A program made the translations under genes and the position numbers. Shown here piece by piece: positions 1-64,000 of a DNA stretch of 64,000 bases. Source of the DNA: an uncultured Roseicyclus sp. (lineage in GTDB: Bacteria; Pseudomonadota; Alphaproteobacteria; Rhodobacterales; Rhodobacteraceae); assembly GCA_947491935.1 (NCBI GenBank), contig CANLLF010000002.1, positions 1,054,001 to 1,118,000 on the forward strand, given 5' to 3'. Under the pieces are notes generated by a model. It had not been told where the DNA came from. It was given only the letters and a program-made list of their open reading frames with translations, and did not search any database. Position 1 is the first letter of the stretch, and every line of letters begins with the position of its first letter.

Positions 1-426
1 GATGCCACGCGCCACAATCCAGAGGTTCAGATGCGGCGCCTGTGTTGCCCCGTTCCGCCCCGGGCATGGACCCGGCTTCACGGTGTCAAACGCCCAATCC
101 CCGGTCTGAAAATCGGTGATGACCCGGCCCCAACCGCGAAACCCATCCTCCACCTCGCCTCCGCCATCGGGATGCGCGAACTGCCCGGCGGCATTGGCCT
201 GCCACACCTCGATCATCACGTCCTTGACCGGGCTTCCGGTGCCGTCGATCACCCGGCCCTGCACGCGGATCCGCTCCCCCGCCGCATTCGGTCCGGCAAT
301 GTCCCAGCCCAATTCGCAGTCATAGATGTCAAACCCCGCCGCGCCAGGCGCCAGCCCGATATGCACGTAGGGCCCCGCCGTCTGGGAGGCGGTTTCCTTC
401 AGATATCCAAGATCGTCCGCCATCAT
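1..426 (-). CDS. pcaG: Protocatechuate 3,4-dioxygenase alpha subunit (partial, 3' end off the window)
   Basis: This is the structural alpha partner of PcaH in the intradiol dioxygenase that cleaves protocatechuate to 3-carboxy-cis,cis-muconate. The leftward frame is open to the window edge and gives about 142 N-terminal residues. It includes the typical start ([20 protein letters not shown]), the shared beta-sandwich segment [12 protein letters not shown], and FDTVKPGP further on. Its ATG (426-424) overlaps the pcaH stop by four bases (ATGA), so the subunits are translationally coupled. The alpha subunit normally lacks the iron ligands carried by PcaH. Identity is secure from sequence and position, but the C-terminus cannot be seen. 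Confidence 0.93.
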
Positions 427-1151
427 GTGCCCTCCATCCGGTTTTCAAAGAGCGTCGCGCGGCGGCCGCGCAGGACGATATCGAAGCGGTAGGCGATGGT
501 GTCGAGCGGGATGGTCGCGTTCATGTCGAGTTTCGCGGTCAATCCGGTGATCGCGTCGGGGTCCGGGATCGTCTGCACGATCGGACAGCGCGGGATCAGG
601 GGATCGCCCTCGAAATAGCATTGAGTGATCAGGCGTTGGCAAAAGGCCGTGCCAAACACCGAAAAATGAACATGGGCGGGGCGCCAATCGTTCACGCGGT
701 TGCGCCACGGATAGGCACCCGGTTTCACGGTGCGGAAATGGTAATATCCCTCGGCATCCGTCAGCGTCCGGCCACAGCCGCCGAAATTGACATCAATGGG
801 CGCGAGGTAGCGGTCATTCTTGTGCCGATACCGCCCGCCTGCATTGGCTTGCCAGATTTCCACCAGGGTATGGGGCACCGGCCGCGCGTTTTCATCGAGC
901 ACCCGGCCATGCAAGATGATCCGCTCGCCAATGGGGCTTTGGCCCGGTTGGGCGTAATTGCTCAGCAAATCATTGTCGCCCGCATCGATATCGCCGTGGC
1001 CGAAGGTCGGGCCGGTCACCTCGCCGACACCTTGATCCAGGCTGATCAGCGAAAAGCGCGGGCTGCGTGCGTAAGACGTCTTGTAGTCCGGGGTGAAAGC
1101 GGGCGGGTGGCGGGCCGTGTCACGCTGGTAGAACTCGGCTGGTTTGGTCAT
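423..1151 (-). CDS. pcaH: Protocatechuate 3,4-dioxygenase beta subunit
   Basis: This 242-residue catalytic subunit of protocatechuate 3,4-dioxygenase is the normal family length. The expected non-heme Fe(III) ligands are visible: a tyrosine in [12 protein letters not shown], a tyrosine in [10 protein letters not shown], and the two histidines of RPAHVHFS, followed by the conserved [11 protein letters not shown] segment. It acts in the cytoplasm as an alpha/beta oligomer with PcaG in the beta-ketoadipate pathway. It overlaps pcaG by four bases downstream and pcaC by four bases upstream (ATGA junctions), so pcaC-pcaH-pcaG form one tightly coupled unit. Confidence 0.96.
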
Positions 1152-1531
1152 GGGCGCTCTGCCTCCATCTCCGTCAGCGTGGCCTTGGCCAGCTTGATGG
1201 CGTGGTTTGCCTTGGGCACGCCCGCATAGATCGCCACATGCAAAAAGGCCTGCATGATATCCTCGGCGCTGGCACCGGTGCGCGCCGTGGCGCGGACATG
1301 CATCGGGATTTCCTCGAAATTTCCCGTCGCCGCCAGAAGCGCGAGGGTGAGCATGGACCGCTCCCGCTGACTGATCGTGTCATCGGACCAGACCCGCCCC
1401 CACGCCCCCTCCGTGATGAGGTCCTGAAACGGCTGATCGAATGCGGTTTTGGCGGCCTCCGCACGGGTCACATGGGCCTCGCCCAGAACCGAGCGCCGTG
1501 TGGCCATGCCCATCTCGTATCTGTCTGTCAT
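1148..1531 (-). CDS. pcaC: 4-carboxymuconolactone decarboxylase
   Basis: This 127-residue protein of the carboxymuconolactone decarboxylase family (AhpD-like fold) converts gamma-carboxymuconolactone to beta-ketoadipate enol-lactone. The conserved core is visible as [21 protein letters not shown] followed by [21 protein letters not shown]. It has no CxxC pair, which separates it from the AhpD peroxidase branch. It lies 21 bp downstream of pobA and overlaps pcaH by four bases. A pcaD gene, often placed directly before pcaC in relatives, is absent here. Confidence 0.94.
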
Positions 1532-1552
1532 CCCGTCGCCTTTCAGGCCGGT

Positions 1553-2722
1553 TCAGTAGGGCAGGCCCACGTAATTCTCGGCCATTGCCTGCTGCGCGGC
1601 CCGGTTGCTTTGCAAAAACGCCAGATCGGCCATCTGCATCTTGTGATCGAACGCCGTCTGATCAGGATAGCGGTGCATCAGCGACGAGAACCACCATGAA
1701 AATCGCTCCGCTTTCCAAACCCGCGCCAAGGCCTTTTGCGAATAGGCATCGATGCCGTCGCTTGATCCGTCGGCGTAATACTGGACAAGCCCGTGATAGA
1801 GGTAATGCACATCCGATGCGGCGGTGTTCAGGCCCTTGGCGCCTGTCGGCGGCACGATATGCGCCGCATCCCCGCACAGGAACAGCCGCCCCCAACGCAT
1901 CGGTTCGGTGACGAAAGATCGTAGCGGCGCGATGGATTTCTCGATGGACGGCCCGGTGACCAGTTGCGCCGCCTGATCCGCGGGGATGCGGCGCTTCAAC
2001 TCGTCCCAGAACGCCTCATCGCTCCACGCCTCCGGCCGGTCTGACAACTTGCACTGGATGTAATAGCGGCTCAACTGGTCGTTGCGCATGGAGCAAAGGG
2101 CGAAGCCGCGCTCGGAATTGGCGTAGATCAACTCATCGCTCACCGGGGGCGTCTCGGACAGGATGCCAAGCCAGCCGAACGGGTAGACCTTCTCGTATTC
2201 GGTTCGGATTGTATCGGGGATCGACCGGCGGCTGACCCCGTGAAACCCGTCGCACCCGGCGATGAAATCGCAATCGATCCGCCGCTCATCACCGTGGATC
2301 GTATAGGTCAGGTAGGGCGCGTCGGTCTCCGCGCCGTGGATCGCAACGTCGTCCACCTCATACTCGATCTGCCCCCCCGCCGCTTCGCGCGCTGCGTACA
2401 GGTCACGCGTCACTTCCGTTTGGCCGTAAACCTTCACCGGCGTGCCTGTCAGCTCCTTGAAATCAATGCGAAACATCTCTTCGCCATAGGAGATCAGCGT
2501 GCCGTCATGGGTGAAGCCTTCGGCCTGCATGCGGTCGGCACACCCGGCCTCCTCCATCAGGCGCACAAGGCCTTGTTCCAGCACCCCGGCCCGGATCCGC
2601 GACAGAACGTACGCCTTGGTCTTGCGCTCCAGCACGATGCTGTCGATCCCACGCCGATGCAGAAGTTGCGACAGCAGAAGCCCGGACGGACCGCCGCCGA
2701 TAATCGCCACTTGTGTCCGCAT
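1553..2722 (-). CDS. pobA: 4-hydroxybenzoate 3-monooxygenase
   Basis: This is a flavoprotein hydroxylase of 389 residues that uses FAD and NADPH to convert 4-hydroxybenzoate to protocatechuate, the substrate of PcaHG. The N-terminal Rossmann motif is VAIIGGGPSGLLLSQLLHRRG. The second FAD motif is LFLCGDAAHIVPPTGAKGLN, and the class-typical DG segment is CDFIAGCDGFHG. I chose the start MRTQVAII at 2722 because it is preceded by a GGGAGGGCGAAGG ribosome site and matches the usual length of about 394. The frame extends upstream to 2770, but that extension has no family similarity. It is the first gene of the operon and is divergent from the lysR-type gene. Confidence 0.95.
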   Translation of the reverse strand: MRTQVAIIGGGPSGLLLSQLLHRRGIDSIVLERKTKAYVLSRIRAGVLEQGLVRLMEEAGCADRMQAEGFTHDGTLISYGEEMFRIDFKELTGTPVKVYGQTEVTRDLYAAREAAGGQIEYEVDDVAIHGAETDAPYLTYTIHGDERRIDCDFIAGCDGFHGVSRRSIPDTIRTEYEKVYPFGWLGILSETPPVSDELIYANSERGFALCSMRNDQLSRYYIQCKLSDRPEAWSDEAFWDELKRRIPADQAAQLVTGPSIEKSIAPLRSFVTEPMRWGRLFLCGDAAHIVPPTGAKGLNTAASDVHYLYHGLVQYYADGSSDGIDAYSQKALARVWKAERFSWWFSSLMHRYPDQTAFDHKMQMADLAFLQSNRAAQQAMAENYVGLPY

Positions 2723-2817
2723 CCTTCGCCCTCCCGCTCCGTCCCAAGCATCGCATATTGATTTTTGCACTTAAATTGAGTTATCGGGCAAAATGATTAT
2801 CAAAACAGGCAAGTAAA
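2723..2817. promoter_or_regulatory. Divergent pobA / pcaQ-like promoter region
   Basis: This 95-bp gap is AT-rich relative to its surroundings and must hold the promoters of both divergent genes. A TTG-N10-CAA arrangement at 2776-2791 fits the loose T-N11-A form of LysR-type binding sites. This is a weak motif and is offered only as a candidate operator. Confidence 0.4.
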
Positions 2818-3732
2818 TTGGATCGCCGGATCAAGTTCCGCCATCTCGATGCGTTTTCGGCCATTGCCCGCGCGCAGAGCCTGAAACGCGCGGCCGAGGC
2901 GCTGTCGCTGACCCAGCCCGCGATTTCCAAGACGCTCAAGGAATTGGAGGATATCCTCGGCACGATCCTGATGGAGCGCAGCCGCGCCGGTGTCCGCCTG
3001 ACGCCGGACGGTGAGGTGTTTCTGCACTTCGCGGAACAAAGCACATCGGCATTGCGCCAGGGCTTTCGCAGCCTGAGGGGAACGGGCCCCGGCGCCGGGC
3101 GGCTGGTGGTCGGGGCGTTGGCCTCGGTCGCGCAGGGTTTGGTGCCGCAGGCGGCGCTTCGGCTCGTCGACGCGCACCCGGATATCGGGCTTGAGATCCA
3201 TGACGGCGCCCATCGCGATCTGACCGCCCGGCTGCGCAGCGGCGATCTGGACCTCGTCATTGGCCGCCTCGGACGCCCGGAAAGCATGGAGGGCCTCGTC
3301 TTTCGCCAGCTCTACGCCGAAGAGGTTGTCGTTGTCACCGCGCCCGGCAGCCCCGCGGCGCGGGTCCGTCGCTTTGAGGATCTTGAGGCCTTTCGCCTGA
3401 TCTATCCGCCCAAGGATACGGCGATCCGGTCGCTTGTGGCGCGCATGCTCATCGCGCAAAGCGTGCCGCTGTTCAGCAAGCGGATCGATACTGCCTCGGC
3501 CACGGTAGGCCGCGCGCTGGTTCTGGGGGATCCGAGCGCCGTCTGGATCATCAGCCGTGGCGTCGTGGCCCAGGACGTGGCCGATGGCACGCTGATGCGC
3601 CTCGACCTCGACACCAGCGCCACGATAGGCGCGGTCGGCATCATGAGCCGCGCGGAGGAGGTGCCATCCCCCGCCGCACGCACCTTCGCCCGGGCCCTGA
3701 GCGCCACCACCGAGGCGATGGGCCTCGCCTGA
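2818..3732 (+). CDS. pcaQ: LysR-family regulator, PcaQ-like
   Basis: This is a LysR-type activator, expected to control the divergent pobA-pca operon in response to a pathway intermediate. The 304-residue protein begins with the PcaQ-type signature RRIKFRHLDAF. The winged helix-turn-helix follows (LKRAAEALSLTQPAISKTLKELE, residues about 20-42), then an effector-binding domain containing DLVIGRLGRPESMEG. The start is a TTG at 2818. No better-placed ATG precedes the conserved N-terminus, and the ribosome site is weak (GGCAAG). Assignment to PcaQ rather than another LysR regulator rests on the N-terminal motif and the gene order. Confidence 0.82.
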   Translation: MDRRIKFRHLDAFSAIARAQSLKRAAEALSLTQPAISKTLKELEDILGTILMERSRAGVRLTPDGEVFLHFAEQSTSALRQGFRSLRGTGPGAGRLVVGALASVAQGLVPQAALRLVDAHPDIGLEIHDGAHRDLTARLRSGDLDLVIGRLGRPESMEGLVFRQLYAEEVVVVTAPGSPAARVRRFEDLEAFRLIYPPKDTAIRSLVARMLIAQSVPLFSKRIDTASATVGRALVLGDPSAVWIISRGVVAQDVADGTLMRLDLDTSATIGAVGIMSRAEEVPSPAARTFARALSATTEAMGLA

Positions 3733-3771
3733 GCCCCTGCGCGGTGCCGGGCGATTGCCGCGGTATCAGGT

Positions 3772-3792
3772 GTTGAATTCAACTACGTATAC
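3772..3792. promoter_or_regulatory. Palindromic candidate operator upstream of the dehydrogenase operon
   Basis: A perfect 12-bp palindrome GTTGAATTCAAC (3772-3783) is followed directly by overlapping palindromes TACGTA and GTATAC. It lies about 80 bp upstream of the operon that ends with a GntR/FCD regulator, so autoregulation by that regulator is a reasonable inference. No binding consensus for this regulator is known to me. Confidence 0.35.
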
Positions 3793-3812
3793 ATTAAAAG
3801 GAGAACCTCCAG

Positions 3813-3878
3813 ATGCATTGGGCGCGCCAAGCGGTCTTTGCGGCACAGGAAGGGGCATTCTATGGGTCAGGCATTTGA
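3813..3878 (+). CDS. Possible 21-codon leader peptide overlapping the dehydrogenase start
   Basis: A short frame, MHWARQAVFAAQEGAFYGSGI, starts with ATG at 3813. It follows a strong purine run (AAAAGGAG at 3797-3804) and ends at 3878, 17 bases inside the next gene in another frame. GGAG and CTCC within GGAGAACCTCC could pair and mask the site. It may be a coupling leader or simply chance. The downstream gene has its own ribosome site (AGGAAGGGG). Confidence 0.25.
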   Translation: MHWARQAVFAAQEGAFYGSGI

Positions 3879-4956
3879 TATCGCCGTATTTGAAGGCGAT
3901 GGCATCGGGCCGGAGATTATTGCCCCCACGCAATCGATCCTGTCCAATCTAGCGGCGCGATCCGGTGCCTATGCCCTGACATTCCGCAGCTATCCCGCAG
4001 GTGCCGCGCATTATGCCAAGACCGGGGAGGCGTTCCCCGAAGCCTCGTTTCAGGCCGCCAAGGCGGCTGATGCCATTTTGCTGTCCGCCATGGGTCTGCC
4101 CAGTGTCCGCTATCCGGACGGAACCGAGATCAGCCCGCAGATCGACTTGCGGATCGCGCTTGATCTTTATGCCGGGGTTCGCCCCGTGCGCATCGCGCCG
4201 GGCGGGCCGACCCCACTGAAACTCCCGCTGGGACAGGGCCTTGATTTCGTGCTGATCCGCGAAAGCACCGAGGGGCTGTTCTACACCAAAGGCGCGGGTG
4301 AGGTGACACATGATGACGCCCGCGAAACCCTGCGCATCACCCGCGCCACCACCGAGAAACTCACGCGCTTCGCCATCGATCTGGCCCGGCGGCGCAAGGC
4401 GCGCGGGCAGGGGCCGGGTCGGGTGACAAGCGTCGACAAGGCCAACGTCTTCCGCGCCTTCGCCTTCTTTCGGCAGATCTTCGATGACGAGATGGCCAAG
4501 GCCCCGGACCTGATGGCGGATCACGCCTATGTCGATGCCACCGCCTTGTGGATGGTGCAAAAGCCGTGGATCTTCGATGTCATGGTGACGGAAAACATGT
4601 TCGGCGACATCCTCAGCGATCTGGGCGCGGGCCTGATGGGCGGGCTTGGCATGGCGCCCTCAGCCGATATCGGCGATGACCATGCGGTGTTCCAACCCTG
4701 CCACGGATCGGCGCCCGACATTGCCGGGCAGGGCATCGCCAATCCGTTCGCGATGATCCTGTCGGGCGCAATGATGCTGGAATGGTTGGGTACGAAACAC
4801 GGCGTGCCGCAGATGGAGGCCGATGCCGCGGCCCTTCAGGCGGCCGTCGATCACGTGGTGCGCGACGGGCATGCGCTGACCGGGGATCTGGGTGGCAAGG
4901 CGGGCACGGCGGAGGCCGCGCAAGCCGTGGCGAACGCGTTGAAGGTCCCGGCGTGA
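3862..4956 (+). CDS. Isocitrate/isopropylmalate dehydrogenase-family enzyme (tartrate/isopropylmalate-type)
   Basis: This 364-residue NAD(P)-dependent beta-decarboxylating dehydrogenase carries family motifs throughout. These are FEGDGIGPEI at the N-terminus, the substrate-loop region IDLRIALDLYAGVRPVR, IRESTEGLFY, VDKANVFR, the metal/substrate motif ENMFGDILSDLGAGLMGGLG, and CHGSAPDIAGQGIANP near the C-terminus. The likely substrate is a 2-hydroxy-3-carboxy acid such as tartrate, malate or a 3-isopropylmalate analogue. There are no leu genes nearby, so a catabolic role is more likely than leucine biosynthesis. The start at 3862 follows AGGAAGGGG. It overlaps the next gene (GTGA) in an operon ending with a GntR regulator. 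Confidence 0.8.
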   Translation: MGQAFDIAVFEGDGIGPEIIAPTQSILSNLAARSGAYALTFRSYPAGAAHYAKTGEAFPEASFQAAKAADAILLSAMGLPSVRYPDGTEISPQIDLRIALDLYAGVRPVRIAPGGPTPLKLPLGQGLDFVLIRESTEGLFYTKGAGEVTHDDARETLRITRATTEKLTRFAIDLARRRKARGQGPGRVTSVDKANVFRAFAFFRQIFDDEMAKAPDLMADHAYVDATALWMVQKPWIFDVMVTENMFGDILSDLGAGLMGGLGMAPSADIGDDHAVFQPCHGSAPDIAGQGIANPFAMILSGAMMLEWLGTKHGVPQMEADAAALQAAVDHVVRDGHALTGDLGGKAGTAEAAQAVANALKVPA

Positions 4957-5978
4957 GCCTCAAGGTCGCGGTTCTTGGCGGCGGCTATTTCGCGCGGTTT
5001 CAGCACGAGGCCTGGGCGCGGCTCCCGGGCGTGGACCTTGTCGGGATCGCCGATCTGGATCGCGGCCGCGCAGAGGCGGCCTGCGCGGCCCATGGCGGGC
5101 GCGCCTTTGATGATCTGGCCCGGATGCTGCACGAAACATCACCTGACATCCTCGATATCGCGATCCCGCCCGAGAGCCATGCCGACGCGATCCGCATGGG
5201 CCTTGGCGCGCGGCCCCGGCTCATCGTCTGCCAAAAGCCGTTCGCATCCGATCTGGCCACTGCCGAGGCCCTGACTGCCGAGGCAGAGGCCGCCGGTATC
5301 CCGCTGGTCATCCATGAGAATTTCCGCTGGCAGCCCTGGTTTCGCGTGATGCGCCAGGCGATCGCGGACGGTCGGATCGGCGCGGTTCAGAACATCACGT
5401 TCCGCCTGCGGACCGGCGACGGGCAGGGACCCGACGCCTATCTCGACCGGCAGCCCTATTTTCAGACCATGCCCCGCCTGTTGATCCACGAAACCGGCGT
5501 GCATTACTTCGATACATTCCGCTTCCTGATGGGGCAGGACCCGACGCATATCTATGCCGATCTCAGGCGCATGAACCCGGCCATCGCGGGAGAGGATGCG
5601 GGCCATGTTCTGTTTGATTACCCAGGCCAGGCCCGTGCGATGCTGGATGGCAACCGGCTTCTGGACCACGCGAGTGACAATACCCGCCGCACCTTTGGCG
5701 AGGCCTTGATCGAAGGCAGTGATGGTGTGCTGAGCCTCGACGGGTCGGGCCGTGTCACTCTGCGTACCTTTCGGCAAACACAGACCCACGCCCTTCTGGA
5801 GGCCCGCGACTGGCCGGGCTTTGCGGGCGATTGCGTCCATGCGCTGCAGGCCCATCTGGTAAAGGCGTTGGAGGGGAATGGCGATTTCGAGAACACCGCC
5901 CACGATTACCTGGGCGTGTTGCGGATGGAGGCGGCGGCCTATCGCTCCGCGCAGGACGGGTGTAAGCTTGCCCTGTAA
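4953..5978 (+). CDS. Gfo/Idh/MocA-family oxidoreductase
   Basis: This 341-residue NAD(P)-dependent oxidoreductase is probably active on a sugar, inositol or sugar-acid derivative. The N-terminal Rossmann motif is VAVLGGGYFARFQHEAW. The conserved EKP-type motif appears as CQKPFASD, with the catalytic lysine present, and the C-terminal alpha/beta domain contains LLIHETGVHYFDTFRFLMG with the usual histidine. The start is taken as GTG at 4953, which overlaps the preceding stop. A frame extends upstream to 4782 but it only shadows the previous gene. The next stop overlaps the gntR start by one base (TAATG). The substrate is unknown. Confidence 0.82.
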   Translation: MSLKVAVLGGGYFARFQHEAWARLPGVDLVGIADLDRGRAEAACAAHGGRAFDDLARMLHETSPDILDIAIPPESHADAIRMGLGARPRLIVCQKPFASDLATAEALTAEAEAAGIPLVIHENFRWQPWFRVMRQAIADGRIGAVQNITFRLRTGDGQGPDAYLDRQPYFQTMPRLLIHETGVHYFDTFRFLMGQDPTHIYADLRRMNPAIAGEDAGHVLFDYPGQARAMLDGNRLLDHASDNTRRTFGEALIEGSDGVLSLDGSGRVTLRTFRQTQTHALLEARDWPGFAGDCVHALQAHLVKALEGNGDFENTAHDYLGVLRMEAAAYRSAQDGCKLAL

Positions 5979-6652
5979 TGACTGAGCCCGACCGCCCCAA
6001 GACATCGACCGCCGCCGCGCTGAACCGGCTGCGCGAGATGATCCTGAGCGGTGAACTCTCCGCCCAATCCGACCATCTGGAGGCTGAACTGGCCACGCGG
6101 CTTGGCATGTCGCGCACACCCGTGCGCGAGGCGACGCTGGTGTTGCAGGGGATGGGCTTGCTGGAGGTGCGGCCCCGCAAAGGTGTGCGGATCAAGCCGA
6201 TCACCATCCGCGACATGGAGGAGGTCTACGAGATCCTGACGGAGCTTGAGAGCCTTGCCGCCGCGCGGGCCGCCGCCGCCGGATACAGCGCGGATGATCT
6301 GAGGGCCCTGAAGGAGGCGACCGAGGAGATGGATGCCGCGCTCGCGCGGGAGGACCGCGCCGCCTGGGCCGCTGCGGACGAGGCCTACCACACGGAGCTT
6401 GTGCGCCTCGGTGGCAACAGCCGCGTGATCGGGATCGTGCAAATGTATAACGATCAGGTGCGTCGTGCACGGGCCGCAACGCTTGACGCGCGGCCCTTGC
6501 CGACGGCCTCAAACGCCGATCACCGGGCCCTTTACGAGGCCATCCTGACCGGGGATGCCGAGGGCGCGCGCGAGATCCACCGCCGCCATCGGATCGCCGC
6601 GCGAAAACTCCTGACAGCCATCCTGTCGGATCTGGGTCAGCCCTACGTTTGA
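5978..6652 (+). CDS. GntR-family regulator with FCD domain
   Basis: This 224-residue transcription factor of the FadR/FCD branch of GntR probably senses a carboxylate related to the operon's substrate. The N-terminal winged helix includes LATRLGMSRTPVREATLVLQ. The all-helical C-terminal domain keeps the metal-binding pattern, with DEAYHTELVRLGGN and a later NADHRALYEAILTGD. It is translationally coupled to the upstream oxidoreductase (TAATG). It ends convergent with the AbrB gene, overlapping it by ten bases. It probably represses its own operon, perhaps through the palindrome at 3772. Confidence 0.86.
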   Translation: MTEPDRPKTSTAAALNRLREMILSGELSAQSDHLEAELATRLGMSRTPVREATLVLQGMGLLEVRPRKGVRIKPITIRDMEEVYEILTELESLAAARAAAAGYSADDLRALKEATEEMDAALAREDRAAWAAADEAYHTELVRLGGNSRVIGIVQMYNDQVRRARAATLDARPLPTASNADHRALYEAILTGDAEGAREIHRRHRIAARKLLTAILSDLGQPYV

Positions 6653-7677
6653 TCCCCGAAAAACCGCGCCGCCACCGGCGCACCGATGATCACCACGACA
6701 ATCCGCATCAGGTGATGGGCCACCACGAAGGCCACGTCCGCGCCTGCCATCAGAGCCAGGATCGTCATTTCGGCCTGTCCCCCCGGCGCGAAGGCCAAGA
6801 GCGCTTCCAGCGGCGGGGCAAGATCCATCAGCACCACCGCCTCGGTGAAAAGCGCCGCCAGGATCAGCAGGATCACGCAAAACCCCAGCGCAGCGGCCAC
6901 GTCGCGGCGGATCTCTTCCATGGTGACGCCCACATATTTCGTGCCCACCGTCATGCCGATGAAGAATTGCGCGGCCCAGATCGCCTCGGCGGGCGGGCGG
7001 TGCTGCAAGAGACCGGCCACGGCTAGAATGGCGGCGAGGATGAGCGGCCCAAGGATCGACGCGCCGAACAGTCCGACGCGCTTGGCAATCTGCCAGCCCA
7101 CGACGCCGCAGATCACCATCAACAGCAATTGCTCCGGCGCGATGCTGGTGGCTGGTGCGCCGGGCGGGTTGTCCAGGTCGACGTCCCAGAAATAGCTCAG
7201 GATGAAGGGCAGGCTTGCGACGATCACCAGAACCCGCGTGGCATGGATCAGCGACAGCGCGCGCACATCGCCCCCGGCTTCCTCCCCAAACAGCAGCATA
7301 TCCTGCAACCCACCGGGCATGGCCGAGTAGTAGGACGTCGGGAAATCAAAGCCCCAGAGCCGCCGAAAATACGGTACTCCGATCAGGGCGGCGGCCAGGA
7401 TCATCGCCGGCATCATCAGGAGCGTGGGCCACATCGAGGCCATCGAGATCACAACGGCCATGCTGAGCGTCGCGCCCACCGCAACCCCCAGAACCGTGCG
7501 CATCAGCGTGTTCACCAACTCGACCCCGCGCAGCTGCACCCCCAACACCGCCGCGATCAGGCAGGCAAAGATCGGCCCCAGAAGCCAGGGAAGCGGCAGG
7601 TGCAGCCAATGGAACAAGGCCACGCCGATCCCGGCAATCAGGTAGGTGCGCGCCAGAATGATCATCTCGCGGCGCAC
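6643..7677 (-). CDS. AbrB-family integral membrane protein
   Basis: This 344-residue polytopic protein belongs to the AbrB family (COG3180), formerly labelled ammonia monooxygenase-like and thought to be a transporter. Two similar halves are visible. Each has hydrophobic helices around glycine/proline-rich loops such as HLPLPWLLGPIFACLIAAV in the first half and LFGASILGPLILAAILAVAG in the second, plus the typical SYYSAMPGGLQDML segment. The start is GTG at 7677; an in-frame ATG at 7665 (MIILARTYL) is equally possible. Nearby sugar-acid and carboxylate genes suggest solute uptake, but the substrate is unknown. Confidence 0.8.
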   Translation of the reverse strand: MRREMIILARTYLIAGIGVALFHWLHLPLPWLLGPIFACLIAAVLGVQLRGVELVNTLMRTVLGVAVGATLSMAVVISMASMWPTLLMMPAMILAAALIGVPYFRRLWGFDFPTSYYSAMPGGLQDMLLFGEEAGGDVRALSLIHATRVLVIVASLPFILSYFWDVDLDNPPGAPATSIAPEQLLLMVICGVVGWQIAKRVGLFGASILGPLILAAILAVAGLLQHRPPAEAIWAAQFFIGMTVGTKYVGVTMEEIRRDVAAALGFCVILLILAALFTEAVVLMDLAPPLEALLAFAPGGQAEMTILALMAGADVAFVVAHHLMRIVVVIIGAPVAARFFGDQT

Positions 7678-7870
7678 GGCGTGGCGAAAGGGGAGAACGA
7701 CATGAATGTGTCCCGTTGGTTGGCCACGTGATGCCAGCCGCCGCCAGGCCTGTCAAAGCCTCGCTGCGCGGACCCGGGCCTGATCGGGCCGCGAGTGCAT
7801 TCGGAACTGGAACTCGGCTGAAAACTCCGCCAAGCCATGGGCGAACGGTTGGCGAAAAGGCAAATCAGCG

Positions 7871-8128
7871 ATGGATCTCGGAACCCTGGTGCAGACGCTC
7901 ACGGATTGGGTCGTGCGGATCGGAACGTCGGTCAATGATCTGCCCGGCACCGTTGCCTTTGGCCTCGGCCTTTTCACATGGTTCGCCTTGGAGCAGATCC
8001 TGCGCCGGATGGTCAGCGGGCTGCGCTGGGTGATCCTGATCGGGGTGGTTTTGGCTCTTGGCCTCAGCATCCCCTACCTGGCCGGGCTGATGTTCGAACG
8101 GGGCGGCCCCGTGGAAATCGCTCAGTAA
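7871..8128 (+). CDS. Small membrane protein of unknown function
   Basis: This predicted 85-residue protein has two hydrophobic stretches: a moderately hydrophobic stretch around LPGTVAFGLGLFTWFALEQI, and a clear transmembrane segment in WVILIGVVLALGLSIPYLAGLM. They are separated by an arginine-bearing turn (RRMVSGLR). I recognise no family. It is preceded by a poor ribosome site. It sits between two leftward genes, after 193 bp (7678-7870) in which I see no other gene. Its hydrophobic pattern and codon use are consistent with a real gene, but support is limited. Confidence 0.5.
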   Translation: MDLGTLVQTLTDWVVRIGTSVNDLPGTVAFGLGLFTWFALEQILRRMVSGLRWVILIGVVLALGLSIPYLAGLMFERGGPVEIAQ

Positions 8129-8146
8129 ACGCGCCCGGGCCGCGCG

Positions 8147-9109
8147 CTATGCCCCGGCGGTGTCGCGCATATGGGCCGCGATGATCGCGTCAATACTGTC
8201 ATCGATCGGGAACCCGAGGTCTTCGGCCAACGTGCAGGCAAAGGCCTTGGGCCAGCTGCCTACGATATCGGCGACCACCGGATCAGGGTCCGCGCGCACC
8301 AGCGCTCGCGCCTCCGGCCCGGCGGCTCGTTCCAACGCGTCCAGCATCTCCGCCACGCTCACGCTCAGACCACGGCCTGACACCACTGCGCCCGGACCAA
8401 GCGCGCCTTTCGGCAGCCCTGCGGCATGCAGAAGCGTCTCCACCGCGCAATCCGGGGATGCGATCCAGACCTTCAGGGCGGGATCGACCGGCAGGGGGGC
8501 TTCTTGCCCCGCCAACGGCTCACGAATGATCCCGGAAATGAAGCTCGATGCCGCCGCGTTCGGGCGGCCGGGCCGGACGGAGATCGTGGGCAACCGCACG
8601 CAACGCCCGTCCAGATGGCCACGCCGCGTATGGTCGGCCTGCAACAGCTCCCCCATCGCCTTTTGGGTGCCATAGGAATTCTGCGGGGTGAGGCAGTGAG
8701 TGTCCGGCACAATGTCGGGCAAGTCGCCACCAAATGCGGCGACCGATGAGGTTGAAACAACGACGGGGGATGTGCCCAAGGCCCTGATATCATTTAGGAA
8801 GGCGGCAGTCGCCCCAAGGTTCACGGCATAGCCAAGATCGAAATCCGCCTCCGCCGCGCCCGAGACCACCGCGGCAAGGTTGAAGATCAGGTCGGGCGGC
8901 TCTGCCAATATCGCCGCGCGGCCCTCGGCATGTGTCAGGTCGGCGGCGATGGCCACAACAGGAAAATCGGCCTGAGGCGACGTCGGCTCCGCAAGATCCG
9001 CTAAGACCATGCGCTCGACCGCGTTCCCGGCCACGGCGCCATCCCGCGCGATGCGCGCCGCCAGCCGTGCGCCGATCATGCCGCCGCCCCCGGTGATCAG
9101 AACCCGCAT
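8147..9109 (-). CDS. denD: NAD-dependent epimerase/dehydratase-family protein, D-erythronate dehydrogenase-like
   Basis: This 320-residue extended SDR protein most resembles DenD, the NAD-dependent D-erythronate dehydrogenase of sugar-acid catabolism. The N-terminal cofactor motif is VLITGGGGMIGARLAARI. The catalytic Tyr/Lys pair lies in NSYGTQKAMGE, with an upstream serine in VSTSSVAAFGG. The downstream segment RCVRLPTISVRPGRPN is typical of this subgroup. It overlaps the threonine aldolase stop/start by one base (TGATG), so it is the last gene of a leftward operon. The usual DenD partners (kinase and aldolase/isomerase) are not in the window, so the exact substrate is inferred. Confidence 0.72.
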   Translation of the reverse strand: MRVLITGGGGMIGARLAARIARDGAVAGNAVERMVLADLAEPTSPQADFPVVAIAADLTHAEGRAAILAEPPDLIFNLAAVVSGAAEADFDLGYAVNLGATAAFLNDIRALGTSPVVVSTSSVAAFGGDLPDIVPDTHCLTPQNSYGTQKAMGELLQADHTRRGHLDGRCVRLPTISVRPGRPNAAASSFISGIIREPLAGQEAPLPVDPALKVWIASPDCAVETLLHAAGLPKGALGPGAVVSGRGLSVSVAEMLDALERAAGPEARALVRADPDPVVADIVGSWPKAFACTLAEDLGFPIDDSIDAIIAAHMRDTAGA

Positions 9110-10161
9110 CAGGCCGCGCCGCGTGTGTTGGTCAGGGCGCTGAAGGCATCAAGGGTCGCGTCAAACCCGTCATCGGTGATGTCCTTGTGCATCACGAACC
9201 GGAAATCCGGGTCGGGCGCCGAGATCCGTACTCCCCGTGCCGCAAGGCCCGGCACCAGATCCGCCCCGGAATGCGGGGTCAGGAATACCATGTTTGTCGA
9301 TTGCCGCACCTCACCCAGGTCAAGGCTGCGAAGGTGCGCCGCCAAGGCCTCGGCCCGCGCGTGATCCTTGGAAAGCCGCGCCACGTTGTGCTCCAGCGCG
9401 AACAGGCCCGCCGCCGCCAGCACACCGGCCTGCCGCATCCCGCCGCCAAGCATCTTGCGCATCCGCCGCGCTTTCGCCAGCAGGTCGCGCGGACCGACCA
9501 GAACGGATCCAATCGGGGCGCCGAGGCCCTTGGACAGGCAAACCGACACGCTGTCAAACGGCCCCGCGAGGTCGGTTTCGGAACAATCCAGTGCGGTGAT
9601 CGCGTTGAAAAACCGTGCCCCGTCCAGATGGATGGACAAGCCCTCCGTCCGCCCGGCCTGTACGGCGGCATGGATCCGCGTCAACGGTACAGCACGCCCG
9701 TAGTTGGTGTTCTCCAGCGACAGCAGGCGGCTGATCGGGTGGTGGCTGTCATCATCCTTGACCGCGCCCCGGATAGCATCCGCATCCAGTCCGCCATCGT
9801 CGGCCACGGGCAAAGCCTGCAACGCCACGCCCCCCAGAACCGACGCGCCCGCCGCCTCGTACCGGATCACGTGGTAGCTGTCGCCCGCAATCACCTCCTC
9901 GCCCCGCCCGCAATGGGCCAGCATGGCCAACAGGTTGGATTGCGTCCCCGACGGCACGAACAGGCCCGCATCCTTGCCAAGCCGTTCGGCCAGAGCCGCC
10001 TCCAGCCGGTTCACGCTCGGATCGTCACCATAGACATCATCACCCACCTCCGCCGTTGCCATCGCCTTGCGCATCTCAGCACAGGGGCGGGTCACGGTAT
10101 CGGACCGCAGATCGGCAATCACGGGGCCTCTCGGGGCGGCGGCTTGGGCGTATTGGGACAT
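9109..10161 (-). CDS. ltaE: Low-specificity L-threonine aldolase
   Basis: This 350-residue PLP-dependent fold-type I enzyme cleaves L-threonine/allo-threonine (beta-hydroxy-alpha-amino acids) to glycine and an aldehyde. The family start DLRSDTVTRPCAEMRKAM is present, as are EVGDDVYGDDPSVNRLE, HLDGARFFNA with the cofactor aspartate, and the PLP lysine in SVCLSKGLGAPIGS. It is one base out of register with denD (TGATG) and 58 bp below the SDR gene, so the three are likely co-transcribed. In this setting it might handle a hydroxylated amino acid other than threonine. Confidence 0.85.
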   Translation of the reverse strand: MSQYAQAAAPRGPVIADLRSDTVTRPCAEMRKAMATAEVGDDVYGDDPSVNRLEAALAERLGKDAGLFVPSGTQSNLLAMLAHCGRGEEVIAGDSYHVIRYEAAGASVLGGVALQALPVADDGGLDADAIRGAVKDDDSHHPISRLLSLENTNYGRAVPLTRIHAAVQAGRTEGLSIHLDGARFFNAITALDCSETDLAGPFDSVSVCLSKGLGAPIGSVLVGPRDLLAKARRMRKMLGGGMRQAGVLAAAGLFALEHNVARLSKDHARAEALAAHLRSLDLGEVRQSTNMVFLTPHSGADLVPGLAARGVRISAPDPDFRFVMHKDITDDGFDATLDAFSALTNTRGAA

Positions 10162-10219
10162 CGGCGGGCTCCTTTATCGGGGGCCAACGCACCATGCCGG
10201 GCGCCGCTTCGCAACCCCT

Positions 10220-10927
10220 TCAGACGGACCGCGTGATGCCACCATCCACGCGAATATTCTGCCCTGTGATGTACGCGCCGCCGGGGGACGCCAGGAACGC
10301 CACAACGCTGGCAATCTCACCCAGTGAATTGCCATACCGCCCCATCGGGATCGCCGCCCGGAATTTCTCTTTCTCCGGCAGCGAGTCGATGAAGCCCGGC
10401 AGGACGTTGTTCATGCGGATGTTCTGGGCCGCGTATTTGTCCGCAAAAAGCTTGGTGAAGGCCGCCAGCCCTGCACGCATCACGCCCGATGTCGGGAAAA
10501 CCGGGTTCGGCTCAAACGCGGCGAAGGTTGAGATGTTGATGATCGCGCCACCGCCCTGCGCCTCCATGATCGGCGTGACGAGCCGCGAAGGGCGCACAGC
10601 GTTCAGGAAATTGACTTCCAACCCCTCGTGCCAATCCGCGTCCGTCAGCTCCAGAACCGGCGCCCGCGGGCCATGCCCGGCGGAATTCACCAGCACGTCA
10701 ATGCGGCCCCATTCCGCCATCGCCTTGTCGACCAGCGCTTGCAGGTCGTCATCCGAGCGGTTGGTGCCGGTCACACCCACACCGCCCAATTCCTGCGCCA
10801 GGGCCTCGCCCTTTCCCGACGAAGACAGGATCCCAACCTTGAACCCATCGGCCGCCAAGGCCCGGGCGCTGTCCGCGCCCATGCCCGATCCACCCGCTGT
10901 GATCAGCGCAACCTTCACATCTGCCAT
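10220..10927 (-). CDS. SDR-family protein lacking the Tyr-x3-Lys catalytic pair
   Basis: This 235-residue classical SDR-fold protein has the cofactor motif ALITAGGSGMGADSA, the NSAGHGPRAP loop and the serine motif IINISTFAAFEP. Where the catalytic YxxxK should be, the sequence reads FPTSGVMRAGLAAFTK, so by alignment Ser147 and Arg151 stand in place of Tyr and Lys. The C-terminal GGAYITGQNIRVDGGITRSV is ordinary for SDRs. It lies 9 bp after the hydantoinase gene in the same operon. Either it belongs to a subgroup with other catalytic residues, or it binds nucleotide without normal dehydrogenase activity. Confidence 0.78.
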   Translation of the reverse strand: MADVKVALITAGGSGMGADSARALAADGFKVGILSSSGKGEALAQELGGVGVTGTNRSDDDLQALVDKAMAEWGRIDVLVNSAGHGPRAPVLELTDADWHEGLEVNFLNAVRPSRLVTPIMEAQGGGAIINISTFAAFEPNPVFPTSGVMRAGLAAFTKLFADKYAAQNIRMNNVLPGFIDSLPEKEKFRAAIPMGRYGNSLGEIASVVAFLASPGGAYITGQNIRVDGGITRSV

Positions 10928-10936
10928 GTTTCTCTC

Positions 10937-13900
10937 CTAAATCTCTTCGCCGCGGGCCATCGCGGCCTCGATTTTGGCCACATCGCTTTCCGAAATTCCA
11001 TATTCATCCCGCGCGATTTGGGCTGATATGTACCCTTTCGCAAGATCTTGTTGCACTTTTCGAACGTCTCTCCCCTTCGGTGCGCCATATCCCGCACCGC
11101 CGGGAAATTCCATCTGAACCCGCGCCCCATGGGGCACGAATTGCTTGCCTTTTCCGCGCATTTTGGCCCCGTCCGAGCGTCCGATAAATGTCGGCGCACC
11201 GGCTTTGCCGCCCCGTCGCCCGCGTGCCGGATGATCCACCCGGTCAAACATCGCCTGGATGTCGAACTCGTGCCCCTCGACGGCCCCAACCTCCATCACC
11301 TGACCCAAACCGCCGCGCGTCTCGCCCACGCCGCCGCTGTCGGGCCGCAGTTCCTTGCGCCAGATCATCACGGGGCCCGCATGTTCCGTGGCCTCCACCG
11401 GCATGGTCATCACGCCTGACGGAAACGCCGTCGCGTTCAGCCCGTCCACCGCAGGCCGCGCACCGGAGCCGCCGGAATTGAATGTCAGCACCTCGGACCG
11501 CCGCGCCTCCGGCGGGGCGGGGGCGTCGGTACGGGGCCGCAGGGACACCTGGAAATTGCACAAACATCCCGCGCCTTCGGCAGGCACCACGCCGGGCAAA
11601 ACCTTGTCGAGCGCGTCATAGACCACATCCGGCACAAAATGCCCGATGATGTGGCGCAGTGCGACCGGGGCGGGGTGCACCGCGTTGACGATGGAATCCT
11701 CCGGCGCGGTGATCTCGAACGGCGCCAATGAGGCGTGGTTGTTCGGGATCTCGGGCGCGATGGCGCATTTCAGCGCGTAGCAGGCATAGGCCTTGGTGTA
11801 GACCAGCGGCACGTTGATGCCTTTCTTGTCCAACCCACTGGTCCCGGCCCAATCACTGACGATCCGGTCGCCTTCAATGCGTAGCTGCACCTTCAACGTG
11901 ATCGGCGCGTCGAAGCCGTCGATCACCATCTCCCCATCCGCCACCTCCTGAGGCAGGGCCGCAATCCGGTCAATCGTCGCTTGGCGCGAGCTGTCCAGGA
12001 TGAAATCGGCAATTCCGGTCAGATCCGCCAGCCCGAATTCCTCCATCATATCAATCAGTCGCCGGTGCCCGATCTCATTGCAGGTCGCCAGCGCATAGAT
12101 GTCTCCGATCAGCTGATCGGGCTCCCGCACATTGCCGCGAATGATGCGCACCAGCGTTTGGTCCACGTCGCCGCGCTCGGCGAATTTCATGATCGGGATC
12201 TGCAGGCCTTCCTCGTAGATCGACGCCGCATCGGCCCCGAATCCACGCCCGCCGATATCCACGATATGGGCGGTGCAGGCGAAGAACCCGACCAGTTGGC
12301 CATGATGGAAAGACGGCGTCACCATCGTGATATCATGCAGGTGCCCGGTGCCTTCCCACGGGTCATTGGTGATATAGACGTCACCCTCGAACATCTGCTG
12401 CCGCCCGATGCGCCGGATGAAATGCGCCACGGCATCGGCCATGGCGTTCACATGGCCCGGCGTGCCGGTCACGGCTTGGGCCAGCATGCGTCCCTGCCTA
12501 TCGTAGACCCCGGCGGAGAGATCCCCGGCCTCCCGCACGGATGTGGAAAAGGCCGTGCGAACAAGGGCTTGCGCCTGCTCTTCCACGACTGAGATCAACC
12601 GATTCCACATCACTTGATAGGCCACCCGCCCGGCCTCTGCCCGCGCAACCGCGCCAGCTTCGCGCAAGATCAAGGTGCCGTCATGGGATTTCGTGACATC
12701 GCGGCTGGAGGGGACCACGATTGTCGTCTCCCGTTCCGTCAGCAGGGCAGGACCCTTGACCACGCCGCCCACGGGCATCGCATCCCGGTCGATCAAACCG
12801 GCGTCAACGCTGCGCCCGAGTCCCGGGTCGAACAGAGCGCGGGTTTCGCCCATCGGAACGTCCACCACTTCTGCAGGTGCTGGCTCCGGCGGTGCGGCAC
12901 CCGTGGCCGTGTAGGCATTGACCGACCAGACGGTGATTTCCACCGCCATATCCGCCACGACCCGCCCGAAGAGGCGCGTGTACTCCGCCTCGAACAGCGC
13001 GAGGATCGCGTCGCCATCGGGGGCGGCGGCCAGATCGGGTGGCAGATCGACGGGAATTTCCCAACCCTGGCCCGCATAGCGCATGTAGACACGATGGCTG
13101 GTCAACACGTCAGCGCTTGCGTCGCACGACCGCACGAAGCGTGTGGCTTCCTCCTCCATCTCCGTGAAAAGGACGCTGACGCGAGCCGCGTCAAACCCGG
13201 ACATCCGCATGAAGACCGACCGGTTGGCCTCGAAACTGAACGGCGCGCGCAGGAACCCGATGGCGGAGCCCACGCCCGCACCTTCGGGAATCAGGCAAGT
13301 CGACACACCCAGTTTCTCGCACAAGCGGGCCGCGTGCAGCGGGGCCGCGCCGCCAAAGGCGATCATCGTGTATTCGCTGAGGTCTTCGCCATTTTCCACA
13401 GCATGGACCCGCGCCGCATTGGCCATGTTTTCATCGACCACTTCGGCCAACCCCCAGGCCGCCTCCGTCGCATCCATGTTCAGGCGGTCGCCGATCACCG
13501 CATCCATCGCGGCCTTGGACGCCTCCGGATAAAGCGGAATGGAGCCGCCCGCGAAATTGTCCGGGTCCAGCTTGCCCAGGATCAAATCCGCGTCGGTGAC
13601 GGCGGGCTTTTTCCCGTCGCGTCCATAGCAGGCAGGCCCCGGCTCGGATCCCGCACTTTCGGGGCCCACGCGGATCTGGCCCATCGCGTCCACATGGGCC
13701 AGCGAGCCGCCGCCCGCCCCGATCTCCACCATGTCGATCACCGGGATGGAAATCGGCATGCCCGATCCCTTCTTGAACCGGTAGGAGCGCGCCACTTCAA
13801 AGACCCGCGCGGTCTTGGGCGTCTGGTTCTTGATCAGGCAGATCTTGGCGGTGGTGCCGCCCATATCGAAGGACAAAACCTTATCAATTTCGTGCCTTGC

Positions 13901-14728
13901 GGCAATATCCGCCGCAAAGATCGCCCCGCCCGCGGGGCCGGATTCCACAAGCCTGACGGGGAATTCCGCCGCATCGGCCAGCGAAATGATCCCGCCGCCC
14001 GAATGCATCAGGAAGATCGGGCAGTCCGCGCCCGCGTCGCGCAAACGCCCCTCCAACCGGCCCAGATACGACTTCATCAGCGGCTTGATATAGGCGTTTG
14101 CGATGGTCGTGTTGAAGCGCTCATACTCCCGCATCTGGGGGGAGACATCGGAGGAGAGCGACACCATCGCGTCCGGCATCTTTTGTGCCAGAATCTCCCC
14201 GATCAGGCGTTCATGGGCGGGGTTGAGGTAGGCGTGCAGCAGGCCCACCGCGACGCTGTCATATCTCGCGAAGATCAGGCGATCTACCAGCGCCTCAACC
14301 TCCGTCCTGTCCAGATCAATCAGCATCTTCCCGCGCGCATCGACGCGTTCCTTCACCGTATAGCGTCGCTGTCGCGGCAGCAGCGGGTCGGGCAGGACAA
14401 GGTTCAGATCATATTGTTCAAACCGGGATTCCGTTCGCATTTCAATGACATCGCGAAACCCTTCGGTGGTGATCAACGCTGTCTTCGCGCCGCGCCGTTC
14501 GATCAGCGCATTGGTGGCGAGCGTTGTGCCGTGGATGATCTGATCGAGATCCGACGGGTCAAGCCCGGCCTTGGCGCAGACCTGCGCCATACCGTCCAAA
14601 ATCGCGTCTTCCGGGGCGGAATAGGTCGTCAGCACCTTGATGGAATGCAGGCCCCGCGGCGTTTCCAACACGACGTCGGTGAAAGTGCCGCCGATATCGA
14701 CGCCAAGGCGGTTGGTGGATGTGGTCAT
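10937..14728 (-). CDS. Fused HyuA-HyuB hydantoinase/5-oxoprolinase-type enzyme
   Basis: This is an ATP-dependent amidohydrolase/carboxylase-type enzyme of 1263 residues, close to the length of full 5-oxoprolinases. The N-terminal HyuA half starts with the phosphate-binding motif LGVDIGGTFTDVVLE and continues with IIHGTTLATNALIERRGAKT and LSFDMGGTTAKICLI. The HyuB half begins near residue 690 (NRLISVVEEQAQALVRTAFS) and contains ITNDPWEGTGHLHDITMV. The start MTTSTNRLG at 14728 sits five bases after GGGAGG. Possible substrates are hydantoins, 5-oxoproline or N-methylhydantoin; the sequence does not decide. It lies 73 bp downstream of a lysR gene on the same strand and is followed by the SDR, aldolase and denD-like genes. 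Confidence 0.85.
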   Translation of the reverse strand: MTTSTNRLGVDIGGTFTDVVLETPRGLHSIKVLTTYSAPEDAILDGMAQVCAKAGLDPSDLDQIIHGTTLATNALIERRGAKTALITTEGFRDVIEMRTESRFEQYDLNLVLPDPLLPRQRRYTVKERVDARGKMLIDLDRTEVEALVDRLIFARYDSVAVGLLHAYLNPAHERLIGEILAQKMPDAMVSLSSDVSPQMREYERFNTTIANAYIKPLMKSYLGRLEGRLRDAGADCPIFLMHSGGGIISLADAAEFPVRLVESGPAGGAIFAADIAARHEIDKVLSFDMGGTTAKICLIKNQTPKTARVFEVARSYRFKKGSGMPISIPVIDMVEIGAGGGSLAHVDAMGQIRVGPESAGSEPGPACYGRDGKKPAVTDADLILGKLDPDNFAGGSIPLYPEASKAAMDAVIGDRLNMDATEAAWGLAEVVDENMANAARVHAVENGEDLSEYTMIAFGGAAPLHAARLCEKLGVSTCLIPEGAGVGSAIGFLRAPFSFEANRSVFMRMSGFDAARVSVLFTEMEEEATRFVRSCDASADVLTSHRVYMRYAGQGWEIPVDLPPDLAAAPDGDAILALFEAEYTRLFGRVVADMAVEITVWSVNAYTATGAAPPEPAPAEVVDVPMGETRALFDPGLGRSVDAGLIDRDAMPVGGVVKGPALLTERETTIVVPSSRDVTKSHDGTLILREAGAVARAEAGRVAYQVMWNRLISVVEEQAQALVRTAFSTSVREAGDLSAGVYDRQGRMLAQAVTGTPGHVNAMADAVAHFIRRIGRQQMFEGDVYITNDPWEGTGHLHDITMVTPSFHHGQLVGFFACTAHIVDIGGRGFGADAASIYEEGLQIPIMKFAERGDVDQTLVRIIRGNVREPDQLIGDIYALATCNEIGHRRLIDMMEEFGLADLTGIADFILDSSRQATIDRIAALPQEVADGEMVIDGFDAPITLKVQLRIEGDRIVSDWAGTSGLDKKGINVPLVYTKAYACYALKCAIAPEIPNNHASLAPFEITAPEDSIVNAVHPAPVALRHIIGHFVPDVVYDALDKVLPGVVPAEGAGCLCNFQVSLRPRTDAPAPPEARRSEVLTFNSGGSGARPAVDGLNATAFPSGVMTMPVEATEHAGPVMIWRKELRPDSGGVGETRGGLGQVMEVGAVEGHEFDIQAMFDRVDHPARGRRGGKAGAPTFIGRSDGAKMRGKGKQFVPHGARVQMEFPGGAGYGAPKGRDVRKVQQDLAKGYISAQIARDEYGISESDVAKIEAAMARGEEI

Positions 14729-14801
14729 CATGGCCTCCCGGAAGCATTTTGCGGGAGGGTGGCGCAGGCAGAAGATCACGTCCAATTATTTTATAGGATC
14801 A

Positions 14802-15716
14802 CTACGATAGAAAATCCTGATCCTCCTGGGCCAATCGACAGGCCATTGCCGCCCCTTGCCGCGCCATGGGGGAGGCGCGCGTCCGATCGTACCGGGCGTA
14901 AAACCGCAGCGGCTCGGGGTGCCAATCGCAGGGGATCTCGGCCAATGCCCCATCCCGGAGTGCGGGCGCGACAAGGGCGCGCGGCAGTAGCGCGAGGCCC
15001 ATCCCGCCGAGCGCCATCTGAAAGGTGGAGGTGAGCGAGGTGGATTGCACCACCTGCCGCGCCGACAGGCCGCGGGCGGCACAGGCGCTTTCGAATTCGG
15101 CCACCGCGGCGGTCGGTTTGCCGTGGGTCAAGATTGTCTGGTCCAGAAGGTCGCCAAGCGCGGGTTCCGATGGGAGCGGCCCTGCCAGATCCGGCGCCGC
15201 CACCCAGATATAGGCGCATTCGCCCAGGGGGATCGCGGTTGCCTCGGCATGGTCGAAGGGCGTGTTGTAGATCGCAAGGTCCAGACGCCCTGAGGCCAGG
15301 TCACGATCCAGGTCGCGGGCAAGCGCCACGGCCAGCTCAAGGTTAACGGCCGGGTAGGCCGCGCGCAGGGCGCGCATCAGGTCTTGCGCCCATGTCACGG
15401 CGACCAATTCGCTGACGCCGATCCGCAGGCGGCCTTCGATCAGGTCGCGCCGCCCGGCTTCCTCCACCACGGCAATCGCGGCCTCCAGAACGGCGCGCGC
15501 TTTGGGCAAAAGGCGCTCGCCCGCTTCAGTCAACCGCACCGAGCCCGCGTCGCGCAGCATCAGCGTGCTGCCCAACGCATCCTCCAATGTCGAGATCCGG
15601 GCCGAGATGCTGGGTTGCGTTGTGCCCAGATGAGTGGCGGCGGCGCGGAACGTACCGAGGTCGATCACCGCGACAAAGGCCTCAAGCTGCTTGAGGTTGA
15701 TGGAATGGCTGATCAT
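14802..15716 (-). CDS. LysR-family transcriptional regulator
   Basis: This 304-residue LysR-type regulator probably controls the hydantoinase operon immediately downstream. Residues about 7-65 hold the winged helix-turn-helix (LKQLEAFVAVIDLGTFRAAA then LGTTQPSISARISTLED). The rest is a two-lobed effector domain with RLRIGVSELVAVTWAQDLM. I chose MISHSINLKQLEAF at 15716; the longer frame to 15803 adds unconserved sequence that would run into the tauR control region. It is divergent from tauR, with a 101-bp gap. Confidence 0.86.
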   Translation of the reverse strand: MISHSINLKQLEAFVAVIDLGTFRAAATHLGTTQPSISARISTLEDALGSTLMLRDAGSVRLTEAGERLLPKARAVLEAAIAVVEEAGRRDLIEGRLRIGVSELVAVTWAQDLMRALRAAYPAVNLELAVALARDLDRDLASGRLDLAIYNTPFDHAEATAIPLGECAYIWVAAPDLAGPLPSEPALGDLLDQTILTHGKPTAAVAEFESACAARGLSARQVVQSTSLTSTFQMALGGMGLALLPRALVAPALRDGALAEIPCDWHPEPLRFYARYDRTRASPMARQGAAMACRLAQEDQDFLS

Positions 15717-15769
15717 GTCGGCCAGATTGCATCGAAAATCCTGATCCTCCAACCCGTCACGTCTTGCCC

Positions 15770-15800
15770 ATGGCCCCTGACGCGACCATGCTGGCCTTAT
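15770..15800 (+). promoter_or_regulatory. Candidate TauR site upstream of tauR
   Basis: A good half-site CTGGCCTTAT (15791-15800) is preceded 21 bp upstream by a degenerate one, ATGGCCCCTG (15770). Matching repeats lie upstream of tpa and xsc. The pair ends 17 bp before the tauR ATG, a position expected for autorepression. It supports the start at 15818, because a longer tauR would be coding across this site. Confidence 0.5.
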
Positions 15801-15817
15801 CAAAGCCGAGATTCCAT

Positions 15818-17296
15818 ATGGCCATCATTTCCGAACACCACATCTTCCTGCCCGAAGACGCCAATGTCGGGCTGCAGACGCGTCTGAAGGATGCGATCAC
15901 CCGCGCGATCTGGGACAGACGGTTTTCGCCGGGTGACCGGCTCCCCGCAACGCGTGCCCTGGCCAAGCATCTGGGCATCAGCCGGATCACGGTGAGCCTG
16001 GCCTATGATAGCCTTCTGGCAACGGGGTACATCGTGTCAGTTGCCCGGTCCGGCTATTTCGTGGCGCCCGACGCACCGACGCGGATGGAGGTGGTAAAAC
16101 CCGGCAAAACAGTGCCCGGCGACCGGTTGGATTGGGCGGGTCGCCTGGGGCCGCCGCCCGCCGCACTGGGTGCGCAGGCCACGCCCGCCGATTGGCGGCG
16201 GTTCAAATATCCGTTCATCTTCGGCGAGCCTGATGTCGCACGGTTTCCCGTGGATGATTGGCGCGATTGCGTGCGGCGCGCCCTGGGCAAACGCCATTTC
16301 GAGCAGATCGCCGATGACGCAAGCGACCGCGATGATCCGTTTCTGGTGGAGCAGATCGTGCGCCGGTCGGTCTCGGGGCGCGGGGTGGCCGCATCGATCG
16401 ACGATGTTCTGGTGACGGCTGGCGCGCAAAACGCCCTGTGGCTGATGGTGCAGGTGCTGTTCGGGCGCAGGGGTGGCCGTGTTGCGATGGAGGAGCCGGG
16501 CTATCCGGAACTGCGCAACCTCCTGCACCAACAGGGGCTAGAGATCCATCCGGTGCCGGTGGACCGGGAGGGGCTGAAGGTGGCGGAGATCCCGGCGGGG
16601 ATGGACGCTGTGTTCGTGACGCCATCGCACCAGGCGCCGACCGGTGCGACCATGTCCATGGCGCGACGCCGGGCCCTGCTGGAACGGGCCGAGGCCGAGG
16701 ATTTCATCGTGATCGAAGACGATTACGACTACGAGATGAGCTACGCGTCGCCGTCGCTCCCGGCGCTCAAGTCGCTCGATCTGAGGGGGCGGGTCGTCTA
16801 TATCGGCAGCTTCTCGAAATCGATCTTTCCCGGTCTGCGCCTGGGCTACCTGACGGCGGAACCGCATGTGGTGGACCATGCCCGCGCGATCCGGACCCTG
16901 TCCGAGCGCCACCCGCCGGGCCTGACCCAGCGCACGGTGGCCTATTTCCTGTCGGAGGGGCATTACAACAGCCATTCGCGGCGGATGCGGATGCGGATGT
17001 CCCGCCGCAACGAGGTGCTGCGCGAGGCCCTGGCGGCCCATGGCCTGAAGCCGGCGCTGAAGCGGGTAACGGGGGGCACGACGCTGTGGTTGCGGGGGCC
17101 GGACGGGCTTGATGCGGATGCCCTGGCGCTGGCGTTGAAGGACAGGGGCGTGCTGGTGGAGGCGGGGTCGGCCTTCTATGCGGCGGACGATGCGCCGAAA
17201 AACCGGGTACGCCTAGGCTTCGCGACCATCGAAACGGCGCTGATCCCCGACGGCGTCGCCCTGATCGCCGAGGCAATCAGGGAGCAGGTCGGATAA
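15818..17296 (+). CDS. tauR: MocR-type (GntR/aminotransferase) regulator, TauR
   Basis: This 492-residue regulator has an N-terminal GntR helix-turn-helix (RLKDAITRAIW, then LPATRALAKHLGISRITVSL) fused to a fold-type I aminotransferase domain that binds PLP. The aminotransferase part includes VTAGAQNALWLMVQVLFG, IVIEDDYDYEMSY and the PLP-lysine segment YIGSFSKSIFPGLRLGYL. TauR of Rhodobacter activates taurine-pyruvate aminotransferase genes when taurine is present. The adjacent tpa, xsc and pta genes and the shared direct repeats support that role. The ATG at 15818 is preferred over the frame's upstream extension to 15764. It ends convergent with the flavoprotein gene, 50 bp away. Confidence 0.85.
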   Translation: MAIISEHHIFLPEDANVGLQTRLKDAITRAIWDRRFSPGDRLPATRALAKHLGISRITVSLAYDSLLATGYIVSVARSGYFVAPDAPTRMEVVKPGKTVPGDRLDWAGRLGPPPAALGAQATPADWRRFKYPFIFGEPDVARFPVDDWRDCVRRALGKRHFEQIADDASDRDDPFLVEQIVRRSVSGRGVAASIDDVLVTAGAQNALWLMVQVLFGRRGGRVAMEEPGYPELRNLLHQQGLEIHPVPVDREGLKVAEIPAGMDAVFVTPSHQAPTGATMSMARRRALLERAEAEDFIVIEDDYDYEMSYASPSLPALKSLDLRGRVVYIGSFSKSIFPGLRLGYLTAEPHVVDHARAIRTLSERHPPGLTQRTVAYFLSEGHYNSHSRRMRMRMSRRNEVLREALAAHGLKPALKRVTGGTTLWLRGPDGLDADALALALKDRGVLVEAGSAFYAADDAPKNRVRLGFATIETALIPDGVALIAEAIREQVG

Positions 17297-17346
17297 CACC
17301 GTGGTAATGAGGTGAGCCCGGGACCGTCCAGTCGTATACGGCTTTC

Positions 17347-19785
17347 CTAAGCCCGCGCCTTCTCCGATTTCGGATCGTACATGGGCTTGAGGCTCGCCTC
17401 CGCCGCCACGCGTGTGCCCGCCACCTCGATCTCGTAGCTTGATGCCAGGACATCATCGGGTTTTTCGCCGGGGCAGGGGACGTACCCAAGGCCGATGGCG
17501 CCTCCCAGAGTGTGCCCGTAATTGCCCGAGGTGATGTAGCTGACGACATCGCCATTGCGCACGATGGGCTCGGCATGGAACAGCATCGCGTCGGGATCGG
17601 TCAGCTTGAACTGCACCATCCGCATCTGCAGCCCCTCGTCCCGCTTGCGCGCAACGGCATCCGCGCCAATGAAGTTGTTTTTCTGTTTGGAGACGGCGAA
17701 GCCAAGACCGGCCTCCAGCACGTGATCTTCGCCGGTGATGTCATGGCCGAAGTGACGGAAGGCCTTTTCGATCCGGGCAGAGTCCATCATGTGCAGGCCG
17801 CAAAGCCGCAGCCCGTGATCCGCGCCTGCCTCATGCAGCGTTTCAAACACGTGGGCGGCCTGATCGGCGCTTACATACAGTTCCCACCCCAGCTCACCCA
17901 CATAGGTCACCCGGTGCGCCCGCGCGATGCCAAGGCCGATTTCGACACTCTGTGCGGTGCCGAACGGGAAGGCCTCGTTCGACCAATCATGGGGGCTGAC
18001 AGCCTGCATCAGCGCGCGGGCGTTGGGGCCCATCACGCAGATGACGGCCTCTGACGCTGTGGCGTCGGAAATCACCACAACCTCATCACGCCGGTTCATC
18101 TTCAGCCATGCCATGTCGCGGATCAGCGTGGCGGCCGGGGTCACGATGAAATAGCTGTCGCGCGCGAGGCGGGTGATGGTCACATCCGCCTCGATCCCCG
18201 CGCGGTCGTTGAGGAATTGGGTATAGACGATCTTGCCAACCGGCACCGACATGTTGCCGCCCGCCATGCGGTTCAGGAAGGCCTCCGCATCGGGGCCGTC
18301 GACGCGGATCTTGCCGAAGGACGACATGTCATACATGCCGACGGTATTGCGCACCGCGTCATGTTCCTGGCGCTGGTTCCAGAACCAGTTCTGGCCCTTC
18401 CAGTCGTATTTGTATTCCGGGTCCTGACCGGGATTGGCGAACCAGTTCGCGCGTTCCCACCCGGCAAGTTCGCCGAACACGGCACCGTAGGATTTCAGAT
18501 GTTCGTGGAGCGGCGAGCGGCGCACGCCCCGGGCGGTGGCCTTCTGGCGGTTCGGGTAATGGTCCGCATAAAGCAGCCCAAGCGTCTCGGTCGCGCGTTC
18601 CTTGAGATAGCGCTGGTTGCGCTGGAACGGTTGCATCCGACGGATATCCACATCGCCCACATCGAAGGGCGGGATGCCGTTTTCCATCCATTCCGCCAGC
18701 GCCCAACCGGCGCCACCGGCGGATTGAATGCCGATGGAGTTGAATCCGGCGCAAACCCAGTAGCCCTCGACCTCCGGTGCCGGGCCCATATGGTAAGCAT
18801 CGTCGGGCGTGAAGCTTTCGGGGCCGTTGAAAAAGGTGTGAATGCCGGCCTCGGCCAGCATCGGCAGGCGTTCGCAGGCGGCCTCAAGGATCGGCTCGAA
18901 ATGGTCGAAATCCTCGGGCAGCTGATCGAATTCGAAATCTTCTGGGATCGGGCCCCAGGGTTTGGAGACAGGCTCAAACGCGCCCAGAAGCATTTTGCCC
19001 GCGTCTTCCTTGTAGTACGCGCACTCATCTGGCACGCGCAGCACGGGAAGCTGTTTGAGTTCCGGGATATTCTCGGTGACGATGTAGAAGTGTTCGCAAG
19101 CTTGCAGGGGCACATTCACGCCTGCCATCTGCCCGAAATCGCGCGCCCACATTCCGGCGCAATTCACCACGATATCGGTGTTGATCGTGCCGCTTTCGCC
19201 GTCGGCCTCCCAGTTAACGCCGTTAACCTTTCCGTCTGTCGTGTCGACACCAGTGACCTTCACGTTTTCCAGCACCGTAGCGCCGCTCATTCGGGCGCCT
19301 TTGGCCATGGAAAGCGCGATATTGGCCGGGTCGCCCTGGCCGTCGAGCGGCAGCCAGACGGCGGCCGTCATGCCCTCGGTATTCACATGGGGGTAGTGGC
19401 GCAGCACTTCGGCGGCATCGATCTCCTCTACCTCCACGCCGAAGCTGCGCGCCATGGAGGCCTGCCGCCGGATTTCCTCGGCCCGGTACTCGGTCAGCGC
19501 CATGGTGATGGAGCCGCAGCGGCGGAAGCCCGTGGCCACGCCGGTTTCCGCCTCAAGGTTGCCGTAGAGTTCCTGCGAGTACTTCGCCAGCCGCGTCATG
19601 TTCTTGGTGGCGCGCAGCTGCGCGATCAGGCCCGCCGCGTGCCACGTGGTGCCGGAGGTCAGGCGCTTGCGCTCCAACAGGACCACATCCGTCCAGCCAA
19701 GTTTTGTCAGGTGATACGCCACGGAACATCCGGCGACGCCGCCGCCGACGATGACAACGCGCGCGTGGGTGGGGACTTTGGACAT
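17347..19785 (-). CDS. Dimethylglycine/sarcosine-dehydrogenase-like flavoprotein with GcvT domain
   Basis: This 812-residue protein has an N-terminal FAD oxidase domain (RVVIVGGGVAGCSVAYHLTK, residues about 10-370), a linker domain, then folate-binding GcvT and GcvT C-terminal domains (about 430-800). The segment SGTTWHAAGLIAQL contains the histidine that carries covalent FAD in dimethylglycine and sarcosine dehydrogenases. Family members oxidatively demethylate N-methyl amines and pass formaldehyde to tetrahydrofolate. It lies downstream of tpa behind a terminator-like hairpin, so partial co-expression with taurine genes is likely. Dimethylglycine is the default substrate; an N-methylated taurine is an attractive alternative. 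Confidence 0.82.
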   Translation of the reverse strand: MSKVPTHARVVIVGGGVAGCSVAYHLTKLGWTDVVLLERKRLTSGTTWHAAGLIAQLRATKNMTRLAKYSQELYGNLEAETGVATGFRRCGSITMALTEYRAEEIRRQASMARSFGVEVEEIDAAEVLRHYPHVNTEGMTAAVWLPLDGQGDPANIALSMAKGARMSGATVLENVKVTGVDTTDGKVNGVNWEADGESGTINTDIVVNCAGMWARDFGQMAGVNVPLQACEHFYIVTENIPELKQLPVLRVPDECAYYKEDAGKMLLGAFEPVSKPWGPIPEDFEFDQLPEDFDHFEPILEAACERLPMLAEAGIHTFFNGPESFTPDDAYHMGPAPEVEGYWVCAGFNSIGIQSAGGAGWALAEWMENGIPPFDVGDVDIRRMQPFQRNQRYLKERATETLGLLYADHYPNRQKATARGVRRSPLHEHLKSYGAVFGELAGWERANWFANPGQDPEYKYDWKGQNWFWNQRQEHDAVRNTVGMYDMSSFGKIRVDGPDAEAFLNRMAGGNMSVPVGKIVYTQFLNDRAGIEADVTITRLARDSYFIVTPAATLIRDMAWLKMNRRDEVVVISDATASEAVICVMGPNARALMQAVSPHDWSNEAFPFGTAQSVEIGLGIARAHRVTYVGELGWELYVSADQAAHVFETLHEAGADHGLRLCGLHMMDSARIEKAFRHFGHDITGEDHVLEAGLGFAVSKQKNNFIGADAVARKRDEGLQMRMVQFKLTDPDAMLFHAEPIVRNGDVVSYITSGNYGHTLGGAIGLGYVPCPGEKPDDVLASSYEIEVAGTRVAAEASLKPMYDPKSEKARA

Positions 19786-19814
19786 GTGAGGGACCCGGTC
19801 GGTTATGGCGTGCA

Positions 19815-19846
19815 GAAAAAGGGCGGGACCCTTGCAAGCCCCGCCC
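19815..19846 (-). terminator. Rho-independent terminator or attenuator between tpa and the flavoprotein gene
   Basis: Read leftward, a perfect 7-bp stem GGGCGGG/CCCGCCC (19846-19840 with 19827-19821, plus a loop of about 12 nt) is followed at once by TTTTT. It starts only 8 bp after the tpa stop codon. There is little room for a separate promoter before the flavoprotein start at 19785, so it probably acts as a partial terminator. Confidence 0.7.
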
Positions 19847-19853
19847 GGAATGG

Positions 19854-21188
19854 TCAGCCGTTGGCGCGCATATCGTCAAGCGTTTTGCGGAACCGGTCGA
19901 TGATCTCGTCCACGTGGTGACGCTCCGCGATGAACTGGGGTGCGAGGATCGCGTTGTCGCCAGTGAACTTTACAGACAGGCCCTGCCAGAACATCCGCTT
20001 CTGAAGCTCCGTCCCGCGCATTCCGGGGCCGCCTTCGGCGTGGACCTCAACGCCCGCCATCAGGCCTGCAACGCGGATATCCTTGATCATCTCGTGATCC
20101 TTGAGACCGTCCATCAGGGCGCTCTCGAAATAGGGGATCAGCGCGTCGGCGCGCGCGATCAGGTCTTCCTCGGCAAGGATATCCATCATCGCGTTGCCCG
20201 CGGCGCAGGCGGCGGGGTGGCCCGAATAGGTGTAGCCGTGGAAGAACTCCGTCAGCCCGCGCTTGGAGGAGCCGACGACGGTTTCGTAGATATCGTCGCG
20301 GCAGGCGACGGCACCCATAGGGATGGAGCCGTTGGTCAGCGCCTTGGCCATCGTGATGATGTCCGGTTCCACGCCATATTTCTGCGCCGCAAACGCGGTG
20401 CCGAGGCGGCCGAACCCGGTGATGACCTCGTCGAAGACCAGCAGGATGCCGTATTGGTCACAGATCTCGCGCAGACGCTCCAGGTAGCCTTGTGGGGGCG
20501 GCAGCGCGCCGGTGGAGCCAGCAACAGGCTCCACAAAAACCGCCGCGATATTGCCGCCGCCATAGGTCTGGGCCATCCGCTCCAGATCATTGGCCAGTTC
20601 AACGCCATTGTGCCCGGACCGGCCGCCGGGGATGAAGGTTTCTGACGGATCATAGGTGTGGCGCAGCATCATCACGCCGGGCACCGTGGCGTGGAAAATG
20701 TCGCGGTTCTTGACCATGCCCGAGAGGCTCACGCCGCCGATATTCACGCCGTGATAGGCGCGCTCACGCGACACAAACCGGGGGCGGCTTTCGCCGCGGG
20801 CGTTCCAATAGGCCATGACGATCTTCATCGCGGTATCGACGCTCTCGGATCCCGAATTGGTGAAGAAGACGTGGTTCATCTTCTCGGGCAGCATGCGGCT
20901 GATCTTTTCGGCCAGCGCGAAGGAGCCCGGGTGGCCTGCCTGGAACGGCATGACATAAGTGTATTCCGTCATCTGCAGGGCGACGGCTTCGGCGATCTTG
21001 GGATGGCAATGGCCCGCGGGCGAGCAAAACAGGCCCGACGAGCCGTCGATCAGCTGGCCACCGCGATGGTCATAGAGGTGAACGCCTTCCGCGCGGACAA
21101 CCAGGCGGGGATCTTCCTTGAACCCGCGGTTGTCTGAAAACGGCATCCAATGCGCTTCAAGCGAGTTGGTCGATGCATCATAGGCCAT
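19854..21188 (-). CDS. tpa: Omega-amino acid--pyruvate aminotransferase, probable taurine--pyruvate aminotransferase
   Basis: This 444-residue class III PLP aminotransferase is predicted to convert taurine and pyruvate to sulfoacetaldehyde and alanine. The motifs are TNSGSESVDTAMKIVMAYW, AYHGVNIGGVSLSGM, the cofactor aspartate in VFDEVITGFGR (Asp253) and the PLP lysine in TMAKALTNGSIPMG (Lys282). The family also contains beta-alanine--pyruvate aminotransferases, which sequence reading alone cannot exclude. The assignment to taurine rests on tauR, xsc and pta nearby and on the repeat pair 77 bp upstream of its start. The ribosome site is GGGGAGG. Confidence 0.78.
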   Translation of the reverse strand: MAYDASTNSLEAHWMPFSDNRGFKEDPRLVVRAEGVHLYDHRGGQLIDGSSGLFCSPAGHCHPKIAEAVALQMTEYTYVMPFQAGHPGSFALAEKISRMLPEKMNHVFFTNSGSESVDTAMKIVMAYWNARGESRPRFVSRERAYHGVNIGGVSLSGMVKNRDIFHATVPGVMMLRHTYDPSETFIPGGRSGHNGVELANDLERMAQTYGGGNIAAVFVEPVAGSTGALPPPQGYLERLREICDQYGILLVFDEVITGFGRLGTAFAAQKYGVEPDIITMAKALTNGSIPMGAVACRDDIYETVVGSSKRGLTEFFHGYTYSGHPAACAAGNAMMDILAEEDLIARADALIPYFESALMDGLKDHEMIKDIRVAGLMAGVEVHAEGGPGMRGTELQKRMFWQGLSVKFTGDNAILAPQFIAERHHVDEIIDRFRKTLDDMRANG

Positions 21189-21264
21189 GTCTGGAACCTC
21201 CCCAAAGGGCCCCGCGGGGCCCGCAATAAGATGCGCGAAAATCGCTCCGCGCCGAGAGTCGGAG

Positions 21265-21295
21265 TAGGGCCAGCGTAGACGATGATTAAGGCCAG
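21265..21295 (-). promoter_or_regulatory. TauR-type direct repeat upstream of tpa
   Basis: Read leftward, CTGGCCTTA (21295-21287) is followed 22 bp later by CTGGCCCTA (21273-21265). The proximal copy is 77 bp from the tpa start codon. The same pair, spacing and distance occur upstream of xsc. As I recall, the published Rhodobacter capsulatus TauR repeat is CTGGACYTAA, which these closely resemble. Confidence 0.72.
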
Positions 21296-21379
21296 GTTAA
21301 GAGCCTGCTCTATTGGGGTTTCCGACATAGCACAGGCCCCGCCGGGGCGGTTTCAGGGGCTTGGACACGGAAAGAAAAA

Positions 21380-22387
21380 TCAGGCGTTGTTCTGGGCCTG
21401 CACGGCGGTGACGGCGACCATCTGCACGATGTCATCAGCGCTGCAGCCGCGCGAGAGGTCGTTGGCCGGTTGGGCCAACCCCTGAAGCACCGGGCCGATG
21501 GCCGTCGCGCCGCCAATCCGTTGCGCGATCTTGTAGCCGATATTGCCCGCATCGAGGTTCGGGAACACCATCACGTTGGCCTGCCCCGCCACGGGGGAGC
21601 CCTTGGCTTTGGAGGCAGCGACCGACGGGATCAGCGCCGCATCGAATTGCAATTCCCCATCGATGGCCAGATCCGGCGCCGCCGCCTGGGCGATGCGGGT
21701 GGCCTCGGCCACCTTGTCGACCGCCGGGTGGCGCGCGCTGCCCTTGCTGGAAAACGACAGCATGGCAACCTTCGGAACGGTGTCGAGAAGCGCGCGCCCG
21801 GAGGCGGCGGCCTGCTGTGCGATGGCGGCAAGTTCTTCGGCGGTGGGTTCGATGACAAGACCGCAATCGGAGAAGATCATGCCGCCGCGGCCCATCGGGT
21901 GGCCGTCAGGCAGGACCATCAGGAAGAAGCTCGAGACCAGCGGTGCGCCCTTGCGCTTGCCGATGACCTGAAGCGCGGCGCGCACGGTGTCGGATGTGGT
22001 GTGGATCGCCCCGCCAACGGTGCCATCAGCGAGCCCCTGGCGCACCATCATGGCCGCGAAGACCAACGGCTCGCGCACGATCACCGCCGCCTTTTCGGCT
22101 GTCATGCCCTTATGGGCGCGCAATTCATGAAACGCGGCCGCGAAGTCGGCGTGATGATCGGAGGTGTCGGGATCTTCGATGGCGACATTGTCGCCCATCT
22201 GATCGGCCAGCGTTGCCGGGCCCAGGATGGTCATCCGGGCCAGGCCCCGTTCGGCGGCGACCCGCGCGGCCTCTTGCACGCGCGGGTCGATGCCTTCGCT
22301 TAGCACGATGTGCTTGATGTCCGCCGCCGCACGGGCGGCGATGGCTGCCAGCGGCCCTGTGTCAGGCGCGCCCGCCGCCGAGGCCAT
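21380..22387 (-). CDS. pta: Phosphate acetyltransferase
   Basis: This 335-residue short-form phosphotransacetylase converts the acetyl phosphate made by Xsc to acetyl-CoA. The family sequence is continuous, for example HIVLSEGIDPRVQEAARVAA, VGGAIHTTSDTVRAALQVIG and the C-terminal NIGYKIAQRIGGATAIGPVLQG. Its ATG overlaps the xsc stop by one base (TGATG), so the two enzymes are translationally coupled, as in many taurine degraders. The 191-bp gap after it (21189-21379) holds the tpa promoter and no gene. Confidence 0.93.
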   Translation of the reverse strand: MASAAGAPDTGPLAAIAARAAADIKHIVLSEGIDPRVQEAARVAAERGLARMTILGPATLADQMGDNVAIEDPDTSDHHADFAAAFHELRAHKGMTAEKAAVIVREPLVFAAMMVRQGLADGTVGGAIHTTSDTVRAALQVIGKRKGAPLVSSFFLMVLPDGHPMGRGGMIFSDCGLVIEPTAEELAAIAQQAAASGRALLDTVPKVAMLSFSSKGSARHPAVDKVAEATRIAQAAAPDLAIDGELQFDAALIPSVAASKAKGSPVAGQANVMVFPNLDAGNIGYKIAQRIGGATAIGPVLQGLAQPANDLSRGCSADDIVQMVAVTAVQAQNNA

Positions 22388-24168
22388 CAGGCGGCGCTCT
22401 GCGGAACCATATCCGCCGCCGAAATCCCCGCCACTTCCACGGGCTTTTTCATCGCATCGCGGCGGAACGGATCACCCAGTTCTTGGTTGATCATCGCCTC
22501 GATCAGTGTGGTCTTACCGTGCTTCATCTGATCCTCGATCGCCTTGTTCAGCGCGGCTGTCAACTCGTCCATGGTACGGGCCACGACGCCTTCCAAGCCA
22601 CAGGCCTGTGCGATGCCGGCATAGGAGACATCTTCATCCAACTCTGTGCCGACGAAATTGTCGTCGAACCACAGCGTGGAGTTCCGCTTTTCCGCGCCCC
22701 ATTGGTAATTGCGGAAGACGATCTGCGTGACCGGCGGCCAATCGCCCCGGCCAATCGCCGTCAGCTCATTGACCGCGATGCCGAAGGCGCCGTCGCCCGC
22801 AAAGCCCACAACCGGAACGTCCGGCTGGCCGATCTTGGCGCCGACGATGGCGGGCAGACCGTAGCCGCAGGGTCCGAACAGGCCCGGCGCGAGGTATTTG
22901 CGACCAGCGTCGAAGTCGGGGTAGGCGTTGCCGATGGCGCAATTGTTGCCGATATCCGACGAGATGATCGCTTCACGGGGCAGGGCTTGCTGGATCGCGC
23001 GCCAGGCCATGCGGGGGCTCATCCAATCGGGCTTGGCCGCGCGGGCGCGCACGTTCCAATCGGTACCGGGATCGTCGTTTTCGTGGGTCAGCGAGGTCAA
23101 TTCCTGCGCCCACGCCGATTTCTTCTGGGCAATGTTCGCCTTGCGCTCGGCACGGTTGGTATCGCCTGCCGTGTCGGAGAGGCCGTTGAGGATCCCCTTG
23201 GCCACCTTGGCGGCGTCGCCCACGATGCCCACGGTGACCTTCTTGGTCAGGCCGATCCGGTCGGGGTTGATGTCGACCTGGATGATCGTGGCGTCGGCGG
23301 GCCAGTATTCCATGCCGTAGCCGGGCAGGGTGGAGAACGGGTTCAGGCGCGTGCCGAGGCAGAGCACCACGTCGGCCTCCTTGATCAGCTCCATCCCGGC
23401 CTTCGAGCCGTTATAGCCAAGCGGGCCCGCGAAGAGCGGATGCGAGCCCGGGAAGGCGTCGTTGTGCTGATAACCCACGCAGACCGGCGCATCGAGGCGT
23501 TCGGCCAGCGCCTTGGAGGCCTCGATGCCACCTTCGGACAGAACGACGCCAGCGCCGTTCAGGATAACCGGGTTCTTGGCGTTCGACAGGATCTCGGCGG
23601 CCTTGGCCACGGAGTTCTCACCGCCGGAGGAGCGTTCGAATTCGATCGGATCGGGGATCTCGATATCCACGACCTGGGTCCAGAAATCACGCGGGATGTT
23701 GATCTGGGCCGGGCCACTGAGGCGCTTGGCCTGGGAGATCACGCGGGTCAGCACTTCGGAAACGCGGGACGGGTCACGCACCTCTTCCTGGTAGGCCACC
23801 ATGTCCTGGAACAGCGCCATCTGTTCGACTTCCTGAAAACCGCCTTGCCCGATGGTCTTGTTGGCGGCCTGCGGAGTGACCAGCAAGAGCGGCGTATGGT
23901 TCCAGTAGGCCGTCTTCACGGCGGTCACGAAATTCGTAATGCCGGGGCCGTTTTGCGCAATCATCATCGACATCTTGCCGGTGGCGCGCGTGTAGCCGTC
24001 GGACATGAACCCGGCGGAGCCTTCGTGGGCGCAATCCCAGAACTTGATACCCGCCTTGGGGAACAGGTCGGAGATGGGCATCATGGCCGATCCGATGATC
24101 CCGAAGGCATGTTCGATGCCGTGGCGTTGCAACGATTTGACGAAGGCTTCTTCGGTGGTCATTTTCAT
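22387..24168 (-). CDS. xsc: Sulfoacetaldehyde acetyltransferase
   Basis: This 593-residue thiamine-diphosphate enzyme converts sulfoacetaldehyde and phosphate to acetyl phosphate and sulfite, the desulfonation step of taurine catabolism. The N-terminal pyrimidine-binding domain has FWDCAHEGSAGFMSDGY with the catalytic glutamate. The C-terminal cofactor motif starts at GFAGDGAFGIAVNELTAIG and ends with the expected asparagine in FRNYQWGAEK. The length matches the family. The ribosome site is AGGAG, spaced 8 bp from ATG 24168. It heads the xsc-pta operon under a TauR-type repeat. No sulfite dehydrogenase or exporter gene is in the window. Confidence 0.95.
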   Translation of the reverse strand: MKMTTEEAFVKSLQRHGIEHAFGIIGSAMMPISDLFPKAGIKFWDCAHEGSAGFMSDGYTRATGKMSMMIAQNGPGITNFVTAVKTAYWNHTPLLLVTPQAANKTIGQGGFQEVEQMALFQDMVAYQEEVRDPSRVSEVLTRVISQAKRLSGPAQINIPRDFWTQVVDIEIPDPIEFERSSGGENSVAKAAEILSNAKNPVILNGAGVVLSEGGIEASKALAERLDAPVCVGYQHNDAFPGSHPLFAGPLGYNGSKAGMELIKEADVVLCLGTRLNPFSTLPGYGMEYWPADATIIQVDINPDRIGLTKKVTVGIVGDAAKVAKGILNGLSDTAGDTNRAERKANIAQKKSAWAQELTSLTHENDDPGTDWNVRARAAKPDWMSPRMAWRAIQQALPREAIISSDIGNNCAIGNAYPDFDAGRKYLAPGLFGPCGYGLPAIVGAKIGQPDVPVVGFAGDGAFGIAVNELTAIGRGDWPPVTQIVFRNYQWGAEKRNSTLWFDDNFVGTELDEDVSYAGIAQACGLEGVVARTMDELTAALNKAIEDQMKHGKTTLIEAMINQELGDPFRRDAMKKPVEVAGISAADMVPQSAA

Positions 24169-24244
24169 GGCGAATCTCCTCTGAGCGGACTCCCCCGTGG
24201 GTCCGCGCTTGAACGGGTAATGAGCCTACGAGTCTCGGTTTCGG

Positions 24245-24275
24245 TAGGGCCAGATTGCCCGTTGGATATGGCCAA
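24245..24275 (-). promoter_or_regulatory. TauR-type direct repeat upstream of xsc
   Basis: Read leftward, TTGGCCATA (24275-24267) is followed 22 bp later by CTGGCCCTA (24253-24245), which is identical to the proximal tpa copy. It is again 77 bp from the start codon. The rest of the 24169-24376 gap between xsc and cheD shows no gene. Confidence 0.7.
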
Positions 24276-24376
24276 CCCATAAGAAAGTCAAAAAAGAGTA
24301 GGTGGAATGGCGGATTCAGACAGTTCGTCGGGCTGAGGGCGTTTGAACGCCTTGATGCCCGGGGCGTGGGTCTGGC

Positions 24377-24898
24377 TCAGAACAATTCCACTCTACCGCC
24401 GTCCGCGCGGTCGGGAAGGGGGCGCTCGATCGGCGCGCGGTCAAGAAGCGAAACCTCCACGCGGCCGGAATGGGGATGGAATCGCACCTTGCGCCCGCAG
24501 ATGCCGCCCAGATCCGTGCCCTTCAGCGCAAAGCCCTCCGCCTCGACAAACAGGCGGGCAAAGGTGGCGTTGCTGGCACCGATCCCCGTGGCGCCACCCA
24601 GAACGCTGGCTCCGCCATAAAGCCAGACTTCCAGCCGCCGCCTGTCCGCGCCACGCCGCAAAAGCGCGTTGATCAGGTCCTCCATGCTGCGCGCGCCGTA
24701 TCGGACATTGCCGCTGTCGCGTGGATCGTCGCCGGGCAGGAGAAAATGGTTCATGCCGCCGATCCGCAGTTCCGGATCACGGATGCACGCCGCCACGCAG
24801 GACCCCAGTAGGGCAACCAGCACGTCATCGGGCTCTTCCGAGATGCGGACCTTTCCCTGCATCACATGCAGGGTGCGGGGATCGGTTACGAGGATCAC
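24377..24898 (-). CDS. cheD: Chemoreceptor glutamine deamidase CheD
   Basis: This 173-residue cytoplasmic enzyme deamidates selected glutamines of chemoreceptors. The catalytic cysteine is Cys34 in LLGSCVAACIRDP and the histidine is His51 in GGMNHFLLPG. The later ANVRYG-like segment reads SGNVRYGARSMEDLINALL, and GGASVLGGATGIGASNA is typical of CheD. It overlaps cheB by four bases (ATGA), so deamidase and methylesterase are made together. Its stop is convergent with nothing; the taurine control region follows. Confidence 0.93.
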   Translation of the reverse strand: MILVTDPRTLHVMQGKVRISEEPDDVLVALLGSCVAACIRDPELRIGGMNHFLLPGDDPRDSGNVRYGARSMEDLINALLRRGADRRRLEVWLYGGASVLGGATGIGASNATFARLFVEAEGFALKGTDLGGICGRKVRFHPHSGRVEVSLLDRAPIERPLPDRADGGRVELF

Positions 24899-25839
24899 CG
24901 CGATGCCTTGCCCGGGATTTCGGCCGCGTTCAGGATCGCGCGACTGATCCGGTGCAGAGGCAGGAGTTCGCGGATGGCCCCCTCCTCATGGGCGACGCGC
25001 GGCATACCGAACACGGTGGAGGTGCGGGCATCCTGCCCGATGGTCCAGGCCCCGGCGCGCCGCATCGCGCCAAGCCCGGTGGCCCCGTCCCGCCCCATTC
25101 CCGTGAGCAACACCCCCACGACATCTGCGCCAAGTGACGTGACGCTTTGAAAAAGCCGGTCGACCGACGGCCGGTGGCCGGAATGCGTTGGCCCATCGCG
25201 CAATCGGCATCGGAGGGAAGCAGGCTCGATCTCAAGATGCTTCGGCAGCCCGGGCGCCAGGGCCACTTGGCCGGGCCGCAAGATGGTGTTCGGCGTCGCC
25301 TCCACAACCTCCGCCGCGCAGTGGCGGCCTAGCCGGCGGACAACGCCACTGAGGAATTCGGGTTTGATATGTTGCACAATCGCGGTGGGTGGGCAGTTGG
25401 CCGGATATGACGATAGAACGTGTTGCAACGCGTCGATGCCGCCGGTGGACGCCCCGATGACCACGAGCCGGTATCTGGCCTCAGGCGGGGAACCGGTATG
25501 GCGCCGCGCACCCCTTGCGGACCCGAGCAGGGGCAGGCCCATCGCCTGGGCGATGACGGGGATGCGGGCGCCCGACGGAACGGCGAGCACCCTGCCGCCC
25601 TGCGCCTCGGCCTCGGCGCGCAACTCGGCGAAGTCGCTGTGTTTTCGAAAGCTAGAATGGCACAGGATCAGATCCGCGCCGCCGCGTGCCAGAGCCGCGC
25701 GTACTGAGGCCAAGTCAGCGAAGGACGCATCGATCCGGAACCGCGGATCCGTGGCCAGCGAGAGCATCACGTCTTCGCGGTCGGTCACGACCGGGAAGAC
25801 CAGCATGGTCCTGAGGCGTTGGGTCGTCGCGTGCAGCAC
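24895..25839 (-). CDS. cheB: Chemotaxis methylesterase CheB with degenerate receiver
   Basis: This enzyme removes methyl groups from chemoreceptors. The C-terminal catalytic domain is intact: serine in VVIGASTGGIDALQHVL, histidine in IVQHIKPEF and aspartate in LLTGMGRDGATGL. The N-terminal receiver-like region (TMLVFPVVTDREDVMLSLA to ADLILCHSSFRKHS) has the fold pattern but lacks the acidic pocket and the phospho-acceptor aspartate, which is occupied by Cys/His-Ser. I chose GTG 25839, preceded by GGGGGACAAG; ATG 25806 is possible, and a longer frame reaches 26013. The divergent gap 25840-26123 holds the che promoters and no gene I can support. Confidence 0.88.
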   Translation of the reverse strand: MLHATTQRLRTMLVFPVVTDREDVMLSLATDPRFRIDASFADLASVRAALARGGADLILCHSSFRKHSDFAELRAEAEAQGGRVLAVPSGARIPVIAQAMGLPLLGSARGARRHTGSPPEARYRLVVIGASTGGIDALQHVLSSYPANCPPTAIVQHIKPEFLSGVVRRLGRHCAAEVVEATPNTILRPGQVALAPGLPKHLEIEPASLRCRLRDGPTHSGHRPSVDRLFQSVTSLGADVVGVLLTGMGRDGATGLGAMRRAGAWTIGQDARTSTVFGMPRVAHEEGAIRELLPLHRISRAILNAAEIPGKASR

Positions 25840-26123
25840 CTTGTCCCCCGTCGCATGGATCGACGCGACGCAGCGTTGGACTGGCGCGCAAGTTCGCCTT
25901 GGCTGATACGGAGGAAAGGTTAATAATCCCTGTCTCCTTGTAGGGTGACGGGCGATTTCCCGCACCAGTTTCGCGCCCCGTTTTTTCTCCCGCGCCGTTA
26001 ACCACCTCTTCACGTCATGTGCCTAATTCTCAGCCGTGGCGATTGGATCCTGGGCCTGATCTTCGCGGCGCGGGAATGATCCTCGGCGTCCGCCAGACGG
26101 GTCATCGTGTGCAGGAGAATGTG

Positions 26124-26426
26124 ATGTCGGAAGGCTACAATCTAGAGGCGCATCTTGATAGTGCCGCGGCGCCCGTCCTCGCGGCGGACCTCAAGGCGCT
26201 GCGCGGCAAATCGGTGCGGGTTGATGGCGGCGCCGTCCGGTTTGCCGGGACCTTGAGCCTTCAGGTTTTGATCGCTGCCCGGCGGCAATGGCTCGAGGAC
26301 GGACAGGATTTTACGGTTCACCCCTTCAGCGGCGCGCTTGGCGCGGCCTGTTGCGATCTGGGTCTGTCGCTGACGGATATCGGCGCGTCCCCCGACGACC
26401 AGAACGACATGGAGCGCACTGCATGA
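26124..26426 (+). CDS. STAS-domain protein of the chemotaxis operon
   Basis: This 100-residue protein has an anti-sigma-factor-antagonist (STAS/MlaB-like) pattern: SAAAPVLAADLKALRGKSVR, then VRFAGTLSLQVLIAARRQWLEDG. The serine in the loop is in the position often phosphorylated in such proteins. It is the first gene of the rightward che operon and overlaps cheY by four bases (ATGA). The start at 26124 follows AGGAG spaced 6 bp. STAS proteins at this position occur in related che operons. The function is not established. Confidence 0.72.
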   Translation: MSEGYNLEAHLDSAAAPVLAADLKALRGKSVRVDGGAVRFAGTLSLQVLIAARRQWLEDGQDFTVHPFSGALGAACCDLGLSLTDIGASPDDQNDMERTA

Positions 26427-26803
26427 GTCTTTCCGTTCTCGCCATCGATGATTCCCGCACGATGCGAAACCTGCTGAGCGCAGCCCTTGGCCGGGCCGGT
26501 TACTCGGTTGAATTGGCCGAGGATGGACAAGATGGCCTTGAGCGGTTTGCGGAGACCAATCCCGACGTCGTCATTACCGATATCAACATGCCCAATCTGG
26601 ATGGATTTGGCGTGATTGAAGGCGTTCGGTCGATGGCGCGTGGCCGCGTTGTGCCGATCCTGGTTCTCACCACCGAAAGCGCGCCGGAATTGCGACAACG
26701 GGCCCGGGCGGCGGGCGCGACGGGCTGGATCGTAAAGCCGTTTGACGATGAAAAGCTGATTTGGGCGATCGAGCGGGTCGCCCCAACCGGACACGTGGCA
26801 TGA
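26423..26803 (+). CDS. cheY: Chemotaxis response regulator CheY (first copy)
   Basis: This single-domain receiver of 126 residues has the acidic pair Asp9/Asp10 (VLAIDDSRTMR), the phospho-acceptor Asp53 (VVITDINMPNLDGFG), the conserved threonine in VLTTES and the lysine in WIVKPFDDEK. It would be phosphorylated by CheA and act on the flagellar motor or as a phosphate sink. ATGA overlaps with both neighbours show translational coupling. A second, more divergent CheY ends the operon. Confidence 0.94.
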   Translation: MSLSVLAIDDSRTMRNLLSAALGRAGYSVELAEDGQDGLERFAETNPDVVITDINMPNLDGFGVIEGVRSMARGRVVPILVLTTESAPELRQRARAAGATGWIVKPFDDEKLIWAIERVAPTGHVA

Positions 26804-29007
26804 CGACCGGGGGCAGCGACGACTTCCGCGCGTCCTTTTTTGAGGAATGCGATGAGTTGCTGGAGGCGATGCATGACGGCCTTGGCCTGATGCAGGATGG
26901 TGCGGGCGACACCGAAACGGTTCATGTCATCTTCCGTGCGGTGCATTCGATCAAGGGCGGCGCGGGGGCCTTTGGCCTCGATGCGCTCGTGTCCTTTGCC
27001 CATCAACTCGAAACCGTGTTGGAGCGGTTGCGCTCCGGCAGGATTGAGGCCACGCCGGATCTGTTGACGCTATTCCAGCAATGTGGCGATTACCTCTCCG
27101 ATCTGGTGACGGCGGCGCGGGCGGATGCCGCGGTTGACCCTGGCCCGGCGGAAGCACTGGGCAGTCGGCTTAATGCTGCTTCGGGGCCGGACGGCGATGC
27201 GTCCGAGGCGGTGTCGCAGGCCGCGGACGACTTCGTACCGCTGGCGTTGGATCTTGATGCCTTGGAAGATCCCCAAGAATCCGATGCCGATGATCCGCTG
27301 TCTTCCCGGATTGGCCATCACATCACATTCACGGCCGAGCCGGAATTGTTTTCCAGCGGCAACGAACCCGCCTTGCTGTTTCGCGCCCTCGCCACTCTCG
27401 GGCCGACAAGGGTTGGTGCGGATATCTCGGATGTCCCACCGCTCTCGCTTCTGGATCCGACGATGTCTCACCTGTCGTGGGAGATCGAGCTGGATGGCGA
27501 TTGCCCCGCCGACATCGTGCTTGATGTCTTCGATTTCGTGTCGGATTGCGCAAGTGTTGAGATCGGCCCCTTGGAGCATTTTGCCGCCCCGCCTGATCCC
27601 TCCACCGTTCCGGCCTCCGATGACATCGATCCCGCGATCGGGACCGATGTCGTAGCGCCTGCCGAGGGGCGGCCGCCGAATTCCGAAACGGAGGGGCGGG
27701 GGGATGATCTCGCGCGCGTCGCTCCACCCAAGCCCACGGCTGCGCCCCCACAGCCGACCACCCGGATCGCGGCGCCCCAGACCATTCGGGTCGATTTCGA
27801 GCGGGTCGACAAGCTCATCAATCTGGTCGGCGAATTGGTCATCAAGGAGGCCATGCTGTCCCAGGCAGTGGGCATGCTCACCCTGAATACCGGCAACGAG
27901 GTGCTGCAGGAGCTTGACGGCCTCAAGCAACTGGCCGGTGAGATCCAGGAGGGCGTGATGGCCATCCGGGCGCAGCCGATCAAGCCACTGTTCCAGCGCA
28001 TGGGCCGCACCATTCGCGAGGCGGCCGCGATGACGAACAAACGTGTGCGTCTCGTCATGAAGGGCGAGGCTGCCGAAGTCGACAAGACGGTCCTCGAACG
28101 GCTGGTGGACCCGCTTACCCATATGGTGCGAAATGCGGTCGATCATGGATTGGAAGATAAGGAGGCGCGCGTTGCGGCGGGCAAACCCGCCGAGGGCAGC
28201 GTGACCTTATCCGCCGCCCACCGATCCGGCCGTGTCGTGATCGAGATCTCCGATGATGGGGGCGGGATCAACCGCGACAAGGTCCGCCGACTGGCAGAGG
28301 AAAAGGGCCTGATCCCGCCGGACGCGTCGCTCAGCCCGTCGGACATCGATGCGCTGCTCTTCATGCCGGGCTTCTCCTCTAAAGACGAGGTTTCGGAGCT
28401 CTCGGGGCGCGGTGTCGGGCTCGATGTCGTGCGCAGCGAAATCACCGCCTTGGGCGGACGCATGTCAATTCAGTCGGAACTGGGCGTTGGTACGGTCTTC
28501 TCCATCAGCCTCCCCCTGACCCTCGCGGTGCTGGAAGGTATGGTTGTGAACGTGGCGGGGCAGACCATGGTTGTCCCGATTACCGCGATCCAGGAAACCT
28601 TGCAGCCCGCTTCCGTCAGGATCCACACGATCGGGCCCGGTACAAAGGTGTTGTCCATCCGGGATACGTTGATGCCGGTGGCCGATCTTGGCGCCCATTT
28701 CGGATTTCGGGAGCCACCGGAGGAGCTTGACGACCATGTCCTGCTGGTCATCGAAACCGACACCGATCGTCGATGCGCGCTGATCGTCGATGCCCTGCAA
28801 GATCAGCGGCAGGTCGTCATCAAGAGCCTCGAGACGAATTACAGCCAGATCGACGGAATTTCCGCCGCGACGATCCTTGGCGACGGCCGGATCGCCCTGA
28901 TTGTCGACCCCGAAGGTGTGGCCGGTGGCGTTGCGCCCGTTCCCGCAACCCCCGCAGCATCCGTCAATCCCGATGTCGTGGAAGGAGACAGCCTTGTCAC
29001 AGCCTGA
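26800..29007 (+). CDS. cheA: Chemotaxis histidine kinase CheA
   Basis: This kinase of 735 residues has an N-terminal Hpt domain with phospho-accepting His49 (VIFRAVHSIKGGAGAFG) and a long acidic, proline-rich middle region (about 130-330). The dimerisation domain starts at VDFERVDKLINLVGELVIKE, and the catalytic domain has HMVRNAVDHGLED (N box), SDDGGGINRDKVRR (G1) and GRGVGLDVVRSEI (G2). The C-terminal CheW-like domain contains VPITAIQETLQP. The middle region replaces the usual compact P2 and may be linker only. ATG 26800 overlaps the cheY stop. Confidence 0.95.
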   Translation: MTTGGSDDFRASFFEECDELLEAMHDGLGLMQDGAGDTETVHVIFRAVHSIKGGAGAFGLDALVSFAHQLETVLERLRSGRIEATPDLLTLFQQCGDYLSDLVTAARADAAVDPGPAEALGSRLNAASGPDGDASEAVSQAADDFVPLALDLDALEDPQESDADDPLSSRIGHHITFTAEPELFSSGNEPALLFRALATLGPTRVGADISDVPPLSLLDPTMSHLSWEIELDGDCPADIVLDVFDFVSDCASVEIGPLEHFAAPPDPSTVPASDDIDPAIGTDVVAPAEGRPPNSETEGRGDDLARVAPPKPTAAPPQPTTRIAAPQTIRVDFERVDKLINLVGELVIKEAMLSQAVGMLTLNTGNEVLQELDGLKQLAGEIQEGVMAIRAQPIKPLFQRMGRTIREAAAMTNKRVRLVMKGEAAEVDKTVLERLVDPLTHMVRNAVDHGLEDKEARVAAGKPAEGSVTLSAAHRSGRVVIEISDDGGGINRDKVRRLAEEKGLIPPDASLSPSDIDALLFMPGFSSKDEVSELSGRGVGLDVVRSEITALGGRMSIQSELGVGTVFSISLPLTLAVLEGMVVNVAGQTMVVPITAIQETLQPASVRIHTIGPGTKVLSIRDTLMPVADLGAHFGFREPPEELDDHVLLVIETDTDRRCALIVDALQDQRQVVIKSLETNYSQIDGISAATILGDGRIALIVDPEGVAGGVAPVPATPAASVNPDVVEGDSLVTA

Positions 29008-29461
29008 TGATGACCCGAAATCGCGCAACAACGAAGTTGTGGCCTTCCGCGTCGGGGGGCAGGATTTCTGTTTCGACATCATGTCGGTCAGGGAAATCCG
29101 CGGCTGGACCGAAACGACGACGCTGCCCCATGCCCAAAGCTATGTAAAAGGTGTGATCAACCTGCGCGGATCGGTGGTGCCGGTCCTGGATCTGTCCGAT
29201 CGGTTGGGGTTGGGGGTGACGGAGACGAATGCCCGTCACGTCATTATCATCGCAGTTGTAAACGGGCAGACCATCGGGCTCCTTGCCGATGTTGTGTCCG
29301 ACATCCTCTCGATCCCCGATGACGCGCTGCACCCGATCCCAGACATGGTGGCAGACCAGGTGAAGGCGTTCATCTCGGGCGTTGTGCTGATCGATGAACG
29401 GATGATCCGAAAGCTGGACCTCAGCCGCGTGGTGCCGCCGTCGGGCCTGGAGGCGGCATGA
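28994..29461 (+). CDS. cheW: Chemotaxis coupling protein CheW
   Basis: This 155-residue scaffold links chemoreceptors to CheA. The characteristic segments are VVAFRVGGQDFCFDIMSVRE, VKGVINLRGSVVPVLDLSDR and IGLLADVVSDILSIPDD. I chose a TTG start at 28994, inside the end of cheA (14-bp overlap), because GAAGGAGA lies six bases before it. The in-frame ATG at 28973 has no ribosome site. The stop overlaps cheR by four bases. Confidence 0.92.
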   Translation: MSQPDDDPKSRNNEVVAFRVGGQDFCFDIMSVREIRGWTETTTLPHAQSYVKGVINLRGSVVPVLDLSDRLGLGVTETNARHVIIIAVVNGQTIGLLADVVSDILSIPDDALHPIPDMVADQVKAFISGVVLIDERMIRKLDLSRVVPPSGLEAA

Positions 29462-30339
29462 GCCTTGCCCAGGAAAAAATCGCGCCGCCGCGCTGGTCCA
29501 ACGCTGCCATCGGGGATGCCGCGTTCCGGACCTTGGCGGATCTTGTGGAGCGGGAAACCGGCATCGTCTTGTCGGAGGCCAAAAAGGCACTGGCCATCTC
29601 GCGCCTTGCGCCTCGATTGCGCCGGTTGGGCATGCGGAGCTTCGATGAATATTGCGCCGTCTTGCGGGGCCACAACGGGCCGGGCGAATTGCAGGAGGCA
29701 ATCCTGCTTCTGACCACCAATGTCACCCGGTTTTTCCGCGAGGCGCACCATTTCGACGTGTTGCGGGCAGACGTCCTTCCGGATCTGATGGCGCGGGCCC
29801 GGGCCGGTGGCCGGGTTCGGATCTGGTCGGCGGGGTCGTCCTCGGGCGAAGAGGCCTATTCGATCGCCTTGACGCTGCTGTCGGACTTCCCGGAGGCGCC
29901 GGAGACGGATTTCCGCATCCTCGCCAGCGATATCGACCGCAACATGTTGGCGAAGGGCCGATCCGGCCGATATCACCTGACGCCGGATGATCTTCAGGTG
30001 CATCCGCTGCTGGCTAGGGAAATGGTTCCCGTTCCGGGTGAAACGGAGGTGTTCGACGTTCCGCAAAAGGCCCGTGATCTGGTGCAATTTGCGGAGCTCA
30101 ACTTGCAGAATCCCTGGCCCATGAAGGGAAAATTCGACGTCATCTTCTGCCGCAACGTGGTCATCTATTTCTCGATGGTGACGCAACAATCGCTGTGGCC
30201 GCGGTTTGCCGATGCGTTGATGCCCGACGGATACCTGTTCATCGGGCATTCCGAACGGGTCACCGGGCCGGCTCTGCCGCGGCTGCGCTCCTGTGGCGTG
30301 ACGCTCTACAAACACATCCAATCGGAAGACATGAGATGA
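29458..30339 (+). CDS. cheR: Chemoreceptor methyltransferase CheR
   Basis: This 293-residue S-adenosylmethionine-dependent methyltransferase methylates receptor glutamates. The N-terminal helical domain includes ETGIVLSEAKKALAISRLAP. The SAM-binding domain shows VRIWSAGSSSGEEAYSIALT, ILASDIDRNMLAKG and DVIFCRNVVIYFS. Near the end, GYLFIGHSERVTG is typical of the family. ATGA overlaps join it to cheW and the second cheY. Confidence 0.96.
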   Translation: MSLAQEKIAPPRWSNAAIGDAAFRTLADLVERETGIVLSEAKKALAISRLAPRLRRLGMRSFDEYCAVLRGHNGPGELQEAILLLTTNVTRFFREAHHFDVLRADVLPDLMARARAGGRVRIWSAGSSSGEEAYSIALTLLSDFPEAPETDFRILASDIDRNMLAKGRSGRYHLTPDDLQVHPLLAREMVPVPGETEVFDVPQKARDLVQFAELNLQNPWPMKGKFDVIFCRNVVIYFSMVTQQSLWPRFADALMPDGYLFIGHSERVTGPALPRLRSCGVTLYKHIQSEDMR

Positions 30340-30722
30340 GTACGAAAGACAAGCTACGCGTCCTTGTGGTGGACGATATGTCGACCAGCCGAGGCTTGAT
30401 CGTCCAGGCCCTTGAATGGATGGGGATTGGCACGATCGACTACTGCGCCGATGGGCATGCTGCCTTGCAGAAAATATCCTCCGCGCCCGTGCATATGGTC
30501 ATTTCGGATTACAACATGCCCGGCGTGGATGGACTGAAACTCCTTGAGATGCTGCGATCGAACGAGAAAACCGCGCGCACGGGTTTCATCCTGATCACCG
30601 GGACCACCGATCCGGCAATCATTGACCGGGGCAAGCGGCTGGGAATGAACAACTTCCTTCAAAAACCGTTTTCCCCGACTGCCCTGAAAGCCTGTATCGA
30701 GCGGGTGGTGGGGCCCCTTTGA
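30336..30722 (+). CDS. CheY-like response regulator (second copy)
   Basis: This 128-residue receiver protein carries Asp13/Asp14 (VLVVDDMSTSRG), the phospho-acceptor Asp58 (MVISDYNMPGVDGLKLLEML), the threonine in LITGTTD and the lysine in NFLQKPFSPTALK. It is only loosely similar to the first CheY, so the two probably have different roles, for example motor binding against phosphate sink as in other alphaproteobacteria. It overlaps cheR (ATGA) and the following orphan (TGATG). Confidence 0.92.
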   Translation: MSTKDKLRVLVVDDMSTSRGLIVQALEWMGIGTIDYCADGHAALQKISSAPVHMVISDYNMPGVDGLKLLEMLRSNEKTARTGFILITGTTDPAIIDRGKRLGMNNFLQKPFSPTALKACIERVVGPL

Positions 30723-31108
30723 TGGACATGTCGGATGGTGACCGGCTTTCGGTCGGGACCTTGATGCGCAATACGGCGACCGAGTTGGATCGCCTGGCCG
30801 AAATCGCGCAGGGTATGGACGTGCTGGTTGCAGATCTGGTGGCTCAGCTTCCATCGTCGGCACAAGGCGCCAAGCTGCAGGACATCGATTATCTCCGTCA
30901 GGCATTACAGGCCATCGCCACCGTCTCCCGCAACGCCTCGGAGGATCTCGGCTTGGAACACTCCACCTGCGTTTCCCGGGCGAGACTGGCAAGGGAGGTC
31001 ACGCTGGCCTCGGTCCTTGATGCTTGTCTGACGGAGGCATCGGTCAACGACAGCCATTCGGAACGGTCGAGCTCCGATGCTCCCGTAGACACGGCAATCC
31101 TGTTTTGA
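30722..31108 (+). CDS. Orphan 128-residue protein ending the che operon
   Basis: I do not recognise the family. The protein is mostly helical by eye: RLSVGTLMRNTATELDRLAE, then LQDIDYLRQALQAIATVSRN. It has a polar serine-rich tail and no signal or membrane segment. It is coupled to the second cheY by a TGATG overlap, so a chemotaxis-related role (phosphatase-like or CheY-binding) is plausible but only inferred from position. No CheZ phosphatase motif is seen. Confidence 0.62.
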   Translation: MDMSDGDRLSVGTLMRNTATELDRLAEIAQGMDVLVADLVAQLPSSAQGAKLQDIDYLRQALQAIATVSRNASEDLGLEHSTCVSRARLAREVTLASVLDACLTEASVNDSHSERSSSDAPVDTAILF

Positions 31109-31164
31109 TGATCCGCTCTCAACCGAGAAGCGGCGCGGTTGGTTGCGCCGTCGGTGGCCCCAGT

Positions 31165-31659
31165 TCAGATCTTCCGATCAGCAGGGCGCTCAGGCGTGGT
31201 TGCCTCGCCGGGGCCGCCCGAAGGCGCGCGTCCAAGATGGGTCAGCACCGGGCGAACATCTGTCGCACGTCCGCTGGCCAGCATCACTTCGGTCAGGAGG
31301 GTGCGCAGGTAGCTCACCTCCGGTGCCGCCTCGATGGCCACGACCAAGATCGCGCGGGCCGCGGGCATATCCCCGTCGGCCACCGCGATATGGGCCTTCG
31401 CGGCGGCAATTGTCGACGGGGCGACCGCGCCAGGCGCTGTTTCAGCCTCGGTCTCCGCCACAAGTTGCCGGGCCGCCCGAATATCGCCGCGATCCAGTGC
31501 GGCATGCAACCTGGCCTCGAACCCCGTGGCGACCGGTTGCTGCGCGCTTTCCGGCCCGTGGCGATCTGGCGCAGGCACGCGGCAACCGCCGCCCTGTGTC
31601 GTTGGCGCGGATTGGCGCTCCGCACGCTGATCAATTTCGTTCGTACCCCTGATAGCCAT
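31165..31659 (-). CDS. TPR-like helical protein of unknown function
   Basis: This predicted 164-residue protein has a polar, probably disordered N-terminus. Paired helices follow, resembling tetratricopeptide repeats: ARLHAALDRGDIRAARQLVA, then HIAVADGDMPAARAILVVAI and a third pair near TEVMLASGRATDVRPVLTHL. The start at ATG 31659 follows GGGGA spaced 6 bp. It converges on the che operon end (56-bp gap). A CtrA-like box lies about 100 bp upstream, consistent with motility-linked expression. The function is unknown. Confidence 0.62.
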   Translation of the reverse strand: MAIRGTNEIDQRAERQSAPTTQGGGCRVPAPDRHGPESAQQPVATGFEARLHAALDRGDIRAARQLVAETEAETAPGAVAPSTIAAAKAHIAVADGDMPAARAILVVAIEAAPEVSYLRTLLTEVMLASGRATDVRPVLTHLGRAPSGGPGEATTPERPADRKI

Positions 31660-31756
31660 GCGATTCCCCAAATCTCACTGTTTGAACCAGCCAATACAGC
31701 CCTTGAAAGCCAAGGATTTGAATGCTGCCCCTCCATAATCGTAACGGTGAGAGCAG

Positions 31757-31771
31757 TTAATACTTCGTTAA
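31757..31771. promoter_or_regulatory. CtrA-like box TTAA-N7-TTAA
   Basis: TTAA (31757-31760), seven bases, then TTAA (31768-31771) matches the full CtrA consensus of alphaproteobacteria. It lies 98 bp upstream of the leftward TPR-like gene and about 206 bp upstream of the rightward secreted protein. The rest of the 31660-31977 gap shows no gene. Confidence 0.45.
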
Positions 31772-31977
31772 TGGGAAAAGCCGGTTACTCTGTTCATCGT
31801 ACTTCGGCGCGGCAGAACCTCAAGGCCTCGTTCTCCTGCGGCAATTTCCCGCCATCGGAATCGCGATCACAAGTGCCATCGGTGGCGTTGCGTCACCTCT
31901 CGCTTTGTTGCAACATCGACAGCGAAAATATTCTTTCCCATCCGCATGCTGCCCTTTGCGCGGAGCCTTTTTGACCG

Positions 31978-33705
31978 ATGGAGCCTGCCCCCGTGTTGCC
32001 CCCGTTTCGTATCTTTTCCCCAACTCCCCTGCTGGCCGCTGCAGCATTCGCTCTGAGCGGCCCGTCTTTTGCGCAAGGCATCGATGTGCCGGAACAGGCC
32101 GTCGTGGAGTCGCAGCTTGCGCAGTTGGGCGCGAATGTGCCCGGATCGATTTTTGCGATGCAGCCGTTCCGCAATGACCAGAGCCTTCAGGCCGTGGATG
32201 GCACCACCTATACGCTGACCTCGCTGAACCCCCATGTGAATTCCTGGTTCATTCTGGAGATCACGCCCGCAAATGGCCGTTCACGTTTTGCGCATTTCGA
32301 GAATGCGGCCCCTGAGATCTGGGATATTTCCCTGATCGACGAAGACGGCCCCGCGCTTCTGATCGAGGGCGATGGCGATAGTTTTGCCTGTGCGCCGTGG
32401 GATGATGGCGAATTGGCCGAGGCCCAAGACAGTTCCCTGCCATTCGCGCCGGTCTGCGATTGGAGCATCTTCGTGCGCAACCCCGTCAGCGGCAATCGCA
32501 CGACGCGGGAGGCCGTGGCCGAATTCCTGCGTGACAACGTGGTCTTCGGCGAATCCATCGTGAACCTGATCAAGGGTGCGTTCTTTGAAGACGCGTTCAT
32601 GATTTCGTCCGAAGGTGAGGAAGAGGTGGAGGAAATCGACGGTGTCGAACTCCTCGGTAACGCGCTCCTCGACAACACGCCCAACATGCGCCCTTACATG
32701 GGCTTCGAGTTGATCGGCACCGATGCCGGCGCCATGACCGCGGGCGCCTGGTACGAGGTGGAGGACAGCCCCGGCATCTACGCGTCCGTCATGCAGCCCG
32801 GCATGATCGCCAACGAGGTGTTTCAGGTGCCCGGTGCCAACGGCCTCGATGGGATCGAGCGGCGCGCGGATGTCTATCTGGTCGCCTTCGACATGGCCCG
32901 CTTCGACATCGGCTATGAACTTGGCACGGAACATCCGCGGCTTGGCTGGTCCTCACGCCCTTCGAACCGGCACGGGCAGGGGCGGGGGCCCGATGGCTTC
33001 GACCGTCCCGACCCGGTGGTCCGCACCGGCATGCTGAACCCGGCCTTCGCCGAGCGGGTGGCCGCCACCTTTACCGGCGGGTTCAAGCGCGACCACGGCG
33101 CGTGGCGCTTTGGCGACTACTCGACGTTCAACTACGGCCACCATTACGGCTTCATGCAGAACGGTGTATTGATCTCTCGCCTCTGGCCCAATCTCGCGAC
33201 CCTTTACCTGACGCAGGACGGCGATGTCGCCATGCGCACTTGGCGGGAAGAGGACGAAAGGCTGCTGCCGGAGCTGACCTTCGCGCGCCAGAACGGTGTG
33301 GCCATCATCGAAGACGGCGTACCCGGCCCGCGCGTGACGTCCTGGGGCGGTGGCAATTGGTCCGGCGATGCCAACGCGACCCTCCGCACCTTGCGCGGTG
33401 GCACCTGCATGCGGACGGTCGAAGACAGGCAATTCCTGATTTACGCTTACTTTTCAACGGCAACGCCATCTGCGATGGCGCGCACGTTCCAGGCGTATCA
33501 ATGCGACTATGCCATGCTATTGGACATGAACAGCCAGGAGCACACCTATATGGCGCTTTACGTGCACGACGAGGATGGCGGTGAGATGGACGTTCAGCAC
33601 CTCGTCTCGGGCATGGCGGAAGCGGATCCGGATAACGGGCGGGTTCCGCGCTTTATCTCGGCGCCGGATAACCGCGACTTCTTCTATCTTTTGCGGAGGG
33701 AATGA
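31978..33705 (+). CDS. Secreted protein of unknown function, possibly phosphodiester-glycosidase-like
   Basis: This 575-residue protein has an N-terminal signal peptide (LLAAAAFALSGPSFAQ), so it is probably periplasmic. The middle has an acidic stretch EGEEEVEEIDGVELLG. The C-terminal third contains ATFTGGFKRDHGAWRFGDYS and, near residues 498-525, SAMARTFQAYQCDYAMLLDM. That arrangement recalls the phosphodiester glycosidase (NAGPA/DUF2233) domain, but the glycine-rich end of that motif is missing, so this is a suggestion only. The start ATG 31978 has a distant GGAG. It overlaps the next gene by four bases, so the two products are coupled. Confidence 0.72.
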   Translation: MEPAPVLPPFRIFSPTPLLAAAAFALSGPSFAQGIDVPEQAVVESQLAQLGANVPGSIFAMQPFRNDQSLQAVDGTTYTLTSLNPHVNSWFILEITPANGRSRFAHFENAAPEIWDISLIDEDGPALLIEGDGDSFACAPWDDGELAEAQDSSLPFAPVCDWSIFVRNPVSGNRTTREAVAEFLRDNVVFGESIVNLIKGAFFEDAFMISSEGEEEVEEIDGVELLGNALLDNTPNMRPYMGFELIGTDAGAMTAGAWYEVEDSPGIYASVMQPGMIANEVFQVPGANGLDGIERRADVYLVAFDMARFDIGYELGTEHPRLGWSSRPSNRHGQGRGPDGFDRPDPVVRTGMLNPAFAERVAATFTGGFKRDHGAWRFGDYSTFNYGHHYGFMQNGVLISRLWPNLATLYLTQDGDVAMRTWREEDERLLPELTFARQNGVAIIEDGVPGPRVTSWGGGNWSGDANATLRTLRGGTCMRTVEDRQFLIYAYFSTATPSAMARTFQAYQCDYAMLLDMNSQEHTYMALYVHDEDGGEMDVQHLVSGMAEADPDNGRVPRFISAPDNRDFFYLLRRE

Positions 33706-34733
33706 TGGGCTTTGGAGTGACGTTGAGGGCGGCCGTTGCGGCGGCGGCCTTGGTGTGTGGCGGCGGGGCCGCGACGGCCCAATCGCTGGCCGAGCGAAAC
33801 GAACTGCTGTTCCAGCAGTTGCAACAGATCCGGGGGCTGTCGAATTCCGAGATCAACCGCGTGCGCACAATCTTTGCCAATTCGCCCAACGGCTGGATGG
33901 GGCAGGGCAACCCCGCAGTCACCCAGCACCCGCTGACGCCCGAAGAGGCCGCCGCGCGCCTTGGCGGGTCGGTGGAGCAGGTGCGCGCCAGCTACCGCAA
34001 CCGCGAATATGAGCGGATCTGCGGCGGGCCCTTCATGGTGCCGCTGTATGATCCCGCAACCGAAACCGCGCGCGACGCGACGGTCTGCGCGGACATGTTC
34101 GAATACCCCAATATCCCAATGGTTTACCCGGTGGTTTGGGTGCGCGCCAACGAAGCCGCGGCGCTCTGCGCTGCGGAAGGCGGGCGCATCGGGGACGCCC
34201 ATGAATGGGAGGGGGCCGCCGCGGGCCAATTGCTGCCGCCCGATTACCCGTTCGACATGATCCGCGGCATGGGTGCGTCTGCAGCGGTCAACACGATGCG
34301 GAACTGGCACAACAACCATTATTCCAGTACCAGTGGCACCTATTCGATCGGGGCCTGGCAATCCGGAGTCTGTGCCACCGGATCGTTCAAAAACGCCTCG
34401 TGCAATGGCGGCAGCTTCACGGGCTGTGGGTCCAACACATATCCGGCGGGCAGCTTCCCACAATGCCAATCGCCGTTGGGCGTGTTTGATATCGATGGCA
34501 ACGCGGCGGAGCATATGAACCTGCCGCTGGCCGAGGATCAGATGGCCTCCGCGGGATCCACCACCCTTGGCGTGACGGAGATGAAGGGATCGTGGTTCAT
34601 CTGGGATACGATCCGTGCCCACGAGCATTGGGCCCGCTGGCGGGCACCGTTCTGGCACGGCTCCCGCGTGCTGAGCGAAGGCAGCCATCGGAACTATCAC
34701 CTTGGTTTCCGGTGCTTCCGCGACGTGCGATAA
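33702..34733 (+). CDS. Secreted formylglycine-generating-enzyme-like (SUMF1) protein
   Basis: This 343-residue protein has a signal peptide (AAVAAAALVCGGGAATAQ) and a C-terminal sulfatase-modifying-factor-type domain. YPVVWVRANEAAALCAAEGG followed by RIGDAHEWEGAAAG matches the usual YPV.W..A..YC.W.G.RLPTE.EWE segment. SPLGVFDIDGNAAEHM and SHRNYHLGFRC match its C-terminal landmarks. True formylglycine enzymes use a cysteine pair near the end. Here the only late cysteine is in GFRC, so catalysis is doubtful. ATG 33702 overlaps the previous stop; ATG 33705 is better spaced from GGAGG. A strong terminator follows. Confidence 0.75.
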   Translation: MMGFGVTLRAAVAAAALVCGGGAATAQSLAERNELLFQQLQQIRGLSNSEINRVRTIFANSPNGWMGQGNPAVTQHPLTPEEAAARLGGSVEQVRASYRNREYERICGGPFMVPLYDPATETARDATVCADMFEYPNIPMVYPVVWVRANEAAALCAAEGGRIGDAHEWEGAAAGQLLPPDYPFDMIRGMGASAAVNTMRNWHNNHYSSTSGTYSIGAWQSGVCATGSFKNASCNGGSFTGCGSNTYPAGSFPQCQSPLGVFDIDGNAAEHMNLPLAEDQMASAGSTTLGVTEMKGSWFIWDTIRAHEHWARWRAPFWHGSRVLSEGSHRNYHLGFRCFRDVR

Positions 34734-34750
34734 GCGCAATCATCAACAAG

Positions 34751-34783
34751 AAAAGGCGCGCCCCGGTGGCGCGCCTTTTTCTT
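34751..34783. terminator. Bidirectional rho-independent terminator
   Basis: AAAAGGCGCGCC, a CCGGT loop and GGCGCGCCTTTTT form a perfect GC-rich stem. A T run lies on the rightward strand and an A run on the other side. It lies between two convergent genes and serves both. Confidence 0.9.
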
Positions 34784-34810
34784 TCCAGATTAGTCAGTTG
34801 CGGGGTGAGC

Positions 34811-36343
34811 TTAAAGTGACGCGAGTCGCACTGTTGCACCGCTGAGCGCACCGTCTCCGTTCAGGAAGCCCGCATAGCGCTCGTCGGTCAGAAGGTCGCG
34901 CAGGTCGACAGCTTCCCCGTTCACGTAGGCCGTGCGGCTGACCAGCCGGATGCCGTGGCTGTAATCGGCGTAGTAAGCGCCATGGACGGTGGAGAGCGGC
35001 TGGATCGCCGCGCCGTTGGTGCGGTGCCATCCGTAAATCGCGACGCGGCCGGGATTGCGGCTCAGCCGGTTGGTCATGACGAGGTCCTTCTTGTGACCGG
35101 CCACCAACATCCCAGGGCGGGCCCCGGCACGGGCGAATTGGGCGTCGAGCGTCTCGTCATGGCGCACGAAATAATTGGTCGAGGACATGGAGGAGCCGGG
35201 CGTCATCGGCGATGGCGCGATCCGCACATCGGCCTGACGGTAGATCGCATCGACCATCGTGGTGGTCGGCAGCATCATGTCGAACGCATCCGCCACGCGC
35301 AGGGCGGCGGGCAGGCCAAGCGGCACGCGGACATGGTCGCGGTCCGAGCCGATGGCGAGATAATCGGGCGTCACGCAGATCGTGACATCAACGGAGCGTC
35401 CACCAACCGTTCCGTTGAAGGTGACGGGCTGCAGATCACGGATGAAGTCGGGCACGTTTCCGTTGAGCGCCTCTTGCACCAGCCGGTTGTCGCGCGCAGA
35501 GCCCGAGCCGTTGCCGACGGCGGCCATGACGGCGGAACCGCCAGCTGCGCTTCCAGGACGTCGCGGGATGTCACGCGACAGGCGTGCGGAGCAGTCGCCG
35601 TTGCCGCCGCGCCCGCCAAAGAGCGTGCCGCGCGGGCTTTCGCCAACGCCGCCAAGCACTTCGGGCGCTTCGGCGCGGGCCACTTCGATGCTGAGATCCG
35701 CAGCGTCGGCTGCGACGCGCCGGACCAGAGATTGCGGGCGCGCGGTTGGGCGCGGGCTGGCTGCGGCGAGAAGGGCAGAGGTTTGCGGCCCGGTCTCGGG
35801 ATCGGGCCAGGCCGGGGTGGTCGTGCCGGGCCGTGCGGTGGGGCGCGGCAGGGTCAGCGCGCGTGCGGGCGTCATGCCGCGGGCCATGGCCACCACTTCC
35901 AGCTCAGCGGCCGGGCGGCGCACCGGCATCACCGGAGGGCTGCCCAGAACCAGCGTGAACGTGCCTTCATCGCGATCGGGGCCAGATATGGTGGAAGGCG
36001 CGGCGGCGATGTCTGCGGTTTGGGGGGCCAGGGACGGTGCCGCGCGGACGCGCGGCCCGTTATCGACAACGACCGATACCGTGGTATCGAACACCTCCGG
36101 ACGGGGGTAGGACCGCCCGGCCGCCGGTTGCGGCGCAGGATCGGCGGCGGCCAGTTCATCTTGTGCGCCGCGCTGCGCATCCATCACATTGGATGCCACG
36201 ACATAGGTGCAAACCGACGACATCACGGACGAGGCCAGCACCATCCCCAGCACCCCGTTGGGTCGTTCGAAAAAGCCCAGACCCGTCCGGGTCTTACCCA
36301 TGGATAACTGCGCAATACCCTGCGCAAAACTTGTCCCGTTCAT
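34811..36343 (-). CDS. Membrane-anchored protein with a large extracytoplasmic domain, unknown function
   Basis: This roughly 510-residue protein has one N-terminal transmembrane segment (GVLGMVLASSVMSSVCTYVV) and then a long proline/alanine-rich, probably disordered stretch (about 55-250). A compact C-terminal domain (about 290-510) follows, with PDYLAIGSDRDHVRVPLGLP, LVAGHKKDLVMTNRLSRNPG and ISTVHGAYYADYSHGIRLV-like text (STVHGAYYADYSHGIRLV). The conserved histidines and charged residues suggest an enzyme, but I cannot name the family. The start is uncertain: ATG 36343, ATG 36301 and an upstream GTG are in frame. It follows the dprE-like operon on the same strand after 183 bp. Confidence 0.68.
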   Translation of the reverse strand: MNGTSFAQGIAQLSMGKTRTGLGFFERPNGVLGMVLASSVMSSVCTYVVASNVMDAQRGAQDELAAADPAPQPAAGRSYPRPEVFDTTVSVVVDNGPRVRAAPSLAPQTADIAAAPSTISGPDRDEGTFTLVLGSPPVMPVRRPAAELEVVAMARGMTPARALTLPRPTARPGTTTPAWPDPETGPQTSALLAAASPRPTARPQSLVRRVAADAADLSIEVARAEAPEVLGGVGESPRGTLFGGRGGNGDCSARLSRDIPRRPGSAAGGSAVMAAVGNGSGSARDNRLVQEALNGNVPDFIRDLQPVTFNGTVGGRSVDVTICVTPDYLAIGSDRDHVRVPLGLPAALRVADAFDMMLPTTTMVDAIYRQADVRIAPSPMTPGSSMSSTNYFVRHDETLDAQFARAGARPGMLVAGHKKDLVMTNRLSRNPGRVAIYGWHRTNGAAIQPLSTVHGAYYADYSHGIRLVSRTAYVNGEAVDLRDLLTDERYAGFLNGDGALSGATVRLASL

Positions 36344-36432
36344 GAGAACGCACTGCCCCTTTGCGGCCGTCACGCGGTGCCCGCCGCGCTTAGTTGTCCC
36401 TCGTGGTTCATCAGCCCTATTGTGGAAGTGTT

Positions 36433-36454
36433 AAATTGGCAACAACGCCAATTT
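36433..36454. repeat. Inverted repeat between dprE2-like gene and the membrane-anchored gene
   Basis: AAATTGGC and GCCAATTT form a perfect 8-bp inverted repeat around AACAAC. It is either a weak terminator for the operon ending at 36527 or an operator for the gene starting at 36343. There is no proper T run, so I cannot choose. The rest of 36344-36526 is empty. Confidence 0.45.
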
Positions 36455-36526
36455 CGATTTCTCGAATCTGTTGCAAGTTGCGCGGATTCTTGCCAGCCGA
36501 GCGTGCCGTCTCGGCGGCAAACTGTT

Positions 36527-37258
36527 CTACAGCGATGTTTTCTTGAAGATTGGTTCCGGGATATTCCGGATCACCGCCATCACGACCCGCCAGATCGGCC
36601 GGGTATAGATGATGTTTTTCTGTTTTTCGACGGCTTTGAGAATCGCTGCGCCAACCTCTTCGGGGTCGGCGGTAAGCGGCCCGGGCAGGTCCATGCCGTC
36701 CGTCATGGCGGTGCGCACGAAGCCGGGCAGCACTGTCACGACGTGCACGCCCCTCCGTGCCAGCCGGTTGCGCAGGCCCGACAGAAACGCAGTGAACCCG
36801 GCCTTGGCGGAACCATAGACGTAGTTCGAGGCGCGCCCGCGGTCGCCGGCGACCGATGAGATGCCGACCAGCGTGCCGGAGCCGCGGGCCTCCATGGCGT
36901 TGGCCAGATGGGCGAGGATCGAGGCGGGGCCTTCGAAATTGGAACGGATCACCATGGCCGCTCCCAACGGGTCCGCCGCGCTTTGATCCTGATCACCCAT
37001 CGCCCCCACGGCACAGATGGCGATTTGTGGAAGGTCGAGCCCCTCGAAAAAGGCGGCATGGGTGCCGGTGGCCAGCGCATCGAAGGCGTGCAGCGTCACG
37101 TCGACGCCATAGCGGGTGCGCAGATCGGCGGCGTCATCGTCGAGCCGGTTGATATCTCGGGCGGCCAGTTGAATGGGGTGCCCGGCCTCCGCAAAGCTGC
37201 GCGCGACCGCGCGGGCCATGCCCGACGTGGCACCAAGGATGAGGACGGGACCGCTCAT
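36527..37258 (-). CDS. dprE2: DprE2-like SDR (polyprenylphosphoryl 2-keto-pentose reductase)
   Basis: This 243-residue SDR has the cofactor motif PVLILGATSGMARAVARSFA, a serine in VGISSVAGDRGRAS and the catalytic pair Tyr148/Lys152 in NYVYGSAKAGF. The late segment LPGFVRTAMTDGMDLPGPL and a basic, hydrophobic C-terminus (WRVVMAVIRNIPEPIFKK) match mycobacterial DprE2, which reduces the 2-keto intermediate made by DprE1 to a lipid-linked arabinose. Its start overlaps the dprE1-like stop by four bases. The C-terminus probably associates with the membrane, where the substrate lies. Confidence 0.85.
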   Translation of the reverse strand: MSGPVLILGATSGMARAVARSFAEAGHPIQLAARDINRLDDDAADLRTRYGVDVTLHAFDALATGTHAAFFEGLDLPQIAICAVGAMGDQDQSAADPLGAAMVIRSNFEGPASILAHLANAMEARGSGTLVGISSVAGDRGRASNYVYGSAKAGFTAFLSGLRNRLARRGVHVVTVLPGFVRTAMTDGMDLPGPLTADPEEVGAAILKAVEKQKNIIYTRPIWRVVMAVIRNIPEPIFKKTSL

Positions 37259-38556
37259 AAGCCCAACCTTTCGGATTGCAGGGAGGTGAATTTTTCTGTG
37301 AGGCCCGCCTGTTTGCGCATCGCGGCAAAGGCCTTGGCGCGCGGATCGGCCTTGGCCACGGCCTCGGGCATCCGCGCATCCTTGGCGAGGTAGAATCGCC
37401 CGCCATGGGCCAGTGTGATCTGGTCGAGGGTTTGCATCAGGGCAAGGCTCCGTTCATTGGCCGGGAAGTCGAGGGCCAGCGTATAACCGGGCATTGGGAA
37501 GGAAACATGGCCCGATTGCGGCCCGAAGCGTTTTAACACCGACAGGACCGATCCGGTTTGCGCAGCCGCAATCGTGTCCATCAGTTCCTTCAGGCCAGCC
37601 GCGGCCGTTTCTTCGGGCAGAGCACATTGAAATTGCAGGAATCCGTTCCGGCCATACAGCCGGTTCCAGTTGGCCAGCGCGTCGAGTGGATAGAAGTAGC
37701 TGTCCCAATTCACCAGGCTGGTGCCTGCGCGTTTGGCCCCGCGTCGCCAGTAGATGCCGTTCATCGCCCTGAGCCACAGGCCCCGGAAGATGAAGGGCGG
37801 CGCACCGAAGGGAACGGGCAGCTTGCCTTTGCGGCGCACCTCAAGCGGGCGCCAATGCCCCGGCAATTCATCGGCGCGGGCATGCCGCCCCAGAAGCAGC
37901 AGGGAATGGCCGTGATGCGGCCCGTCGGAGCAATCGATCCAGGCGACGGAATAGGGAACGTCTTGCGTCTCCTCGAAGGCGTCCAACGTCTCTTGCACCG
38001 ATGTCAGCGCGCGGGTTTCCTGACTGATCCACGCCGTTTCCACCTGTCGCAACCGGATCTGCGCGCGCAGGATCACGCCGGTCAGCCCCATGCCGCCGAT
38101 GGTCCAATCATAGAGATCATCGGATGGGGTGACCCGTGTAACAGTGCCATCCGGCCCCATCAGGTCGATCCAGTCGACGCAGGAGCGGAACGAGCCATCG
38201 AGGTGGTGGTTCTTGCCGTGCACATCGGCGGCAATGGCCCCGCCGAGGCTGACATATTTGGTGCCCGGCGTGACCCAGGGAAACCAGCCGCGCGGCAGGA
38301 ATGTGTGAATGATGTCGCCCAGTAGCACCCCGGCCTCCGCCACCAGCACGCCGTCGTTGAAGGACAACATCCGGTCCATCCCGGTCATGTCCAACGTCTG
38401 GTCGGTATTCAGCGCCGCGTCGCCATAAGCGCGCCCGTTGCCCCGCGCGATCAGCGGCGCAGCCTCAATCGCGGCGCGCACATCGGCCTCGGACCGGGCC
38501 GTCACAACATTGCACTCCGCCAGAGGGAAGCGGCCCCAACCGCCCAGACGCGTCAT
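37255..38556 (-). CDS. dprE1: DprE1-like FAD-dependent polyprenylphosphoryl-ribose 2-oxidase
   Basis: This 433-residue FAD oxidase of the VAO/ALO type is very like mycobacterial DprE1. The FAD-binding text includes ARGNGRAYGDAALN and LGGAIAADVHGKNHHLDGSF, with the substrate-site His in KNHH. Also present are FYPLDALANWNRLYGRNGFL, LKRFGPQSGHVSFPMPGYTL and the lysine of YLAKDARMPE (Lys392, equivalent to Lys418). The residue aligned with Cys387, the target of benzothiazinones, is Ala361 (TLALDFP). The start ATG 38556 overlaps the gtrA stop by four bases. The frame's extension to 38856 only shadows gtrA. Confidence 0.88.
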   Translation of the reverse strand: MTRLGGWGRFPLAECNVVTARSEADVRAAIEAAPLIARGNGRAYGDAALNTDQTLDMTGMDRMLSFNDGVLVAEAGVLLGDIIHTFLPRGWFPWVTPGTKYVSLGGAIAADVHGKNHHLDGSFRSCVDWIDLMGPDGTVTRVTPSDDLYDWTIGGMGLTGVILRAQIRLRQVETAWISQETRALTSVQETLDAFEETQDVPYSVAWIDCSDGPHHGHSLLLLGRHARADELPGHWRPLEVRRKGKLPVPFGAPPFIFRGLWLRAMNGIYWRRGAKRAGTSLVNWDSYFYPLDALANWNRLYGRNGFLQFQCALPEETAAAGLKELMDTIAAAQTGSVLSVLKRFGPQSGHVSFPMPGYTLALDFPANERSLALMQTLDQITLAHGGRFYLAKDARMPEAVAKADPRAKAFAAMRKQAGLTEKFTSLQSERLGL

Positions 38557-38963
38557 GTGGCGCGCTCCGTGAAGACGAAGCGGCGGTCGAGCTGATACTT
38601 GGTGATATAACCGATGCTCAGGCCGATAACGGCACCAAGCTCCCGCGCGAAATCGGTGTTCCAGATCAGCCAGAAGGCGGTTTCCGTCACCCAGAAGATT
38701 GCCGTCGTGACCACACCCATCAGCGAATAAAGCCCGAATTGCCGCCCCTGCGCCGCCGTGCCCGCCGTCTGATCGTAGAAGATCCATTTCTTGTCGAGGA
38801 CGTATTTCACAACCAGCCCGGCCAGCGTTCCGACGCCAAGCGCAAGAGCGAACCACAGCGCGGTCTCACCGCCCAGAAGAACCACCCGTTGCACCGCAAG
38901 GTTCACCACGACAGCGACAATCGCGAACGCAACATAACGCGTGATCAACGTCGCACGGCTCAC
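38553..38963 (-). CDS. GtrA-family membrane protein
   Basis: This 136-residue protein has four transmembrane helices, for example YVAFAIVAVVVNLAVQRVVL and GAVIGLSIGYITKYQLDRRF. It matches the GtrA family, thought to bind or flip polyprenyl-linked sugars. In mycobacteria a GtrA protein (Rv3789) sits beside dprE1 and dprE2. I chose GTG 38963, which overlaps the UbiA stop by four bases (GTGA). The frame could extend to 38996 but only over the neighbour. Confidence 0.85.
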   Translation of the reverse strand: MSRATLITRYVAFAIVAVVVNLAVQRVVLLGGETALWFALALGVGTLAGLVVKYVLDKKWIFYDQTAGTAAQGRQFGLYSLMGVVTTAIFWVTETAFWLIWNTDFARELGAVIGLSIGYITKYQLDRRFVFTERAT

Positions 38964-40537
38964 AGCACCATCGCTCCGGCCATGAGGATTCCGCAAAACA
39001 CGATGACGAGGCGCGAGGTGGAATTGGTAATCGAATACACCATAGGGTCGTCATGCATCTCACCGCGATCGGCGACAAGCACCATTCGACTGATCCAGAA
39101 GATCAGAAGCGGGCAGATCCCCCACAGAAGCCACGGGGTAGAGAACTTCTCCTGCGTCGTCGGTTCATCCACGTAGAGCGCCAGGACCAGCACCGCGAGA
39201 TAGCCCGAGGTGATCGCCATCTGGCTGATGATCCGGCGATCCGAAGGCAGGTATCCGCGCCGCGACGTCTCGCGCCCGGCGGTTTCCGTATCGGTCAGTT
39301 CGGCCAGGCGCTTCACGGCGGCCAGCGCGTAGAAGATGAACATCGAAAATGCCAGTAACCAGACCGACAGGCCCGAGCCGATGGCCACACCGCCTGCGAT
39401 GATCCTGAGGGTGAAGAGAAACGCCAGAAGGCAGATATCAAGCATCGTGTGCTGCTTGAGCTTCACGGAATAAGCCACTGTCGCAGCGAAATAAAGCACG
39501 ACGACGGCCAAGAGCGCGGGTGAAACCAGCACGGCCAGGATCAGCGCCGCGAACAGCAAGACCGGGATCGCCAGGGTGCCGTGGGCCGTGGACAGGGCAC
39601 CGGATGCGAAGGGCCGATCGCGTTTGCGCGGATGGCTGCGATCATCCCGCAGGTCGAGCAGATCGTTGATCAGGTAACCCGCCGATGCCGCGAGGCTGAG
39701 CGCAAAGAACGCGGCGATGATCGCGGCGAGGGCAAAAATTCCGCTGCCCGGCGCGGCGATCAGGGGAACAAGAACCAGCAGGTTCTTCAGCCATTGCTGC
39801 GGGCGGATGGCGCGAACAAAGGCGCTGATCTCCCCCTCGCGATCGATATGCTCCGCCGGGACGGGGCCTGCGTCGAGCTTGCTTCGAACGTTTGCGGCGG
39901 CCCCCACGCTAATGGCCCGGCTTGCCCCGGCCCAAACCTCAAGATCTGCGGCGCTGGTGCCGATATAGTCGTATCCGCCGCGACCAAATTGTTCATCGAG
40001 CAGTTGAGCTTTGCCGCGCGCATCCAGATGGCGCCCCGTGTCGGAGCCGTAGACCTCATCGAACAAGTCAAGATGGGCCGCCACCGCCTCCGCCACGGGC
40101 TGGTCCGACACCGTCACCAGGGCGGTGCGCCCACCCTCGGCGCGCCAGCGGGCAAGGCGGCCCCGGATGGCTGCATCATAAGGCAATGTCGCTACATCCA
40201 CTTGCGCGTGCTCGGCCAGACGTGCCTGCAGTGCGGCGCGCCCCTGCGACAAAGACCTGATCGCGCGCAGGGTGCCCCAGCCGTTCTGCGCCAGCGCCGA
40301 CCAAAGGCGTTCATGGAGCATGTCGGATTTCAGTAACGTGCCGTTCAGGCCCACGACCAGAACGGGGCGCGAGGCCGGTGCCGGATCGGCGATATCGTCG
40401 GGCGCGTGGGTCAGGGTTCGGGCTCCGTGGAAATGCGTGGCAGAAGGTGCCTCAGCCCAAGGGGTTTTGGCCAGTGCTTTCTGATTTGCCCCCGCCGGAT
40501 CGCTATCGACAGGTCCGGACTTGCTGGCTATCGTCAT
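38960..40537 (-). CDS. UbiA-family prenyltransferase fused to a degenerate HAD domain (phosphoribosyl-polyprenol synthase-like)
   Basis: This 525-residue protein has an N-terminal HAD-like domain (about 55-235) and a C-terminal polytopic UbiA domain (about 236-525). The UbiA part has IRPQQWLKNLLVLVPLIAAP, the metal/diphosphate motif NDLLDLRDDRSHPRKRDRP (Asn291-) and KLKQHTMLDICLLAFLFTLR. These resemble Rv3806c, which joins phosphoribosyl diphosphate to decaprenyl phosphate. In the HAD part the DxD nucleophile motif reads GLNGTLLKSD (Gly63, Asn65) and the GDxxxD motif reads GTSAAD, so phosphatase activity is probably lost. It heads the gtrA-dprE1-dprE2 operon; its start is only 32 bp from the divergent SEL1 gene. 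Confidence 0.85.
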   Translation of the reverse strand: MTIASKSGPVDSDPAGANQKALAKTPWAEAPSATHFHGARTLTHAPDDIADPAPASRPVLVVGLNGTLLKSDMLHERLWSALAQNGWGTLRAIRSLSQGRAALQARLAEHAQVDVATLPYDAAIRGRLARWRAEGGRTALVTVSDQPVAEAVAAHLDLFDEVYGSDTGRHLDARGKAQLLDEQFGRGGYDYIGTSAADLEVWAGASRAISVGAAANVRSKLDAGPVPAEHIDREGEISAFVRAIRPQQWLKNLLVLVPLIAAPGSGIFALAAIIAAFFALSLAASAGYLINDLLDLRDDRSHPRKRDRPFASGALSTAHGTLAIPVLLFAALILAVLVSPALLAVVVLYFAATVAYSVKLKQHTMLDICLLAFLFTLRIIAGGVAIGSGLSVWLLAFSMFIFYALAAVKRLAELTDTETAGRETSRRGYLPSDRRIISQMAITSGYLAVLVLALYVDEPTTQEKFSTPWLLWGICPLLIFWISRMVLVADRGEMHDDPMVYSITNSTSRLVIVFCGILMAGAMVL

Positions 40538-40569
40538 AGCGGTTGTTTTTGCTTGAGGATTTCCGCGAT

Positions 40570-42201
40570 ATGCCGCTGCCCATTGCCCTCCGTCCGTTCT
40601 GTGTAATCTCGGTTCTGGCGCTTTGCGCAAGTGGGGCCATTGCACAATCCGATGACGGTGCGGCCGAGCGGGCCGCCGCTGCGGAAGACGCGATTGCCGC
40701 GCTTCAGGCCCTGTCCAGTCCAGCAGAGACCGAAGAGGATGTGGCCGCGGAACGTAGTGCCGCTGTGCAGGAGGCGCGCGCGGCGTTTGAGGCGCTTGCA
40801 GAGGCGTCGCTGGCCGAGGCCATTGCGGCGGCGGAGTCGGGGCCGTCCGAGGAAGAGTTGGCCGCCAGCCGAGCGGCGGCTGTTGAGGACGCCCGCGCGG
40901 CCTTTGCGGCTTTGACAGCGGAAGCCACCGCTAGCGCCGAGGAAGAGGCCGCCGCGGCCCGCACGGCTGCTGTCGATGATGCCCGCGCCGCGTTCGAGGC
41001 ATTGGCTGCCGAGGCTGCTGTTCGTGCGGAGGAAGAAGCCGCCGCCGCCCGCACCGCCGCGGTTGATGATGCCCGTGCAGCGTTCGAGGCATTGGCTGCC
41101 GAAGCCGCCGCCCGTGCCGAGGAAGAGGCCGCCGCCGCCCGCGCCGCAGCCGTTGCCGAGGCGCAATCCGCGTTTGCGGCGGTTGCCGCCGAGGCAGAGG
41201 CCCGCGCGGCAGCGCAGGCGACTCTTGCGCAATGTATTGATCTGGCGGGAGAACCCTCCGCCGAAAACTACCCGACAGAGGAGGCGCAGCGTGCGGCTTT
41301 GTCGGCGCTCCGCGATGCCTTGCCGGCCTGTCGCGCGGCGGCAGAGGCCTTGCCCGAGGAGGGCGCGCCGTTCTTTCATCTGGCTACCGCAGCCCAAGCC
41401 GCCGGGCGGCACCGCCGGGCGGTTCCGCTTTACGAGCAGGCCGCCGAAAACGGCGTCGCAGCGGCCCTGACGCGCTTGGGCGATTATCACAATTTCGGCC
41501 TGCGCCCGGTGCGGGAAGATGTGGAGGAAGCGGCGCGCCTCTACCGTGAGGCGGCCGAGGCAGGCGATCCCGCGGGCATGGCCACGCTGGGGTTCATGTA
41601 CCGCCTTGGGCGCGGGGTGCCGCGTGATGCGGGCGAAATGGTGCGCCTGATGACCATGGCCGCCGATGCAGGCTATCCGTTTGCGCAATTCAATCTCGGG
41701 CGCACCTTGCTGAATGGCGATGGAATAACTGGCGGCTCCGACGAGGCGCTTGGCATTCCCGATCCCCGCGGCGCCGTGCCTTATCTCGTCGCCGCCGCGA
41801 ATTCGGGAAATATGGAGGCTGTTCAGGATCTTATCGGCCTTTATTCAGACGGAGCCGAGGGTGTGCCCGCCAGCGATTTCCTGCGCGGGGGGTGGGTTGA
41901 ACTGCTTGCCGAAGATGGTAATCCCGAGGGTATCGCGGCGCGTGCGTTCCTCTATGAACAGGGGATCGGTCGCGGGCGAAACCCGGAGCGCGCCGCTGCG
42001 GATTACGTTGCCGCGCTTGAAACCGGCGAGGTCGATGTGGAGACGATGCGGGGCACGATCAATGGGCAGACACCGCCCTGGGATCCCGAAACGGCTATCG
42101 CATTCCAGGAGATCCTTGCCGAACGTGGCCTCTACACCGCCGCGATTGACGGCGACATCGGGCCGCGGACCCGCGCCGCCGCCCGGGCCTTGGCCGAATG
42201 A
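40570..42201 (+). CDS. Secreted SEL1-repeat protein with alanine-rich tandem repeats
   Basis: This 543-residue protein has a signal peptide (RPFCVISVLALCASGAIAQ) followed by an Ala/Glu-rich helical region (about 25-225). That region contains three near-identical 30-residue repeats and is likely a coiled coil. The centre holds SEL1-type repeats such as GDPAGMATLGFMYRLGRGVP and GYPFAQFNLGRTLLNGDG. The last 40 residues (AIAFQEILAERGLYTAAIDG) look like a peptidoglycan-binding-like domain. It probably works in the periplasm as an adaptor near the cell wall. ATG 40570 is preferred to the upstream TTG at 40543. Confidence 0.8.
   Translation: MPLPIALRPFCVISVLALCASGAIAQSDDGAAERAAAAEDAIAALQALSSPAETEEDVAAERSAAVQEARAAFEALAEASLAEAIAAAESGPSEEELAASRAAAVEDARAAFAALTAEATASAEEEAAAARTAAVDDARAAFEALAAEAAVRAEEEAAAARTAAVDDARAAFEALAAEAAARAEEEAAAARAAAVAEAQSAFAAVAAEAEARAAAQATLAQCIDLAGEPSAENYPTEEAQRAALSALRDALPACRAAAEALPEEGAPFFHLATAAQAAGRHRRAVPLYEQAAENGVAAALTRLGDYHNFGLRPVREDVEEAARLYREAAEAGDPAGMATLGFMYRLGRGVPRDAGEMVRLMTMAADAGYPFAQFNLGRTLLNGDGITGGSDEALGIPDPRGAVPYLVAAANSGNMEAVQDLIGLYSDGAEGVPASDFLRGGWVELLAEDGNPEGIAARAFLYEQGIGRGRNPERAAADYVAALETGEVDVETMRGTINGQTPPWDPETAIAFQEILAERGLYTAAIDGDIGPRTRAAARALAE
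40936..41205 (+). repeat. Three 90-bp tandem repeats inside the SEL1 gene
   Basis: Units at 40936-41025, 41026-41115 and 41116-41205 each encode 30 residues starting A-E-E-E-A-A-A-A-R. The first two are nearly identical in protein and close in DNA; the third has drifted. A degenerate earlier unit lies upstream. Copy number could vary between strains. Confidence 0.88.
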
Positions 42202-42234
42202 TCTGAATGAACGTCAGGTCGTAAGACACTGGTA

Positions 42235-42819
42235 CTACTCAGGTTCGCTACGATCCATCGCGTGGTATTCGGTGTTCGGCATCATGTCGGACGCGATGGC
42301 AAAGCGGTTCGACATATTGAAGAAGGCGACGACGTCGGCGAGGTCGAAAATCTCGTCCTGCGACAGGCCGACCTCGCGCAGGGCCTCGCGATCAGGCTCA
42401 TCCACTTCCCAAGGTGCCGTGGTTAATTTCCACGCAAAATCGAGCATCGCCCGTTGCCGGGGGTCCAATTGCGCCACCCGGTAATTCATCACCAGCATCT
42501 CGCCCAGTTGCGGATCGCCCGACAGCGCCCGAACCGCCTGCCCATGGGCAACAAGGCAGTAGAAACAACGGTTTGCCGATGAGACGACCACGGCAACCAT
42601 CTCCCGTTCCAGCTTGCTGAGGCCGGAGGGGGCGAGCATGAGCGTGTTGTAATACTGCCCAAACGCGCGAAGCTTGTCCTGATTGGCGGAGAAGGTGCGC
42701 AAGACGTTCGGGACCATGCCGAGCTTCTCCTGGCAGACCTCGAAATACCGCTTGGTATCGTCATCGAGGCTGTCGAAATCCGGCAGATCGTAAATCGAAA
42801 CGTGGTCGGGCTGTGGCAT
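42235..42819 (-). CDS. Peroxidase-related AhpD-like protein
   Basis: This 194-residue member of the carboxymuconolactone decarboxylase/AhpD superfamily belongs to the 'peroxidase-related' branch. The redox pair is visible in ANRCFYCLVAHGQAV, with the histidine of the active-site relay. Other landmarks are LGMVPNVLRTFSANQDKL and FNMSNRFAIASDMMPNTEYH. It is probably a cytoplasmic alkylhydroperoxidase-like enzyme. It is convergent with the SEL1 gene (33-bp gap) and has no operon partner that clarifies its role. Confidence 0.85.
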   Translation of the reverse strand: MPQPDHVSIYDLPDFDSLDDDTKRYFEVCQEKLGMVPNVLRTFSANQDKLRAFGQYYNTLMLAPSGLSKLEREMVAVVVSSANRCFYCLVAHGQAVRALSGDPQLGEMLVMNYRVAQLDPRQRAMLDFAWKLTTAPWEVDEPDREALREVGLSQDEIFDLADVVAFFNMSNRFAIASDMMPNTEYHAMDRSEPE

Positions 42820-42871
42820 GGGATCCTCCGCTATCGGCCCGAACGTGCCCGCTTGGGGTGGGGATGTCCAC

Positions 42872-43735
42872 TCAGATCGGGGCGTCGATCGGGGCAGATT
42901 TCGCGTGGCGTTGCCGGTATCCGCGTGGAGTTGTTCCGTATTGCTCGCGGAATAACTTATGGAAATAACTCAGGTTTTCGAAACCGCAATCCTCGGCGAC
43001 ATTGGCGATGGGCTGGCTTGTGCCCGACAGCATCATGGCGGCGTGCTGGATGCGGATGCGGTTGACATATTGGGTGGGAGAGAGGCCCAGATGGCGCCGT
43101 GCCTCGCGGCAGACATGGGCCTGCGAGCGGCCAGCGGCGGCGATCAGGCCCTCGGCGCCCTGGCGGAACACACGCGGCTCCCGCGCGGCATGGGCGGCGT
43201 GGATCAGCCAGGCGGGCGCCCGATCCTGGGCGCGGGCCGTGGCGTCGAGCACATGGGTCATCATCGACAGGAGGAAATGCTCGATCATGGCGAGGCTTCG
43301 ATGGCTCGATTGCAGGGCCAACATCGCGTTCACCGCGCGCTCTTTCTGAGGGCCCGCGAGGCGGATCGATGCGGGGAATTCCGCCTTCGTCCAGAAAAAT
43401 TTTCTTTCCATATCAGCGGCGTACCGCTGAACAAGGTGATCTGCGGTTGGTTTGCGAAACATGACGTTCAGGATGCGTCCACCGGTGCCGGGAGCGGCTT
43501 GCAATGCGTGACGATCGTGGGGGCGGATGAAGGCCAGATGGCCGGGTTCCAGCAATTCCTCCAACCCGTTGATCCAGTGGTGGACTTGCCCCTGCTCCAC
43601 CAGAAACAGCTCATAATAATCGTGGCTGTGTTCCAGAACCGGCGGCGTTTCAGGCAAGGTTTTCCGAATGAAATGAAAGGCATCACCCGGCGGGAGATAC
43701 GTATCAATTTTGAACACCTTCTGCGGTAAACGCAT
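42872..43735 (-). CDS. AraC-family transcriptional regulator
   Basis: This 287-residue regulator has an N-terminal cupin sensing domain, with LEHSHDYYELFLVEQGQVHH giving the histidine-rich strand. A C-terminal double helix-turn-helix follows: GRSQAHVCREARRHLGLSPT and the signature IANVAEDCGFENLSYFHKLF followed by YGTTPRGYRQ. The layout resembles ChbR-type sugar-responsive regulators. It is divergent from the PhyH gene and may also control the MBL/ABC/mannosidase genes that follow. The 130-bp divergent gap (43736-43865) holds the promoters. Confidence 0.9.
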   Translation of the reverse strand: MRLPQKVFKIDTYLPPGDAFHFIRKTLPETPPVLEHSHDYYELFLVEQGQVHHWINGLEELLEPGHLAFIRPHDRHALQAAPGTGGRILNVMFRKPTADHLVQRYAADMERKFFWTKAEFPASIRLAGPQKERAVNAMLALQSSHRSLAMIEHFLLSMMTHVLDATARAQDRAPAWLIHAAHAAREPRVFRQGAEGLIAAAGRSQAHVCREARRHLGLSPTQYVNRIRIQHAAMMLSGTSQPIANVAEDCGFENLSYFHKLFREQYGTTPRGYRQRHAKSAPIDAPI

Positions 43736-43865
43736 GGGAATAAGGGCTTTTCTGCACGTGCAAACAGGTCGTCATTATCAAGATAGTACATGTTTTCGTC
43801 AAGTCCGGGTCTGCCAAAGCCGTGAATGCCTGATCTATGGTTAACGGGTGACGGGGAGGGATGAG

Positions 43866-44702
43866 ATGTCTTTGGTGCATGCGCCGTTGGATTTGCGCTT
43901 CAAACCAGCGCTGGCAACGGCCGCGCGGCGGTTGAGCCCGGCTGATATCGCGCACTACAACACGCATGGATTTGTGCAGCCGTTTCAGGTGTTTGACGAT
44001 GCCGAGATCGGGGTGATCCGTGCCTATTTTGACCGGTTGATGGACGATATGGGCGAAGATGGGGCCTATGGCATCAATTGCTATCAGGCGCGTCTGTCGG
44101 GGATCTGGGATATCGCGACGGATGCGCGGATTCTGGACGTGGTTCAGGATATCATCGGGCCGGATATCATTTGTTGGGCCAGTGCGATTTTGTCAAAGAA
44201 ACCAGAGGGATCGCGGAAGGTGCCGTGGCATCAGGATGCCTCGTTCTGGAAGCTGTCACCGGCCCGGACCGTGACGGTCTGGCTGGCCATTGATGATGCG
44301 GATGAGGGCAATGCCGCAATGCGGTTTATCCCCGGGACCCATGACAAAGGTGAGATCGAGACCTCGGATATGGGCGCGGACAGCGTGTTTCACAAAGGCA
44401 TCGCGGAGGCGGAGCGCTATGGAGCGCCCTTCGTTAACACTTTGAAAGCAGGACAAATTTCGCTACACGCGGATATGCTCGTCCATGGGTCTGAGATCAA
44501 CAGATCGACCCGCCGCCGCTGCGGCCTGACGCTGCGCTATTGTGCGCCGGAAAGCCGGATCACAGATCCGGACTGGGCCAAAGGTGTGGAGGCTATTGTC
44601 GCGCGCGGCGATGATCCAACTGGGCATTGGCGGCACCATTCGCGGCCCGAAAACGACGATATCCGGGCCACGTCGAGCCCCCATGTGGTGGGGAACAATT
44701 GA
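43866..44702 (+). CDS. Phytanoyl-CoA dioxygenase (PhyH)-family protein
   Basis: This 278-residue Fe(II)/2-oxoglutarate-dependent oxygenase carries the metal motif HxD in VPWHQDASFWKLSPARTVTV. It also has AIDDADEGNAAMRFIPGTH and a distal histidine plus arginine in HADMLVHGSEINRSTRRRCG for iron and 2-oxoglutarate. Many bacterial relatives hydroxylate small or sugar-derived molecules. The start ATG 43866 is six bases after GGGAGG. It faces an AraC regulator and precedes a mannoside-type import operon, so its substrate may be linked to that pathway; this is inference. Confidence 0.82.
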   Translation: MSLVHAPLDLRFKPALATAARRLSPADIAHYNTHGFVQPFQVFDDAEIGVIRAYFDRLMDDMGEDGAYGINCYQARLSGIWDIATDARILDVVQDIIGPDIICWASAILSKKPEGSRKVPWHQDASFWKLSPARTVTVWLAIDDADEGNAAMRFIPGTHDKGEIETSDMGADSVFHKGIAEAERYGAPFVNTLKAGQISLHADMLVHGSEINRSTRRRCGLTLRYCAPESRITDPDWAKGVEAIVARGDDPTGHWRHHSRPENDDIRATSSPHVVGNN

Positions 44703-44736
44703 TGCGCCGGGCCGTCGATTCCACCCATATAGAACT

Positions 44737-44767
44737 GGTATATCTGAAGGATATCTCCGGTATATCC
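44737..44767. promoter_or_regulatory. Repeated ATATC motifs upstream of the MBL/ABC operon
   Basis: GGTATATC occurs at 44737-44744 and again at 44759-44766, exactly 22 bp apart, with GGATATC between them. GGATAT (44749) can also pair with ATATCC (44762). Two helical turns between direct repeats is the layout used by AraC-type regulators, and one is encoded nearby. It lies 15 bp before the MBL start. Confidence 0.4.
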
Positions 44768-44781
44768 GGGGATGATCGCCG

Positions 44782-45462
44782 ATGAAGATCACATGGTTCG
44801 GACATGCAGCGTTCAAGCTGGAGGACGCCGGGGGCTTTTCGGTCATCACCGATCCCTATACGCCGGACGGCGTGGGATATGCGCCGATCCGCGAGACCGC
44901 GGACGTGGTCCTCATCTCATCGGATGACGACAGCGCCCATTGCCGCCACGATCTGATCCCCGGCGACCCGAAAGTGTTAAACGCGTTAACCATTGCGCAG
45001 GCGGGCGGTGCAGGCGAGGCCGGGGGCCTTGCGGTGCAGGCCATCGAGGCCGCGGAATGGGACCATCATCCGGAACACGCGGTGCCGGGCCAGAACGGGA
45101 TGTACCGGTTCGAGCTCGACGGGATCAGGATCGCCCATATGGGGGATGTCGGGAACCCGCTGACCGAGGCGCAGCAGGACTTCTTTCAAGAGACTGATGT
45201 GCTTCTGGCGCTGGCGGGTGGTTACCTGACGATTGAACTGCCCGACCTGATGGAGATGATCCACCGGGTGAAGCCCAGGCTGATCATCCCGATGCATTTC
45301 CGCACGCTCACCTACAAACCGCGCAATACGATGTGGATCGAGAGCTTTCTGGCGCATTTCCGTGACGACGCGGTCGATTTCGCCTCGGCCCATACCATCG
45401 AATTGAGCAAGGGCGATCTGCCTGATCAGACCCGGGTGATGGTGATGGATTACATGCGATAG
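44782..45462 (+). CDS. MBL-fold (UlaG-like) metal-dependent hydrolase-like protein
   Basis: This 226-residue protein starts MKITWFGHAAFKLEDAGGFS, the usual UlaG/RomA-type beginning, followed by VITDPYTPDG. The metal motif normally reading HxHxDH appears as ISSDDDSAHCRH, so most of the first histidines are replaced by acidic residues. The later metal positions RIAHMGDVGN and IIPMHFRTL are kept. It may bind metal differently or be a lactonase of an unusual type. It lies 90 bp before the binding-protein gene and is probably in the same operon. Confidence 0.78.
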   Translation: MKITWFGHAAFKLEDAGGFSVITDPYTPDGVGYAPIRETADVVLISSDDDSAHCRHDLIPGDPKVLNALTIAQAGGAGEAGGLAVQAIEAAEWDHHPEHAVPGQNGMYRFELDGIRIAHMGDVGNPLTEAQQDFFQETDVLLALAGGYLTIELPDLMEMIHRVKPRLIIPMHFRTLTYKPRNTMWIESFLAHFRDDAVDFASAHTIELSKGDLPDQTRVMVMDYMR

Positions 45463-45466
45463 CCGT

Positions 45467-45488
45467 GGCCGCCCGAGGAGGGGCGGCC
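45467..45488 (+). other. Stem-loop between the MBL and binding-protein genes
   Basis: GGCCGCCC and GGGCGGCC form an 8-bp stem around GAGGAG. There is no T run, so it is more likely an mRNA-stabilising or processing hairpin than a terminator. Confidence 0.5.
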
Positions 45489-45552
45489 GGGACCAAAGAC
45501 GATCGCGGAACGCCGCGACATGAGGACGACAAGACCCTAGGGAGGACTTTGA

Positions 45553-47292
45553 ATGAAAAAGACAACTCAGATGCTGCTTGGATCGGTTGCGATGACGCTG
45601 GCCCTGACCGGCGGCGCCTTCGCCCAGGATGTGGCGCGCGAAGACACGGTGATCTTCGATCTCGACCGGACCATCCGCGACCCGGAGAATTTCAACTGGA
45701 TGACCGACGGCACCGGCATCCGCCGCATGCACGGCGCGCATCAGGCGATGTGGGAGCCGCTGTTCATCCTGAATTACAATACCGGTGAGCTGGACCCGTG
45801 GCTGGCCACAAGCGCCGAGGGAAATGAGGACAGCACCGAATTCACCATCACTTTGCGCGAGGACGTGACATGGTCGGACGGGGAAGCGTTCAACGCCGAT
45901 GACGTGGTGTTCACCGTCAACATGGCGCTGGAAAACGAAGAGCTGACGGCGCGCGAAGTGGCGACGTTGCGCGGCCAGGTGGCCAGTGTGGAGGCGGTGG
46001 ATGACCTGACGGTGCGCTTCACGCTTAACGAGCCAAACCCGCGTTTCGTGGTGGAGAACTTCGGCGTGCGCATCTTCGGCAGTTTCCTGATCATGCCGGA
46101 ACATATCTGGGCGGACGTGGAAGATCCTGCGACCTTCGCCTTCTACCCGCCAATTGGCACCGGGCCTTACGTGTACGAATCCAGCGCGTCCAACCGGGCG
46201 ATCTGGGACCGGGCCGACAGCTGGTGGGGCGCCGAGACGGGCTTCATGGATATGCCGGAACCCCAGCGCGTGGTGTTCCTTGAATCGGGCGGCGAGGAAA
46301 GCCGGGCACAGCTGATGATCGCGGGTGATCTGGATGCGGCGCAGAACCTGAGCGTTGGCACGTTCGAAGCCATCCGCGCCCAGAATGGCGATGCGATGGC
46401 ATGGTATGCCGATTATCCCTATGCGGTGGCCGATCCCTGTGCCCGCCAGATGGAGATCAACACAACCGTCGCGCCGTGGGACAACGCCAATATGCGCCGC
46501 GCGGTGAGCATGATCATCGATCGCACCCAGATCGTGAACATCGCGGCGGAGGGGGCCACCACGGCGTCATCCACGATGTTCGCGCAATACGGGGCCATGT
46601 CGCCGTTCATCGATGCGGTGGTGGAGGCCGGTCACGGCCTGTCGGCCACGGCGGATGTGGAAGGGGCGCAGGCGCTGATCGAAGGCGAAGGCTGGGTCCG
46701 CGAGGGCGACTATTACATGAAGGATGGCGAGACGCTGTCGGTCGAGATCCACGTCAATTCGGCCTCTACCGAATATACGCGGACCATCGACATGGTGGTG
46801 GAGCAGTTGCAGCGGGCGGGCGTGGATGCACGGTCGGTTCCGGTCGAAAACTCCGTCTTCTGGGGCGAGGTCCTGCCGTTCGGGGCGTTCACAATGTCCT
46901 ATTCGTGGCTGTCTTGCGGATCGGTGAATGAGCCTTGGGCGTCCATGGGCCGCTACACGGTGGCCGATGTGGTGCCGGTGGGCGAACGCAGCCCCGGCTT
47001 CAACAACACGCCGCGCTGGGACACCGAAGCGGCCCAGGCCTATTCCGCGATTGTGGATGAGATGGCGACGATGCCCCTGGGCGATGACGCGATCCCGGGC
47101 ATGGTGGCGGAGGCCTACCAGTATCTGGATGCCGAAATGCCGTTCATCCCGCTGGTTCAGGCCTACAAGCTGATGCCGTTTTCCACGACCTATTGGGAGG
47201 GCTGGCCGTCGGCGGACAATTACTACAACCATCCGTTCTTCCACTGGAACAGCGGCCATCAGATCATTCACAACCTGACGCGGGCCGAGTGA
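45553..47292 (+). CDS. ABC transporter family-5 substrate-binding protein
   Basis: This 579-residue periplasmic receptor has a clear signal peptide (LLGSVAMTLALTGGAFA|QD). Family-5 landmarks are WEPLFILNYNTGELDPWLAT, ITLREDVTWSDGEAFNADDV and IGTGPYVYESS. Family-5 proteins bind peptides, nickel or oligosaccharides. The neighbouring GH38 mannosidase makes an oligosaccharide likely here. The ribosome site GGGAGGA is strong. A stem-loop follows the gene, as expected where the receptor must exceed the permeases. Confidence 0.93.
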   Translation: MKKTTQMLLGSVAMTLALTGGAFAQDVAREDTVIFDLDRTIRDPENFNWMTDGTGIRRMHGAHQAMWEPLFILNYNTGELDPWLATSAEGNEDSTEFTITLREDVTWSDGEAFNADDVVFTVNMALENEELTAREVATLRGQVASVEAVDDLTVRFTLNEPNPRFVVENFGVRIFGSFLIMPEHIWADVEDPATFAFYPPIGTGPYVYESSASNRAIWDRADSWWGAETGFMDMPEPQRVVFLESGGEESRAQLMIAGDLDAAQNLSVGTFEAIRAQNGDAMAWYADYPYAVADPCARQMEINTTVAPWDNANMRRAVSMIIDRTQIVNIAAEGATTASSTMFAQYGAMSPFIDAVVEAGHGLSATADVEGAQALIEGEGWVREGDYYMKDGETLSVEIHVNSASTEYTRTIDMVVEQLQRAGVDARSVPVENSVFWGEVLPFGAFTMSYSWLSCGSVNEPWASMGRYTVADVVPVGERSPGFNNTPRWDTEAAQAYSAIVDEMATMPLGDDAIPGMVAEAYQYLDAEMPFIPLVQAYKLMPFSTTYWEGWPSADNYYNHPFFHWNSGHQIIHNLTRAE

Positions 47293-47309
47293 CCTGATCG
47301 AGCGATTGG

Positions 47310-47332
47310 CCGGGGCGCGCGGTGCGCCCCGG
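47310..47332 (+). other. Intercistronic stem-loop after the binding-protein gene
   Basis: CCGGGGCGC pairs perfectly with GCGCCCCGG across a 5-base loop, without a T run. Such hairpins usually protect the upstream receptor message and lower permease expression. Confidence 0.7.
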
Positions 47333-47360
47333 TTCCAGCCCGCCGGGGAGGATCTGGGCC

Positions 47361-48368
47361 ATGGGACGTATCCCGCTTTCCTATCTGCTGAACCGTCTGT
47401 TCACGCTGTTTCTGACGGTGTTCATCGCCGCCACGCTGATCTGGATCATCCCGCGCCTGTCGCCGGTGAACCCGGTCGACGTGATGCTGGGGCGGATGGC
47501 GTCGGGCGGTGGGTCGGTTGAGAATTCCGGTGCGATCCTGGCGCAATTGACCGAGCGGTTCGGCCTGAATGATCCGTGGTACGTGCAGTTCTGGCTGTAT
47601 ATCAAGAACACGCTGACCTTCGATTTCGGGATTTCGACGGCGAGCTTCCCGACACCGGTTGCGTCGATGATCGCCGCCGCCTTGCCCTGGACCCTGGGCC
47701 TGATGATCGTGTCGCTGATCATCACCTTCATCATCGGCAACCTTCTGGGCGCGTTGATGGTGTGGGAACATACGCCGCGCCTGTGGAAGGTCGCGATCCC
47801 GGCGGCGATGGTTTTTACGTCGATCCCGCCGATCCTGTCGGGGCTTTTGCTGATGTATATCTTTTCCAGCCAGCTGGGCTGGTTTCCCCTGAACGGGGCC
47901 TATGGGCTTAACACGGAGCCGGGCTGGAGTTTGGACTTCGCGGGATCCGTTCTGTACCACGGGTTCCTGCCGGCGATGTCGATTGTGGTGGTGACCTTCG
48001 GCTTCTGGGCGCTGGGGATGCGCGGCCTGATGATCACCGTGCAGGGGGAGGATTACACGATCCTTGCCAAGGCCAAGGGGTTGCGAAAACGCTACATCCT
48101 CTACCGCTACATGATCCGCAACGCGATCCTGCCGCAGATCACCGCATTCGCGCTCAAGATCGGGATGCTGGTGGCGGGGCAGGTCCTGGTGGAACGGATA
48201 TTCGCCTATAACGGGATGGGCAAGCTGCTCTACGACGCGATCCTCGATCAGGATTTCCCGGTGATCCAGGGCGTGTCTTTCGTGATCATCCTGATGACCG
48301 CCGTGGCCGCCTTTCTGGTCGATCTGATCTACCCGTTCATCGATCCCCGCATCCGGCACGGAGCGTGA
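47361..48368 (+). CDS. ABC transporter permease, DppB type
   Basis: This 335-residue inner-membrane permease has six or so hydrophobic helices, the first being LNRLFTLFLTVFIAATLIWI. The coupling-helix (EAA-like) region is EDYTILAKAKGLRKRYILYR, and the C-terminal ending is DLIYPFIDPRIRHGA. It forms the translocation pore with the next gene's product. ATG 47361 follows GGGGAGG. It lies 4 bp before the second permease. Confidence 0.94.
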   Translation: MGRIPLSYLLNRLFTLFLTVFIAATLIWIIPRLSPVNPVDVMLGRMASGGGSVENSGAILAQLTERFGLNDPWYVQFWLYIKNTLTFDFGISTASFPTPVASMIAAALPWTLGLMIVSLIITFIIGNLLGALMVWEHTPRLWKVAIPAAMVFTSIPPILSGLLLMYIFSSQLGWFPLNGAYGLNTEPGWSLDFAGSVLYHGFLPAMSIVVVTFGFWALGMRGLMITVQGEDYTILAKAKGLRKRYILYRYMIRNAILPQITAFALKIGMLVAGQVLVERIFAYNGMGKLLYDAILDQDFPVIQGVSFVIILMTAVAAFLVDLIYPFIDPRIRHGA

Positions 48369-48372
48369 CGCC

Positions 48373-49323
48373 ATGAGCCATAACAACGCAGCCGCCCCCG
48401 AGACCGCCGCCCCGGATATGACCGGGATCACCAAGAAACAGCTCAAGCGCATGAGGCGCTTCGACAATCCGTGGAACAACCCCAAGCTGATCTGGGGCAT
48501 CGGGTTGCTGCTCGGCATCGTGTTGCTGGGCGTTCTGGGGCGGTTCTTCTGGGATCCGGAGCTGGTGTTCACCGGTGCGGGGATGCCGCGCCAGGGCCCG
48601 GTGGGCATCGAAAACCTGCGCGGCCAAGTCGGCACCTGGGCGCATCCGCTGGGCACGGACGTGTCGGGTAAGGATATTCTGGCGCTGCTGATCGTGGGGG
48701 CACCCAACTCGCTCTACGTGGGCGTGTTGGCGAGCCTGATCGGGATGTCGATCGGCATCTTCCTCGGGTTCTCGGCGGGCTATACCGGGGGCCGCGTCGA
48801 TGACGTGATCCGCGTCAGCTCGGACGTGATGATCACGATCCCGCCTTTGCTGATCCTTGTGGTCGTGCAGGCGAGTTTCGGGGATATCACCCTGACCATG
48901 ATGGCGATCCTGATCGCCGCCTTCGTCTGGCAATCGCCCACGCGCCTGATCCGCGCGCAGGTCCTGTCGATGCGGGAAAGCGGGTATGTGCAGATGGCGC
49001 GCCTGTCGGGTGCGTCGAACATGCACATCATGTTCCGGGAAATGTTGCCGAACCTGGTGCCGTATCTGTTCGGCTCGTTCATCGCCAACGTCACGACATC
49101 CATCGTGACCGCGGTGGGGTTGGAGGTTCTGGGCCTTGGCCCGCAACGGGTGCCGACGCTGGGCCGGGTGATCTATGACGCGATCTCGTCGGCTGCGCTG
49201 ACCCAGAACATGTGGTGGTGGTGGGGCTTCCCGACGATCCTTCTGGGGGTCATGTTCATCGGCTTGTTGCTGATCAACCTCGGCCTTGATGAGGTGTCCA
49301 ACCCGCGGTTGAGGAAGTTGTGA
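48373..49323 (+). CDS. ABC transporter permease, DppC type
   Basis: This 316-residue permease has the DppC/OppC features. It has an N-terminal cytoplasmic stretch before the first helix (LIWGIGLLLGIVLLGVLGRF), HPLGTDVSGKDILALLIVGA and GYVQMARLSGASNMHIMFRE as the ATPase-contact region, ending with NLGLDEVSNPRLRKL. It partners the DppB-type permease directly upstream. The following 193-bp gap (49324-49516) contains a hairpin but no gene. Confidence 0.94.
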   Translation: MSHNNAAAPETAAPDMTGITKKQLKRMRRFDNPWNNPKLIWGIGLLLGIVLLGVLGRFFWDPELVFTGAGMPRQGPVGIENLRGQVGTWAHPLGTDVSGKDILALLIVGAPNSLYVGVLASLIGMSIGIFLGFSAGYTGGRVDDVIRVSSDVMITIPPLLILVVVQASFGDITLTMMAILIAAFVWQSPTRLIRAQVLSMRESGYVQMARLSGASNMHIMFREMLPNLVPYLFGSFIANVTTSIVTAVGLEVLGLGPQRVPTLGRVIYDAISSAALTQNMWWWWGFPTILLGVMFIGLLLINLGLDEVSNPRLRKL

Positions 49324-49466
49324 TGACAATGTGCAGCGGGCAGTGCTTGACCTTGGGTGGGCGTATCGGAACGGGGCCGGAAGGCACTTTATCGTGCGGC
49401 ATCCATCTGACGTTGGTTGGACGTGAAACGGAGCAAAAGCGCCCTCCCGGAGGAAGGTCAGGCGCT

Positions 49467-49498
49467 GCCCGGCTTGGTCAGCCGGGCGCGTGCATTTT
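49467..49498 (+). terminator. Weak terminator-like hairpin between permease and ATPase genes
   Basis: GCCCGGCT and AGCCGGGC pair across TGGTC. Six mixed bases follow, then TTTTT (49494-49498). The T run is not adjacent, so termination is probably partial and allows some readthrough into the ATPase gene. Confidence 0.5.
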
Positions 49499-49516
49499 TC
49501 GGGCGGAGGGAAGCCC

Positions 49517-51244
49517 ATGAGCGTTCTCGACATCAAGAACATCCATATCGATTTCCCCACCTCCAAGGGCGTGGTCCATGCCGTCACCGACGTGACGCTG
49601 TCGATCGAAAAGGGGCGGCGCATCGGGTTCATCGGCGAAAGCGGGTCGGGCAAGACCACGACGGCGCTGGCCGCGATGCGGATGCTGGCCAATCCCGGCT
49701 TCGTGGCGGGCGGCGAGGTGCATCTGAACTCGCTCGACGGGAATACCAATGTTCTGCATCTCGATGATGAGCAGATGCGCCGGGTTCGCCTGCGCAAGAT
49801 CAGTTATATCCCGCAGGGCGCGATGAATTCGCTGAACCCCGTGATGCGGGTGGATGCGCAGATCTGGGATGCGGTGGTCGCCCATGAAGGGGGGCTGTCG
49901 CAGGCCGATTTGCAGGCGCGCAGCGATACGGCGCTGGACGGTGTGGGGCTTGACCCCAAGGTTGTCGGGCGGCTGTTCCCCCATGAGCTGAGCGGGGGGA
50001 TGAAACAGCGGGTGTGCATCGCCATCGGCACCTGCCTGACGCCCGATCTGATTATCGCGGATGAGCCCACCAGCGCGCTGGATGTGATTACCCAGCGCCA
50101 TGTCATGCAGACCCTGCGCGAGATGCAGGAGAAGATCGGAGCGGGCCTGATCCTGATCGGGCACGATATGGGGCTGATGGCGCAATCGGTGGACGATATC
50201 GCGGTGCTGAAAAAGGGCGTGCTGGTGGAATTCGGCCCGGTGCGCAAGATCATCGAGGATGCAGAACATCCCTACACGCGGGAATTGATCTCCTCCGTGC
50301 CGCTGGTGGGTGGCGACAGCTTCCTGTCGGCCCAGGCCAGCCCGCCCAAGGGCGAGAAGCTGGACCAACCCCTGTTGGAGCTGGACGGCGTCAGCAAGCA
50401 ATACGGCGCGGTTACGGCTTTGCACCCGATGTCGTTCGCGCTGGACGGGGAGGAGCCCAAGATCATCTCGATTGTCGGGCAATCGGGCAGTGGCAAATCG
50501 ACGATGGGCAGCCTGATGCTGGGGTTCAATGACCCAAGTGCGGGGCAGGTGCGCTTCAAGGGGGATGATATCAACGCCATGTCGGCGGGGGCGAAACTGG
50601 CGTTTCGCAAGCAGGTTCAGGCGGTGTTTCAGGATCCCTATGCCTGTTTCAACCCGTTCTACCGGGTGAACCACGCCCTGAAATTCCCCTATGAAAATTT
50701 CGGCATGGGCGGCGATGTTCAGACCGCAATGGAAGAGGCCTGCACTGCCGTGGGCCTTGACCCGTCTCTGGTGCTGGGGCGCTACCCGCATCAGCTTTCG
50801 GGCGGGCAGAGGCAGCGGTTGATCGTGGCGCGCGCGCTGATGCTGTCGCCCAAATTGCTGATCGCCGACGAGCCCGTCTCGATGGTGGATGCGTCGCTGC
50901 GCGCGACGATCCTCGCGAATATCCACGACCTGAAGGATAAGCACGGGATTTCAATTATTTACATCACCCATGACCTCGCTACGGCCTATCACGTGAGCGA
51001 CTATGTGATGGTGCTCTATCACGGCCATGTGGTGGAGGCCGGGCCGCCCAAGGAGGTGATCGGCGATCCGCAGCACGCCTATACGCGCCTGCTGATCGAC
51101 TCGATCCCCTGGCCGGATCTGGACCGGGATTGGGGCGATGCCGACGATGCGCGCGCCGCCCTGGACGAGCTTGCGCGGATCGGGGGAACGCCGGAGACCG
51201 TCTATCGCGGGGACATTCCCGGATTCACCTTGGGGCAGGGGTAG
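49517..51244 (+). CDS. ABC transporter ATPase, fused DppD-DppF type
   Basis: This 575-residue protein carries two nucleotide-binding domains. The first has Walker A GESGSGKTT, signature LSGGMKQRV and Walker B LIIADEPTSALD. The second has Walker A GQSGSGKST, signature LSGGQRQRL and Walker B LLIADEPVSMVD. It powers the importer encoded upstream. The usual oligopeptide-type C-terminal extension after each domain (EHPYTRELI, QHAYTRLLI) is present. ATG 49517 follows GGAGGG. One base separates its stop from the mannosidase start. Confidence 0.94.
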   Translation: MSVLDIKNIHIDFPTSKGVVHAVTDVTLSIEKGRRIGFIGESGSGKTTTALAAMRMLANPGFVAGGEVHLNSLDGNTNVLHLDDEQMRRVRLRKISYIPQGAMNSLNPVMRVDAQIWDAVVAHEGGLSQADLQARSDTALDGVGLDPKVVGRLFPHELSGGMKQRVCIAIGTCLTPDLIIADEPTSALDVITQRHVMQTLREMQEKIGAGLILIGHDMGLMAQSVDDIAVLKKGVLVEFGPVRKIIEDAEHPYTRELISSVPLVGGDSFLSAQASPPKGEKLDQPLLELDGVSKQYGAVTALHPMSFALDGEEPKIISIVGQSGSGKSTMGSLMLGFNDPSAGQVRFKGDDINAMSAGAKLAFRKQVQAVFQDPYACFNPFYRVNHALKFPYENFGMGGDVQTAMEEACTAVGLDPSLVLGRYPHQLSGGQRQRLIVARALMLSPKLLIADEPVSMVDASLRATILANIHDLKDKHGISIIYITHDLATAYHVSDYVMVLYHGHVVEAGPPKEVIGDPQHAYTRLLIDSIPWPDLDRDWGDADDARAALDELARIGGTPETVYRGDIPGFTLGQG

Positions 51245-51245
51245 C

Positions 51246-54200
51246 ATGGTCTCCCACCGGATGCGATTGACCGCGGAGAAGGTCGCGCAGCGCCTGCGGT
51301 TGATCGCGCCGGAGGTGGCGTTGCGGCGCGGGCCGATTGACCGGTTCGTGCTGGAGGATCTGGGCAGCGCCGAGGCGGTGCCGGATCTGGGCCTGTTTGC
51401 CTGCAATGCCGGGGGGCCGGTGCTGGAATGGGACGCCTATTGGGGCGGGCAGGACCTGCATTTTGCCCTGCGCTCGCGGTTCACGGTGCCCAAGGGCTGG
51501 AAAAACCCGGCGCTGCATCTGCCGCTTGGCGTGGCGGGGGACATTTTCACCCATCCCGAGGCGCTGCTCTATATCGACGGGCAGGCGGTGGCGTCGGCCG
51601 ATCGCTACCATCACACGATCGAAGTGCCCGAGCGCTTTGCCGACGGGCTGCCCCACGACCTGCTGCTGCATGGCTGGACCGGGCTGACGGGGTGGCCGCC
51701 GGATCCGTCGAACAAGACCCGCCTTTTGATGCGGGAATGCGCCGTCATCGACATTGATCGGGAGCTTCAGGGCTTCCTGACGATGGCCGAGGTGGCGCTG
51801 GACCTGTGTGCTGAGCTGAACGACAACCGGCCCGAGAAACACGGGATCCTGACGGCGCTGGACGGTGCGTTCCTGACCCTCGATACCCGCGACCCGATGG
51901 GTGAGGCGTTTCGCCGCTCGGTCGCGCCCGCCACGGCGCGGTTGTTGGAGGGGTTGGAAAAGGCGGGCCCGTCGCTTGATATCCAGCTTCATGCCGCGGG
52001 CCATGCGCATATGGATGTGGCCTATCTCTGGCCCATCGCGCAGATCCGCCAGAAGAACGCCCGGACCTATTCCAATGTGCTGCGCCTGATGGAGCGGCAC
52101 CCGGAGTTCCATTTCTCGCATTCCCAGCCGCAGCTCTACCAATGGACGGAGGCGGATTTCCCGGAGATTTTCGAAGGGATAAAGGCCCGCGTGGCCCAGG
52201 GGCGGTGGGAGGTTCTGGGCGGCATGTGGGTGGAGCCCGATGCCAATATGCCGGGGCCCGAGGCGCTGGTGCGGCAGATCGCGCTGGCCCGGTCCTATTG
52301 CGTCGAGACGTTCGGGGAGGGCGCGGAAACGCCCGTGCTATGGCTGCCCGATACATTCGGGTTTCCCGGCTGTCTGCCGCAATTGATGAAGCAGGCGGGG
52401 CTGGATTGGTTCGTGACCAACAAGGTGAACTGGAACCAGTACAACCAGATGCCCGCGTCGACGACGTGGTGGGAGGGGATCGATGGGAGCCGCGTTTTGG
52501 CGCAGTTCCTGACGACGCCCCGCGATGTGCAGCATCTGCCGTTTCCGACCAATTACAAATCCGACCTGACGGCGGAGGAGGTGGTGGGGACCTGGGGGCG
52601 CAACACGGTCAAGGACCGGGTGCGCGACCTGTTGATCTGCTACGGCTATGGCGATGGCGGCGGCGGGCCGACCGATGAGTTGATCCGTAAGGCCAAGACC
52701 TGGGCCGCGATGCCGGGCGCGCCGGAGCTGACGCCCTCCACCGTGCGGCGGTTTTTCGAGGCGCTGGAGCGGAACGCGCAGGATCTGCCGGTCTGGGCGG
52801 GCGAGTTCTATCTGGAGGGCCATCGCGGGGTTCTGACCTCGCAGGGCTGGATCAAGCGCGCCAATCGCAAGGCCGAGGTGGCGCTCCACGATGCGGAGCT
52901 GGCGATGGCGCTGGCGATGGGCGCGGGGCAGGGGCCGACCGATCTGACGCCTGTCTGGCAGCGTCTGTGCATGAACCAGTTCCACGACATCCTGACGGGC
53001 ACGTCGATTGGCGCGGTGTTCGAGGATGCGCGGGCGGATTTCGACTGGATCATGGGGGAGGTCGAGGGCGCGTTGGACCGCGCGGCGGAGGCGCTGATGC
53101 CCGAAGGGGCGGAGTGGTTGGTGCTGGATGGCGGGCAATTGCCGGGGCGGCGGCTGGTGGAATTGCCGAACGGCGCGGGGCCGGTGGCCGAAGACGGTGC
53201 AGCCCTGCCGATGCAAGTGGTGGCGGGCGGGGCTCTGGTGGAATTGCCCGAAGGCGCGCCGCTGTCACCGCGGTTCTTGGAGGCGGCCGCCGCGCCCGTA
53301 GAGGTATCGCGTGGTGCATGGGCCGAACCGGCCGACGGCGGCGCGGTTCTGGAAAACGAGGCGCTGCGGGTGGTGATCGGCGATCACGGGATGCTGCACA
53401 GCGTCTATGACAAACGGGCGGGGCGCGACGTGCTGCAGCCCGGCACGCTTGGCAACCGATTGGAATTGTTCGAGGATCGCCCGATCAGCTGGGATGCGTG
53501 GGACATCGACATCTTCTTCGAGGATCGCGGCGAAGTGGTGGGCGGGTTGACCCGGATCGAGGTGGTGGAAACCGGCCCCCTGCGCGCAACGGTGGAGATC
53601 GAGCGCGCGTTTCGGCAGAGCCGGATCGTGCAGCGGATATCGCTGACCCGGGCGTCGGCGCGGCTGGATTTCGACACGTTCGTGGATTGGCACGAAACCC
53701 ATCTGCTGCTGAAAGCGGCCTTCCCGGTGGATATCCGCGCCTCCCGCGCGACGTTCGATATCCAATGGGGTCAGATCGACCGGCCCACCCATCGCAACAC
53801 CAGCTGGGACGCGGCGCAATTCGAGGTTCCGGCGCAGAAATGGGCGGATCTGAGCGAGGGCGATTATGGCGTCGCGCTGCTGAACGATTGCAAATACGGC
53901 TACGATATTCGTGGGCATATGATGCGCCTGTCGCTGATCAAATCGGCGACGATGCCCGACCCCGGCGCGGATCAGGGCGCGCATCACTTTACCTATGCGC
54001 TGCTGCCGCATCTGGGCGATACGCGTGTGGATGTCCGGGCGGAGGCTTATGCGCTGAACTACCCGCCGCGCGTTTTTGCGGGGCCGGGGCGCGGTGAAGG
54101 TGTCGGCGGGCCGCTGGTGCAATGCCTGAGCAATCGCGCCGTGATCGAGACGGTGAAGCCCGCGGATAACGGCGACGGCGTGATCGTGAGGCTGTTCGAG

Positions 54201-54371
54201 GCGCATAACACGCGGGGGCCGGTGGATTTGGCGCTTGGCGACAATGTGGGTGCGGTGGAGCGCGTCGGGCTGCTGGAAGAGGGTGGCACGGCGCTGGACC
54301 TGCGGGACCAGCGCGTCTCGGTGCCGTTGGCGCCCTATGAAATCGTGACGCTGCGGCTGCGCATGACCTGA
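51246..54371 (+). CDS. GH38 alpha-mannosidase
   Basis: This glycoside hydrolase family 38 enzyme of 1041 residues releases alpha-linked mannose. The zinc/substrate motif is HAAGHAHMDVAYLWPIAQIR (His255, Asp257). The catalytic nucleophile is Asp369 in LWLPDTFGFPGCLPQLMKQA, and the NQFHDILTGTSIGAVFEDA motif is typical. No signal peptide is seen, so it acts in the cytoplasm on imported mannosides, consistent with the ABC importer just before it. The start 51246 is one base after the ATPase stop; the frame's extension to 51138 lies inside that gene. The following 54372-54533 gap is AT-rich with no gene. Confidence 0.94.
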   Translation: MVSHRMRLTAEKVAQRLRLIAPEVALRRGPIDRFVLEDLGSAEAVPDLGLFACNAGGPVLEWDAYWGGQDLHFALRSRFTVPKGWKNPALHLPLGVAGDIFTHPEALLYIDGQAVASADRYHHTIEVPERFADGLPHDLLLHGWTGLTGWPPDPSNKTRLLMRECAVIDIDRELQGFLTMAEVALDLCAELNDNRPEKHGILTALDGAFLTLDTRDPMGEAFRRSVAPATARLLEGLEKAGPSLDIQLHAAGHAHMDVAYLWPIAQIRQKNARTYSNVLRLMERHPEFHFSHSQPQLYQWTEADFPEIFEGIKARVAQGRWEVLGGMWVEPDANMPGPEALVRQIALARSYCVETFGEGAETPVLWLPDTFGFPGCLPQLMKQAGLDWFVTNKVNWNQYNQMPASTTWWEGIDGSRVLAQFLTTPRDVQHLPFPTNYKSDLTAEEVVGTWGRNTVKDRVRDLLICYGYGDGGGGPTDELIRKAKTWAAMPGAPELTPSTVRRFFEALERNAQDLPVWAGEFYLEGHRGVLTSQGWIKRANRKAEVALHDAELAMALAMGAGQGPTDLTPVWQRLCMNQFHDILTGTSIGAVFEDARADFDWIMGEVEGALDRAAEALMPEGAEWLVLDGGQLPGRRLVELPNGAGPVAEDGAALPMQVVAGGALVELPEGAPLSPRFLEAAAAPVEVSRGAWAEPADGGAVLENEALRVVIGDHGMLHSVYDKRAGRDVLQPGTLGNRLELFEDRPISWDAWDIDIFFEDRGEVVGGLTRIEVVETGPLRATVEIERAFRQSRIVQRISLTRASARLDFDTFVDWHETHLLLKAAFPVDIRASRATFDIQWGQIDRPTHRNTSWDAAQFEVPAQKWADLSEGDYGVALLNDCKYGYDIRGHMMRLSLIKSATMPDPGADQGAHHFTYALLPHLGDTRVDVRAEAYALNYPPRVFAGPGRGEGVGGPLVQCLSNRAVIETVKPADNGDGVIVRLFEAHNTRGPVDLALGDNVGAVERVGLLEEGGTALDLRDQRVSVPLAPYEIVTLRLRMT

Positions 54372-54533
54372 ACCCGCGCTCGCCCGGATCGGCGGCATTC
54401 CACTCATGGCGGCATACCGGCATCGGTAGAACCTGCTGCATATGGTAGACTGTGTGTGCTGCATTTTTCGCAGACATACTGTCTTTTTTCTTGTTCCACA
54501 TTTTTTGATTTCATTTTCAATAGGATATTTCCG

Positions 54534-56417
54534 ATGCCTGACATCTGTTCCCTGCTTACACCCGAACTTGCCCCGCAATACGCCGTTCGGTTCCGCAAAT
54601 TGTTATCACTCCGGCGGTATGTCTATGCCGATGCCAGCGAGGAGGATCCCAACGTGGCCCTGGGCGAGGCGACCCTGCGCCGGGCGACCGCGCATATCGC
54701 GCTCGATCTGCCGCTGGACCAGATCTGGACCCAGCAAGAGGTGGTGCTGAACGATCTGATCAGCGCCTATGGGCTGGCCCCGGGGGAGAAGGCCACGTTC
54801 TCTGTCAAGCGCAGCCAGCGGCGCCAGATCGACCGAAAGACCGTGGAGGAAAAGACCCAGATCCGGTCCGAAGAAAGCAAGATCGTTGACAAGGACGTGC
54901 TGTCGCTGGCCCGGACGTTTGTGGCCAATACCAACGCGAAGGTGACATCGTCGGGCAAGATCTCCCTCAGCGGGCTGGACCTGGGCGGAACCAATGAGTT
55001 CACGACCGCGTTTGGCGAAACGATTGCGGCAACCAGCGAAAGCCTGCGCGAGGCGATGCTGAACGCGTCGGAGCAGTTGAAGCTGACCTACAAGGTGGAG
55101 ATCAGCGAAGAGGTTGAAACCACCGAGGAGCGCACCGAGAAGCGCGAGGTGACCAACCCCTACAAGGACCGCGCCTGTCAGATCCACTTCTTCGACATGC
55201 TCAAGCGTTACCGCGTCTCCAGCCAGTTTTCCTCGACCGCCACGAATGTAGGTGTCGCGCTGGTGCTGGATTTCGAGGATCTGTATTTTTCAGTGCATTT
55301 CGTGCGCCGGAATACGGCCTTCTTGCTGGAACATCTGGTGGAGCGGACGTTGATGGACGAATATTCCGCCTTGTTGTCCAATGCCGAGGCCAGCTTTGAC
55401 CTGGAATATGGCAGTGAGACCGAGCGGGTGGCCGAGGTTGCGCTGGATTTCCTGTTCCGCGTCGATGATCTGTTTGGTCTGCCGGACGATAATGGCCGCC
55501 ATCTGGTCCATAACAGCTTTGTCACGCAAGGAAGCGACCGGCCCTTCGACCAGTCCGCGCTGAGCGATGCGTTGCTGGAAAATGCAGAGATGACAAAGCT
55601 TTATACCGGGCTTACCTATTTCTATAACATCTACCGCCAATTGGTTCGCAATGAGGTTGCGGGCGGGATTGCCTATACGAATGTCGACAGTGACACCATG
55701 AACGGATTGAAGTTTGTGCCGTTCGGTGATCCCAGCGAAATCAGCCAGTTCAAGGCCGATCTGGCCGTGGCGATAGCCGATTTCCTGTCCGAGCATCTGG
55801 CGGCCGTGGAAGAGGCGCAGATGCGCCTTGTTACCGATCTCAACAACCGCACCGAGGTGTTCCGCAGGCTTGTCGGGTTTCGGGCGATGGTGCTCAGCAT
55901 GGTGTCCGACAGGCGTGCAGGCGATGCCCCGGCCCGGGCGCGTGATCGCCGCCTGTCCGCCCTTGAGGCGCGGTTGGCGGAGCATTTGCAGGCCTATGAC
56001 GGCCATTACCGGCAACGCTACGTGGAATTCATCGCCGAGCGGCTGTCGCAGGTGGAGTTCAGCGACACGTTGCGCAGCCTGATGCCCATCTTCGTGGCGC
56101 AGGGCCTGCCGCCGCTGGCGAGTTTGGCCGAGAACTTCGCCTTTGAACGGGGTTATGTGGAGGACAGCAAATACGTGGTGCCGTCCAACATCAGTGGCAA
56201 TCTGGGCGACGTGGTGGAGGAGTTGGATGATCTGGTTCCCGGCTTCGGAATGGATGTGCCGGACGAGTTGATCTTCGAATCCAATTTCGAGGCCGAGATC
56301 CCCGTGGATGGCGTTCATATCGAGGCTGTGCCGGGGTTCTGCCGCCTGCCCGATCTGGATGGGGGTGGGGATAACGGTGTGGATCTGGACGTGTCGATCA
56401 CCGGCAAGATTTCGTAG
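54534..56417 (+). CDS. Large protein of unknown family
   Basis: I do not recognise this 627-residue protein. It has no signal peptide or transmembrane segment. Residues about 85-130 are highly charged (SVKRSQRRQIDRKTVEEKTQ), followed by LSLARTFVANTNAKVTSSGK and a serine/glycine-rich strand-like part. A run of glutamates and threonines (SEEVETTEERTEKREVTNPY) then leads into a conserved-looking DRACQIHFFDMLKRYRV. This resembles segments seen in large structural or phage-tail-like proteins, but that is impressionistic. The C-terminus is acidic. ATG 54534 follows AGGA. An AT-rich leader sets it apart from the GC-rich surroundings. Confidence 0.7.
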   Translation: MPDICSLLTPELAPQYAVRFRKLLSLRRYVYADASEEDPNVALGEATLRRATAHIALDLPLDQIWTQQEVVLNDLISAYGLAPGEKATFSVKRSQRRQIDRKTVEEKTQIRSEESKIVDKDVLSLARTFVANTNAKVTSSGKISLSGLDLGGTNEFTTAFGETIAATSESLREAMLNASEQLKLTYKVEISEEVETTEERTEKREVTNPYKDRACQIHFFDMLKRYRVSSQFSSTATNVGVALVLDFEDLYFSVHFVRRNTAFLLEHLVERTLMDEYSALLSNAEASFDLEYGSETERVAEVALDFLFRVDDLFGLPDDNGRHLVHNSFVTQGSDRPFDQSALSDALLENAEMTKLYTGLTYFYNIYRQLVRNEVAGGIAYTNVDSDTMNGLKFVPFGDPSEISQFKADLAVAIADFLSEHLAAVEEAQMRLVTDLNNRTEVFRRLVGFRAMVLSMVSDRRAGDAPARARDRRLSALEARLAEHLQAYDGHYRQRYVEFIAERLSQVEFSDTLRSLMPIFVAQGLPPLASLAENFAFERGYVEDSKYVVPSNISGNLGDVVEELDDLVPGFGMDVPDELIFESNFEAEIPVDGVHIEAVPGFCRLPDLDGGGDNGVDLDVSITGKIS

Positions 56418-56585
56418 GTCCGAGAGGATTGGCGGGATCGGTTTGATCCGGTTCCGCGATTCTCCGGTTTGGCAGGTGGTCACGCCGGAACGGCCGTTGG
56501 TGCGGCGAAGAATGAGTGCGTGGCGATAAGCGTAGCGGCCAGCCGACGCGGCAGGCTTACCCGTGCGGTATCAGATCAGGGGCAA

Positions 56586-56774
56586 TCAGCCCCGGTCGGA
56601 GGTTCTGATATTGTCCAGCCGGTGATAGGGCGCGGTGTCCAGAAGGGCGCGCACGGCGACCTCATCATGGGGGCGGGCCCGCCCGGAGGTTTTCAACGCA
56701 TAGACATAGACACCGGCGCCGACCACCGAGAGGACGATGGCGCCAACCTGAAGCGTTGCGATCGGATCAAACAT
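56586..56774 (-). CDS. Small single-pass membrane protein
   Basis: This predicted 62-residue protein has one transmembrane helix (TLQVGAIVLSVVGAGVYVYA) near its N-terminus and a polar C-terminal tail (HDEVAVRALLDTAPYHRLDN). I know no family. ATG 56774 is preceded by AGGAG at good spacing, which is the main reason to call it. The 56418-56585 gap beside it shows no gene. Confidence 0.58.
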   Translation of the reverse strand: MFDPIATLQVGAIVLSVVGAGVYVYALKTSGRARPHDEVAVRALLDTAPYHRLDNIRTSDRG

Positions 56775-56843
56775 ACATGATCTCCTATTTCCCCCAACAT
56801 TGGGGGCAACTCCCATCAATATAGGGGCAAATCGTGAAGATTC

Positions 56844-57368
56844 CTACCCACCACGTATTTGGCGCACGTCCCGGTCTTCGCGGCAGATATCGGCGAGCCG
56901 GGTGAGCACGTCCCGGTCAAACGCGGCTTCGTCGGCGTTTTTGCGCAGTTTGTGACCGGTATAGATGCCCCCGCCGGTGAGCACGAGGCCGGCCCCGATG
57001 AGGGGCAGCGCCACGCCCAGGGCGGCGGTGCCGAGCAGGACCACGGCGATGCCGGAGGCGCCGAAGCCATAGCCGAACCGCTTGAGCGGCATCACAAGCT
57101 CCTCGGCGTTGCGTTGGGAGGCGCGGGCGTCACGGTCCCGTTCACGGGCGGCGCGAGTCAGCCAATCCTCCAGGGTCTGCACTACGGTGACATCGTTGAT
57201 CAGCGGCAGGAACCGGCGCAGGTCGCGGTCGGCGACCGGGTTGCGGACAAGCTCCATCAGGGCGGGTTCGACCTTGGTCCAGTAGACCTGTTCGCCCAAC
57301 CCGTCCTGCGCGGCCAGCGATACAAGCGCATCGAGCAGGCGTTGGCGATCTTCTGGGGTAAAGCTCAT
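56844..57368 (-). CDS. Small membrane protein with glycine-rich hairpin, unknown function
   Basis: This 174-residue protein has a helical, charged N-terminal half (RQRLLDALVSLAAQDGLGEQ) and two hydrophobic segments close together (GASGIAVVLLGTAALGVALP and LIGAGLVLTGGGIYTGHKL). A charged tail follows. The two segments could form a membrane hairpin. It follows the ABC ATPase gene on the same strand after 26 bp, so it is probably the last gene of that operon. I recognise no family. Confidence 0.65.
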   Translation of the reverse strand: MSFTPEDRQRLLDALVSLAAQDGLGEQVYWTKVEPALMELVRNPVADRDLRRFLPLINDVTVVQTLEDWLTRAARERDRDARASQRNAEELVMPLKRFGYGFGASGIAVVLLGTAALGVALPLIGAGLVLTGGGIYTGHKLRKNADEAAFDRDVLTRLADICREDRDVRQIRGG

Positions 57369-57394
57369 CAGGGGCCGGGTCTGGGACGCGGGGC

Positions 57395-59098
57395 CTAGGC
57401 CACGGCCAGCCCCTCATCACTGAGCCCGTCAAGGCGCGGCATCAGGGACAGAAGCTGCTGGGTATAGGGGTGCTGGGGGGCGGCGAAGAGGGCTTCGGTC
57501 TCGGCCACTTCGACCAATTGGCCGTTCTTCATCACGCCCACGCGGTCACACATCTGACGCACAACCGGCAGGTCGTGGGAGATGAACAGCATCGTCAGGC
57601 CCAGATGCTCCTGCAAATCCTTAAGGATGTTCAGGATCTGCGCCTGGATCGAGACGTCGAGGGCGCTGGTCGGCTCATCGCAGATCAGGAAGCGGGGCTG
57701 GGTGGCGAGCGCGCGGGCGATGGAAATGCGCTGCCGCTGACCACCGGAGAATTCATGCGGGTATTTCAGACCGGCCTCGGCGCCCAGGCCCACACGGTCG
57801 AGCAATTCGCTGACGCGGGCTTTCAGCGGTTCGCCTTGCAGCAGCCCGTGATGGCGGGCGGGTTCGGCGACAATCTCGTCCACGCGCATCCGCGGGTTGA
57901 GCGACGAATAGGGATCCTGGAAGATCATCTGGATCTGCTTGCGGTAGCTGTCGGGCACTCCGCCGGGCAGGGGGGCGACATCGGCGCTGTCGAAGCGGAC
58001 CGAGCCGCCATCGACGGAATAGAGGCCCGCAATCATGCGCGCGATGGTGGATTTGCCGGAGCCGGATTCGCCGACAAGGCCGAAGACTTCGCCCTCGCGG
58101 ATATCAAACGTGGCCTGATCGACGGCGGTGAAAAACTTGCGGTTGCGGGGCAGGAGCGCGCGTTTCTGAACGAAGCGTTTTGTCAGGCCCTCGCATTCGA
58201 CCAACGCCTTGGCGCGGTCGATTTGCACCTCGGGCCAGTTGCGCTTGAGGTCCTCGATGGCGAATTCGGTTACCCGCCCGCCATAGGAAATCAGCGGGAA
58301 GCGGTGCAGCTTGACCTTCGGGCGCGGCACGGCGGCGATGAGTGACTTGGTATAGGGGTGGCTGGGTTGGCCAAGCACCTGCGCGGTGGTGCCGGATTCC
58401 ACGACCTCGCCCATATACATCACGGTCACCTTGTCGGTCGTGTCGGCGATCACACCCATATCGTGGGTGATCAGGATCACGCCCACCTGCCGTTCGCGGG
58501 CCAGTTCCTTGATCAGCTCAAGGATCTGCGCCTGGATCGAGACGTCGAGCGCGGTTGTGGGTTCGTCCGCGATGATGACATCGGGTTCCGAGCAGAGGGC
58601 GAGAGCGATCACCACGCGCTGCCGCATCCCGCCGGAGAATTGGTGCGGGTATTGATCGAGCCGGGTTTCGGGATCGGGGATGCCGACACGATCGATCAGG
58701 GCGCGGGCGCGCTCGTTGGCCTCACTCTCGTTGACGTCGAGATGTTCGAGGATCGTTTCCACCAACTGCTGGCGCACGGTGAAAAGCGGGTTCAGGGAGG
58801 TCAGCGGATCCTGAAAGATCATCGAGATCTTCTTGCCCCTGAGGCTCGCCATGGCGGCGGCATCGAGGCCCGAAATCTCGTCGCCCTTGTAGCGGATGAT
58901 GCCACCCGCAATGCGCCCGGGACGGTCCAAGAGGCCCATGACGGCGGCCCCGATCGTGGATTTGCCCGCGCCGGATTCGCCGACGAGCCCGTGGATTTCG
59001 CCGGGTTCGACACTCAGATGCGCGTTCTTAACGGCCGTGAAGAGGGCGCGGCGGGTCGGGAATTCGACGGTGAGGTTTTCGATTTCGAGGAGGGGCAT
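57395..59098 (-). CDS. ABC transporter ATPase, fused DppD-DppF type (second system)
   Basis: This 567-residue ATPase has two nucleotide-binding domains. The first has Walker A GESGAGKST, signature FSGGMRQRV and Walker B VIIADEPTTALD. The second has GESGSGKST, FSGGQRQRI and FLICDEPTSALD. Each is followed by the oligopeptide-type tail (SHPYTKSLIAAVPRPK, QHPYTQQLLSLMP). It serves the two permeases upstream (59574-61555). Only 2 bp separate it from the small secreted protein gene. No binding protein is encoded in this operon within the window. Confidence 0.94.
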   Translation of the reverse strand: MPLLEIENLTVEFPTRRALFTAVKNAHLSVEPGEIHGLVGESGAGKSTIGAAVMGLLDRPGRIAGGIIRYKGDEISGLDAAAMASLRGKKISMIFQDPLTSLNPLFTVRQQLVETILEHLDVNESEANERARALIDRVGIPDPETRLDQYPHQFSGGMRQRVVIALALCSEPDVIIADEPTTALDVSIQAQILELIKELARERQVGVILITHDMGVIADTTDKVTVMYMGEVVESGTTAQVLGQPSHPYTKSLIAAVPRPKVKLHRFPLISYGGRVTEFAIEDLKRNWPEVQIDRAKALVECEGLTKRFVQKRALLPRNRKFFTAVDQATFDIREGEVFGLVGESGSGKSTIARMIAGLYSVDGGSVRFDSADVAPLPGGVPDSYRKQIQMIFQDPYSSLNPRMRVDEIVAEPARHHGLLQGEPLKARVSELLDRVGLGAEAGLKYPHEFSGGQRQRISIARALATQPRFLICDEPTSALDVSIQAQILNILKDLQEHLGLTMLFISHDLPVVRQMCDRVGVMKNGQLVEVAETEALFAAPQHPYTQQLLSLMPRLDGLSDEGLAVA

Positions 59099-59100
59099 GG

Positions 59101-59574
59101 TTAGAAGTCCATTCGAATTCCGAGTGACCGAAACGAGTCACATGCATCACTGGCACCTTCATGAATAGCGAAGACACCGGCATTCACGGGCCTGTTGCCG
59201 ACTTGACCTGGTGCGACTTGTTCGAAATGTCTTACCAGGGACCCGGCTGCGCCGCTCATCAGGCATTCGATGTGGTTGATAACACAAGCGCCTACTTGTG
59301 GTCGTGAACGCATCTCGATCGGAAAAAGAGTATCGCCATAAAGGTAGGTTGAGCTGTGATGCTCGGCCCGGAACTGGTCGTAGGCGGCAATCAATTCTGA
59401 CACATGCTCGAAATATTGGGGATGCTCATTGCGGCATTCATATGCTTGTACTTCTGCTTGGCTGAGCTGGCTGATGGTGAACATTGCACTATCAAACTCA
59501 TCGATGGCTGAAGTACGAGGCTGCTCGGCGGCTGAGGGTGCCGAAAGTGCCAGCAACAAAAGGAAAACGCGCAT
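59101..59574 (-). CDS. Small secreted four-cysteine protein inside an ABC operon
   Basis: This 157-residue protein has a short signal peptide (MRVFLLLLALSAPSAAEQ) and four cysteines (47, 97, 104, 145) that could form two disulfides. The body is polar, with HPQYFEHVSELIAAYDQFRA and GACVINHIECLMSGAAGSLV. I know no family. Base composition is visibly less GC-rich than both neighbours, which suggests acquisition. Yet its ATG overlaps the permease stop by one base (TGATG) and its end is 2 bp from the ATPase, so it is translated with the transporter. Confidence 0.7.
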   Translation of the reverse strand: MRVFLLLLALSAPSAAEQPRTSAIDEFDSAMFTISQLSQAEVQAYECRNEHPQYFEHVSELIAAYDQFRAEHHSSTYLYGDTLFPIEMRSRPQVGACVINHIECLMSGAAGSLVRHFEQVAPGQVGNRPVNAGVFAIHEGASDACDSFRSLGIRMDF

Positions 59575-60542
59575 CACCGCAACCTCGGGTTCAGCGCGTC
59601 ACGCAGCCAGTCGCCGAGCAGGTTCACGGAGAGCGCGAGGATCAGCAGCGTTGCCGCTGGGAAGACCAGGATCCACCAATTGCCGGAAAACAGGAACGTC
59701 TGGCCGATGCGGATCAGCGTGCCGAGCGATGGCTGGGTGGGCGGGGCGCCGACACCCAGGAAGCTGAGCGTCGCCTCGGCGATGATGGCCAGCGCCAGCG
59801 AGATTGTTGCGATGACCAGAACGGGTGAGAGCACGTTTGGCAGAATGTGGCGGCCCATGATCACAAAAGACGAGCGCCCGATCAGACGGGCCGCCTGCAC
59901 GTATTCCTTGTTCTTCTCGACCAGTGTGGCGCCGCGGACGACGCGGGCGAATTGCACCCAATCGCTGAGGCCGATGGCGAGGATCAGGACGGCGATGGCG
60001 ACCTGATCGCGATATTCGATGGGGGTGATGCCCTTGGCGATGCCGAAGATCAGCATGGCCACGAGGATGGACGGAAAGGTCAGCTGGATATCGGCGATGC
60101 GCATGATGATGGTCTCGGTCCAGCCGCCCACATAGGCCGCGATCAGGCCAAGGGTGACGCCGAGGACCAGCGCGAAGGTGACGGCGGCAAACCCCACAAA
60201 GAGCGAAATGCGAAGGCCGTAGAGGATGGTGGAGAAGATATCGCGGCCCTGATCGTCGGTGCCGAGGATGAAGGTGTCGCCGGTGAAGGCCGACGGGACC
60301 CCGGGGGGTGTCAGGCCGTTGAGCAGGTTCAGCGTGGCCGGGTTAAACGGATCGTGGGGCGCGATGAGCGGGGCGAAGATCGCGGCCAGCACCATGATCA
60401 CGGTGACGGTGGACGAAATGATCGCCACCGGGGACCGGCGGAAGGCGTAGCCCACATCGCTGTCCATCGCGCGGGCGAAGCGGCCCATCGGGCGCGGCGC
60501 GGGGGCGGCGGGTTTGACGGGGGTTTCGGGCGTATCGGTCAT
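59574..60542 (-). CDS. ABC transporter permease, DppC type (second system)
   Basis: This 322-residue inner-membrane permease has a proline-rich cytoplasmic start, the segment FILGTDDQGRDIFSTILYGL and the ATPase-contact motif KNEYVQAARLIGR-like text (KNKEYVQAARLIGRSSFVIM). The ending LGDWLRDALNPRLR is standard for the type. It overlaps the other permease by four bases upstream and the small secreted protein by one base downstream. Peptide or oligosaccharide transport is likely but the substrate is unknown. Confidence 0.94.
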   Translation of the reverse strand: MTDTPETPVKPAAPAPRPMGRFARAMDSDVGYAFRRSPVAIISSTVTVIMVLAAIFAPLIAPHDPFNPATLNLLNGLTPPGVPSAFTGDTFILGTDDQGRDIFSTILYGLRISLFVGFAAVTFALVLGVTLGLIAAYVGGWTETIIMRIADIQLTFPSILVAMLIFGIAKGITPIEYRDQVAIAVLILAIGLSDWVQFARVVRGATLVEKNKEYVQAARLIGRSSFVIMGRHILPNVLSPVLVIATISLALAIIAEATLSFLGVGAPPTQPSLGTLIRIGQTFLFSGNWWILVFPAATLLILALSVNLLGDWLRDALNPRLR

Positions 60543-61555
60543 GCGGTTTTCCCATCCACGCGCAGGCGCGGATCAATCGCGACGTAGAGCAGATCCACAA
60601 TCAGGTTGATGCACACGAACATCACCGAGATCAGCATCAGATACGCGGCCATCACCGGGATATCGACGAATTGGATCGCGTTGATGAAGAGCAGCCCGAC
60701 GCCGGGCCATTGGAACACCGTTTCGGTGATGATCGCGAAGGCGATGATGGAGCCCAGTTGCAGGCCCGTGACCGTGATAACCGGCACCATGGTGTTTTTC
60801 AGCGCGTGGCGGAAGTTGATCGCGCGGTCCTTCAGGCCGCGGGCGCGGGCGAAGCGGATGTAGTCGGCGCGCAGCACCTCGAGCATCTCGGCCCGCACCA
60901 GGCGCATGATCAGCGTCATCTGGTAAAGGCCCAGGGTGATCGCGGGCAGGATGATGGACCGCAGGCCGTCGGTCGTCAGGAAGCCGGTGGTCCACCAGCC
61001 CAGATCGACCGTATCGCCGCGCCCGAAGGTGGGCATGCCGCCGGTGTTGATCGTGGCATCGGTGAAGGGCAGGGGGATTTCCAGCCCCACCCCGAAGCCG
61101 TAGATCAGCAGAACGCCGATCAGGAAGGTGGGCAGCGACACGCCGATCAGGCTGACGGTCATGATCGTATTGGCGGCCCATCCATCGCGGCGGATCGCGG
61201 TGAAGATCCCCAGAACGATCCCGGCGAAGAGGGCGATGAAGCCCGATACCAGCGCCAGTTCCAGCGTGGCCGGCAGGCGCTCCACGATGATCTCCGCCAC
61301 CGGGCGGCCCTGGCGGTAGGAAATGCCCAGATCGCCCTGCACCGCCCGCACGAGGAAATCCCAGTATTGCAGGAAAAACGGTTTGTTCAGGCCGAGGACC
61401 TCCCGCAGCCGGTCGATATCTTCCATCGTGCGTTCCTGCCCCAGCATCGTGTCGATGGGATCGCCCACGAAGCGGAACATGGCGAAGGCCACGAGGCCCA
61501 CGACCAGAAGGACAAGGACCGATTGGAAGATGCGGCGGAGGATGAAGCTGAGCAT
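60539..61555 (-). CDS. ABC transporter permease, DppB type (second system)
   Basis: This 338-residue permease starts MLSFILRRIFQSVLVLLVVG and has the DppB-type loop RFVGDPIDTMLGQERTMEDI. The ATPase-contact segment is RADYIRFARARGLKDRAINF, and the ending is DLLYVAIDPRLRVDG. It is the first gene of the operon. The 111-bp stretch upstream (61556-61666) holds the promoter and no binding-protein gene. Translation is coupled to the second permease by an ATGA-type overlap. Confidence 0.94.
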   Translation of the reverse strand: MLSFILRRIFQSVLVLLVVGLVAFAMFRFVGDPIDTMLGQERTMEDIDRLREVLGLNKPFFLQYWDFLVRAVQGDLGISYRQGRPVAEIIVERLPATLELALVSGFIALFAGIVLGIFTAIRRDGWAANTIMTVSLIGVSLPTFLIGVLLIYGFGVGLEIPLPFTDATINTGGMPTFGRGDTVDLGWWTTGFLTTDGLRSIILPAITLGLYQMTLIMRLVRAEMLEVLRADYIRFARARGLKDRAINFRHALKNTMVPVITVTGLQLGSIIAFAIITETVFQWPGVGLLFINAIQFVDIPVMAAYLMLISVMFVCINLIVDLLYVAIDPRLRVDGKTA

Positions 61556-61666
61556 CCAACGGTTGTGGGCCGCGCGGCAGGGCGGGTCAAGCCATCGCGC
61601 GGGGGGATATGCTGAAATGTGATGGCGTCCATCCTTTGGCGGATGGGGAAATGGGCCCCGTGCGTG

Positions 61667-62059
61667 TTAGCGTTGCGCGGAATGCAACCACGCCGCGATC
61701 GCGCTGCGGCGGTTCAGCGACAGGCGGTTCAGGATGGCGTGGACGTGATCCTTGACGGTGGCCGGGCTGATCCCGAGGGCGCGGGCGATGTCCTTGTTGG
61801 TGAGGCCTTGGGCGACGGCGCGGGCGACCTCCGCCTGGCGCGGCGTCAGCGCCGCGAGGTCGCGCGCGGCGGGGCGGGCGATGATCACTGGTGTGCCGAG
61901 GGTGTGGCTGGTGGTCAGGTCGATGTGAAAGCTGTGGCCGGTCTCCGCAAGGGCCGCCAGATGCGGGAGGGCGGCGGGCGCCAGCGCCTGATCGGCGCGG
62001 GTCAACGCGGCGAGTGCGCTGGACAGCGCGTCGGTATCGGATTTTGAGAAGTGAGACAT
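61667..62059 (-). CDS. LuxR-type (HTH) transcriptional regulator, short
   Basis: This 130-residue protein has a C-terminal LuxR/FixJ-type helix-turn-helix: LTPRQAEVARAVAQGLTNKD and IARALGISPATVKDHVHAIL. The N-terminal half is short and lacks a receiver or acyl-homoserine-lactone domain. ATG 62059 is 15 bp from the divergent SnoaL-like start, so each promoter must lie within the other's coding region or one start is further in. It may control the flanking ABC operon. Confidence 0.8.
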   Translation of the reverse strand: MSHFSKSDTDALSSALAALTRADQALAPAALPHLAALAETGHSFHIDLTTSHTLGTPVIIARPAARDLAALTPRQAEVARAVAQGLTNKDIARALGISPATVKDHVHAILNRLSLNRRSAIAAWLHSAQR

Positions 62060-62074
62060 GGAAGGCAGGATGCA

Positions 62075-62434
62075 ATGAATGAGATGCCCAGGGAAATCAC
62101 GAATTTCTTTCTGGCGATGCAGGCGGGCAAGATTGGGGCGGAGGCCCTGATGGCGTGTTTCGCCGAAGACGCCGTCTATGTGGAGCCCTTCACCGGTGAG
62201 ACGCGCCGCCATGAGGGCAAGGAGGCGATCCTGAAGGCCATGGCGCTGGGATGGGAGATGCCGATGGTCGACACGCGATTGGAGGTCCTCTCCGCATCGG
62301 TGGACGGAGCCGTGGTGGAACTGGCCTGGGCCTGTCATTCGCCGTCGATCCCCGGCGGGCGCGGCACCGGGCGCAACAGCTTCGTGCTGCGCGACGGGTT
62401 GATCGTGGAACTGGTGACGGAGTTGGATCCATGA
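62075..62434 (+). CDS. SnoaL-like (NTF2-fold) protein
   Basis: This 119-residue protein has the small cone-shaped NTF2/SnoaL fold pattern. It shows MQAGKIGAEALMACFAEDAV, then YVEPFTGETRRHEGKEAIL and an ending NSFVLRDGLIVELVTELDP. Such proteins bind or isomerise small hydrophobic ligands; no specific substrate can be read. It overlaps the DUF1801 gene by four bases (ATGA), so the two probably function together. Confidence 0.78.
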   Translation: MNEMPREITNFFLAMQAGKIGAEALMACFAEDAVYVEPFTGETRRHEGKEAILKAMALGWEMPMVDTRLEVLSASVDGAVVELAWACHSPSIPGGRGTGRNSFVLRDGLIVELVTELDP

Positions 62435-62781
62435 GCGATGTGGATGAATGGCTCGCGGGTTATGACAATCCGATGAAACCGGTGGTGCAGGCGGTGCGGC
62501 AGGTGATCCTCGACGCCGATCCGCGGGTGAGCGAGGCGATCAAGTGGCAGGCGCCGACCTTCATCTACGAGGGCAATATCGCGTCGTTCTTTCCCAAGGC
62601 GAAGAAACACGCGAGCCTGATGTTTCACAAGGGCGCGGAGATCCCCGGCACGTTTCCATCGCTGGAGGGTGACGGCAAGGAGGCGCGGAGCTTCAAGGTG
62701 GCGAGTCTGGAGGAGCTGGAGCAGAAGCGTGACGAATTGCAGGCCATCGTGCGGGCCTGGATTGCGATGAAGGGCGGCTGA
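62431..62781 (+). CDS. DUF1801-domain protein
   Basis: This 116-residue protein matches the DUF1801 pattern: MKPVVQAVRQVILDADPRVS, then EAIKWQAPTFIYEGNIASFF and LMFHKGAEIPG. The fold resembles YdhG-type proteins of unknown function. It is coupled to the SnoaL-like gene by an ATGA overlap. There is no signal peptide, so it is cytoplasmic. Confidence 0.82.
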   Translation: MSDVDEWLAGYDNPMKPVVQAVRQVILDADPRVSEAIKWQAPTFIYEGNIASFFPKAKKHASLMFHKGAEIPGTFPSLEGDGKEARSFKVASLEELEQKRDELQAIVRAWIAMKGG

Positions 62782-62886
62782 AACAGGCCATTCGGCGCAA
62801 AGGTGCCGCGAAAATATATCTGTCTGTCGCCCTTGCCTTGCGCGCCGATTCCCCCACTTCTGGAACAGATCCATTGGGGGCACATC

Positions 62887-63669
62887 ATGGCGCGTCGGTT
62901 GAACGGAAAATGGCGGTTTGGGGCGACGTTGCTCGTTGCGTTTGGGATGGTGGCGCCCGCACCCGGCTTGGCCGACGGCATCAGTCTGTCGCTAGGTTTT
63001 GGCGGGCAGGTTCGCCCTACCTACTCCGGCTCGGACAGCTACGATGTGTCGCCCTGGGGCTACTTTTCGCTCCACGAGATCGAATGGGGTCCAATCTCCC
63101 GCGGCGATGTCGGGCCCCGCGAATTGCGGGAAGGCTTCACCTTTGGTGGTGCAGTGCGGCCCGTCCGGGGCCGGAGCGCCGATGATAATCCCGAACTGGC
63201 GGGTCTGGCCGATGTGGATTTCTCCATCGAGGCGGGGCTGCGCGCGCAATACGGCACCGGGGATTGGCGGGTGTTCGGCGATCTGCGTTATGGCGTGATC
63301 GGCCATGAAAGCGTTGTGGCCGAGTTGGGTGGCGACGCGATTTTCCACGCCGGTCCAGACACATACATCACGCTTGGCCCGCGCCTGCTATTCGGTTCGG
63401 ATGACTATGCAGACACCTATTACGGCATCACCGCCGCGGAGGCCGTCGCCAGCAGCTTCGCCGCCTATGACCCGCAAGGCGGATTGGTCTCGGCCGGTCT
63501 GCAGATGAACGTGATCCACGAATTGAACGAGGATTGGTCGCTGCGCGGGCGCCTGGAAGTGTCGGAACTGGTCGGCGATGCGGCGGACAGCCCGATTGTT
63601 CAGGGCGGGACCACGACGCAGCTGCGTGCGGGCGTGACGATCGTGCGGCGGTTCAATCTCGGGCGCTGA
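62887..63669 (+). CDS. MipA/OmpV-family outer-membrane protein
   Basis: This 260-residue protein has a signal peptide (ATLLVAFGMVAPAPGLADG) and a beta-barrel pattern of alternating strands. It includes GFGGQVRPTYSGSDSYDVSP at the start and VRRFNLGR at the end. MipA/OmpV proteins are thought to scaffold cell-wall enzymes or form channels. ATG 62887 was chosen to place the signal peptide. The gene stands alone, 105 bp after the DUF1801 gene, and converges with the gene at the right edge. Confidence 0.83.
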   Translation: MARRLNGKWRFGATLLVAFGMVAPAPGLADGISLSLGFGGQVRPTYSGSDSYDVSPWGYFSLHEIEWGPISRGDVGPRELREGFTFGGAVRPVRGRSADDNPELAGLADVDFSIEAGLRAQYGTGDWRVFGDLRYGVIGHESVVAELGGDAIFHAGPDTYITLGPRLLFGSDDYADTYYGITAAEAVASSFAAYDPQGGLVSAGLQMNVIHELNEDWSLRGRLEVSELVGDAADSPIVQGGTTTQLRAGVTIVRRFNLGR

Positions 63670-63675
63670 CGGCCC

Positions 63676-64000
63676 CTAGCTCCAGTCGATCTCCGGGCCG
63701 GCCGGCACGATTCCCAACGGGTTTCGCAGTTCGGAGGGTGAGAAATAGCCCTGCTTGTAGATGTCGAACTTCACCGTCTCCGCCACGCCCGGCATCGCGT
63801 AGATCGCCTTGGCATAGGGCCAGAGATGGGCATAGTCGCTTAGCCTGCGGATGTTGCATTTGAACGCGTAGTGATAGGCCACGTCGAAACGCGCCAGCGT
63901 CGGGAACAACCTGAGGTCGGCCTCGGTGAAGGTGTCTCCTGTCAGCCATTCGTGACTGGCCAGATGTGCGTCGATCTCATCCAGCGTTGCGAAAAGTGTG
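63676..64000 (-). CDS. Glutathionyl-hydroquinone reductase-like protein (partial, 5' end off the window)
   Basis: The C-terminal 107 residues of a xi-class glutathione transferase (ECM4/YqjG type) are visible, and the frame is open to the window edge. Typical text is LTGDTFTEADLRLFPTLARF, YHYAFKCNIRRLSDYAHLWP, and NPLGIVPAGPEIDWS near the end. These enzymes reduce glutathionyl-hydroquinones using glutathione. The catalytic cysteine lies in the missing N-terminal part. Convergent with the MipA-like gene, 6 bp apart. Confidence 0.85.
   Translation of the reverse strand, partial: TLFATLDEIDAHLASHEWLTGDTFTEADLRLFPTLARFDVAYHYAFKCNIRRLSDYAHLWPYAKAIYAMPGVAETVKFDIYKQGYFSPSELRNPLGIVPAGPEIDWS

Follow-up and report, generated by a model that had tools for sequence, protein, structure and literature searches.

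In Citrobacter youngae O1, ORF15 combines an N-terminal HAD phosphoribose-phosphatase domain (PRP) with a UbiA-type polyprenyl-phosphate phosphoribosyltransferase domain (PPPRS) and converts PRPP into polyprenyl-P-ribofuranose (Kelly 2024, PMC11127046). In the pathways described, dephosphorylation precedes epimerisation, and the candidate systems for Araf-containing glycans include DprE1/E2 homologues according to the authors (PMC11127046). The D18A variant of ORF15 produced chiefly the 5-phosphorylated lipid, yet ribosylation was detected in vivo, and a small dephosphorylated fraction remained in reactions carried out in vitro (PMC11127046). In a study of Nod-factor arabinosylation, deletion of noeN lowered this modification and did not abolish it (PMC5080398).

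The window analysed here, a stretch of 64,000 nucleotides from an uncultured Roseicyclus sp., carries between positions 36527 and 40537 four minus-strand genes for a UbiA phosphoribosyltransferase, GtrA, DprE1 and DprE2. A first-pass annotation had proposed these identities for four adjacent leftward genes with 4-bp overlaps; profile and PDB matches bear out the identities, and an overlap was found at each of the three junctions (38960-38963, GTGA; 38553-38556, ATGA; 37255-37258, ATGA). The features are the following.

38960..40537, minus strand: fused PRP-PPPRS protein of 525 aa, HAD PRP plus UbiA transferase (PRK08238, 564 bits)
39842..40375, minus strand: PRP (HAD) domain, residues 55-232, catalytically degenerate (PF12710, E 4e-9)
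40337..40351, minus strand: HAD motif I in degenerate form, G63-L64-N65-G66-T67, where most relatives have D-L-D-G-T
39956..39958, minus strand: Thr194 at the Asp/Asn position of motif IV (comparison with relatives)
38963..39832, minus strand: PPPRS (UbiA) domain, residues 236-525 (profile, PDB and fold matches)
39641..39667, minus strand: PPPRS active-site motif N291 D292 xx D295 xxx D299 (present in 80/80 intact relatives)
38553..38963, minus strand: GtrA-family membrane protein, putative lipid-pentose flippase (NF037976, 164 bits; PF04138, E 9e-10)
37255..38556, minus strand: DprE1 homologue of 433 aa, predicted polyprenylphosphoryl-ribose 2'-oxidase (PDB DprE1, E 2e-66)
36527..37258, minus strand: DprE2 homologue of 243 aa, predicted SDR 2'-keto reductase (NF053786, PRK07102; PF00106, E 8e-26)

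The GtrA profile score compares with an NCBIfam cut-off of 50; the protein has 136 aa counted from its GTG start, and the sequence scanned (P0003) carried 6 additional upstream residues. DprE1 reached 375 bits, under the cut-off of 500, and DprE2 reached 207 bits with NF053786 (cut-off 250) and 345 bits with PRK07102, above its cut-off of 267. Both proteins are therefore taken, from their profile scores, as homologues below the equivalog limits. In a hand-counted alignment, H113, K115, Q308, Q310, K342 and K392 of the window DprE1 correspond to H132, K134, Q334, Q336, K367 and K418 of the PDB DprE1 chain, and A361 replaces C387.

The first-pass annotation had stated that no phosphoribosyl-decaprenyl phosphatase was visible. 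The phosphatase domain is in fact present but very probably inactivated: the UbiA gene is a fusion in which a HAD domain lies N-terminal to UbiA, the same architecture as in Citrobacter ORF15. Residues 55-524 match the full-length family PRK08238 far above its cut-off of 351 bits, the runner-up profile being decaprenyl-phosphate phosphoribosyltransferase (160 bits, under the cut-off of 207), and PDB entry 8j8j is matched by sequence with E 3e-31 and ranks 1 by fold. The transferase half is well preserved, with N291, D292, D295 and D299 corresponding to N247, D248, D251 and D255 of ORF15, the RxxE residues R410 and E413 kept, and 0/46 of the UbiA columns conserved at 90% altered.

The HAD half has lost the catalytic positions (D63G, D65N and D194T), and its PF12710 match begins at profile position 35, beyond motif I. 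Moreover, K104Q and N170H affect two columns that are invariant in 80/80 intact proteins, a class defined by D63 and D65 and independent of K104 and N170. None of the 11 near relatives shows alterations at the HAD columns conserved at 90%. A sequencing error in motif I is unlikely, as the G-L-N-G-T motif also occurs in a 96%-identical sister locus (L035/L046) from a separate assembly. The half was nevertheless modelled confidently (block-mean pLDDT of 79-95 over residues 61-230), and a fold search with it returned HADs of the phosphoserine-phosphatase type. Its dN/dS between window and sister is 0.245, within the range of 0.106-0.405 of ten intact pairs, a rough range given that dS of most of these pairs is about 1 or higher; at about 0.25, this ratio indicates that the HAD half is still under purifying selection. 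Relaxed selection on it found no support, as there was no clear acceleration, dN to a common reference (G009) being 0.348 for the window and 0.285-0.357 for five intact relatives. By its residues, the PRP half is very probably dead as a phosphatase; it may have some residual activity because K176 and D198 survive. A search of the window's genome with an intact PRP domain found the operon copy and no second PRP, and the sister genome holds a second, intact copy.

Loss of the fused phosphatase appears, from the residues present, to have occurred in several other lineages as well. In a non-random sample of 100 distinct fetched proteins of the PRP-PPPRS type, 80 were classed as intact, both motif I Asp being the class criterion, and 20 lacked an intact fused PRP: 12 were degenerate (the window protein among them), 7 had no PRP and 1 was a split gene. 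We count about eleven independent losses in this sample. The UbiA motif N/D/D/D was complete in 19 of these 20 proteins, and homologues of dprE1 and dprE2 occur at 8 further loci with a dead or absent PRP. A crude regex motif scan recognised no phosphatase near the 20 PRP-lacking genes; the same scan overlooked two intact HADs (L042 and L076).

The operon is not rare, and its distribution does not support a recent derivation from mycobacteria. The fusion protein scored above cut-off in 75/195 genomes drawn from the order and 28/385 drawn from the class, all four genes, in any order, were present in 33/78 loci of at least 9 kb, and 84 plasmid records matched at E 1e-20, which does not support the rarity in an alphaproteobacterium that had been implied. 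DprE1 had no match in phage records. The pathway reading is well supported, yet it is not new, as other members of the family carry these four genes too and the Azorhizobium noe operon and the Citrobacter O-antigen system have been published. For the operon in Rhodobacteraceae and for a natural PRP-dead PPPRS, the open-access literature yielded nothing among the matches listed, in several cases the best 8-20 of hundreds or thousands.

As the first-pass annotation had noted, no acceptor transferase adjoins the operon: the 17 kb around it (L052) contain no multi-TM protein of 380-800 aa that could be a linked GT-C. Elsewhere in the genome, there was no match to the GT-C types that neighbour the operon in relatives (queries L056, L057 and A2, which mixes two types), to GT87 or to Arabinose_trans. 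The L057 query matched its own genome and GT87 and Arabinose_trans matched a control genome, L056 and A2 having no positive control. Two PMT_2 proteins, presumably ArnT-like from their appearance, are encoded elsewhere in the genome, unlinked to the operon. The idea that the L056 GT-C is AftB-like was dropped, as a PDB search with it returned nothing meaningful.

We consider it probable that the operon assembles a polyprenyl-phosphoryl pentofuranose at the cytoplasmic face, its PRP half being a folded pseudo-phosphatase and dephosphorylation being provided by an unlinked phosphatase. After the transfer reaction, the 5'-phosphate would have to be removed, a step that would be carried out in most relatives by the fused HAD (PRP) half and in the window lineage by another phosphatase acting in trans. 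DprE1 would then oxidise C2, with DprE2 reducing it to the arabino epimer; flipping is proposed for GtrA, and transfer of the sugar would fall to an unlinked GT-C enzyme. The product would most likely be beta-D-arabinofuranose on polyprenyl phosphate, the donor for an extracytoplasmic glycan. Another phosphatase may suffice for the second step because the ORF15 D18A and noeN mutants still made some product. It seems unlikely that the PRP half itself is not dead and that K176, D198 and displaced residues confer a weak activity, enough for a low flux. The retention of these two residues, the persisting purifying selection and the little dephosphorylated product left by the D18A protein in vitro (PMC11127046) would agree with this, but both motif I Asp are gone, the nucleophile included, and the motif IV position is also changed, as are two more residues that never vary among the 80 intact proteins.

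Loss of the PRP beside an intact UbiA motif, the dprE1/dprE2 homologues at the 8 further loci and the crude scan that recognised no phosphatase next to PRP-lacking genes could also mean that the phosphate is kept, DprE1 and DprE2 using the 5-phosphorylated lipid and a charged pentofuranose-5-phosphate being put on the glycan. We regard this as very improbable, as it has no precedent in the literature examined, the described pathways dephosphorylate before epimerisation (PMC11127046), and strains lacking the proposed phosphatase still made pentosylated glycan (PMC11127046, PMC5080398). Decay of the whole operon, with no product in the window lineage, is hardly credible: one domain is catalytically lost and the acceptor transferase is not linked, but the four frames are open, the overlaps intact and the DprE1 residues retained, and dN/dS between window and sister is low (UbiA 0.06, DprE2 0.10, DprE1 0.11, GtrA 0.18). 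We would also give little weight to the combined possibility that the pseudo-phosphatase has acquired a new role, for instance that of a lid, a scaffold or a regulator for the transferase, or that the 5-phosphate is kept as a surface phospho-arabinofuranose; if this were true, the repeated PRP loss with an intact transferase would reflect a switch of function that recurs, as opposed to decay. Natural PRP-less and PRP-dead enzymes generalise the odd results of the D18A (Citrobacter) and noeN (Rhizobium) mutants into a testable question, namely the identity of the phosphatase that finishes the synthesis of lipid-linked pentose and the reason for the frequent loss of the dedicated one.

The tie to the mycobacterial DPA pathway (Rv3806c, Rv3807c, DprE1, DprE2, Rv3789) that had been drawn for this locus holds, the transferase, the oxidase DprE1 and the reductase DprE2 being homologous, and Rv3789 and the window GtrA are each a small membrane flippase candidate. 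Mycobacteria perform the same dephosphorylation step with an unrelated enzyme, a separate protein without relation to HAD PRPs, whereas the PRP of the window is fused, and their Emb-type transferase family has no match in the window's genome. The proposed relation to the Azorhizobium noe genes also stands: noeCHOP of Azorhizobium and noeCNHOP of Rhizobium IRBG74 are, like the window operon, alphaproteobacterial and tied to lipid-linked Araf, and the phosphatase candidate noeN is partly dispensable; unlike the window, they have a proposed arabinosyltransferase for Nod factors, NoeP (PMC5080398). The Pseudomonas PPPRS for pilin arabinosylation belongs to the same transferase family as that of the window, the P. 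aeruginosa enzyme having no fused PRP and a P. syringae candidate a C-terminal one, as described by Kelly 2024 (PMC11127046). The three-component pentofuranose system of Citrobacter shares with the window the N-terminal HAD PRP-UbiA PPPRS fusion of ORF15 (PMC11127046), whereas in the window the PRP has lost its catalytic residues, GtrA stands where Citrobacter has a MATE flippase, and DprE1 and DprE2 lie inside the operon.

Four adjacent minus-strand genes, joined by three 4-bp overlaps, run from 40537 to 36527 of the window (C2:1054001-1118000 of a 4.65-Mb genome), and the names given to all four products by the first-pass annotation were backed by family and PDB searches. Neither DprE1 nor DprE2 reached its equivalog cut-off in the family search. 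The genes on either side have no assigned role, and their synteny is conserved in near relatives.

First gene, from 40537, minus strand: UbiA-family protein, 525 aa
Second gene, minus strand: GtrA protein, 136 aa
Third gene, minus strand: DprE1, 433 aa
Fourth gene, ending at 36527, minus strand: DprE2, 243 aa
31978-36373 and 40543-42201: 575-aa protein without Pfam match; FGE-sulfatase-like protein; 520-aa protein without Pfam match; divergent Sel1-repeat protein

By hand-counted positions in a PDB alignment, DprE1 chain residues H132, K134, Q334, Q336, K367 and K418 are matched in the window protein and Cys387 is replaced by Ala361; we take all of these residues to be important.

The same annotation had reported that no phosphoribosyl-decaprenyl phosphatase was visible, which did not hold, as a Pfam search located a HAD domain in residues 55-232 of the UbiA protein. 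This architecture, a phosphoribose phosphatase (PRP) fused to a polyprenyl-phosphate phosphoribosyltransferase (PPPRS), is common to Citrobacter youngae ORF15, whose UbiA half reportedly (PMC11127046) converts PRPP into polyprenyl-phosphoryl ribose-5-phosphate, from which the HAD half removes the phosphate. The overlooked phosphatase is therefore fused to the transferase. An AlphaFold2 model from a 9-sequence alignment (mean pLDDT 82.6) was confident for the HAD and UbiA parts and below 50 for residues 1-55. Its top PDB fold match was the mycobacterial phosphoribosyltransferase 8j8j (E 6e-11), with phosphoserine-phosphatase-type HADs ranking beneath the first UbiA structures.

The HAD domain of the window protein has lost its canonical catalytic residues. 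Motif I reads G-L-N-G-T versus D-L-D-G-T, and the motif IV position (T194) is Thr, being Asp or Asn in most relatives. Among 20 HAD columns conserved at ≥90% in 80 intact proteins, four are altered (D63G, D65N, K104Q and N170H, each original residue present in 80/80). D63 and D65 define the intact class, which leaves K104 and N170 as the independent evidence. No such column is altered in 11 near relatives. None of 46 UbiA columns conserved to the same degree is altered in the window, and two of the 11 relatives each differ at one. The sister (L035 and L046, treated as one; 96% identical over the UbiA protein) shares these residues in motifs I and IV; the changes therefore predate the split between the two. 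Between window and sister, dN/dS was 0.057 in UbiA against 0.245 in the HAD half. HAD values across ten intact pairs ranged over 0.106-0.405, most of the dS values being close to 1 or higher. The domain is therefore under constraint, although it lacks the canonical residues. Searching the window's genome with an intact PRP domain found no copy beyond the operon's own; the sister genome carries a second, intact copy on its contig C6, adjoining glycosyltransferase genes.

Recurrence was assessed in 100 distinct PPPRS-type proteins, collapsed from 152 open frames with window and sister as one, a non-random sample in which PRP-less loci were deliberately sought. After reassignment of some rows by hand, 80 had both catalytic Asp, 12 were degenerate, seven lacked the domain and one had it as a separate gene. 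In the 20 non-intact proteins the UbiA motif N/D/D/D is complete in all except L153, R410 is kept in 20 and E413 in 17. A careful tree of 93 rows (omitting two degenerate, two domain-less and three intact) gave 12 switches between intact and non-intact, of which starred branches force at least 10: degeneration alone in seven, absence alone in four and a split gene in one. A quick tree of all 100 rows, with long branches, gave 14 (at least 10). We read these as about eleven PRP losses, because regain of an active site is taken as unlikely; the trees themselves are blind to loss versus gain. All four operon genes occur in 33 of 78 loci of at least 9 kb, and among those 33 a dead PRP is confined to the lineage of the window. 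A regex scan of 9-22 kb per locus found no PAP2 or HAD phosphatase near the 20 non-intact genes, a weak scan because two intact HADs (L042, L076) escaped it. In four PRP-dead proteins (L100, L147, L153, L163) a parallel [LV]-E-x-A-L motif replaces D-L-D-G-T-L.

The absence of an adjacent acceptor transferase was confirmed, as no multi-TM protein (counted by a simple hydropathy script) lies near the window's operon of the kind found within or adjoining it in relatives:

L056, L057: multi-TM protein after dprE2
L068: multi-TM protein between GtrA and DprE1
L083: multi-TM protein after GtrA; no dprE recognised at the locus

Searches of the window's genome with several transferase types (relatives' neighbouring GT-C types, GT87, Arabinose_trans) gave no match; two PMT_2 proteins lie elsewhere in it. 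On its contig C1, L107:5069-8512 holds three genes in series, one judged by eye to be a likely GT2, one for a PMT_2 protein and one for a PAP2-motif phosphatase; this is a candidate site of lipid-linked sugar transfer and of a trans phosphatase.

Other PRP-PPPRS loci vary in their surroundings. Second copies with intact motifs on small contigs (L047 on the sister's contig C6, L050 on G166 C1) lie close to a gene of polysaccharide-export type and to a multi-TM protein of 541/537 aa; no dprE1/dprE2 was recognised in their vicinity. At L054 and L057 the PRP-PPPRS gene has an opgG-type (MdoG) gene and also a family-2 glycosyltransferase close by, a possible sign of a periplasmic-glucan acceptor; L057 has GtrA, DprE1 and DprE2 as well. 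In L061, L062 and L063 the PRP-PPPRS gene faces dprE1-dprE2; GtrA was not recognised there, and dprE1 adjoins a multi-TM protein (an LPG_synthase_TM match in L063).

In the proposed pathway the UbiA half would form phosphoribosyl lipid from PRPP and polyprenyl phosphate, a phosphatase unlinked to the operon would take off the 5'-phosphate, DprE1 and DprE2 would epimerise C2, GtrA may act as lipid flippase, and an unlinked GT-C would transfer the sugar. That some other phosphatase may suffice is suggested by two published mutants: ribose side chains were still detected in the ORF15 D18A mutant (PMC11127046), and deletion of Rhizobium noeN, a proposed phosphatase only, lowered arabinosylation without abolishing it (PMC5080398). 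The pathway is of a widespread, already published kind; what is new is a PRP half inactivated in nature, and the recurrence of such inactivation.
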